The translations under genes were made by a program, and so were the position numbers. Positions 1 through 29,699 of a stretch of 29,699 bases of DNA are shown here, piece by piece (the first letter of the stretch is position 1; each line of letters begins with the position of its first letter). The stretch comes from a virus. Under the pieces are notes generated by a model. It did not search any database, was not told the origin of the DNA, and saw nothing but the letters and a program-made list of their open reading frames with translations. Where the stretch lies: IMG/VR virus record IMGVR_UViG_3300009593_000086, positions 1 to 29,699 of that record; one strand, given 5' to 3'.

Positions 1-597
1 AATCCTGCAAGTGGTAGTGTTGGTACAAGTCAATTAGCAGATGGTTCGGTTTCAATAGCAAAATTATCAGCAACAGGCACAGCAAGTAGCAGTACATTTT
101 TAAGAGGTGATAATAGCTTTGCAAGTATTTCTACAACACCTAATGCACCAATGTTTTTAGCATATTTAAGTTCTGATACAGCTGTAACAAATAATGCACA
201 AACTAAAGTTCAATGTAATACAGAACTATTTGATACTGCAGGAAATTATGATAACTCAACTAATTTTAGATTTACACCTACAACTGCAGGTAAATATTAT
301 GTCTTTGGTAATGTTAATATGTATGCAACTGGTCAAGCAAACTTGCAATGGATATTAACTAGAATTTGGAAAAATGGAACAAGTAGCACTAGCACTACTC
401 ATATGTATGCAGGTTATACTGACCATAGAACCAATAATGGAGATGCTGGTAATTCCTATGCAGGTGGTATTTTTGAAATGAATGGGTCTAGTGATTATAT
501 AGAGTTATACACATATCCATCATTTTCAAGTGGAACACCCGTTGCATCGGCAGGTACAAGTGGAAGTTATTTTGGTGCATTTAAATTAGGAGTGTAG
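1..597 (+). CDS. Tail fibre / receptor-binding protein, C-terminal part (5' end outside window)
   Basis: The frame is open from base 1, so the N-terminus lies outside the window; 198 residues remain. Residues 1-48 are a Ser/Thr/Ala/Gly-rich linker ending in a TFLRGDNSFA motif, which recurs in the second fibre gene at 1745-2617. The rest, from about residue 50, resembles a C1q/TNF-like jelly-roll knob (a NTELFDTAGNYD-type start, then FTPTTAGKYYVFGNV), a fold common at the tips of marine phage fibres. I infer that it binds the host surface. It is followed after 1 bp by the first of two paralogous small genes. Family recognition is by eye only; the linker match to the second fibre is directly visible. 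Confidence 0.75.
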   Translation, partial: NPASGSVGTSQLADGSVSIAKLSATGTASSSTFLRGDNSFASISTTPNAPMFLAYLSSDTAVTNNAQTKVQCNTELFDTAGNYDNSTNFRFTPTTAGKYYVFGNVNMYATGQANLQWILTRIWKNGTSSTSTTHMYAGYTDHRTNNGDAGNSYAGGIFEMNGSSDYIELYTYPSFSSGTPVASAGTSGSYFGAFKLGV

Positions 598-598
598 A

Positions 599-916
599 AT
601 GGCAAGTCTTGATAAAAAAATAGAAGCATATATGGGAAGAACTGTAGATTTTATGGCAGAAGTAACTTTGCAAGATGATGGTAAAGGTGCATATATTGCT
701 GAATGGAATATAAAAGATAAAGCTAAACCAACAGATAGCCAACTTAAAGCTAAAGAATCTGATGCAGATAAATTAGAAAAAAATGCAAAAGTAATAGATA
801 ATAGAAAAGCTGAGTATGGAACTGTTGAACAACAGCTTGAATATATAACAGAAAATGGATTAACTAAGTGGCAAGAAAATGTTACTGCAATTAAGAAAAA
901 ACACCCAAAGGAATAG
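599..916 (+). CDS. Small fibre-associated protein, XkdW-like C-terminus (copy 1)
   Basis: 105 residues, starting 1 bp after the fibre stop. The C-terminal 35 residues, with a YGTVEQQLEYITENGLTKW segment and a KKKHPKE end, match the paralogue at 2617-2913 (YPSIKDQLDDIYHNGIDKW, KDKHPKE). This resembles the short C-terminal motif of XkdW-like phage proteins found next to fibre genes (Y-P-S-I-x-x-Q-L-D-x-I-Y then K-x-x-x-P-K). Such genes are thought to act in fibre assembly, but the function here is unknown. The N-terminal half is charged, without clear domains. Its coupling to the fibre gene suggests co-translation and a chaperone or accessory role. Confidence 0.65.
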   Translation: MASLDKKIEAYMGRTVDFMAEVTLQDDGKGAYIAEWNIKDKAKPTDSQLKAKESDADKLEKNAKVIDNRKAEYGTVEQQLEYITENGLTKWQENVTAIKKKHPKE

Positions 917-919
917 ATT

Positions 920-1525
920 ATGCCATTAAGTAAAATATTATCAGCAAGTATAGCAACGGGAGCAGTAGATGCGGGTAGTAATATTATAGAACAAATACAA
1001 GGAGTATGTGATGGTCGTTCTGTTACAGTTCCTAGTGGTACATATACAATGCCAAATGTTACAGCATTACAAGCATTAACAGGTAGTTATGCAGATGTTA
1101 CAGGTTCATCTTTTACATACAATCCTCCAAGTGGAACAACGAAAGTTGTGTATAATTTACACACTTGGTTTGTTAGAGATGGTGATTATCCTCTAGGTCA
1201 TTTCAGATTTTATGTTGACTCTGATGAAGCAACTAAATTTAGAAAAACTTTATATGGAGCATATCTTATTTATCCCGTAGATTTAAAATATATAATTACT
1301 ATTGGTGGAAGTGCTGATACAGCAAATGCAAATGTAGCATCGTGGTCATCTAATAAAACAATGAAAATACAAGCTAGAGAATATACTGATGGTTCAGGTG
1401 GTTCTACAAATACTGGAAATATGCACAAAATGGTTTATTTTGATGGTACAAGTGCAAGTGGTTCTGGAAATGGATCAACATATATAGCACCTACTTTAAC
1501 TATAACAGCATTAAAGGACACATAG
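920..1525 (+). CDS. Putative accessory fibre / host-recognition protein (copy 1)
   Basis: 201 residues, starting 3 bp after its neighbour with an AAAGGAAT ribosome site that overlaps the upstream stop. It is rich in Thr, Ser, Gly and aromatic residues and predicted mostly beta. It is clearly paralogous to 2917-3489: both have SNIIE near residue 20, a VTVPSGTYT stretch, a DVTGSS..Y.PPSGTT.V.Y segment, an FRFYVD/IKFFLD strand and an M.lQAREY motif. I have seen similar beta-sandwich proteins beside fibre genes in marine phages but know no defined function. Probably a virion or fibre accessory protein that contributes to host range. Confidence 0.6.
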   Translation: MPLSKILSASIATGAVDAGSNIIEQIQGVCDGRSVTVPSGTYTMPNVTALQALTGSYADVTGSSFTYNPPSGTTKVVYNLHTWFVRDGDYPLGHFRFYVDSDEATKFRKTLYGAYLIYPVDLKYIITIGGSADTANANVASWSSNKTMKIQAREYTDGSGGSTNTGNMHKMVYFDGTSASGSGNGSTYIAPTLTITALKDT

Positions 1526-1526
1526 A

Positions 1527-1745
1527 ATGACAAGAAAATTAGAAGATGCACTTAATGCAAGAAGAATGGAAAGAAATCTTTTATTACAATCCACAGATTG
1601 GGAAGTTATAAAAGCATTAGAATCGAGCCAAACAATTTCTGCTTCGTTAAAAAAATATAGACAAGAATTAAGAGATATAACAGAGGGTGTTAAAACTTTA
1701 GATGATTGTGATAATATGAAATTTCCAACTAGAGGAACTGATTAA
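1527..1745 (+). CDS. Phage tail assembly chaperone-like protein
   Basis: 72 residues. The pattern ERNLLLQSTDWEVIKAL, then KKYRQELRDIT, then a C-terminal KFPTRGTD, follows the Phage_tail_APC consensus (R-N-x-L-L-x-x-T/S-D-W ... Y-R-Q-x-L-R-D-I ... F/W-P). Members are small proteins encoded beside tail-fibre genes and are regarded as fibre or tail assembly chaperones. It is single-copy and sits between the two repeats of the fibre cassette. Its stop overlaps the start of the second fibre gene (TAATG), so translation is probably coupled. The family call is from pattern recognition. Confidence 0.65.
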   Translation: MTRKLEDALNARRMERNLLLQSTDWEVIKALESSQTISASLKKYRQELRDITEGVKTLDDCDNMKFPTRGTD

Positions 1746-2617
1746 TGGGATACCTAGGACAACAACCAACATCAGGTTCATTTAAAAAGCTAGATGCTAT
1801 ATCTACAGTTAATGGTCAGGCAGCTTATACTATGCAAAGTGGGTCGGCTAATTTTTCTCCAGCTAGTGCAAACCATATACTAGTAACTGTAAATGGAATT
1901 TTACAATCTCCAACCTCAAATTATACTGTTTCCGGCTCAACAATTACATTCACTTCAGCTCTTGTTACTGGCGATGTTATAAATAGTATTATTGTTTTAG
2001 GTGATGTTTTAAACATCGGAACACCAAGCTCTGGTACTGTGGGTATGTCGCAATTATCAGCAACCGGAACAAAAGATAGTACAACATTTTTAAGAGGTGA
2101 TAATTCTTTTGCTGTTCCAGGTGGAGGTAAAATATTACAAGTAGTATCTTTACATGAGGATGATCATTCAACACATTCAAATACAAATGTAGATTCTGCA
2201 GCAACAGTATTAAGTCAAGCAATTACACCTAGTGCAACAAGTAGTAAAATATTATTAATGGGAGGAGTGCAAGTTAACTCTAATACTGCAGTAGCATATT
2301 ATGGATTACAAATATTTAGAGGGTCAACACATATTGGAGAAGGTGATGCAAGCACTTGGAATAGTGGGGTAGGTGAAATGCACACAGGTAAATCTTATAA
2401 TTCATTTTATTATCCAGAAGAAAAATTGTCATTTTGTTTTGTAGATTCACCTAGCACAACATCAGCAACAACCTATAATATTAAATGTTTTGCAAACACC
2501 TATAGTGGAGGTTTAGGAAATAATACTTTAATAGTTAATGGTGCTGGTTATAACTACAATACTAAAGAAACTGGTATTTGTAGTTCAAATCTTATTTTAA
2601 TGGAGATAGGCGCGTAA
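1745..2617 (+). CDS. Tail fibre / receptor-binding protein (second fibre)
   Basis: 290 residues. The start MGYLGQQPTSGSFKKLD is typical of marine phage fibre proteins, followed by a beta-rich attachment-like domain (residues 18-95: YTMQSG, ILVTVNGILQSP, GDVINSIIVLGD). A linker with SQLSATGT and TFLRGDNSFA at about 104-124 is nearly the same as in the first fibre. The distal knob (about 130-290) is unrelated to the first fibre's knob and has the ITPSATSSKILLMGG pattern seen in other phage fibre tips. The layout suggests a fixed base and linker with an exchangeable knob. Stop and start overlap with both neighbours (TAATG). Confidence 0.75.
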   Translation: MGYLGQQPTSGSFKKLDAISTVNGQAAYTMQSGSANFSPASANHILVTVNGILQSPTSNYTVSGSTITFTSALVTGDVINSIIVLGDVLNIGTPSSGTVGMSQLSATGTKDSTTFLRGDNSFAVPGGGKILQVVSLHEDDHSTHSNTNVDSAATVLSQAITPSATSSKILLMGGVQVNSNTAVAYYGLQIFRGSTHIGEGDASTWNSGVGEMHTGKSYNSFYYPEEKLSFCFVDSPSTTSATTYNIKCFANTYSGGLGNNTLIVNGAGYNYNTKETGICSSNLILMEIGA

Positions 2618-2913
2618 TGGCTTTAATAGTAGATGCAATATTAGCTTTAGATTCAAAAGCAAAAGTAAAAGTAGTTAGCGAAGATTATGATAAAATTACT
2701 TGGCACGACAAAAACCCAAATAATATTACTGTTGACCAAATTAAAACAAAGAAAGCAGAATTAGATAAAGTAGACGAAGCTAATGCTTACAAAATGAAAA
2801 GAATAAAAGAATACCCGAGTATTAAAGACCAATTAGATGACATATATCATAATGGAATTGATAAGTGGAAAGAAACTATTAAAACAATAAAGGATAAACA
2901 CCCAAAGGAATAA
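2617..2913 (+). CDS. Small fibre-associated protein, XkdW-like C-terminus (copy 2)
   Basis: 98 residues, paralogous to 599-916 over the C-terminal third (EYPSIKDQLDDIYHNGIDKW, IKDKHPKE). This copy has the more canonical XkdW-like YPSIxDQLDxIYHxG motif. The N-terminal half (residues 1-55) is diverged and charged. The start codon overlaps the fibre stop. Role inferred from neighbourhood: fibre assembly or a fibre accessory. No catalytic residues are seen. Confidence 0.68.
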   Translation: MALIVDAILALDSKAKVKVVSEDYDKITWHDKNPNNITVDQIKTKKAELDKVDEANAYKMKRIKEYPSIKDQLDDIYHNGIDKWKETIKTIKDKHPKE

Positions 2914-2916
2914 ATT

Positions 2917-3489
2917 ATGGCAATACTTAGAGCAACAGCAAATACAGTAAGTGATTTATCTTTAGGTAGTAATATAATTGAAGTGCTATCTAGTCCTTGT
3001 AATGGTACAGCAGTAACAGTACCTAGTGGAACATATACAGTAACTGATGTAACAAGTGTTCAAAGTATGAGTGAATCTTATGTTGATGTTACTGGTTCAA
3101 GTATTAATTATACTCCTCCTTCTGGTACTACTAGAGTTAAATACAAATTTATTTTTCATGCTCAATATGATGGTTCAAATTATACTGGTATGCACATAAA
3201 ATTTTTTCTTGATGGTACAGAAGTTTCAGATGCAAGAAGAACAATATATGGTTATCTTTCATCAATGACAGAAGTATTTGAATATACAATTAATTGTAGT
3301 GCAAGTGGAGCAAATACAGCACATGGAGATATTACTTCTTGGACAAGTGCAAAAATAATGAAATTACAAGCAAGAGAATATAATAGTGGTAATCAATGTA
3401 AATTGAACCAAACTAGTTTATGGGATGGTGCTGGTACAAATCAATTTATTATACCATCAATAGAAATTACATCATTTAAGGATTCGTAA
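2917..3489 (+). CDS. Putative accessory fibre / host-recognition protein (copy 2)
   Basis: 190 residues, a paralogue of 920-1525 with the same segment order (SNIIE, VTVPSGTYT, DVTGSS, PPSGTT, IKFFLDG, MKLQAREYNS). The 3-bp gap and ribosome site before it are almost identical in DNA to those before copy 1 (CACCCAAAGGAATA then ATTATG). It ends the tail-fibre block. Beta-rich with no membrane segment. Function unknown; a surface-exposed virion role is inferred. Confidence 0.6.
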   Translation: MAILRATANTVSDLSLGSNIIEVLSSPCNGTAVTVPSGTYTVTDVTSVQSMSESYVDVTGSSINYTPPSGTTRVKYKFIFHAQYDGSNYTGMHIKFFLDGTEVSDARRTIYGYLSSMTEVFEYTINCSASGANTAHGDITSWTSAKIMKLQAREYNSGNQCKLNQTSLWDGAGTNQFIIPSIEITSFKDS

Positions 3490-3510
3490 AATAGTAAAGG
3501 TAGGAAGTAA

Positions 3511-3591
3511 ATGCTAAGAGATATAACTAAAAATGTTGATTCGCTTTTCAAAGCTAAAGCTGTAAAAATGCCAGATAAGCCGAGTGAGTAA
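3511..3591 (+). CDS. Hypothetical 26-residue peptide
   Basis: A short ATG frame with a purine-rich site (AGGTAGGAAG) 6-15 bases upstream and a TAATG overlap with the next gene, the junction style used by its neighbours. The peptide is basic (MLRDITKNVDSLFKAKAVKM start) without a recognisable domain. Small frames like this fill the stretch between fibre and lysis genes in marine T7-like phages. Low certainty because of length. Confidence 0.4.
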   Translation: MLRDITKNVDSLFKAKAVKMPDKPSE

Positions 3592-3710
3592 TGCAGTTAA
3601 CTAAGAACATAATACGATTTAGTAATTTTTTAATTAAAATACCTAAAGCTATGAAGGGTGTTTGGGATAAGTCTGAAAACAGATGGGGTTATAAAAAGAA
3701 TGGTAGATAA
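3591..3710 (+). CDS. Hypothetical 39-residue basic peptide
   Basis: Starts on the last base of the previous stop (TAATG) and encodes 39 residues. An amphipathic N-terminal half (FSNFLIKIPKAMKGVW) is followed by a basic WGYKKNGR end. Its last 11 bases overlap the start of the XhlA-like gene. No family recognised. It may be membrane-associated because of the amphipathic segment, which would suit the lysis region, but this is inference. Confidence 0.45.
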   Translation: MQLTKNIIRFSNFLIKIPKAMKGVWDKSENRWGYKKNGR

Positions 3711-3894
3711 AAATATTCAAGATGTAGCATCAGAGATGGAGGCTCATGAAAGAGAATGTCAGGTATACAGAGAGACTACACAAAGAAGTTTAGATAATTT
3801 AGAAAGTCGTATTAAGAGATTGGAGTTGTTAATTATGGCATCAACAATGACAATTTTAGGTTCAGTATTTTTATTGTTATCCAAAGGGTTATGA
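3700..3894 (+). CDS. XhlA-like coiled-coil membrane protein
   Basis: 64 residues from ATG 3700. A longer frame from GTG 3658 exists, but its extra 14 residues lie inside the 39-residue gene, so the ATG is preferred. Residues 1-40 form a charged coiled coil (EMEAHERECQVYRETTQRSLDNLESRIKRLE), and residues 42-62 form one transmembrane helix (IMASTMTILGSVFLLLSKGL). This coil-then-TM layout matches small haemolysin XhlA-type proteins that assist holins. It stands two genes before the 3-TM holin candidate. Function by architecture only. Confidence 0.55.
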   Translation: MVDKNIQDVASEMEAHERECQVYRETTQRSLDNLESRIKRLELLIMASTMTILGSVFLLLSKGL

Positions 3895-3898
3895 CCCA

Positions 3899-4348
3899 GT
3901 GCTTGATCCTATAAGTCTGGCAACAAGTGCATTTGCTGCTATAAAATCTGGTGTAGAAATTGGAAAACAACTTAATGATGTGAGCCACCACATTGTAAAA
4001 TTTGTCAAACAAATGAATGTGGTTGAAGAAGAACATAAGAAGAAAAAAAGCAGTTGGTTTACCTCTTCTAATGAAGAAGCTTTAGATACTTATTTTAATC
4101 TTAAAAAAGTACATGACATGGAGAATCAACTAAGAGAACTCTTTATGTGGTATGGTGCTCCTAATGCTTGGGATGAGTTCATAGCAATTAGAAGTGACAT
4201 AAGAAAAAAGAGACAAAAAGAAAAAGAAAGAAAAGCAAGAGAACGAGCAGAGCTTGTAAAAATAGCATCTTATATCGGTGTTGGACTTTTACTTGTAGCT
4301 GTTGTCGTTATATTTTCTTTTAACTATAAAATGTTAACATCTAAATAG
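3899..4348 (+). CDS. Conserved phage protein with C-terminal transmembrane helix
   Basis: 149 residues from GTG 3899; no in-frame ATG gives a full-length product. The opening MLDPISLATSAFAAIKSGVEIGKQ resembles a short N-terminal motif common in small proteins encoded before the terminase in marine podophages and myophages. The middle (50-115) is charged and helical, with a Lys/Arg/Glu-rich stretch around 101-118, and residues 121-141 form a membrane helix (IASYIGVGLLLVAVVVIFSF). The site between an XhlA-like gene and a holin suggests a lysis or membrane role, unproven. Confidence 0.5.
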   Translation: MLDPISLATSAFAAIKSGVEIGKQLNDVSHHIVKFVKQMNVVEEEHKKKKSSWFTSSNEEALDTYFNLKKVHDMENQLRELFMWYGAPNAWDEFIAIRSDIRKKRQKEKERKARERAELVKIASYIGVGLLLVAVVVIFSFNYKMLTSK

Positions 4349-4357
4349 GAGGACTAT

Positions 4358-4726
4358 ATGATTTTTGGAGCAGTAGCTGGTTTACTTGGTGATGTAGTCA
4401 AAGGATATTTTGAGACTAAGAAACAAAAGGCCAAACAAAAGTTATTACAGGTACAAGCAGAAACAAAGATTATGGAGAAGAAAGTCACTGGTGAAATTGA
4501 GTGGGATATAGAAGCCCAGAAAAATGCAGACAACTCATGGAAAGATGAGTGGCTCACCATAATTTTTACCATACCATTAATCATGCTTTTGCTAGGGCAA
4601 GAAGAAAGAGTACATACTTTCTTTCAAGCTTTAGAGACAGCTCCACCTTTTTATCAGTATTTGTTAGGTGTGATTGTAGCTGCCAGCTTTGGATTCAGAG
4701 GAGCTTCTAAGTTTCTTAAGAAGTAG
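4358..4726 (+). CDS. Putative holin, 3-TM family (GTA-holin-like)
   Basis: 122 residues with a strong AGGAGG ribosome site. Residues 1-14 are hydrophobic, 17-60 are charged and helical (YFETKKQKAKQKLLQVQAETK). The pair SWKDEWLTIIFTIPLIMLLLG (about 59-80) and YQYLLGVIVAASFGFRGASK (about 99-118) follows the pattern of the phage holin 3TM family (W-K-D-E-W-x-T ... Y-x-x-x-x-G-V-I-x-A-x-x-G). Holins open the inner membrane for the endolysin. The lysozyme here is a T7 gp3.5-like amidase encoded far away at 16391-16849, as in T7. Confidence 0.65.
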   Translation: MIFGAVAGLLGDVVKGYFETKKQKAKQKLLQVQAETKIMEKKVTGEIEWDIEAQKNADNSWKDEWLTIIFTIPLIMLLLGQEERVHTFFQALETAPPFYQYLLGVIVAASFGFRGASKFLKK

Positions 4727-4730
4727 AACA

Positions 4731-4874
4731 ATGTTCTTCAACATTAAGTATTGGTGGTATGGCTATCTGTGTTACATAGGCACACGACTATCTATGCTTG
4801 GGTGGCACAAGCAAAAAGATTTATTAGAAATTAAAAGGAGAAAAGAATGGCTAAAAAGGATCAGGAAATCTTAA
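4731..4874 (+). CDS. Hypothetical 47-residue aromatic/basic peptide
   Basis: ATG 4731 follows the holin stop by 4 bp. A longer frame could start at TTG 4689 but would lie inside the holin gene. The N-terminal half is aromatic and hydrophobic (IKYWWYGYLCYIGTRL) and the C-terminal half is basic (KRRKEWLKRIRKS). Its end overlaps the DNA maturase A start by 28 bp. It looks like a short membrane-anchored or amphipathic protein. I recall similar WW-G-L-C peptides before the terminase genes of marine podophages; no function known. Confidence 0.5.
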   Translation: MFFNIKYWWYGYLCYIGTRLSMLGWHKQKDLLEIKRRKEWLKRIRKS

Positions 4875-5068
4875 GTGAAATGCACTTAGCACTAACAGAA
4901 GATCTTCTTAACAGAATTAAATCTGGTGAAGCCAAAGCGAGTGAACTCAATGTTGCTCGACAGTTTCTCAAAGATAACGATATTACTGCAATACCAACAG
5001 ATGACTCAGCTATTAAACAGTTAGTAGAAGAGTTACCTTTTGACGAGGATGGAGATGCCTTACACTAA
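4847..5068 (+). CDS. DNA maturase A / small terminase subunit (T7 gp18-like)
   Basis: 73 residues, AAAAGGAGA ribosome site. The segment LTEDLLNRIKSGEAKASELNVARQFLKDNDI, then IPTDDS, then an acidic LPFDEDGD end, fits the DNA packaging protein gp18 family of T7-like phages (T7 gp18 is 89 residues). With the large subunit at 5627 it would form the concatemer cutting and packaging motor. It lies in T7 order: holin, small subunit, membrane protein, large subunit. Its stop overlaps the next start. Confidence 0.75.
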   Translation: MAKKDQEILSEMHLALTEDLLNRIKSGEAKASELNVARQFLKDNDITAIPTDDSAIKQLVEELPFDEDGDALH

Positions 5069-5298
5069 TGTTAGGAATCTTAATTGAAGCAACAGCTTCT
5101 ATTGCTGCTGTAATATCTGTATGGAGTTATGGCAATCACTCTAAGAATGCACCCTATATCGGACTTATTAGTCAATGCTTTTGGTGGACATTTGCTATCT
5201 ACTTCGACATGAAATTCATTATGTTGTTAAATGCTTTTATGACTTTGACACACATAAGAAACATACATAGATACAAACAATTAACTAAGGAACAATAA
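5068..5298 (+). CDS. Small membrane protein between terminase genes
   Basis: 76 residues with three hydrophobic stretches: about 2-19 (LGILIEATASIAAVISVW), 29-46 (YIGLISQCFWWTFAIYFD) and 48-64 (KFIMLLNAFMTLTHIR). The WWTFAIYF-then-N arrangement is loosely like half-transporters of the PnuC or SemiSWEET type, but this is too weak for a call. In T7 the spanins gp18.5/18.7 sit at this position; nothing here looks like a spanin (no signal plus periplasmic coil, no lipobox). Function unknown. Confidence 0.5.
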   Translation: MLGILIEATASIAAVISVWSYGNHSKNAPYIGLISQCFWWTFAIYFDMKFIMLLNAFMTLTHIRNIHRYKQLTKEQ

Positions 5299-5299
5299 T

Positions 5300-5371
5300 A
5301 TGCCAATGGGTAAAGGAACATATAAAAAACCAGGAAGACCTAGAAAGAAAAAGAAAAAGGGTAAGTGTTAA
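5300..5371 (+). CDS. Tiny basic peptide upstream of terminase
   Basis: 23 residues beginning MPMGKGTYKKPGRPRKK, with a Lys-run end. ATG 5300 follows the previous stop by 1 bp. Short MPMGKGTY-type peptides followed by a basic tail are recurrent just before the large terminase gene in marine phages, which supports a real gene despite its size. The positive charge suggests nucleic-acid binding, perhaps in packaging; this is inference. Confidence 0.5.
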   Translation: MPMGKGTYKKPGRPRKKKKKGKC

Positions 5372-5427
5372 TGATTACTTACATACTTATTAATTTAGCA
5401 ATTTACATTATTTTTTAAGGAGTTGGT

Positions 5428-5490
5428 ATGGCTAGACCAGGATTGTATGCCAATATACATGTAAAGAGAAAAAAGAAAGCCCTAGGATAG
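5428..5490 (+). CDS. PGLYANI-type basic peptide, shortened
   Basis: 20 residues, MARPGLYANIHVKRKKKALG, with a TAAGGAG site 8 bases upstream. The P-G-L-Y-A-N-I-x-x-K-R-K/R opening is a common small phage protein that usually continues for another 15-30 residues (a GSGEKMRKPG-like tail). Here a stop follows directly, so this looks like a truncated or minimal version. Function unknown; basic. Confidence 0.5.
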   Translation: MARPGLYANIHVKRKKKALG

Positions 5491-5585
5491 CCTGAGACAA
5501 GCATTTGCAACCCTAATAATAGTAACAGTCGTTATTTCTGATAGTGGCTCTGTACGAGCCTTATATCGCCAAATAGGAACAATAG

Positions 5586-5639
5586 ATGCCAAGAAAGAAG
5601 AAATCAGTCAAATTATCAGTCGGTAGATGGAAGTGTTAG
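5586..5639 (+). CDS. Tiny KLSVGR-type basic peptide, shortened
   Basis: 17 residues, MPRKKKSVKLSVGRWKC, overlapping the terminase start by 13 bp. The M-P-K/R-K-K-x-x-K-L-S-V-G-R opening matches the N-terminus of a small conserved phage protein that normally runs 40 or more residues. Here only the head remains before a stop. Whether it is expressed is uncertain: upstream is AGGAACAATAG, a weak ribosome site. Confidence 0.35.
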   Translation: MPRKKKSVKLSVGRWKC

Positions 5640-7282
5640 GTAAGCTAAAAGACTTTAAGAACTTTTTGTATGTCTGTTGGAAACATCTTAACTTACCACA
5701 TCCAACACCAGTCCAATATGACATGGCTGATTACATACAAGATGCAACACTTCGCAGACTTGTAGTTCAAGCTTTTAGAGGAGCTGGTAAGTCTTGGATA
5801 ACATCGGCATTTGTATGCCACCAACTCCTACTTGACCCTCAGAAAAACATATTGGTCGTATCAGCATCTAAGACGAGAGCTGATGACTTCTCTACGTTTA
5901 CTCTGAGACTAATCCACGAGATTCCTATACTTGCTCATCTTAAACCTAGAGATGGACAAAGAATGTCTAAGATCAGCTTTGATGTTGGTACAGCACAAGC
6001 AAGTCATGCACCCTCAGTTAAATCTATGGGTATCACTGGCCAGCTAACTGGATCACGAGCTGATATCATTATTGCAGACGATATCGAGTCTGCCAACAAT
6101 TCCCAAACACAACTTATGCGAGACAAACTCTCAGAGACAGTCAAAGAGTTTGAATCTATCGTTAAACCAGGTGGTCGTATATTATTTCTTGGTACACCTC
6201 AAACTGAAATGTCAGTGTACAATCAGTTAGACGAGAGAGGTTACAAGACCCGTATCTGGTGTGCTCGTTATCCTGATGATAAACAAAAGGTAGCCTATAG
6301 TCATAAACTAGCACCTATCATAGGTGAGTCTGATGGAGAAGCAGGTAGTCCTACTGATCCTAAACGATTCGATAAAGACGATCTGTTAGAACGTGAGTTA
6401 TCTTATGGTAAGTCAGGGTTTGCCTTACAGTTTATGCTTGATGTATCTCTATCAGATGCTAACAAGTATCCTCTTAAGATTAATGACCTTATGGTTCTTT
6501 CAGGAGTACACACCTGGGAAGAAGCACCAGTCAGCCTAAAGTGGGCATCAGGTGTAGACCAATTAGATGCCTGTAAGATGCTGCCTAACTTAGGACTAAA
6601 AGGTGACTACTGGGTAGCTCCCATGCATATAGCAGATGACTATGCCGAGTGGGAGGGATCAGTGATGGCCATCGACCCTGCTGGTAGAGGTAAAGATGAA
6701 ACTGGTTATGCTGTAGTAAAAATGCTACATGGTAACCTATACCTAACAGCATCTGGTGGACTACTTAATGGTTATTCTACTGAAAGTTTAAGAAAGCTCT
6801 CAGAGGTCGCTAGAGAGCAAAACGTCAACCAGATAATAGTTGAGTCCAACTTTGGTGATGGTATGTTCTCACAGCTCTTAAAACCAGTTCTAGCTAGTAT
6901 CTATCCTTGTACAATAGATGAAGTTAGACATAGTACACAAAAAGAGAAAAGAATTATAGATACACTAGAACCAGTATTCAATAGTCATAAACTTATAATA
7001 GACGAAAAGATTATTAAGGATGACTTTGAGTCAACACAAGATCTTAAGTATAAGTTGTTCTATCAGATAACAAGATTAACAAGAGATAGAGGAGCACTCA
7101 TCCATGATGATAGACTAGAAGCTCTATCTATGGCAGTTAACTACTGGACTGAAATAATGGATAGAGATGCAGAAGATGCTGTAAGTGAACACAAAGAAAA
7201 CTTATTAAAAGAAGAACTAGATAGGTTTATGGAACATAATATAGGAGCACAAAAACAAAGCCATAACTGGATCAATAGATAA
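5627..7282 (+). CDS. Terminase large subunit / DNA maturase B (T7 gp19-like)
   Basis: 551 residues, close to T7 gp19 (586). The N-terminal ATPase has Walker A FRGAGKSW (50-57, K55), Walker B DIIIADDIE (146-154) and the coupling motif LGTPQTE (188-194). The nuclease domain begins VMAIDPAGRGKDETGY (346-361), with catalytic-type D350, followed by IIVESNFGDGMF. A late DDRLEALSMAV segment also fits phage terminase nucleases. It packages DNA into the prohead through the portal (24551-26122) and cuts concatemers. It is the last late gene before the non-coding junction at 7283. The overlapping 17-residue frame gives little help in choosing the start; ATG 5627 gives a normal N-terminus. Confidence 0.95.
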   Translation: MEVLGKLKDFKNFLYVCWKHLNLPHPTPVQYDMADYIQDATLRRLVVQAFRGAGKSWITSAFVCHQLLLDPQKNILVVSASKTRADDFSTFTLRLIHEIPILAHLKPRDGQRMSKISFDVGTAQASHAPSVKSMGITGQLTGSRADIIIADDIESANNSQTQLMRDKLSETVKEFESIVKPGGRILFLGTPQTEMSVYNQLDERGYKTRIWCARYPDDKQKVAYSHKLAPIIGESDGEAGSPTDPKRFDKDDLLERELSYGKSGFALQFMLDVSLSDANKYPLKINDLMVLSGVHTWEEAPVSLKWASGVDQLDACKMLPNLGLKGDYWVAPMHIADDYAEWEGSVMAIDPAGRGKDETGYAVVKMLHGNLYLTASGGLLNGYSTESLRKLSEVAREQNVNQIIVESNFGDGMFSQLLKPVLASIYPCTIDEVRHSTQKEKRIIDTLEPVFNSHKLIIDEKIIKDDFESTQDLKYKLFYQITRLTRDRGALIHDDRLEALSMAVNYWTEIMDRDAEDAVSEHKENLLKEELDRFMEHNIGAQKQSHNWINR

Positions 7283-7287
7283 AAATC

Positions 7288-7313
7288 TATGTGCTACTGG
7301 TTATAGAGAGGGT
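7288..7313 (+). promoter_or_regulatory. Candidate phage RNA polymerase promoter after terminase
   Basis: The stretch CTATGTGCTACTGGTTATAG followed by AGAGGG begins 6 bp after the terminase stop. A similar block occurs at 11640-11665, 15355-15380 and 24133-24157 (core CTAC-GGTT-TAGA-A). The TATAGAGAGG end recalls the initiation region of T7-group promoters (TATAGGGAGA). T7 has a promoter (phi OR) at the same place, just after the terminase region. The motif is seen; its promoter role is inferred. Confidence 0.4.
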
Positions 7314-7330
7314 CAGGGGAAAGAGATACT

Positions 7331-7475
7331 ATAAGAGTAACTATAAGTGTAACTATAAGTGTAACTATAAGTGTAACTAATAGTCTATATTATAAGAGTA
7401 ACTATAGGAGTAGTAATAAGAGTAACACTATAAGTATACTTAGGGTTAACTTAAAGAGTAACTGTAAGTGTACCT
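7331..7475 (+). repeat. 12-bp tandem repeat array (ATAAGTGTAACT)
   Basis: Four head-to-tail units fill 7331-7378 (ATAAGAGTAACT once, then ATAAGTGTAACT three times without mismatch). Degenerate units follow at 7392-7403, 7404-7415, 7416-7429, 7430-7440 and about 7464-7475. The array lies just after the terminase gene, where T7 has short repeat arrays flanking its terminal redundancy, so it probably marks the packaging end or terminal repeat. The unit also resembles the GGAGTAACTA leader before the early genes. Confidence 0.85.
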
Positions 7476-7644
7476 ATGCACTACTGCATACACCTTTTTA
7501 TTTTAGTACAAAAATATGAGGGGTATACACGTATAGTATGTCCGTAAATTTCCCCATTATCATTATCGCAATCATCAAATTTTTAGGTGGATAGTGGCAG
7601 TTAAAATGTCATTAGTTATGGCCTACAAAACAGTTTTATTATAA
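7476..7644. other. Non-coding part of the genome-end junction
   Basis: The full gene-free stretch runs 7283-7863. In 7476-7644 I see no credible gene, only AT-rich sequence with a GGGG to CCCC segment at about 7519-7556. By T7 synteny the terminal direct repeat should lie here, but its borders cannot be read from joined sequence. Confidence 0.4.
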
Positions 7645-7675
7645 TTGCAACAGATTATATATTTATTGCTATAAT
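7645..7675 (+). promoter_or_regulatory. Candidate host sigma70 early promoter (extended -10)
   Basis: TTGCAA at 7645-7650, a 19-base spacer, then TGCTATAAT at 7667-7675: a perfect -10 hexamer with the extended -10 TG. It points into the early genes, which must be transcribed by host polymerase before the phage polymerase (12885) is made. The spacer is longer than ideal, partly offset by the extended -10. Confidence 0.5.
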
Positions 7676-7764
7676 TATAATGATGATATCAAAGCATTTA
7701 GTTTTTTGTGTTGGCTGTTTGTGTTTTATGGGGTCTATTTTTTTTCTACTTATTTATTTTTTAT

Positions 7765-7800
7765 TTGACAAAGTGGATTCAATTCTATATTGATTATAAT
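7765..7800 (+). promoter_or_regulatory. Candidate host sigma70 early promoter
   Basis: A perfect -35 TTGACA at 7765-7770 is followed by AT-rich sequence with TATATT at 7786-7791 (15-base spacer), TATTGA at 7788-7793 (17 bases) and TATAAT at 7795-7800 (24 bases). Which -10 is used is unclear. The position, 64 bp before the first early gene and just ahead of the stem-loop, suits the main early promoter. Confidence 0.5.
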
Positions 7801-7824
7801 TAGGAGTACATTTATATTAATAAC

Positions 7825-7842
7825 TGTTGTATTTTTACAACA
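7825..7842 (+). other. Perfect 7-bp stem-loop in the first early leader
   Basis: TGTTGTA, a TTTT loop, then TACAACA, six bases before the AAAGGAG site of the first early gene. It could be a 5' stabilising hairpin of the early mRNA or, as DNA, a dyad operator. It is not a terminator, since no T-run follows the stem. Confidence 0.55.
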
Positions 7843-7847
7843 AAACT

Positions 7848-7863
7848 AAAGGAGTAACTAACA
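7848..7863 (+). promoter_or_regulatory. Extended ribosome-binding leader of early genes (first copy)
   Basis: AAAGGAGTAACTAACA directly before ATG. The same block, or the GGAGTAAC core, recurs before the genes starting at 8584, 9047, 9817, 9997, 10226, 10790, 10982 and 11195, with a near variant before 8269 (GGAGTAAAC). Conservation reaches beyond the Shine-Dalgarno bases. At 9810, 9990 and 10978 the TAA inside the motif is the stop codon of the upstream gene. Confidence 0.8.
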
Positions 7864-8250
7864 ATGCTAAAATTAAATAAACATTTAGAATACCAAATGA
7901 ACCATTTTAACGGATCTTATATGGATTTTATTTATAAGGTTGATGAAGTCTTAGAACATAATAATGTTAAAACTTCACACTATCAAGAGGCAGGAACTGT
8001 TTATAAAAATGGTGGTGGCTCTGGAACTTTAAATGGTGGTAATGGTTTAGAAAAACAATTTAAGTTAAATAATAAATTGTTCTGGATTGCCTCATATTTG
8101 TTAACAGAAATAGATGGTTTAGATAAACATTTACATCTTCATTTACAAACTGTTTTAAAAAAGATTCATGTTCGTTTAACAGATGAATTTTTATCACCAG
8201 AATATGTACCGCAAAACGATCCAGATAATCATCCATTTTTAGATATTTAA
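7864..8250 (+). CDS. Early protein 1, unknown (128 aa)
   Basis: First gene after the early promoters, with a full AAAGGAGTAACTAACA leader. 128 residues, no family recognised. A helical N-terminal part (1-40) is joined by a glycine-rich linker NGGGSGTLNGGNG (49-61) to a second helical part (62-110) with a HLHLHLQ histidine cluster near 89-95, and an acidic Pro-rich end. No membrane segment. T7 places host-takeover proteins such as the restriction inhibitor gp0.3 first, so a host-takeover role is plausible, but nothing in the sequence proves it. Confidence 0.7.
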   Translation: MLKLNKHLEYQMNHFNGSYMDFIYKVDEVLEHNNVKTSHYQEAGTVYKNGGGSGTLNGGNGLEKQFKLNNKLFWIASYLLTEIDGLDKHLHLHLQTVLKKIHVRLTDEFLSPEYVPQNDPDNHPFLDI

Positions 8251-8268
8251 TTTTAAATAGGAGTAAAC

Positions 8269-8505
8269 ATGCAAAATCAAGTTGATAAAATTAAAGTAAC
8301 TATAACCAGATATAAACACAGCTTCGCACCAGATGACAGAATAAGAATTGAAGCAAAAGGACATTATCACGATTATTGGTATCAAAAAAAAGATGATATT
8401 GTAGAAGCTTTGTTTAAAGCTATACGAATAAATGAAACTGAAACAATGGTAGATTATACATCTGATAAAAATTGTAATATTAAAAGCAAGTCTGACGAGT
8501 CTTAA
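8269..8505 (+). CDS. Early protein 2, unknown (78 aa)
   Basis: 78 residues with an AATAGGAGTAAAC leader. The sequence suggests a small alpha/beta domain: a strand KIKVTITRYKHS, a second strand DDRIRIEAKGHYHDYW, then a helix KKDDIVEALFKAIRI. No known family. Its last six codons and stop run into the first hammerhead ribozyme (8486-8545): the TAA stop lies in the loop of ribozyme stem II, so the tail SKSDES is shaped by RNA constraint, and ribosomes finishing this gene would unfold the ribozyme's 5' half. Confidence 0.65.
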   Translation: MQNQVDKIKVTITRYKHSFAPDDRIRIEAKGHYHDYWYQKKDDIVEALFKAIRINETETMVDYTSDKNCNIKSKSDES

Positions 8506-8545
8506 TTAGACGAAACTACCTAATTAATTTTAGGTAGTCATTTGC
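8486..8545 (+). ncRNA. Hammerhead ribozyme HHR-1 (type I)
   Basis: Stem I pairs GCAAGT (8486-8491) with ATTTGC (8540-8545), with one G-U pair. Core CTGACGA is at 8492-8498. Stem II is GTCT/AGAC (8499-8502, 8508-8511), GAAA is 8512-8515, and stem III is ACTACCTAA/TTAGGTAGT (8515-8523, 8530-8538). The cleavage triplet GUC ends at C8539. All invariant hammerhead positions are present, including G10.1-C11.1 and A15.1-U16.1; position 7 is C, which is allowed. The ends leave through stem I, making it type I. It lies between two early genes and overlaps the stop of the first. Not seen: the usual stem I bulge that docks with loop II. Confidence 0.9.
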
Positions 8546-8583
8546 AAAGGCAAATAAATTAATTTTTAAAGGAGTAACTATTA

Positions 8584-8772
8584 ATGAATAAACTATTAAA
8601 CAATCCAACAGTATTATTAGGCATAAGCCTTTTTTGTTTTATTATGGCCTTAACAAGTGCCGTTATATTTGTATTTGTTGATCCACCTACATTGATGCTT
8701 GAAGCATTTCTTGGATATACAATAGGAGGCATTGCCTTTTTTGTAATGGGAATGATTAAGGGGTTAGAATAA
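8584..8772 (+). CDS. Early two-helix membrane protein (62 aa)
   Basis: 62 residues: a short cytoplasmic start, TM1 about 10-32 (VLLGISLFCFIMALTSAVIFVFV), a PPT turn, then TM2 about 39-58 (AFLGYTIGGIAFFVMGMIKG). Leader AAAGGAGTAACTATTA. It is the first gene downstream of HHR-1, so after ribozyme cleavage its mRNA would start at 8540, 44 bases before the ATG. Early phage membrane proteins often block superinfection or alter the membrane; which applies here is unknown. Confidence 0.65.
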   Translation: MNKLLNNPTVLLGISLFCFIMALTSAVIFVFVDPPTLMLEAFLGYTIGGIAFFVMGMIKGLE

Positions 8773-8966
8773 TGACAACTGAAAAAGAAATTAGAAAAAC
8801 CATAGTAATTGTTTATAAGGATCTAAAAAAAGACTTTGATATTTTATTGGCTCAGGGTCAGCAAGAAACTATAGCTTATGACGTGGGATATATAAATTCA
8901 TTATGTAATATTTTAGGGAAGCATAATTTAGGGAGGTTAATATATAACAAGTTTATGCATAACTAG
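8772..8966 (+). CDS. Early protein, unknown (64 aa)
   Basis: 64 residues, coupled to the membrane-protein gene by TAATG. Mostly helical and charged (TEKEIRKTIVIVYKDLKKDF), then YDVGYINSLCNILGKHNLGRLIYNKF. No family recognised. Its TAG stop ends on base 8966, the first base of HHR-2 stem I, so ribosomes terminating here sit at the edge of the ribozyme. It shares a ribozyme-bounded segment (8540-9019) with the membrane protein. Confidence 0.6.
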   Translation: MTTEKEIRKTIVIVYKDLKKDFDILLAQGQQETIAYDVGYINSLCNILGKHNLGRLIYNKFMHN

Positions 8967-9025
8967 TCTAACTGATGAGCTTTCATTAAGCGAAACTACC
9001 TAATTAATTTTAGGTAGTCTTAGAC
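8966..9025 (+). ncRNA. Hammerhead ribozyme HHR-2 (type I)
   Basis: Stem I pairs GTCTAA (8966-8971) with TTAGAC (9020-9025), all Watson-Crick. Core CTGATGA is 8972-8978. Stem II is GCTT/AAGC (8979-8982, 8988-8991), GAAA is 8992-8995, and stem III is ACTACCTAA/TTAGGTAGT (8995-9003, 9010-9018). The triplet GUC cleaves after C9019. Positions 8991-9019 are identical to 8511-8539 of HHR-1, while stems I and II differ in sequence but keep pairing. That covariation strongly supports the fold. Cleavage would leave a 27-base leader with GGAGTAACTAACA before the 9047 gene. Confidence 0.93.
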
Positions 9026-9046
9026 AAAAAAAAGGAGTAACTAACA

Positions 9047-9655
9047 ATGAACTATAACACACTTAAAATTACTCAAGGTAGTGGCAAAATGGAAAAACTA
9101 AAATCCATTAACACAAATACTTTGACTAATGAATTTTGTATAAAGCAAAGTAAAAACAAAAATGTTATTTGTAGCTCTTGCTATTCTATAAATAACTTAA
9201 AAACTTTTAGGAAAAGTTGTGTACCATCAAGGCAACACAATTCAGATCTATTAGACAAAAAAATAATTCATAAGGAATTACTACCAACAATACTTGATAT
9301 TTATTTCAGGTTTAATTCTGATGGTGAACTTATAAACGATATACATTTAATTAACTTGTTAAATATTTGTGAAAAGAATAAACACACAACCTTTGCTTTA
9401 TGGACTAAAAGAAAAGATTTAGTTTATAAAGTAGAAAGTAAAAGGAAGCTTCCAAAAAACTTAATATTAGTTTTTAGTAATTCACAAGTTGATAAACCAT
9501 TAAAAACTACACCTCGACTATTTCATAAAACTTTTAACAGTGTCTCAGATACTTTTGATAAAAGTGCCATTAATTGTTCTGGAAAATGTGTTGAGTGCCT
9601 TAAGTGTTATGTAAAAGATAACAATATCAATCAAATTGTAGAGGTAATGAAGTAA
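9047..9655 (+). CDS. GP88-like cysteine-motif early protein
   Basis: 202 residues with a perfect AAAGGAGTAACTAACA leader. Features in order: KNKNVICSSCYSI (about 37-49) with a CxxCY motif, FRKSCVPSRQ, a FRFNSDGELIND segment (about 88-99), TTFALWTKRKDL (about 114-125), LPKNLILVFSNSQVDKP, then a cysteine cluster CSGKCVECLKCY near 177-188. This order resembles phage Gene product 88 domain proteins (C-x-x-C-Y, R-x-x-x-x-G-D/E, F-x-x-Y/W-T-K), which look like metal or Fe-S cluster proteins of unknown role. It is the largest early gene and the first after HHR-2. The next gene starts on its stop. Confidence 0.55.
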   Translation: MNYNTLKITQGSGKMEKLKSINTNTLTNEFCIKQSKNKNVICSSCYSINNLKTFRKSCVPSRQHNSDLLDKKIIHKELLPTILDIYFRFNSDGELINDIHLINLLNICEKNKHTTFALWTKRKDLVYKVESKRKLPKNLILVFSNSQVDKPLKTTPRLFHKTFNSVSDTFDKSAINCSGKCVECLKCYVKDNNINQIVEVMK

Positions 9656-9810
9656 TGGAAGATAGACATTTTCAACTAGTAAACAAAAACGATTCTTTAG
9701 ATTTTGATTTAATTCTAAGAGTTAACGACACTGGCGAGAAATATACAAGTATCGATATTTTTGATTATACGAACCAGGAAATAATACAAACTATAAAAAT
9801 TAAGGAGTAA
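9655..9810 (+). CDS. Early small acidic protein (51 aa)
   Basis: 51 residues from ATG 9655 (TAATG overlap). Predicted alpha/beta (LVNKNDSLDFDLILRVND, then YTSIDIFDYTNQEIIQTIKI). Slightly acidic, no family recognised. The stop TAA (9808-9810) lies inside the GGAGTAAC leader of the next gene, so the two are tightly coupled: the protein's final K-E codons are the Shine-Dalgarno bases. Confidence 0.55.
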   Translation: MEDRHFQLVNKNDSLDFDLILRVNDTGEKYTSIDIFDYTNQEIIQTIKIKE

Positions 9811-9816
9811 CTAACA

Positions 9817-9990
9817 ATGGCAAGATCTAATGAAGATTTTATTGTCTATATAAAGCAATGGCTACAAAATGAAGTAGATAGAACTGAACTATGTGAAGAG
9901 GATTTTTGTGAAAACAAAAAAGATTTTATTCACTATGGTAGGCAAAAATGTGCCTTTGATTTACTAACACTAATAAAACAAAAGGAGTAA
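9817..9990 (+). CDS. Early small acidic protein (57 aa)
   Basis: 57 residues with a full GGAGTAACTAACA leader. Helical, three Cys, acidic N-terminal half (EDFIVYIKQWLQNEVDRTE, LCEEDFCENKK), then HYGRQKCAFDLLTLIKQKE. No family recognised. The stop lies inside the ribosome site of the next gene, as in its upstream neighbour: the same KE-stop end is reused. Function unknown. Confidence 0.55.
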   Translation: MARSNEDFIVYIKQWLQNEVDRTELCEEDFCENKKDFIHYGRQKCAFDLLTLIKQKE

Positions 9991-9996
9991 CTAACA

Positions 9997-10155
9997 ATGA
10001 CAAATTACGAAAGAGAAAAAACACTTTTACTAATGATTAACGATAGGCCTGAAATGGTCACTGAACTATTAACTAAAAAATATGGCTATACACTAAGTCA
10101 ATTACAACTCAGGAGAAATAACAATATAAGTTTAAATGGCACTGATGAGAAATAA
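9997..10155 (+). CDS. Early small protein (52 aa) ending inside HHR-3
   Basis: 52 residues with a full leader. Helical: YEREKTLLLMINDRPEMVTE, then LLTKKYGYTLSQLQLRRNNN, which resembles a small helix-turn-helix (a Y-G-Y/L-T-L-x-Q-L-Q-x-R recognition-like helix), though too short to assign. The last codons (NGTDEK) and stop (10153-10155) form ribozyme HHR-3 stem I, core and stem II, so the protein's tail is constrained by the RNA. Confidence 0.55.
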   Translation: MTNYEREKTLLLMINDRPEMVTELLTKKYGYTLSQLQLRRNNNISLNGTDEK

Positions 10156-10200
10156 TAATTTCGAAAAGGGGAGATCGTTAAGGTCTCCTCTTATGTCATT
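10135..10200 (+). ncRNA. Hammerhead ribozyme HHR-3 (type I, UUA cleavage triplet)
   Basis: Stem I pairs AATGGCA (10135-10141) with TGTCATT (10194-10200), one G-U. Core CTGATGA is 10142-10148. Stem II is GAAAT/ATTTC (10149-10153, 10158-10162) with an AATA loop, and GAAA is 10163-10166. Stem III is AAGGGGAGA/TCTCCTCTT (10166-10174, 10184-10192), with one G-U. The predicted triplet is UUA, cutting after A10193; it fits the NUH rule but is less usual than GUC. Its stems share no sequence with HHR-1 or HHR-2 beyond the core, so it is an independent example of the same design. It sits between early genes and overlaps the upstream stop. Confidence 0.88.
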
Positions 10201-10225
10201 AACTAAAAAAAGGAGTAACATTATT

Positions 10226-10468
10226 ATGACTAAACAATATAAAATATATAAAAGAACTGTCCACGAGGATAGAGGAATCTATATAAGTTTTGGCATTGAG
10301 GAAGATGTCAAGGATTGGAAAGAGGAGTCGCAGCGATGGATTGAGCAAGATCTAGGTGTTGGTGATGATACCATTGAGGAGTTAGAAATAACATCCTCTG
10401 ATCCAAACATCACTAAAATATTAGGTGTTATTAATGAACACATAAGGGAGAAGAGTGATGACGATTAA
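10226..10468 (+). CDS. Early acidic protein (80 aa)
   Basis: 80 residues from ATG 10226, preceded by AAAAGGAGTAACATTATT. An open frame extends to ATG 10136, but those 30 codons are HHR-3 sequence and lack a ribosome site, so the downstream start is chosen. The protein is acidic: YKIYKRTVHEDRGIYISFGIEEDVKDWKEES, then DDTIEELEITSSDPNITKI. Predicted beta then alpha. No known family. It resembles the next protein in size and charge. Its end overlaps the next gene by 11 bp. Confidence 0.6.
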   Translation: MTKQYKIYKRTVHEDRGIYISFGIEEDVKDWKEESQRWIEQDLGVGDDTIEELEITSSDPNITKILGVINEHIREKSDDD

Positions 10469-10652
10469 ATATTATACATTTAGTGTTCCATGTGAATACA
10501 TTTATACTATTACAGCAGAGAGTGAAGAGGAAGCCACACAAATTTTAATCAGAGAGGGTGGTCTTAGTCTAGATGGAGAATTACGTTTAGAACAACATAA
10601 TTACACACAAGCAGAACTCTTAGACGTAGTTGAGGAGGATGATGAAGAGTAA
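10458..10652 (+). CDS. Early acidic protein (64 aa)
   Basis: 64 residues from ATG 10458 (GTG 10455 is a possible alternative), overlapping its neighbour, with GGGAGAAGAG upstream. The fold suggested is beta-alpha-beta: YYTFSVPCEYIYTITAESEEEATQIL, a common small-domain pattern, with a strongly acidic tail VVEEDDEE. Such acidic early proteins may act as nucleic-acid mimics, as T7 gp0.3 does, but this is speculation from charge. Confidence 0.55.
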   Translation: MTIKYYTFSVPCEYIYTITAESEEEATQILIREGGLSLDGELRLEQHNYTQAELLDVVEEDDEE

Positions 10653-10673
10653 AAAAAAACAAACTATTAACCC

Positions 10674-10715
10674 AAAAAAAAAAGAGCTAGGCGAGTAACT
10701 AATTCTCCTAGCTCT
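10674..10715 (-). terminator. Rho-independent terminator on the minus strand
   Basis: AGAGCTAGG (10683-10691) pairs with CCTAGCTCT (10707-10715). Ten A residues lie at 10674-10683 on the + strand, so read on the minus strand the stem is followed by ten T. On the + strand no T-run follows, only AAGGAGG, so it would not terminate early-gene mRNA in the usual way. All genes here are on +, so it may block antisense transcription, or act as an mRNA hairpin. Confidence 0.6.
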
Positions 10716-10730
10716 AAGGAGGTTATAACA

Positions 10731-10773
10731 TAATACTTATGAGAAACAAAATAATATTAATACTTATGAGAAA
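10731..10773 (+). repeat. 16-bp direct repeat pair in the 10790 leader
   Basis: TAATACTTATGAGAAA occurs at 10731-10746 and 10758-10773, 27 bp apart. Each holds an ATG, in frame with each other, in a 15-codon frame from 10739 that stops at the TAA inside GGAGTAAC (10784-10786). It could be a small leader peptide, a duplicated leader or a transcription signal; no start-proximal ribosome site favours the first. Confidence 0.45.
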
Positions 10774-10789
10774 TAAAAAGGAGTAACGA

Positions 10790-10978
10790 ATGAAACTATA
10801 TATCATACATTATAAAGGAGATGAGAATAATCCTTATGCTTTTGAAGGTATTACTGACAACTTTGATAAGTGGTTAGAAGAACATAATTCTCAGAGAGAA
10901 GGAGATATTCAAGAAGATGAAGATGATTTTGACGTAGAAGAAATTGAATTGTCTTTATATGAGAATAAAAAGGAGTAA
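10790..10978 (+). CDS. Early strongly acidic protein (62 aa)
   Basis: 62 residues, leader AAAAAGGAGTAACGA. An N-terminal strand MKLYIIHYKGDENNPYAFEG and helix DNFDKWLEEHNSQREGD precede a very acidic stretch QEDEDDFDVEEIELS (about 41-55). Highly negative overall. It ends with KKE-stop inside the next gene's ribosome site. A DNA-mimic or inhibitor role is possible given the charge and early timing, but no homology is recognised. Confidence 0.6.
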   Translation: MKLYIIHYKGDENNPYAFEGITDNFDKWLEEHNSQREGDIQEDEDDFDVEEIELSLYENKKE

Positions 10979-10981
10979 CTG

Positions 10982-11134
10982 ATGAAAGTTAAAGAACTTA
11001 TAGAACAATTAAAACAGTGTGACCCAGATTTATATGTCTATATTTTTAAAGATGATAATATATTTCATATCAATAGTATTGATGCATCTATGGACGATAG
11101 GATTGATATTAATTCAGAAGAGGAGAGCTGCTGA
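10982..11134 (+). CDS. Early small protein (50 aa)
   Basis: 50 residues from ATG 10982, 3 bp after the upstream stop, with the GGAGTAACTG leader. The pattern VKELIEQLKQCDPDLYVYIFKDD, then FHINSIDASMDDRIDI, resembles small phage proteins built as a helix then two strands (ELIExLKxxxPDxxVxIxxD, then an I-D-x-V-x-x strand). No function is known for them. Stop and next start overlap (TGATG). Confidence 0.55.
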   Translation: MKVKELIEQLKQCDPDLYVYIFKDDNIFHINSIDASMDDRIDINSEEESC

Positions 11135-11220
11135 TGTTTAATAATATCTATGTAAATAAAATTAGGTGTGTTATAAAACCTAAAGGAGTAACCAATGATA
11201 AACAAAGCTCAAAGAAATGA
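11134..11220 (+). CDS. Small basic peptide (28 aa), uncertain
   Basis: Starts on the last base of the previous stop (TGATG) with GAGGAGAG 10-17 bases upstream, a good ribosome site. Encodes 28 basic residues (MFNNIYVNKIRCVIKPKG start). Its 3' part reads through the GGAGTAACC leader and first 26 bases of the MarR-like gene, so it may simply couple translation to that gene. No family. Confidence 0.35.
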   Translation: MFNNIYVNKIRCVIKPKGVTNDKQSSKK

Positions 11221-11554
11221 ATGCTTTTATTGTCTAGATGATATTTACCAATGTTTTCAGGAATACGATACTGAAATGTTAGTACAAACAATGAGAACTT
11301 TTTTAAATATTGCTATGGCAAGTGAAAGTATATCAATGCAAAAACTTGTACATAATTTAAATATGCCACAATCGACACTGTCTAGAAATGTTGCAACATT
11401 ATCTGCAATAAATAGACACAGAGAGAAAGGTCATGAATTGGTAGAGTCTTTTGAAGACCCTACTGATAGGAGAAACAAGCTAGTCAAACTTACATATAAA
11501 GGTGAGAGATTAGCTGAGAGAATACATACAAAATTAAGTTCTTGTATACATTAG
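11195..11554 (+). CDS. MarR-like winged-helix regulator
   Basis: 119 residues, leader AAAGGAGTAACC. Residues 30-75 fit a winged-helix core: MRTFLNIAMASESISMQKLVHNLNM, then PQSTLSRNVATLS as recognition helix (about 58-70). The wing SFEDPTDRRNKLVKLTYKGERLAERI (about 85-110) is the MarR-type D-x-x-D-x-R-x-K-x-V-x-L-T-x-K-G signature. Likely DNA-binding. It lies directly upstream of tRNA-Leu and the integrase, so a role in the lysis-lysogeny choice or excision is plausible. Its TAG stop ends on the first base of the tRNA. Confidence 0.7.
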   Translation: MINKAQRNECFYCLDDIYQCFQEYDTEMLVQTMRTFLNIAMASESISMQKLVHNLNMPQSTLSRNVATLSAINRHREKGHELVESFEDPTDRRNKLVKLTYKGERLAERIHTKLSSCIH

Positions 11555-11640
11555 GAGGTGTGATGAAATTGGTAAACATGCTGGATTCAAAATCCAGTGA
11601 ACTTTGGTTCTTATGGGTTCGAATCCCATCACCTCTACCA
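11554..11640 (+). tRNA. tRNA-Leu (anticodon CAA)
   Basis: A complete class II cloverleaf of 87 bases. The acceptor GGAGGTG (11554-11560) pairs with CACCTCT (11630-11636, first pair G-U), then A73 and encoded CCA. The D-arm is ATG/CAT with a GG in the loop. The anticodon stem CTGGA/TCCAG holds loop TTCAAAA, anticodon CAA. The long variable arm pairs GAAC/GTTC, and the T-arm is ATGGG TTCGAAT CCCAT. It decodes UUG, a common Leu codon at this GC. It lies beside the integrase gene, so it probably carries the attachment site. Its first base is the last base of the upstream stop codon. Confidence 0.92.
11577..11640 (+). other. Probable attP core within the tRNA-Leu 3' part
   Basis: Integrases encoded beside a tRNA-like sequence normally recombine in the anticodon-to-3'-end part of the matching host tRNA. 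Pelagiphages of this type are known to integrate into host tRNA genes. The integrase start is 32 bp downstream. The exact core cannot be set without the host sequence, so the given span, anticodon arm to CCA, is a guess. Confidence 0.45.
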
Positions 11641-11665
11641 TGTGATACTAGTCTTATAGAGAGGA
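11640..11665 (+). promoter_or_regulatory. Promoter-like motif before integrase
   Basis: ATGTGATACTAGTCTTATAG followed by AGAGGA, next to the tRNA 3' end. It resembles 7293-7313 (ATGTGCTACTGGTTATAG then AGAGGG), sharing TATAGAGAGG. The GAGGAG at its end also serves as the integrase ribosome site, so part of the likeness may be ribosome-site composition. Promoter role inferred. Confidence 0.3.
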
Positions 11666-11671
11666 GCATTT

Positions 11672-12676
11672 GTGGGAGTAATATTTAGAGGAAACAAGTG
11701 GATTGCTGATTGTTTTCTTGGTAGAGATCACAAGCCACAGAGAATAAGGCCAGTGTTTGCAACACAAAGTGAAGCTAAGTTATTTTATGCTGAAGTGATG
11801 CATTCATTAGAAAAAGGCCTACCTATACCAACTGGTAAAAAGGTTAAATCTATATACACTTTAGAGAACTTATTTTCTGACGTACATAAACGATTTTATG
11901 AGCATGAAGTAAAACTAAATAGTTTTTCTAAAATGAAACTTATAATGGATATCTTAGGTAAGAACTTACCAGTAAGCTGCATAAAGTATAAACACTTGGA
12001 AGAAATTAGAGATCACCTCACAGAAAAACGTAAGGTTTCTAATGCAACAGTTAATAGATACAATGCAGTAATGTCTAGGTCATTTAGATATGCAGTTAAG
12101 ATAGGTGCACTAGAGCATCAACCTAAACTTGAACAACTTAAAGAGGGTAAAGGTAGACTTAGTTTTTTATCTTATGATGACGAAGCAAAGATCATAAAAT
12201 TTCTTGACCAGTGCAACAAAGAGTTCTCTGACTTTGTAGTATTCTTAATAGACACTGGATTACGTTGGAGAAGTGAAGCTCTTAAGATTACTCTTAAAGA
12301 CTTAAACGAAAAAGATAACTCTATGATTGTCTATGGTAGTAAGAATGATTTAGAGAGGACTGTTTATTTGACTGATAGAGCTACAAGTATACTTAAGAAA
12401 TACAATAGGTTTATTTTTAAAGACCATCAGGTTAGAGCTTGGTGGAATCGAGTAAGGATTCATTTAGATAGAAATGATGAAGATTTTGTACCACACATTT
12501 GCCGACACACTTGTGCATCTCGACTGGTACAAAAAGGTGTACCATTGACTGTGGTTATGAAATGGATGGGTCACAAATCCATGCAAACAACTCTACGTTA
12601 TGCTCACTTGTGTGATAAAAATTTAGAGCAAGCAAGAGACATATTACAGTCTACTAAAGTGGTGACACTAAAGTGA
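11672..12676 (+). CDS. int: Tyrosine-family integrase
   Basis: 334 residues from GTG 11672, with GAGGAG 5 bases upstream. The N-terminal part (about 1-55) is an arm-binding-like domain (MGVIFRGNKWIADCF), followed by a SAM-like core-binding helix bundle (about 60-155). The catalytic domain has TGLRWRSEAL (R198), a beta-hairpin Lys (YGSKND, about K224), HICRHTCASRL (H275, R278), WMGH (H301) and the nucleophile in TTLRYAH (Y310), so the full R-K-H-R-H-Y set is present. It would catalyse integration at the tRNA-Leu. Its location just upstream of the phage RNA polymerase gene is typical of integrase-bearing pelagiphages. The phage is probably able to lysogenise. Confidence 0.95.
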   Translation: MGVIFRGNKWIADCFLGRDHKPQRIRPVFATQSEAKLFYAEVMHSLEKGLPIPTGKKVKSIYTLENLFSDVHKRFYEHEVKLNSFSKMKLIMDILGKNLPVSCIKYKHLEEIRDHLTEKRKVSNATVNRYNAVMSRSFRYAVKIGALEHQPKLEQLKEGKGRLSFLSYDDEAKIIKFLDQCNKEFSDFVVFLIDTGLRWRSEALKITLKDLNEKDNSMIVYGSKNDLERTVYLTDRATSILKKYNRFIFKDHQVRAWWNRVRIHLDRNDEDFVPHICRHTCASRLVQKGVPLTVVMKWMGHKSMQTTLRYAHLCDKNLEQARDILQSTKVVTLK

Positions 12677-12699
12677 CACGATTTGGTGACATAGTGACA
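12662..12699 (+). repeat. Four GTGACA direct repeats at the end of int
   Basis: GTGACA occurs at 12662, 12673, 12686 and 12694, arranged as two pairs (11 bp and 8 bp between starts), all within 38 bp that straddle the integrase stop. A weak hairpin TGGCT/AGCCA (12701-12718) follows. Repeats of this kind beside int could be arm-type integrase, excisionase or repressor sites. The rest of the gap to 12884 shows no gene. Confidence 0.6.
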
Positions 12700-12884
12700 T
12701 TGGCTAATCTGAAAGCCACAGTGAGCAAGGGTTGATTTTATGCAAAGGATTCAAAATCTTAAGCATCTTCCTTGTACTTTGGCATTCTTTGATTTCCTTC
12801 CCAACAAAATAGCCTTGTCTCTATGTCAACCATTGATTTTAATGCCTATATGGTTGTATTTAATGTCAGTTATAAGGAGTAGTA

Positions 12885-15329
12885 ATGGCAGATAAGATAA
12901 AAGAGCAAGTAAACCTTGAGGAACAAATAAACCTAGAGCTTGAGAGTCGAGTGTTAGGCATCAATAGATATGAGAAAAACAACGAGAAGAAAAAAGACAG
13001 AGGTCAGGAAGCAACTACAGATTATGCCAAGTATTTAGTTAAACATTACATACAACCAGTGGCTGATAAACTTGATGAGTATATAGCTAATGAAAAAGCA
13101 AAGAATAGTCCAGTGTTAAGAGCACAAGCTATTGAGAACTTACAATTAATAGAGCCTGATAAAGCAGCAATTATTACATTGAAGACTTTACTTAACAATG
13201 CAACTAGAAGAAAACCTGCTACATCTACATTTATTAAAATTGGCAAACACATTTTAGACGAAATAAATTGTGAAGCTATGGCAGAACAAAATCCAGAATT
13301 GTTTACTAAAATTTATTCTGATTTAAAAAGTAGAAATGCAGGATATGAATATAGTCGCAGAAAATATTTAGAAGCATCACAAAGAGATGGTCTTCAAAGG
13401 ATAGAGTGGACTGTAAAAGATAAACTCCGAGTAGGAAGAACTTTATATGTCATAGTAGAATTAGTAAGTGATTTATTCTCAGAGTTAGATTTTAGAAAAG
13501 GTAAAAAGGTACAGAAATTTATAAGTCCAACTGATAAATGTATTAAATGGATAAAAGAAAAAAAGCTAAGAGGTTCAATATTACATCCTGAAAGATTACC
13601 AACAGTTGTAATACCAAAATTATGGCAGTCACCTTATGGAGGTGGCTATTACTCTAACCATCTACCACCACTTACTGTAGTCAAAACAAAAAACAATAAA
13701 TATCTTCAAGAGTTGTCTGAGAAAGATATGACTGGTGTTTATGATTCTATAAATATTTGTCAGGAAACACCTTTTGTTATTAATAGAGAAATCCTGAAAG
13801 TACAAAAACATTTTTGGGAGAAAGGTCATACTGTTGGATCAATTCCTGGTGATCTTAAAGATGAGAAACCAATCAAACCAAGTGAAGAGTCATTAAAAAA
13901 CAAAGAGATACTTAGAAAGTATAAAGCTCAGATGGTAGTGTGGTATGGAGAGGTGGAAAGACATAAATCAAAACAGATACAATGTGCAAAAACATTTGAG
14001 TTAGCTGATAAGTTTTACAACTATAAGTTTTACTTTCCTTATCAATTAGATTTTAGAGGTAGGCTATATGCAACTACTGCCTTTTTAAATCCACAAGGAG
14101 CTGATTATCAAAAAGCATTACTAACTTTTGCCAATGCAAAATCATTAGGGGAGCAAGGTGCATGCTATCTTGCAATTCATGGCTCTAATTGTTTTGGATA
14201 TGATAAGTGCTCTTTTCAAGATCGAATAGATTTTGTTGAAAAAAATAGTGATAACATAAAAGCTTCAGCCGAAAATCCTTACAACAATAAATTTTGGATG
14301 GATGCAGATGACCCTTGGCAGTTTTTAGCTTTTTGTTTAGAATGGAAAAATTTTTTAGATCAAGGAACAGAATACAAAAGTTCACTACCAATATCTATGG
14401 ATGCAACTTGTTCAGGTCTTCAACACTTTAGTGCATCAATACGAAGCTTAGTAACTGGCAAACAAGTCAATATGATTCCTAGTGACGTGCCTGCTGATAT
14501 TTATCAAAAGGTTGCAGATAATGTCATACTGAGATTACAAAAAGAAGAAAACCCCTTTGCTAAAAAGTGGTTAGATTTTGGTGTTGATAGAAGTATAGCT
14601 AAAAGACCTACCATGACAATATGCTATGGCAGTAGACAATATTCTTGGACTGATTTTGTAAATGAAATAGTTCAGAAAAGAAAAGAGAAAGGTCACATGC
14701 ACCCTTTTGGTGATGAGCTATTAAAAGCTTGTAGCTACCTTGCAAAAATTATGTGGCAGGTGGCCAGTGATGTAATTGAAGCTGCATCTAAGGTAATGAA
14801 ATGGTTACAAGATGTCGCACGAATTGCCAGTGCCGAAGGTATTCCTATAGTGTGGTATACACCTATGGGTTTTCCAGTGCAACAAGCTTACGAAAACTAC
14901 AAGCCACTGCAAATACAAACAAAACTAATGGGAAAAGTTTTTAGACCACAACTTAAAGTTTCAAATGAGAATCTTAATAGTAAGTGGGATAAAAGAAAAC
15001 AAGCAGCAGGAGTTTCACCTAACTGGGTGCATGCTCTTGATAGTTGCCATTTACAAATGACTTTATGCACTGCTTTTGCAGAGGGTATAAAAGATTTTGC
15101 TATGGTGCACGATAGTTATGGAACACTAGCTGCTGATGTAGAACGTCTTGGTGAATGTTGTAGAGCAACTTTTGTTGATATCTACAAGAGCCATGATGTG
15201 TTAATGGATTTTAGGAATGACATTATTTCAATGCTTCCTGAATCAAAAAAGAATGAAGTTCCGATGCCACCAAAAAAAGGAGATCTAATTATAGATCAGG
15301 TATTAGAATCTGAGTTCTTTTTTTCATAA
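12885..15329 (+). CDS. T7-like single-subunit RNA polymerase
   Basis: 814 residues (T7: 883), start with ATAAGGAGTAGTA upstream. Seen in order: DFRGRLYA (389-396), SMDATCSGLQHFS (504-516; D506 = T7 D537), KRPTMTICYGS (573-583; K573 and Y581 = T7 K631 and Y639), a specificity-loop region around 655-690, HALDS (716-720), VHDSYGT (741-747; D743 = T7 D812) and an aromatic C-terminal end FFFS like the T7 FAFA foot. It transcribes middle and late genes from phage promoters and is itself probably made from host-polymerase transcripts. The 208-bp gap before it holds the integrase-proximal repeats and AT-rich sequence. Confidence 0.97.
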   Translation: MADKIKEQVNLEEQINLELESRVLGINRYEKNNEKKKDRGQEATTDYAKYLVKHYIQPVADKLDEYIANEKAKNSPVLRAQAIENLQLIEPDKAAIITLKTLLNNATRRKPATSTFIKIGKHILDEINCEAMAEQNPELFTKIYSDLKSRNAGYEYSRRKYLEASQRDGLQRIEWTVKDKLRVGRTLYVIVELVSDLFSELDFRKGKKVQKFISPTDKCIKWIKEKKLRGSILHPERLPTVVIPKLWQSPYGGGYYSNHLPPLTVVKTKNNKYLQELSEKDMTGVYDSINICQETPFVINREILKVQKHFWEKGHTVGSIPGDLKDEKPIKPSEESLKNKEILRKYKAQMVVWYGEVERHKSKQIQCAKTFELADKFYNYKFYFPYQLDFRGRLYATTAFLNPQGADYQKALLTFANAKSLGEQGACYLAIHGSNCFGYDKCSFQDRIDFVEKNSDNIKASAENPYNNKFWMDADDPWQFLAFCLEWKNFLDQGTEYKSSLPISMDATCSGLQHFSASIRSLVTGKQVNMIPSDVPADIYQKVADNVILRLQKEENPFAKKWLDFGVDRSIAKRPTMTICYGSRQYSWTDFVNEIVQKRKEKGHMHPFGDELLKACSYLAKIMWQVASDVIEAASKVMKWLQDVARIASAEGIPIVWYTPMGFPVQQAYENYKPLQIQTKLMGKVFRPQLKVSNENLNSKWDKRKQAAGVSPNWVHALDSCHLQMTLCTAFAEGIKDFAMVHDSYGTLAADVERLGECCRATFVDIYKSHDVLMDFRNDIISMLPESKKNEVPMPPKKGDLIIDQVLESEFFFS

Positions 15330-15338
15330 TAACTAACC

Positions 15339-15380
15339 CACATAGGTATTAAATCTATGTGTTGCTACTTTTAGAAAGGA
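15339..15380 (+). promoter_or_regulatory. Stem-loop and promoter-like motif before SSB
   Basis: CACATAG (15339-15345) pairs with CTATGTG (15355-15361) across a 9-base loop. The 3' arm continues into CTATGTGTTGCTACTTTTAG AAAGGA, which shares AATCTATGTG with 7285-7294 and TTTTAGAAA with 24147-24155. T7 has a promoter (phi 2.5) directly before its SSB gene. It could be a promoter, an mRNA processing hairpin, or both. Confidence 0.4.
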
Positions 15381-15386
15381 ATAGAT

Positions 15387-15989
15387 ATGGCAAATAAATT
15401 TGAACAAATAGTTACCGACATCGGTATAGCAAGATACCCTTGGCTTAACTACCCAGACGATCAATATTCAAATCCTGGTGAATACAAGCTTGGTTTGATT
15501 CTTACTAAAGAACAAGCAGCTCCACTTATTAAAAAAATAGAAGATACTGTTGCTAAAGCTAAAGAGCTTGGTAAGGGAAAAAAAATAGTTCCAAACAACT
15601 TACCATACAAAGAAGAGTTAGACGATCAGGATCAACCCACTGGTAATTTTGTTTTTAATTTTAAACAAAAATCAAAGATTAATCTTAAGGATGGAACACA
15701 AGCTGATATGAAACCAGTTGTTGTTGATGCTAAAGGTCGCAAGCTTACTAATGAACAAATTTGGGGAGGAACAAAGTGTAAAGTTAGTGCTTTGTTAATT
15801 CCTTACCTAGCAGGTAGTAATTATGGATGTACCATGCGACTTAAAGCAGTCCAAATTATAGAGCTTGTTTCAGGTAAAGATGGAGATATGGGCAGTCATG
15901 GGTTTAAAGAAGAAAAAGGTTATGAAGCACCTGATACAGATTCAACCACAGAGGAAGATAAAGTATCAGAGGAAACAGACGATTTCTAG
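15387..15989 (+). CDS. Single-stranded DNA-binding protein (T7 gp2.5-like)
   Basis: 200 residues, strong AAAGGAATAG site. The N-terminal three quarters resemble the gp2.5 / DUF2815-type OB fold (YPWLNYPDDQYSNPGEYKLGLIL near 17-39, DMKPVVVDAKGRKL, GTKCKVSALLIPY, GCTMRLKAVQIIEL near 147-160). The C-terminal tail (about 177-200) is acidic and ends in Phe (SEETDDF), the hallmark by which gp2.5 recruits polymerase and primase-helicase. It coats ssDNA during replication. First of a dense operon: endonuclease I, lysozyme and primase-helicase follow with overlaps. Confidence 0.85.
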   Translation: MANKFEQIVTDIGIARYPWLNYPDDQYSNPGEYKLGLILTKEQAAPLIKKIEDTVAKAKELGKGKKIVPNNLPYKEELDDQDQPTGNFVFNFKQKSKINLKDGTQADMKPVVVDAKGRKLTNEQIWGGTKCKVSALLIPYLAGSNYGCTMRLKAVQIIELVSGKDGDMGSHGFKEEKGYEAPDTDSTTEEDKVSEETDDF

Positions 15990-16413
15990 TCCGAGAAAAT
16001 TTAGAAGTGGTTTGGAGAAAGAGATTGCAAGTCAGTTGTGCCAACAAAGAATTAAGTTTGAGTATGAAACACTTACAGTTAAATACTCCAAGCCAACTTC
16101 TAAATATACACCAGATTTTATTTTACCTAATGGAATTATCGTTGAAGCTAAAGGACAATTTGTGTCGAGTGACAGATCAAAACATAAGCTTATTAAAGAG
16201 CAACATCCTGATCTTGATATACGATTTGTGTTTAGTAACTCAAGAACAAGAATCGGAAAAAAATCAAAGACAACCTATGCCATGTGGTGTGGTCGGTTTG
16301 GTTTTGATTTTTCTGATGTCTCTATTCCTGCTGCATGGATTAGAGAGCCAAAACAACAACAACGAATCAAAGCTATAAGGAGATGTTTAGATGACAGAAA
16401 GAAGAAAAACTAA
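15922..16413 (+). CDS. Endonuclease I (T7 gp3-like Holliday junction resolvase)
   Basis: From ATG 15922, 163 residues (T7: 149). FRSGLEKE, IKFEYE, YTPDFILPNGIIVEAKG and KEQHPDLDIRFVFSNSRT match T7 gp3 almost word for word. Catalytic residues by that alignment are E32, D65, E75 and K77. It resolves branched DNA and breaks host DNA to recycle nucleotides. The start is uncertain: the conserved region begins after the SSB stop, ATG 15922 lies 68 bp inside the SSB gene, and the only later option near the T7 length is ATT 15982, which has GAGGAAAC upstream. Its end overlaps the lysozyme gene. Confidence 0.92.
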   Translation: MKHLIQIQPQRKIKYQRKQTISSPRKFRSGLEKEIASQLCQQRIKFEYETLTVKYSKPTSKYTPDFILPNGIIVEAKGQFVSSDRSKHKLIKEQHPDLDIRFVFSNSRTRIGKKSKTTYAMWCGRFGFDFSDVSIPAAWIREPKQQQRIKAIRRCLDDRKKKN

Positions 16414-16849
16414 TTACATTGTGGTGCACTGCACTGCCACTAAACCTGAAATGGATATTGATGCTGAGTGGGTTAGAAAGATTCACAGAGGTCAAGGGTG
16501 GTTAGACATAGGATACCATAAAGTTATTAAAAGAGATGGCACTATAGAAGATGGTAGAGATATTAATGTTGTTGGTGCTCATGTAAAAGGGTACAACTCC
16601 CAGAGCATAGGTGTAGCTCTTGTTGGTGGAGTTGATGATGATTTAAAAGCTGAAGATAATTTCACAGACGAACAGTTTTCTGCATTACAAATGTTACTTC
16701 TTAGTCTTACAAAAGACTATCCTGATGCAGAAATTGTTGGGCATTACAATCTAGATGATAGAAAAGAGTGCCCATCATTTGATGTAAAAGCATGGGTAGA
16801 TCACAATGTCGATCTAAATGTTACTCCTCCCAGCGATGTTGAAATCTAA
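16391..16849 (+). CDS. N-acetylmuramoyl-L-alanine amidase (T7 lysozyme, gp3.5-like)
   Basis: 152 residues (T7: 151). Zinc ligands by family alignment are H13 (VVHCTAT), H118 (VGHYNLD) and C127 (KECPSFD); Y43 (GYHKVIKRDG) and K125 fit the catalytic residues. It cleaves the peptidoglycan amide bond, acting with the holin at 4358-4726; in T7 the same protein binds and inhibits the phage RNA polymerase. A soluble enzyme with no signal peptide. Overlaps both neighbours: the last 23 bp of endonuclease I and the start of the primase-helicase. Confidence 0.95.
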   Translation: MTERRKTNYIVVHCTATKPEMDIDAEWVRKIHRGQGWLDIGYHKVIKRDGTIEDGRDINVVGAHVKGYNSQSIGVALVGGVDDDLKAEDNFTDEQFSALQMLLLSLTKDYPDAEIVGHYNLDDRKECPSFDVKAWVDHNVDLNVTPPSDVEI

Positions 16850-18398
16850 CTCACATTTTTTACATCATTCGCCATGTCCAAAGTGTGGAAGTAAAAACAA
16901 CTTAGCAGTTTATTCTAATGGTAGTTTTTGTTTCACACCTGGATGTGGTCATCAAGGAGAGGAGTATATGGAAAAAGAATTAGATAAAAAATTTTATGAT
17001 GGTGAAATAAAAGCATTAAGTAAAAGACATATTACTGCTGAGTCATGTGATAAGTTTGGTTACAAAGTAGGTAAGGAAAATGGTAAATCTTTTCAGATTG
17101 CCAACTACTATTTAAATAATAAAGTTGTTGCACAAAAACTTAGATACCCAAACAAACAGTTTAAATTTATAGGTGACACTGACTCTTGTTTACTCTATGG
17201 CGAATGGCTTTGGAGACAGGGTGGTAAGATGATTACTGTGGTGGAGGGTGAGCTAGATTGCATATCACTGTCTCAGTGTTTTAATCATAAGTATTCTGTT
17301 GTTTCAGTACGAAGTGCAAGCTCGGCTAAAAATGATATTCGCAAATCACTAGAGTTTCTTAATAGTTATGAAACTGTGGTGTTTTTGTTTGACATGGATG
17401 AAGCTGGCCAAAAAGCAGCTCAAGATTGTGCTCAACTTATAGCTCCAGGAAAAGCAAAGATTGCTCGTATATCAGAAAAAGATCCTAATGACATGGTTGT
17501 AAAAGGTAAAGTTAAGGAGCTGCTTAATTCAATATGGGAAGCTAAAACTTTTAGACCTGATGGTATCGTAGATGGCCGAGACATTTGGGATGTAATTAGT
17601 AAAAACGAATTAGTTTATTCATCAGACTATCCTTACAAATCTCTTAACGAAAAAACAAAAGGCCTTAGATGTGGTGAGCTTGTAACAATTTGTGCAGGAT
17701 CAGGAATTGGTAAATCATCTTTTGTTAGAGAGATAGGTCACAGTCTTATTAAAGGAGGAGAAAGTGTTGGTTTTATTATGTTGGAAGAAAGTATCAAAAG
17801 GACTGCACTCGGTCTTATGGGCATTGAGGTCGAGAGACCTTTACATTTGGAGTGTAATGATGTTTCTTTTGATGACTTGGCTGAGCCTTACAGTCGGACT
17901 GTTGGTTCTGGCAGGGTATATCTTTATGACAGCTTTGGTGCAACCGAGCTTGATAACTTACAGTCAAGGATTAGATACTTTGCACAGTCATGTGGATGTA
18001 AGTTTATTATTTTAGATCATCTTCATATAGCTCTTTCTACAAATTTACAAACTGATGAAAGACGTATGATTGATAACTTTGTGACTAATTTAAGAACCTT
18101 AGTGCAAGAGTTAAACATCTGTTTACTTTGTGTTTCACATCTTAATAGGCCTAAGTCAGACACATCTTTTGAAGAGGGTAAAAACATTTCACTTACTAAT
18201 TTAAGAGGTAGCCATAGTATTGCTCAACTATCAGACATGGTTTTAAGTTTAGAACGAAATCAACAAGCTGATGATCCTAACAGAACAACAGTAAGAGTTC
18301 TTAAGAATCGTTTTACTGGAGAGACTGGAACATGTGGCCACCTGATATACAACCCTGAAACTGGAAGACTGTTAGAGGATATTAATGATGACTACTGA
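16836..18398 (+). CDS. DNA primase-helicase (T7 gp4-like)
   Basis: 520 residues from ATG 16836 (an earlier in-frame ATG is at 16818; neither has a clear ribosome site). Zinc-binding domain: C14, C17, C32, C37. TOPRIM primase: VVEGELDCIS (135-144) and FLFDMDEAGQKAA (183-195). RecA-like helicase: Walker A GSGIGKSSF (288-296), Walker B FIILDHLH, then LRGSHSIAQLSDMV and VLKNRFTGETG. It primes lagging-strand synthesis and unwinds DNA at the fork with the polymerase and SSB. A strong internal start follows the zinc domain (see 16954-16970). The 18385 gene overlaps its end. Confidence 0.96.
   Translation: MLKSNSHFLHHSPCPKCGSKNNLAVYSNGSFCFTPGCGHQGEEYMEKELDKKFYDGEIKALSKRHITAESCDKFGYKVGKENGKSFQIANYYLNNKVVAQKLRYPNKQFKFIGDTDSCLLYGEWLWRQGGKMITVVEGELDCISLSQCFNHKYSVVSVRSASSAKNDIRKSLEFLNSYETVVFLFDMDEAGQKAAQDCAQLIAPGKAKIARISEKDPNDMVVKGKVKELLNSIWEAKTFRPDGIVDGRDIWDVISKNELVYSSDYPYKSLNEKTKGLRCGELVTICAGSGIGKSSFVREIGHSLIKGGESVGFIMLEESIKRTALGLMGIEVERPLHLECNDVSFDDLAEPYSRTVGSGRVYLYDSFGATELDNLQSRIRYFAQSCGCKFIILDHLHIALSTNLQTDERRMIDNFVTNLRTLVQELNICLLCVSHLNRPKSDTSFEEGKNISLTNLRGSHSIAQLSDMVLSLERNQQADDPNRTTVRVLKNRFTGETGTCGHLIYNPETGRLLEDINDDY
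16954..16970 (+). promoter_or_regulatory. Internal ribosome site and start giving a 4B-like helicase
   Basis: AAGGAGAGGAG (16954-16964) precedes in-frame ATG 16968, codon 45 of the primase-helicase gene, right after the last zinc cysteine (C37). T7 gene 4 also makes a full 4A and a shorter 4B lacking the zinc domain from an internal start. This site is far better than those for the full-length form, so the short form may be abundant. Confidence 0.7.
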
Positions 18399-18588
18399 TA
18401 ACAACTTTTACAATTTAGGTAAGACTTTAGAACGAGCTATTAAAAAAATACAAAAGAATGGAAAGCCATTAGTTCTCTATGCACCTGATGTTGTAAGCCA
18501 AATATACATGCAAGATTTATTAGATGAGCTTGCAGAGGACTATGAAGAAGCTGAAAAAATAATTATAGAAATAAGGAGTGTGCACTAA
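18385..18588 (+). CDS. Small helical protein between helicase and polymerase genes
   Basis: 67 residues from ATG 18385 (ATG 18388 also possible), overlapping the helicase end. Helical and charged: FYNLGKTLERAIKKIQKNGK, PLVLYAPDVVSQIYMQDLLDELAEDYEEAEKII. No family recognised. It occupies the place of the small T7 4.x genes, which are largely of unknown function. The next gene starts on its stop (TAATG). Confidence 0.55.
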   Translation: MMTTDNNFYNLGKTLERAIKKIQKNGKPLVLYAPDVVSQIYMQDLLDELAEDYEEAEKIIIEIRSVH

Positions 18589-18734
18589 TGAAATGTTGGC
18601 ATTGTAATACTGAATTGATTTGGGGTGGTGACCATGACATTGATGATGAAGACACTGAGTATTGTGTGGAAACTAACTTAAGTTGTCCTGAATGTGGTTC
18701 TTTTGTAATGGTTTATTTACCTAAAGACAAATGA
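18588..18734 (+). CDS. Small zinc-ribbon protein (48 aa)
   Basis: 48 residues with two CxxC knuckles: CWHC (3-6) and CPEC (about 34-37), separated by an acidic stretch (DHDIDDEDTEYC). This is a classic small zinc ribbon, probably binding nucleic acid or protein. AAGGAGTG lies 8-15 bases upstream. Its stop overlaps the DNA polymerase start (ATGA), so it is translated together with the replisome genes. Confidence 0.65.
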   Translation: MKCWHCNTELIWGGDHDIDDEDTEYCVETNLSCPECGSFVMVYLPKDK

Positions 18735-20467
18735 TTATATTTGATATTGAAACAAATGGGTTGCTTGATGAATTGGACAAAGTTCATTGTCTTGTTTTAA
18801 AAGATACATCTACAGATAAGGTTGAAACTTATACTGATAATATTCAAGATGGTCTTAAAAGATTAGAGCAAGCTGACTGTATTATAGGTCACAACATAAT
18901 TAAGTTTGACTTACCAGCTTTAAAAAAAGTATATGACTTTAATTACAAAGGTAAGGTCAGAGACACTCTAGTCTTAACTCGTTTAATCTGGTCAGATATC
19001 AAAGAACGAGACTTCCAGACGAAAGATTTTCCGACAAAGCTAATTGGTAGACACTCATTACAAGCTTGGGGTGTTAGATTAGGAAACACTAAGGGAGACT
19101 ACACAGGATCTTGGGAACAATTTAATGATGAGATGTTATTATATTGTATTCAAGATGTTCATGTCACTGACTCCCTTTGGAAAAAGATTTGTGAAAAAAA
19201 ATATAGTGAGGAATCAATAGAGCTCGAACATAGATTAGCTGAAATAATTTATCAGCAAGAGTGTAATGGTTTTAAATTTAATACGACTAAAGCTCAACGA
19301 TTGTATAGTGAGCTTGCTGCAAAAAGAGAAAGCCTTAAACAAAAACTGAAAGATTCTTTTCCTGACTGGGAAGTAAGAACTCCTTTTGTACCAAAAGTAA
19401 ATAACAAAAAGCTAGGGTACAGAAAAGGAATATTAATTGAAAAAGTTCAGGTTATAGAATTTAATCCAAGTTCTAGAGATCATGTTGCAAATAGATTAAT
19501 AAATCTTAGAGGATGGAAACCTAAACAATATACAAATGATGGTAAACCGAAAGTAGATGAAGACGTTCTAAAAAGTTTACCTTACCCTGAATCAAAAGTT
19601 CTCGTTGAATATTACACGATAGAAAAAAGAATTGGACAGTTAGCTGAGGGAAGACAAGCTTGGTTAAAACTTGTTAGAAACAATAGGATTTATGGAAGTG
19701 TAAATACTAATGGAGCAGTAACAGGTCGAGCTACCCATAGTCATCCTAACGTAGGACAAGTTCCTGCGACCACTGTTTCTTATGGTAAAGAGTGTAGAGA
19801 ATTATTTACTGTAGAAGATGGTAATGTTCTAGTTGGTATTGATGTGTCAGGATTAGAGCTGCGATGTCTAGCTCATTTTATGTCTCGCTATGATAATGGA
19901 ACTTACATTAAAGAAGTTTTAGATGGAGACATACACACTGCAAACCAAAAAGCAGCAGGCTTAGACACACGAGCACAAGCTAAGACTTTTATTTATGCAT
20001 TAGTCTATGGTTGTGGTGCAGCTAAGATGGGAGAGATACTTGGTAAAGACGTAAAGGCAGGAAAGAAAATTATTTCTGACTTTATGAAAAGAACACCAGC
20101 ACTCAAAAGATTAATAGAAGACGTACAACAAAAAGCAACTAAAGGTTACATCAAAGGTCTTGATGGTAGGCAACTAAAGATTAGGTCAGCTCACAAAGCT
20201 CTTAATAGTTTACTGCAATCGTCAGGAGCATTGATTTGTAAACAGTGGATTATAGATGTCCACGAATTAATCCATCAGCATAACCTAGACTGCAAACAAG
20301 TAGCATGGGTTCACGATGAAATACAAATTGAAACAAGAAAGGAGCATGCTGATGAGCTTGGAAAACTCGCAAAGCAAGCAATCCGAAACTCGGAGAAAAA
20401 GTTTAACTTCCGATGTGAACTGGATTGCGAATACCGAGTGGGAAAAGATTGGTCTCAAACACATTAG
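18731..20467 (+). CDS. DNA polymerase, family A (T7 gp5-like)
   Basis: 578 residues (T7: 704). The 3'-5' exonuclease has FDIETNG (D5, E7), IIGHNIIKFD (D60) and YCIQDVHVT (D142). Polymerase motif A is VGIDVSGLELR (D371), motif B RAQAKTFIYALVYG (R414, K418, Y422), motif C VHDE (D529). Y422 corresponds to T7 Y526 (E. coli F762). The thioredoxin-binding insert of T7 gp5 seems reduced, which fits the shorter length; whether host thioredoxin serves as clamp is unknown. It starts by ATGA overlap, and its 3' end overlaps the nuclease gene by 116 bp. Confidence 0.96.
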   Translation: MIIFDIETNGLLDELDKVHCLVLKDTSTDKVETYTDNIQDGLKRLEQADCIIGHNIIKFDLPALKKVYDFNYKGKVRDTLVLTRLIWSDIKERDFQTKDFPTKLIGRHSLQAWGVRLGNTKGDYTGSWEQFNDEMLLYCIQDVHVTDSLWKKICEKKYSEESIELEHRLAEIIYQQECNGFKFNTTKAQRLYSELAAKRESLKQKLKDSFPDWEVRTPFVPKVNNKKLGYRKGILIEKVQVIEFNPSSRDHVANRLINLRGWKPKQYTNDGKPKVDEDVLKSLPYPESKVLVEYYTIEKRIGQLAEGRQAWLKLVRNNRIYGSVNTNGAVTGRATHSHPNVGQVPATTVSYGKECRELFTVEDGNVLVGIDVSGLELRCLAHFMSRYDNGTYIKEVLDGDIHTANQKAAGLDTRAQAKTFIYALVYGCGAAKMGEILGKDVKAGKKIISDFMKRTPALKRLIEDVQQKATKGYIKGLDGRQLKIRSAHKALNSLLQSSGALICKQWIIDVHELIHQHNLDCKQVAWVHDEIQIETRKEHADELGKLAKQAIRNSEKKFNFRCELDCEYRVGKDWSQTH

Positions 20468-20756
20468 TCCTCAACGTAAAGGAGATATAGCAGAGCATCA
20501 TTGTATAGCTTGGCTATGGTCTAAAGGATATGAGGTGTTTAAAAATAGTGGCCAAACTGGAGCTGTTGATTTAATAGCATTAAATGTTAACTCTGGTGAA
20601 CTGTTGCTAGTTGACGTTAAGAGTTACAAGGATGGAAGACTATCCTCAAGAACTCCAACACAAAAAAAGCTTGGTGTTAAATACTTACATTATAATCCTC
20701 ATACAAAAAAGATAAGGTTTATTAAACATAGACCTATCCACAAAGGTATTAAATGA
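20352..20756 (+). CDS. PD-(D/E)XK-type nuclease-like protein
   Basis: 134 residues from ATG 20352, with AAAGGAG 8 bases before (ATG 20346 is another option), so the first third truly overlaps the polymerase gene in another frame. The domain starts at about residue 39: QRKGDIAEHHCIAWLWSKGYEVFKNSG, then GAVDLIAL (active-site Asp) and LLLVDVKSYK (D-V-K as the E/D-x-K). That is the layout of small phage and archaeal PD-(D/E)XK endonucleases, related to Holliday-junction resolvases. A second junction nuclease besides endonuclease I would be partly redundant. The stop overlaps the exonuclease start (ATGA). Confidence 0.7.
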   Translation: MSLENSQSKQSETRRKSLTSDVNWIANTEWEKIGLKHISPQRKGDIAEHHCIAWLWSKGYEVFKNSGQTGAVDLIALNVNSGELLLVDVKSYKDGRLSSRTPTQKKLGVKYLHYNPHTKKIRFIKHRPIHKGIK

Positions 20757-21487
20757 CAACATTATTAATTGATGGAGATATCTGTGCTTATCAATATTCC
20801 TCTGCAAGTGAGCATGAGGTTGACTGGGGTGAAGATGTCTGGACACTTTGGAGTGACCGAAAGGAAGCTTCTAATTTAATAAAACAATATGTAGAACACT
20901 TGCTTGAAGCAACTGAAGCCGACAAAGTTGTTTTTGCTTTTACTGATAAGGAAAACTTTAGAAAAAAGATTAATCCTAATTACAAAGTAAATAGAAAAAA
21001 AATAAGAAAACCTGTCTGCTACAAAGCATTAGTTAGCTGGGTTACAGATAATTATGAAACTTATGTAAGACCTGAACTTGAAGCTGATGATGTATTAGGA
21101 ATTTTATCTACACATCCTACTCTTATTAAAGATAAGAAAATTGTTGTATCTGAAGATAAAGACCTAATGACTATTCCAGGATTGTTATGGAAAAGTGGAC
21201 AACTACACGAGATAGGTGAAGAAGTAGCTGACTACAATTTTCTAAAACAAACACTAACTGGAGATGCAACTGATGGTTATTCAGGTGTACCAGGTATAGG
21301 AGTTGTAACTGCTGATAAAATTTTAACTAAGGAATGTTCTTGGCAAGTGGTTTTAGATTGTTTTGCCAAAGCAAACTTAGATGAAAACGAAGCTTTGTTA
21401 CAAGCTCGCATGGCTCGAATCTTACGAGCTAGTGATTACGATTTTAAAAACAAACAAATAAAACTATGGAGTCCAAATGTATTATGA
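20753..21487 (+). CDS. 5'-3' exonuclease (T7 gp6-like, FEN family)
   Basis: 244 residues. LLIDGDICAYQYSS at the N-terminus (acidic DGD), VVFAFTD, YKVNRKKIRK, LEADDVLGILSTH (about 109-121), VVSEDKDLMTIPG (about 131-143) and GDATDGYSGVPGIGVVTADKIL (about 170-191, helix-hairpin-helix-like) are the ordered motifs of flap/5'-exonucleases. In T7, gp6 removes RNA primers and helps degrade host DNA. It follows the nuclease gene by ATGA overlap and overlaps the next gene by 11 bp. Confidence 0.92.
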   Translation: MTTLLIDGDICAYQYSSASEHEVDWGEDVWTLWSDRKEASNLIKQYVEHLLEATEADKVVFAFTDKENFRKKINPNYKVNRKKIRKPVCYKALVSWVTDNYETYVRPELEADDVLGILSTHPTLIKDKKIVVSEDKDLMTIPGLLWKSGQLHEIGEEVADYNFLKQTLTGDATDGYSGVPGIGVVTADKILTKECSWQVVLDCFAKANLDENEALLQARMARILRASDYDFKNKQIKLWSPNVL

Positions 21488-21734
21488 TATTGCAAAAGCA
21501 TTAAGAGAAGAAAAAGATAAAGCAATTAATCCTGACCATTATAGTCAGCACAAAATTCAACCAATAAATTTTATACTCGCTAACGAATTAAGTTTCTGTC
21601 AGGGCAACGTAATTAAATATATATGTAGGTATCAAGACAGAGGTCACATTGAGGATCTTAAAAAAGCTAGAGCTTATATTGATTTTTTAATTGCAGATGA
21701 AGAAAAGCTTAGAGAAGAAGCAGGTGTGTCATGA
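21477..21734 (+). CDS. DUF3310-family protein
   Basis: 85 residues. NPDHYSQHKIQPINFILANELSFCQGNVIKYICRY, then KKARAYIDFLI, follows the DUF3310 pattern (D-H-Y ... I-x-P-I-x-F-I-x-A-N-x-L-x-F-x-x-G-N-V-I-K-Y-x-x-R). These small phage proteins are common among nucleotide-metabolism genes and sometimes labelled nucleotide kinase, but the biochemical role is unproven. It sits between the exonuclease and ribonucleotide reductase genes, with overlaps on both sides. Confidence 0.85.
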   Translation: MYYDIAKALREEKDKAINPDHYSQHKIQPINFILANELSFCQGNVIKYICRYQDRGHIEDLKKARAYIDFLIADEEKLREEAGVS

Positions 21735-21946
21735 AATGGGTCTTAATACTGTTTTTAATTACTGGTGAAGAGAAAGTTTATGGTGGTGTTGAGAAATGTG
21801 AATTTGACCACATCAAAAATATAATAAATGAATATATAGATGAAACATTAACTCATCCAGAAATGATTCAAGGGTGGGGGTGTTACGATAAGAAAACTTT
21901 TTTAATCAGACAAAATGCTAGAAAAAATCTGGGGTTAGATGTTTGA
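21731..21946 (+). CDS. Small exported-like protein (71 aa)
   Basis: 71 residues, ATGA overlap with DUF3310. The opening MKWVLILFLITG is a short hydrophobic stretch that could be a signal or anchor, followed by a soluble part with C23 and C52 (EKCEF, GWGCYDKK), which might pair if exported. No family recognised. Its stop lies 8 bp past the start of the next gene. Confidence 0.5.
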   Translation: MKWVLILFLITGEEKVYGGVEKCEFDHIKNIINEYIDETLTHPEMIQGWGCYDKKTFLIRQNARKNLGLDV

Positions 21947-22178
21947 TTGGTTTATTGTCACTTTGTGGTTTGAGTTAAATAACAAGCTTCATATGAAGCA
22001 CTATCCTAATCAATTAGTTTCAGACTGCAAGTCAGCAGTTATTGAACTTATAGAAGTGTACGAAGAAAAATATCCTCTAAGAAAATTTAGAGCAGCTAAA
22101 TGTAACGAACCATCAGTCTGGTTTAAAAAATACAAATTAAACAAATGGGAACTATTTAAAAAAAAGGAGAACAACTAG
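21939..22178 (+). CDS. Small protein upstream of ribonucleotide reductase (79 aa)
   Basis: 79 residues. Short hydrophobic and aromatic start (MFDWFIVTLWFELNNKLH), then helical and Lys-rich (LVSDCKSAVIELIEVYEEKY, FKKYKLNKWELFKKK). No family recognised. The gene's end (AAAAAGGAGAACAAC) is the ribosome site of the reductase, so it is coupled to it. Role unknown. Confidence 0.5.
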   Translation: MFDWFIVTLWFELNNKLHMKHYPNQLVSDCKSAVIELIEVYEEKYPLRKFRAAKCNEPSVWFKKYKLNKWELFKKKENN

Positions 22179-24134
22179 ATGGTATCTACGAGAGCAGAAG
22201 TAATTACAAGAAGAACTTATAATCGACCATTAGATAATGATAAATTTGAAACATGGGAAGAAACTATAAGCAGAGTTATTAGTCATCAAAGATGGTTATG
22301 GATTAGAGCTAAGAAACATGACTTAAATTATGAAGAGTCACAAGAGCTTACTGAATTAAAAAAGTTACTTCTAGAAAGAAAAGTATCTGTAGCTGGTAGA
22401 ACACTATGGTTAGGTGGAACTGAAGTCTCTAAAAAAAGAGAAGCTTCTCAGTTTAATTGTAGCTTTCTAAGAGTAGAAACAGTTTATGATATAGTGGATG
22501 CTTTCTGGTTATTGCTTCAGGGGTGTGGTGTGGGTTTCCAACCAGTCACTGGAACTTTAAATGGATTTCAAAACTATATTCATAATGTTGAAGTTGTCCG
22601 AACAAAACGAAAAACAAAAGGAGGTAGAAATGACAACATTGAATCTTATGACAAAGATAAAAAACTTTGGAAAGTTAGTATTGGGGATAGTGCCGAAAGT
22701 TGGTGCAAAGGTCTTGGAAAACTTCTTGCTGGTAAGTATGACTGTGAAAAACTGGTTATTGACTTCTCTGAAATTAGACCAGAGGGTTCGAGACTCTCAG
22801 GTTATGGTTGGATTTCGCAAGGCGATAAACTTTTGTCAAAAGCATTTTTACAAATCGTTGACATACTTAATAGGAGGTCTGGTAATCTTCTTAGCCATTT
22901 GGATATTTTGGACATTATTAATTGGGTAGGAACTGTACTATCAAGTAGACGATCAGCAGAAATATGCTTATTAGATTATAATAGTCCTGAGTGGGAAGAT
23001 TTTGCTAAAGCTAAGAAAGATCATTTCAATGACAACCCACAAAGAAGTCAATCTAATAACTCGTTAGTGTTTCATCAAAAACCTACAAAAGCAGAACTAC
23101 ATTATATATTTAAATTAATGGAAGAAGCTGGAGGTTCAGAACCTGGTTTTATAAATGCTGAAACAGCAAAAAGAAAAGCAGCATGGTTTAAAGGTTTAAA
23201 TCCATGTGCAGAAATACTTTTAGGTAACAAAAATTTTTGTAACTTAGTCGAGTGTGATTTAGGAAAATTCAATGGTGATTGGGAGGGTTTACTTAGAGCT
23301 ATTTATTTAATTGCAAGAGCTAACTATAGACAAACTTGTGTTAATCTAAAAGATGGAGTGTTAGCAGACACATGGCATGAGCTTAATAATTTCCTAAGAT
23401 TATGTGGAGTTGGCCTAACTGGAATTGTAAGTTGGGAACATTGTGACTCTGCTAAATCATTTAAAGGATTAAAAGAAATAGCAGTTAAAGGAGCTGAAAG
23501 TATGGCTGAAGAACTTAATATGCCAAGACCTAAAGCTGTAACAACTGTTAAGCCTAGTGGAACTTTATCTAAAATAATGGACACCACTGAGGGAGTACAT
23601 AAACCATTAGGTAAATACATATTTAATAACATTAACTTTTCTAAAAGCGATCCTCTTGTAGAAAAATTAAAACAAAGTAACTACAAGGTTATGGATAATC
23701 CTTATGATGATACAAGTGTTTTAGTTACATTTCCTGTTTGTCATGACAATGTTGATTTTACAGAAGTAGATGGTAAAGAAGTAAACTTGGAAGCAGCAGT
23801 TGATCAACTAGATAGATATAAACTGTTAATGGAAAACTATGTTGACCATAACTGCTCAGTTACAATCTCGTATGATAAAAAAGAAGTTCCAGCAATAATA
23901 GAATGGTTACTTAAGAATTGGGATATTTACATAGGTGTTTCTTTTCTTTACAGAAATGACCCTACAAAATCAGCTTCTGACCTTGGTTATCCTTACTTAC
24001 CACAAGAAGTAGTAACTAAAGAAGAACACGATGAGTATGTAAAACAATTAGAACCTATAGATATTAACTCGGCAAATTCATTAGAAGAGCTAAAGGATGA
24101 TGAATGTGCAACAGGAGCTTGTCCAGTAAGATAG
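22179..24134 (+). CDS. nrdJ: Ribonucleotide reductase, class II (adenosylcobalamin-dependent, monomeric type)
   Basis: 651 residues. Active-site motifs: FNCSFLRV (C94), LNPCAEILLGNKNFCNL (C343 radical Cys in NPCAE; C354 as partner of C94), PSGTLSKIMDTTEG, and a C-terminal redox pair ECATGACPVR (C643, C648) as in the monomeric Lactobacillus-type enzyme. It reduces ribonucleoside triphosphates to deoxynucleotides and needs a B12 cofactor, so it depends on the host or environment for cobalamin. No small subunit gene is present, which agrees with class II. Strong AAAAAGGAG site. It supplies dNTPs to the replication genes before it. Confidence 0.93.
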   Translation: MVSTRAEVITRRTYNRPLDNDKFETWEETISRVISHQRWLWIRAKKHDLNYEESQELTELKKLLLERKVSVAGRTLWLGGTEVSKKREASQFNCSFLRVETVYDIVDAFWLLLQGCGVGFQPVTGTLNGFQNYIHNVEVVRTKRKTKGGRNDNIESYDKDKKLWKVSIGDSAESWCKGLGKLLAGKYDCEKLVIDFSEIRPEGSRLSGYGWISQGDKLLSKAFLQIVDILNRRSGNLLSHLDILDIINWVGTVLSSRRSAEICLLDYNSPEWEDFAKAKKDHFNDNPQRSQSNNSLVFHQKPTKAELHYIFKLMEEAGGSEPGFINAETAKRKAAWFKGLNPCAEILLGNKNFCNLVECDLGKFNGDWEGLLRAIYLIARANYRQTCVNLKDGVLADTWHELNNFLRLCGVGLTGIVSWEHCDSAKSFKGLKEIAVKGAESMAEELNMPRPKAVTTVKPSGTLSKIMDTTEGVHKPLGKYIFNNINFSKSDPLVEKLKQSNYKVMDNPYDDTSVLVTFPVCHDNVDFTEVDGKEVNLEAAVDQLDRYKLLMENYVDHNCSVTISYDKKEVPAIIEWLLKNWDIYIGVSFLYRNDPTKSASDLGYPYLPQEVVTKEEHDEYVKQLEPIDINSANSLEELKDDECATGACPVR

Positions 24135-24157
24135 CTGTACTACTGGTTTTAGAAACA
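24133..24157 (+). promoter_or_regulatory. Candidate phage promoter before the virion genes
   Basis: AGCTGTACTACTGGTTTTAG followed by AAACA, in the 27-bp gap after the reductase. It shares CTACTGGTT-TAGA-A with 7294-7309. It stands just where late transcription of portal, scaffold and capsid should begin. Inference from motif likeness and position. Confidence 0.4.
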
Positions 24158-24161
24158 TTTC

Positions 24162-24338
24162 ATGGAACAATTACCTTATAAATTAGAAGATCTTATAGAC
24201 GAACTCGATAAGATTTTTCCAAATGAGTGTCCAGATATAAAACTTACTGATAGAGAAATATGGTTTAAATCTGGTCAAAGGTCAGTTGTTCAATGGTTAA
24301 TAACATTAAAAGAAAACGAAGAAAATAAGGAAGAATAA
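24162..24338 (+). CDS. Small conserved protein (58 aa)
   Basis: 58 residues from ATG 24162; a weak ribosome site (TTTAGAAAC). Acidic and helical: YKLEDLIDELDKIFPNECPDIKL, then DREIWFKSGQRSVVQWLITLKE. The IWFKSGQRSVVQWL segment (roughly x-x-R-x-V-x-W-L) recurs, as I recall, in short proteins before the portal gene of marine T7-like phages. Function unknown. The next ATG follows after 1 bp. Confidence 0.55.
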   Translation: MEQLPYKLEDLIDELDKIFPNECPDIKLTDREIWFKSGQRSVVQWLITLKENEENKEE

Positions 24339-24339
24339 T

Positions 24340-24549
24340 ATGTGTGTATTTAGTGCTCCAAAACCCCCTCCTGCTGCTGCTCCTCCTCCACCTCTTACTG
24401 ATCCATCAGATATTGAGACACCAGAGTTAGTGGATAATGAGTCACAAAAGAAAAAGAAAAAAGGAAGAAGCTCGTTGAGAACTACTGGTTCTGACATAGC
24501 ACTAGGTGGTTCTTATGGTGGTGGTTCTGGTTTAAACATACCTACTTAG
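24340..24549 (+). CDS. Proline-rich small protein upstream of portal
   Basis: 69 residues: an MCVFSAP start, a poly-Pro/Ala stretch (KPPPAAAPPPP, 8-18), an acidic middle, a basic KKKKKGRSSLRT segment (43-54) and a Gly-rich end GGSYGGGSGLNIPT. The MC-F-x-x-x-P then RSSLR then GLNI(P/L) layout is common to a small gene just before the portal in marine podophages. Its function is not known; a structural or head-completion role is often assumed. The portal starts 1 bp later. Confidence 0.65.
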   Translation: MCVFSAPKPPPAAAPPPPLTDPSDIETPELVDNESQKKKKKGRSSLRTTGSDIALGGSYGGGSGLNIPT

Positions 24550-24550
24550 A

Positions 24551-26122
24551 ATGAGTGCATCAGGCAGATACGAAAAGTTAGCAACAGAAAGAGAACTTTA
24601 TCTTGATAGGGCACGAGAGTGTGCTGAGTTAACTATACCCTCTTTATTACCTTATGAGGGTTTTTCTTATAGTAATGATTTATATCAACCCTATCAATCT
24701 GTTGGTTCACGAGGTGTAAACAATCTTGCAAGTAAACTATTACTATTGTTGTTTCCACCTAATAGCCCTTTCTTTAGATTGTCTGTTGACTCAAAAACTA
24801 AAAAAGAATTAGTTAATCAACCTGGTTTAAAAACAAAAGTAGAAGATACACTTGCTAACATAGAAAGAGAAATACAAGCTGAAGTTGAAAATTCAGCTAT
24901 AAGAGTTCCAGTATTTGAAGCTCTTAAGCATTTAATTGTAGGTGGTAACGTATTATTACATTTACCTAAAAAAGGAAATCTGAGAGTTTTTCCTTTACAC
25001 TCTTTTGGTGTAAAAAGAGATCCACAAGGTGAGGTATTAGAAATCATTGTAAAAGAAATGGTTTCACCGATGTCACTTGACGAAGAAATTAGACAACAAG
25101 CTGACATAAAAAATCAAGATGAAGATGTTGAAGTATTTACTGTTGTCACAAAAGATGGTGATTTTTATAATGTTCAACAAGAAGTTAAAGATGTAATTAT
25201 TCCTAAGTCGCAAGGAAGATACAAAAAAGAACTTTTACCTTTTATACCATTAAGAATGGTTAGGATTGATAATGAAGATTATGGTAGAAGTTACTGTGAA
25301 GAATTTATAGGAGACTTAAAAAGTCTAGAGGGTTTGACCGAAGCATTGGTTGAAGCTGCTGCTGCCACATCTAAAGTTGTATTCTTAGTAAGGCCTAATG
25401 CTACTACACGAAAAAGAGATATAGCTGAAGCTGAAAATGGTGCAGTGATTACTGGTCAACCTGATGATGTACGAGTTTTACAAACTGAAAAAAGAGCAGA
25501 CATGCAAGTGTCTCTTCAAGCTATTACAAGAATTGAAGAACGACTAGCATTTGATTTCTTACTTAACTCTGCAATACAAAGAAAAGCTGAAAGAGTTACT
25601 GCTGAAGAAATTAGATATATGGCTCAAGAATTAGAGACAGCACTTGGTGGTGTTTACTCTATTCTATCTCAAGAAATGCAATTACCTATTGTTAATATTC
25701 TTATGCAAAGAATGTCAGCAAGTGGTAAGATACCAAAGATTCCAAAAGACAAAGTAGCTCCAGTAATTATAACTGGTATTGAAGCTCTTGGCAGAGGTAA
25801 TGATCTTAATAAGCTTAGAACCTTTATGACAGATGTTATTCAACTAGCTCAAGCTAATCCAGAAACAATTCAAAGAGTTGACTTTGGTGATTTGATAACT
25901 AGGTTAGCTACTGGTCATGGAATAGATACGTCAGGTCTAATTAAAACTGACGAGCAACTAGCTGCTGAAGTTCAAGAACAACAGCAAGCTATGCAGCAAC
26001 AAATGTTAAACTCTGCTATGGAGAAAGCTGCACCTGGAGCTGTAAAAGAATATGCTAAAGCTTCAGCTCAAAATCTCCAGCAACCACAACAACAACAAGG
26101 AACTACAAATGAAACTGAGTAA
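24551..26122 (+). CDS. Portal / head-tail connector protein (T7 gp8-like)
   Basis: 523 residues (T7: 536). RYEKLATERELYLDRARECAELTIPSL at the N-terminus, NNLASKLLLLLFPPNSPFFRL (about 58-78), the long wing domain, RIEERLAFDFLLNSAIQRKAERVTAEEIRYMAQELE (about 330-365) and a Gln-rich C-terminus (QEQQQAMQQQ) match the T7 gp8 portal layout. It forms the dodecameric ring through which the terminase packs DNA. Its end overlaps the next small gene by 14 bp. Confidence 0.95.
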   Translation: MSASGRYEKLATERELYLDRARECAELTIPSLLPYEGFSYSNDLYQPYQSVGSRGVNNLASKLLLLLFPPNSPFFRLSVDSKTKKELVNQPGLKTKVEDTLANIEREIQAEVENSAIRVPVFEALKHLIVGGNVLLHLPKKGNLRVFPLHSFGVKRDPQGEVLEIIVKEMVSPMSLDEEIRQQADIKNQDEDVEVFTVVTKDGDFYNVQQEVKDVIIPKSQGRYKKELLPFIPLRMVRIDNEDYGRSYCEEFIGDLKSLEGLTEALVEAAAATSKVVFLVRPNATTRKRDIAEAENGAVITGQPDDVRVLQTEKRADMQVSLQAITRIEERLAFDFLLNSAIQRKAERVTAEEIRYMAQELETALGGVYSILSQEMQLPIVNILMQRMSASGKIPKIPKDKVAPVIITGIEALGRGNDLNKLRTFMTDVIQLAQANPETIQRVDFGDLITRLATGHGIDTSGLIKTDEQLAAEVQEQQQAMQQQMLNSAMEKAAPGAVKEYAKASAQNLQQPQQQQGTTNETE

Positions 26123-26267
26123 GACCCTTAGTGATAAGGATAATCCAAAAGAAGAAACCAAGACTAAAGAACTAAAAATTGAAGACCTACCATTATGGAA
26201 TGCACAAACTGCCGAAGCAGGTAAAAAGTATCGTAATGCTCAAGGCTCAATTATTGTAAAGAGTTAA
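26109..26267 (+). CDS. Small charged protein between portal and scaffold (52 aa)
   Basis: 52 residues from ATG 26109, with CAAGGAAC 8 bases upstream. A longer frame from 26052 lies within the portal gene and is not used. Very charged N-terminus (KTLSDKDNPKEETKTKELK), then LPLWNAQTAEAGKKYRNAQGSIIV. No family recognised. Position between portal and scaffold suggests a role in head assembly, unproven. Confidence 0.5.
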   Translation: MKLSKTLSDKDNPKEETKTKELKIEDLPLWNAQTAEAGKKYRNAQGSIIVKS

Positions 26268-26269
26268 TC

Positions 26270-27046
26270 ATGGTTGAAACAGTTACAATAAAATCAGAAG
26301 AAACTACTTCCGAGAAACCTCAAGAAGAAGTTAAGGAAGAAGCAACAACAACAACACAAGAACGACCTGAGTGGTTACAAGAAAAGTTTAAGTCTCCTGA
26401 AGACTTAGCAAAAGCTTATGACTCACTTCAGGGTGAATACACAAAGCTTACACAAAAACAAAAAGCTGAAGAACCAAAAGAACAACCAACAGAAAAACCT
26501 AAAGATGATACTTTAGAAATACAAGGTGAAAATGCAGAAGAAGCATTGGAGTCTGTAGGTTTAGATTTTGGTAAGTATTCAAATGAATATAACAGTAATG
26601 GTAGTCTTTCTGACTCAAGCTATGCTGAGATGGAACAAAAAGGTATACCAAGAAATGTCGTTGATCAATATATTCAAGGTCAACAGGCACTAGCAACAAA
26701 TGTTCAAAACCAAGTTTACAATAATGTAGGTGGTAAAGAACATTATACAGAAATGGTTAACTGGGCGAAAGATAGTTTATCAAAAGATGAAGTTAATGCT
26801 TTCAACACTGCTGTTAACAGTTCTGATATAAACCAAATAAATCTTGCAGTACAAGGTTTAAATGCTAGATATACAAGTTCAGAGGGCACAGACCCATCAC
26901 TAGTTGGTGGTAAATCTGCTGCATCCACTGGAGTCGGATATGATAACTGGAGTCAAGTCACTGCTGACATGGCAAAACCAGAGTATCGTAAAGATCCATC
27001 TTATCAACAAGAAGTTCAAGATAAGTTGGCTCGTTCCAAACTCTAA
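26270..27046 (+). CDS. Capsid assembly scaffolding protein (T7 gp9-like)
   Basis: 258 residues (T7 gp9: 307). The first half is acidic and Glu/Lys/Gln/Pro-rich (TTSEKPQEEVKEEATTTTQE), with the recurring scaffold motif PEWLQEKFKSPEDLAKAYDSLQGEYTKL (about 33-60), then a helical EHYTEMVNWAKDSLSKDEVNAFN part and a C-terminus ending KPEYRKDPSYQQEVQDKLARSKL. It guides prohead assembly and is expelled afterwards. Located between portal and capsid genes as in T7. Confidence 0.92.
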   Translation: MVETVTIKSEETTSEKPQEEVKEEATTTTQERPEWLQEKFKSPEDLAKAYDSLQGEYTKLTQKQKAEEPKEQPTEKPKDDTLEIQGENAEEALESVGLDFGKYSNEYNSNGSLSDSSYAEMEQKGIPRNVVDQYIQGQQALATNVQNQVYNNVGGKEHYTEMVNWAKDSLSKDEVNAFNTAVNSSDINQINLAVQGLNARYTSSEGTDPSLVGGKSAASTGVGYDNWSQVTADMAKPEYRKDPSYQQEVQDKLARSKL

Positions 27047-27148
27047 TCAAAACCAAAACGAACAAAACTCTCCGAGGAGAATACTTTTGCGAAGTAAGGT
27101 GTAGATAGAAAACATTTATATTAACTTATTTTATCAAGGAGATAAAAC
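27047..27148 (+). promoter_or_regulatory. Leader of the major capsid gene with small hairpins
   Basis: A 102-bp gap. TCTCCGAGGAGA (27069-27080) is a short dyad, followed directly by TACTT/AAGTA around a TTGCG loop (27082-27096). TAGATAGAAAACATTT at about 27102-27117 loosely recalls the end of the 24133 motif. A strong AAGGAGATAAAAC lies before the ATG. These may be mRNA processing or stabilising hairpins; a T7-type capsid promoter could also lie here. Confidence 0.35.
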
Positions 27149-28117
27149 ATGACTAATGCAACAGTCTCAAGACTAGGTGCAGTTAATGCAAATGATAGTA
27201 ACTATGCTAATGCAAACTCTTTATTTCTTAAAGTGTTCAGTGGTGAGGTTATGGAATCATTTGAAAGAACTGCCGTAACAATGGACAAACATCTTGTCCG
27301 ACAAATATCTTCAGGAAAAAGTGCTCAATTTCCAGTAATGGGAAGATCAAGTGCTGCTTACCACACTCCTGGAGCTGAAATCGTAGGTACAGATTTGAAC
27401 CACAACGAGAAAGTTATTCAAATCAATGACCTATTAATATCACATCACTTTATTGCTAATATCGATGAAGCAAAAAATCATTATGATGTAAGATCTATCT
27501 ACTCGCAAGAGATGGGTAGAGCACTTGCTTTCCAAATGGATAAGCACGTTTTACAAATGATGGTTGCTGCTGCAAACGAATCTACAGCTAATGTTGGTGA
27601 TACAAGTTATCCATCAGGTACAGTGATTACTGATGCAGATGCTAATACTAATGCAACATCTTTAATTGCTAGTATTTTCTCAGCAGCCGAAACTTTGGAT
27701 GACAACTATGTACCAGCAGAAGACAGATATTGTTTCTTAAAACCAGAGCAATATTATCTTTTAGCTAATGCTACTAATGCTGTGAATGTTGACTTTTCAG
27801 GTCAAGGTTCAATCGCAACAGGACAAGTTCCTCAGTTAGCTGGTATGAATTTAATTAAAGTACCTCATCTACCAACTGCCAATGTTACTGGTACTGGTGT
27901 AGATGCTGGTGGTGCTAATGGTCAACAAGTAGCTGCTGCTGCAAATACAGTGGCTGTTATTTCACACCCATCTGCTGTGGGTACAGTTAAATTAATGGAT
28001 CTTGCAGTCGAGTCAGAATATGACATCAGAAGACAAGGTACACTAATGGTAGCAAAATATGCTGCTGGTCATGGTGTTCTTAGACCTGAAGCTGCTATTC
28101 AAATTCAAACGTCTTAA
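27149..28117 (+). CDS. Major capsid protein (T7 gp10-like)
   Basis: 322 residues (T7 10A: 344). ANANSLFLKVFSGEVMESFERTAVTMDKHLVRQISSGKSAQFPVMGR (about 21-66), AAYHTPGAEIVG, QINDLLISHHFIANIDEAKNHYDVRSIYSQEMG and the late YDIRRQGTLMVAKYAAGHGVLRPEAA are the usual T7-group HK97-fold capsid segments. It has the best ribosome site of the region, matching high output. No frameshifted minor form is seen. The small PqqA-like gene and a terminator follow. Confidence 0.96.
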   Translation: MTNATVSRLGAVNANDSNYANANSLFLKVFSGEVMESFERTAVTMDKHLVRQISSGKSAQFPVMGRSSAAYHTPGAEIVGTDLNHNEKVIQINDLLISHHFIANIDEAKNHYDVRSIYSQEMGRALAFQMDKHVLQMMVAAANESTANVGDTSYPSGTVITDADANTNATSLIASIFSAAETLDDNYVPAEDRYCFLKPEQYYLLANATNAVNVDFSGQGSIATGQVPQLAGMNLIKVPHLPTANVTGTGVDAGGANGQQVAAAANTVAVISHPSAVGTVKLMDLAVESEYDIRRQGTLMVAKYAAGHGVLRPEAAIQIQTS

Positions 28118-28135
28118 TTATAGGAGAAATATAAT

Positions 28136-28216
28136 ATGGCGATTTGGACTAAACCAAAAGTTCAAGCTATTGCTATTGGCCTTGAAATCAATGCATATGC
28201 TTGTGCTAAAAAATAA
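28136..28216 (+). CDS. PqqA-like 26-residue peptide
   Basis: ATG 28136 with ATAGGAGAAA upstream; 26 residues. W4-x-K6-P7 then G15-L16-E17-I18-x-x-Y21 matches PqqA, the precursor peptide of pyrroloquinoline quinone (W-K-K-P ... G-L/F-E-V-x-x-Y), whose Glu and Tyr, three residues apart, become the cofactor. Here E17 and Y21 keep that spacing; a C23 follows. No pqqB-E genes are seen in the window. It may be a decoy or substrate for host enzymes, a structural peptide that converged on this look, or an unrelated capsid-linked protein. It is read with the capsid mRNA, before the terminator. Confidence 0.6.
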   Translation: MAIWTKPKVQAIAIGLEINAYACAKK

Positions 28217-28226
28217 AACTAAAACT

Positions 28227-28256
28227 AAGGAGCATCGTAATGGTGCTCCTTTTTTT
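28227..28256 (+). terminator. Rho-independent terminator after the capsid gene
   Basis: AAGGAGCA (28227-28234) pairs with TGCTCCTT (28244-28251) across a 9-base loop, followed by a T-run to 28256. T7 also has its main terminator (T-phi) just after the capsid gene. The best + strand terminator in the window. Confidence 0.9.
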
Positions 28257-28272
28257 AACTTAGGAATATTAA

Positions 28273-28878
28273 ATGGCATTAACACCGACTAGTAAAATAC
28301 AAGCTGTAAACATTATGCTTGCATCAATAGGTGAAGCTCCAGTTTCATCTTTAGATGATGCAACTCTTGCTGATGTTTCTATTGCTGAAAGTATTTTAGA
28401 TGAAACAAATGTAGAAATTCAATCTAGAGGATTACATTGTAATACAGAAATAAACTTTCCTATTACTCCTAATACAGATGGAGAAATAGATTTACCTGTT
28501 AATTGTGTTAGTGTAGATACTACTGGTCAATCACTACAGACTGATGTCGTACAAAGAGGAACAAGGTTATATGATAGAGGGCAACGAAGTTTTACAACTT
28601 TTACTGGCACTCTGTTTGTTACTATGGTTTTACTCTTAGAATTTACAGATTTACCTCAACATGTAAGAAGATACATAACAGTTAAATCTGCACGAAGATT
28701 TCAAAATAGAATATTAGGATCACAAACTTTATCAGGATTTACTCAAGCTGATGAGAATGAAGCTTTACTATACTTTGAACAAATAGAAGCTCAAACACAA
28801 GATTACAACGTACTTAATGACAACTTTACCACTCGTAAGATTGTTAACAGGGGTGTACTAAGACGAGCCTTGAGGTAA
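28273..28878 (+). CDS. Tail tubular protein A (T7 gp11-like)
   Basis: 201 residues (T7 gp11: 196). TSKIQAVNIMLASIGEAPVSSLDD (about 6-29), ILDETNVEIQSRGLHCNTE, LPVNCVSVDTTG and the late LPQHVRRYITVKSARRFQNRILGS (about 127-150) are typical of gatekeeper/tail tube A proteins. It joins the portal to the nozzle made by gp12. It follows the capsid terminator, so it needs read-through or its own promoter; none is evident in the 16-bp gap. Confidence 0.95.
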   Translation: MALTPTSKIQAVNIMLASIGEAPVSSLDDATLADVSIAESILDETNVEIQSRGLHCNTEINFPITPNTDGEIDLPVNCVSVDTTGQSLQTDVVQRGTRLYDRGQRSFTTFTGTLFVTMVLLLEFTDLPQHVRRYITVKSARRFQNRILGSQTLSGFTQADENEALLYFEQIEAQTQDYNVLNDNFTTRKIVNRGVLRRALR

Positions 28879-28881
28879 CCA

Positions 28882-29699
28882 ATGCCTTTAGTCAGTACAT
28901 CAATACCAAATTTAATAAATGGTGTTTCACAACAACCATCTACACTGAGACAACTTACACAGTGTGATAGTCAAATTAATGGAGTTAGTTCAGTTGTCGA
29001 TGGTTTACTTAAAAGGCCACCAACAGAACATGTAGCAAAAATTTCATCTTCATCATTAAGTAATGCAGCTATCCATGTTGTAAACAGAGATACAAGCAAT
29101 CAATATATAGTTGTTGTTACTAGTGACAATTCAACTGCATCTGTAGTTGCCTATGACCTAAGTGGTAACTCTGTTACTGTAAACACACCTAATGGTACAG
29201 GTTATTTAGTATGCAGTAATCCCTCAACTGATTTAGAGTTTTTAACTGTTGCTGATTTTACTTTTATTATAAATAAAAAAACAACAGTTGCCATGAATAC
29301 AGGTACTACACCAGGAAGTATTACTGATGAAAAAAACCAATTTTCTCAACTTCCAACTTCAAGTGTAAGTATCGGAGATATTTTTAAAATTATAGGTGAC
29401 CCTAGTAACGAGTTTGATGAATACTATGTAAAGGCCACTTCTACTGGAGGTGACTATGAGGAAACTGTAAAACCAGGTATTACGTTCCAAATAAATAATA
29501 CAACAATGCCACATAAACTTTCTTTGTCTGGTGGTGCATTTACGTTTGACAGAGCTACTTATGATGACAGAACTGTAGGGGATTTAGAATCAGTTCCTGA
29601 CCCAAGTTTTGTAGGACAAACTATTAATGGTGTTTTCTTTCATAAAAATAGACTTGGATTTATATCCGATGAGAATGTAATTTTTAGTAGAGCTGGTGA
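28882..29699 (+). CDS. Tail tubular protein B (T7 gp12-like), 3' end outside window
   Basis: 272 residues present; open at the right edge. MPLVSTSIPNLINGVSQQPSTLRQLTQCDSQING is the classic gp12 start, followed by GLLKRPPTEHVAKI, YIVVVTSDN, GDIFKIIGD and NGVFFHKNRLGFISDENVIFSRAG (about 249-272), which aligns with the conserved nozzle segment before a SRAGD-like run. T7 gp12 is 794 residues, so about two thirds is missing. It forms the tail nozzle. Starts 3 bp after gp11's stop. Confidence 0.95.
   Translation, partial: MPLVSTSIPNLINGVSQQPSTLRQLTQCDSQINGVSSVVDGLLKRPPTEHVAKISSSSLSNAAIHVVNRDTSNQYIVVVTSDNSTASVVAYDLSGNSVTVNTPNGTGYLVCSNPSTDLEFLTVADFTFIINKKTTVAMNTGTTPGSITDEKNQFSQLPTSSVSIGDIFKIIGDPSNEFDEYYVKATSTGGDYEETVKPGITFQINNTTMPHKLSLSGGAFTFDRATYDDRTVGDLESVPDPSFVGQTINGVFFHKNRLGFISDENVIFSRAG

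Follow-up and report, generated by a model that had tools for sequence, protein, structure and literature searches.

The window analysed here, a stretch of 29,699 nucleotides (29.7 kb), is a contig of an uncultured T7-like virus related to viruses of the ocean bacterium SAR11. Its RNA polymerase is of the single-subunit T7 type, the closest ones being those of the Pelagibacter phages Eistla and HTVC031P (41% identity), and the genes of the window follow one another as in HTVC019P-type phages, from the early genes through a MarR-like gene, the integrase, the RNA polymerase and SSB, continuing with primase and DNA polymerase as in Pelagivirus-like Autographiviridae. Taking into account that the identity of the polymerase to Pelagivirus is only about 41%, membership of this genus is not claimed. 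A tRNA-Leu is located upstream of the integrase; searches of bacterial genomes for the host, through a match to this tRNA-Leu and through a prophage terminase, gave no match, and neither did BLASTN of the hammerhead region against phage records. Three type I hammerhead ribozymes (HH1, HH2 and HH3) are found among the small early genes, with the terminase on one side and the integrase on the other, surrounded by genes that are mostly without family. The features of this region are the following:

8269 to 8505, + strand: early gene preceding HH1, 78 aa, without a family, with its last codons and stop within HH1
8486 to 8545, + strand: HH1, type I hammerhead ribozyme (descriptor, covariance model, RF03152 below threshold)
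8584 to 8772, + strand: early gene downstream of HH1, 62 aa, with a predicted post-cut leader of 44 nt and an AAAGGAG ribosome site
8772 to 8966, + strand: early gene upstream of HH2, 64 aa, replaced by unrelated genes in every relative compared
8966 to 9025, + strand: HH2, type I hammerhead ribozyme (descriptor, covariance model, RF03152 below threshold, clade conservation)
9047 to 9655, + strand: early gene downstream of HH2, 202 aa, Pfam GP88, with a predicted leader of 27 nt
9997 to 10155, + strand: early gene upstream of HH3, 52 aa, with its stop codon within HH3
10135 to 10200, + strand: HH3, type I hammerhead ribozyme (descriptor, covariance model, orthologues in the related contigs L005, L006, L060, L088 and L099)
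10226 to 10468, + strand: early gene downstream of HH3, 80 aa, with a predicted leader of 32 nt
12885 to 15329, + strand: T7-type RNA polymerase gene, where the early region ends

The descriptor used, consisting of the core CUGANGA, GAAA and UH with stems of at least 3, 3 and 4 bp, matches the window exactly three times, each match being a complete type I hammerhead on the coding strand. HH1 is formed by stem I (8486-8491/8540-8545), CUGACGA (8492-8498), stem II (8499-8502/8508-8511), GAA (8512-8514) and stem III (8515-8523/8530-8538), with C17 and a predicted cut after C8539. HH2 comprises stem I (8966-8971/9020-9025), CUGAUGA (8972-8978), stem II (8979-8982/8988-8991), GAA (8992-8994) and stem III (8995-9003/9010-9018), again with C17 and with a predicted cut after C9019. 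In HH3, stem I (10135-10141/10194-10200), CUGAUGA (10142-10148), stem II (10149-10153/10158-10162), GAA (10163-10165) and stem III (10166-10176/10182-10192) are accompanied by A17, the cut being predicted after A10193. Stems I, II and III measure 6, 4 and 9 bp in both HH1 and HH2, and 7, 5 and 11 bp in HH3. All three elements show a three-helix junction with stem I open, the CUGANGA and GAA core segments, the pair A15.1-U16.1 and a residue other than G at position 17. A first-pass annotation of this DNA had described three complete hammerheads with open stem I on the coding strand, cutting at C8539, C9019 and A10193, and the descriptor returns the same coordinates and the same cut positions. 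A chance match was rejected, since this descriptor, lenient as it is, matched 3 times in all when the window was shuffled 300 times with dinucleotides preserved (about 0.01 match per window), and never in 0.93 Mb of locus sequence that had been reversed as a control. Terminators were also considered at these sites and discarded, there being no U-tract 3' of stem III and no hit in a terminator scan.

A covariance model was built from 38 phage hammerheads, a training set that includes HH1 and HH2 but not HH3. With this model HH2 obtains 60.7 bits (E 3e-18), HH1 55.4 bits (2e-16) and HH3 20.2 bits (3e-4), with no other match at E < 0.3 in the rest of the window. In the covariance-model scan with Rfam models, which had been suggested as a check, none of the three reaches a gathering threshold. 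In end-to-end alignment with RF03152 (RAGATH-1-hammerhead), HH2 obtains 33.6 and HH1 31.1 bits, below the threshold of 56.3, and HH3 gives no match to this family. RF03152 and RF00163 share with HH1-HH3 the same core and type I layout, all three elements lying below the curated thresholds. A 5'-flanking stem of RAGATH-1 is visible in the Rfam alignment. Only 2 of 28 descriptor hammerheads in seven phage loci reach the RF00163 gathering threshold, and most of these hammerheads are missed by standard Rfam annotation.

With respect to the genes, it had been stated that each hammerhead sits between the stop of one early gene and the leader of the next. The distance from the cut to the next start codon is 44 nt for HH1, 27 nt for HH2 and 32 nt for HH3. 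The elements are not wholly intergenic: the final 20-21 nt of the preceding reading frame fall inside HH1 and HH3, whose stem-loop II region holds the stop codon, and the first base of HH2 is also the third base of the stop codon that precedes it. Placement was counted for 83 non-identical phage hammerheads whose flanking sequence was long enough, and compared with random positions. A called stop codon falls at -30 to +40 of the 5' edge in 70 of them (15% expected), a start codon lies within 60 nt of the cut in 60 (14% expected), and both occur together in 51 (3.9% expected). None of the 83 is found inside a gene.

Conservation was studied in clade contigs obtained by a terminase search (98-99% terminase) and chosen irrespective of hammerheads. 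HH2 is present in all nine contigs that span its site, namely the window and eight relatives (L003/L112, L004/L117, L005/L105, L060, L082/L103, L088, L099/L109 and L100/L104). Stem covariation was read by positional parse on orthologues placed by synteny. No stem pair is lost in any of the HH2 orthologues (8/8 sequences), the second pair of stem II shows a two-sided change from C-G to A-U in four contigs, and N7, the one free core base, appears as all four letters. In L003-L005, U3 and A8 replace C3 and G8 of the HH2 core (C3U+G8A), a natural covariation for which in vitro activity has been cited (Perreault et al. 2011, PMC3088659). HH3 is intact in the five relatives listed above, one of which (L099) has its stem III rebuilt through three two-sided changes; the copies of L003/L004 are degenerate, with U4C and loss of the first stem II pair, and neither L082 nor L100 yielded an intact HH3. 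HH1 was detected in the window only, with no counterpart found in the relatives. The covariation expected of a type I hammerhead is thus seen in synteny-placed orthologues; the 38-sequence alignment agrees, although it is not taken as proof of covariation because its sequences were selected for pairing. The first-pass annotation had made its reading depend on conservation of the fold in related phages, and this is borne out by HH2 and, in the five relatives that keep it intact, by HH3.

A model search of whole records detected strong hammerheads in 12 of 16 Pelagivirus genomes, with two each in Eistla and the uncultured S35-C6, the other genomes being HTVC168P, HTVC109P, HTVC019P, HTVC031P, HTVC142P, HTVC201P, HTVC304P, HTVC022P, Ran and HTVC131P. 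Eistla, HTVC168P, HTVC109P and HTVC019P contributed to the model, and the remaining eight are independent of it. The strong hammerheads of these genomes are all on the coding strand and upstream of the RNA polymerase gene (14/14), including the following:

2297 to 2359 of MH598798, coding strand: HTVC022P hammerhead (model search), with a predicted cut after A2353

Hammerhead annotation is absent from the record tables of Eistla, HTVC168P, HTVC109P, HTVC019P, HTVC031P, HTVC142P, HTVC201P, HTVC022P and S35-C6. Degenerate copies occur in HTVC031P (308-359) and S28-C10. The model search gave no strong hammerhead in HTVC121P, 021P, 048P and 105P; since these are 4 of the 16 Pelagivirus genomes, the ribozymes are not essential to this lifestyle. 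No strong hammerhead was obtained either in three Votkovvirus genomes, Bylgja, HTVC120P, HTVC309P, three roseophages and T7, and when five Pelagibacter phages lacking a strong hammerhead were searched with Rfam for ribozymes of other classes, none appeared at E 0.5.

Beyond this group, a pattern scan of viral contigs followed by a model search of full records revealed same-strand arrays of nine hammerheads in 4.3 kb (contig G056), eight (G030), seven (G027, G040, G047 and G052) and six (G029). In G056 a hammerhead separates most array genes from the next, with the stop codon typically in stem I. A T7-type RNA polymerase is encoded by two of these contigs, G027 and G030, and all seven hammerheads of G027 are upstream of it. 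Loop II has the form U-N-A in HH1, HH2 and HH3 and, more generally, in phage hammerheads (U1 in 63/65, A3 in 58/65); its maintenance, though it lies outside the search pattern, may reflect a tertiary contact between stems I and II.

The conservation of these elements, their confinement to the early region in Pelagivirus and their placement from stop to start fit the cutting in cis of the early transcript. It is probable that HH1-HH3 are self-cleaving type I hammerheads which divide the early polycistronic RNA into shorter mRNAs. From the structure, conservation and placement observed we infer the cleavage, together with the chemistry of the ends and the effect on the mRNA. Each hammerhead would fold while being transcribed and cleave the RNA that contains it, immediately 3' of the upstream gene. 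The stem III hairpin, bearing a 2',3'-cyclic phosphate, would then close the upstream mRNA, whereas the downstream mRNA would begin with a 5'-OH and a leader of 27-44 nt carrying a strong ribosome site. The early RNA would in this way be split into units, each with independent stability and translation. Taking into account that the usual pathways of decay should act poorly on both new ends, adjacent early mRNAs would no longer share the same fate once cut.

The neighbourhood of HH2, compared in eight contigs (the window and seven relatives), includes five genes upstream and two downstream that are unrelated to one another and occur in varying combinations, a GP88-like gene being downstream in 6 of the 8. 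Between the window and L060, HH2 is 90% identical and the adjoining GP88 gene 70%. This bears on the proposal that the ribozymes are gene-specific regulators, each controlling one neighbour gene and perhaps tuned by a ligand or a protein, as the start codon close to each of them and the frequent GP88-like gene after HH2 could suggest. However, the genes upstream and downstream of HH2 change independently while HH2 stays, the genes flanking phage hammerheads are mostly small ORFs of inconstant identity, a point on which a review agrees (PMC6155905), and no additional conserved domain was noticed around the ribozyme. Gene-specific regulation is therefore unlikely, and the retention of HH2 while its flanking genes are swapped favours a role in RNA processing over the control of a single gene.

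The persistence of HH2 amid gene exchange is also what would be expected of a favoured recombination joint. The hammerheads could be conserved boundaries for early-gene swaps, or passengers, their catalysis being incidental or lost; HH2 is a conserved joint between exchanged genes, and copying between sites is suggested by the 24-nt stem III that HH1 and HH2 share identically, all six stem I pairs being different, and by the similarity of HH1 to the hammerhead of contig L076 in stems I and II. Compensatory stem changes, a free N7, the U3-A8 pair and loop II indicate, on the contrary, selection on ribozyme features that a mere joint would not need, which makes this explanation quite improbable on its own terms, although the roles of joint and ribozyme are compatible.

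When 150 nt of the preceding sequence are included in equilibrium folding, stem I is mostly unformed in HH1, HH2 and HH3, and cutting would consequently have to be both fast and co-transcriptional, or else aided by ribosomes on the upstream gene. These unfavourable folds in long context, together with the degenerate copies in L003/L004, HTVC031P and S28-C10, might be read as the mark of decaying relics that are inactive in vivo, but there is very little chance of this, since HH2 and most HH3 orthologues have an intact or compensated core next to a gene of about 70% identity. It is hardly credible that the elements make circular mRNAs, as in retrozymes, through closure of 5'-OH/cyclic-phosphate RNA by a host ligase: tandem cuts on the same strand would give the internal fragments 8540-9019 and 9020-10193 the right ends, but Perreault et al. 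(2011) sought circular or spliced products and found none (PMC3088659), and most Pelagivirus genomes, having one hammerhead only, would release no internal fragment.

Within the division of the early RNA by self-cleavage, a further and rather doubtful elaboration is that cutting is gated by translation. Since the stop codon falls within the ribozyme or on its 5' border, the catalytic core would be covered by any ribosome completing the upstream gene, and the RNA would be cut only between ribosomes, after upstream translation. In some cases the freed strand of stem I may then refold as a 5' hairpin, so that the cut could not be reversed and the new end would be protected. Apart from the question of gating, this strand belongs in HH1 to the following element:

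8540 to 8555, + strand: possible 5' hairpin AUUUGC-AAAG-GCAAAU of the HH1-released RNA (predicted)

This hairpin pairs the 3' strand of stem I and hence excludes HH1 stem I, whose predicted probability falls from 0.83 to 0.05 once the downstream GCAAAU emerges. Other candidates for such refolding are found in HTVC168P, S35-C6 and, with 5 bp, Eistla. Tight 6-bp 5' hairpins number 9 among 96 hammerheads against 2.2 expected, a suggestive enrichment in predicted structures; a general refolding of leaders was rejected, as a loose test remained at background level and only the tight 6-bp hairpins are enriched. If it operates, translation gating would provide a one-way, timed dicing of RNA for early phage genes.

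Hammerhead clusters flanking genes have been described in prophage genomes, where a role in processing was proposed, with cleavage of tandem sets demonstrated in vitro and, for one set, in E. coli (Perreault et al. 2011, PMC3088659). A 2017 review called the role of prokaryotic hammerheads open and noted their association with phages (PMC6155905). As in the prophage clusters, several neighbouring hammerheads of the window, all on one strand, flank either individual genes or short runs of small ORFs, and the processing of a long RNA is proposed in both cases. The clusters differ in that those of Perreault et al. are in prophage regions with inconstant genes, whereas here they belong to a T7-like early operon, their position is conserved in relatives, some of which are cultured, and arrays of up to nine occur elsewhere. 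The first-pass annotation, which knew of no report of a hammerhead series in a T7-like early operon, was too strong in its statement of novelty, given these prophage clusters and the same processing proposal; for the conserved series in T7-like pelagiphage early operons, no report on pelagiphages or T7-like early operons was found in the open-access literature, subscription journals and preprints being mostly outside that search.

In phage T7 itself, the early transcript is cut between early genes by a host protein, RNase III, which leaves 5'-phosphate and 3'-OH ends. The sites would be alike, between T7-like early genes, and the agent would differ, being in the present case a predicted RNA catalysis that yields 5'-OH and cyclic phosphate; the parallel is an analogy only.

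HH1-HH3 are a real and conserved ribozyme set in an unusually clear setting, that of T7-like early operons, with several of the phages in culture, and with cleavage that is predicted. RNA-seq of HTVC022P infection is publicly available (PRJNA1253180; PMC12753301). The conservation of early-region hammerheads in cultured SAR11 phages, together with these data, makes the processing hypothesis directly testable, and the existing HTVC022P RNA-seq may already hold the answer on cutting. If the hypothesis is true, some T7-like phages equip their early operons with RNA-based cutters of their own.

Three phage loci from the same clade as the window, all of which carry orthologues of HH2 (the second of the three hammerhead ribozymes predicted there), hold natural hammerheads in which the C3-G8 base pair of the catalytic core is replaced by U3-A8, and degenerate hammerheads are found at two further loci:

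L003, about 329-388: natural hammerhead, U3-A8 replacing C3-G8
L004, 2329-2388: natural hammerhead, U3-A8 replacing C3-G8
L005, 5193-5252: natural hammerhead, U3-A8 replacing C3-G8
L184, 234-285 (phage HTVC031P, 308-359): degenerate hammerhead
L220, 1501-1548 (phage S28-C10): degenerate hammerhead

The two degenerate copies retain the 5' half and have lost UH or stems, showing the decay of hammerhead elements. Within the window, the DUF2815 RNA of Rfam was matched weakly at 8531-8586 (21.9 vs 41.2 bits), this match starting in the 3' side of stem III of HH1, the first hammerhead. It might be that the DUF2815 RNA motif consists partly of hammerhead remnants upstream of phage genes.

In the phage contig G056 (L194, 2448-6719), 9 hammerheads are present within 4.3 kb, close to one for each gene, with the stop codon typically lying within stem I; the start codons of this phage have no obvious Shine-Dalgarno (ATT-ATG).

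Other elements of the window were also noted. A tail-region gene set is present as two successive copies at 599-3489, with 599-1525 resembling 2617-3489, and a DNA repeat occurs at 62-122/2052-2112. Directly 3' of the terminase gene, a gene-free stretch (7314-7426) contains five imperfect copies of the 12-bp unit TAACTATAAGTG, and may harbour the genome end or an early promoter. Between early genes, a strong inverted repeat, GAGCTAGG...CCTAGCTC (10679-10720), followed downstream by AAGGAGG, has neither a hammerhead core nor a U-tract, and could be a processing or regulatory hairpin of another sort. The integrase is immediately preceded by:

Window 11554-11640: complete tRNA-Leu (CAA) gene

This gene is a likely attachment site; exact matches to its 3' half were sought among the bacterial genomes searched, and none was found.

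HH1 (8486-8545) and HH2 (8966-9025) share an identical 24-nt stem III and differ in 6/6 pairs of stem I, and the hammerhead of another phage locus, L076, is similar to HH1 in stems I and II. These sequence likenesses suggest that hammerheads may have been copied or recombined from site to site.
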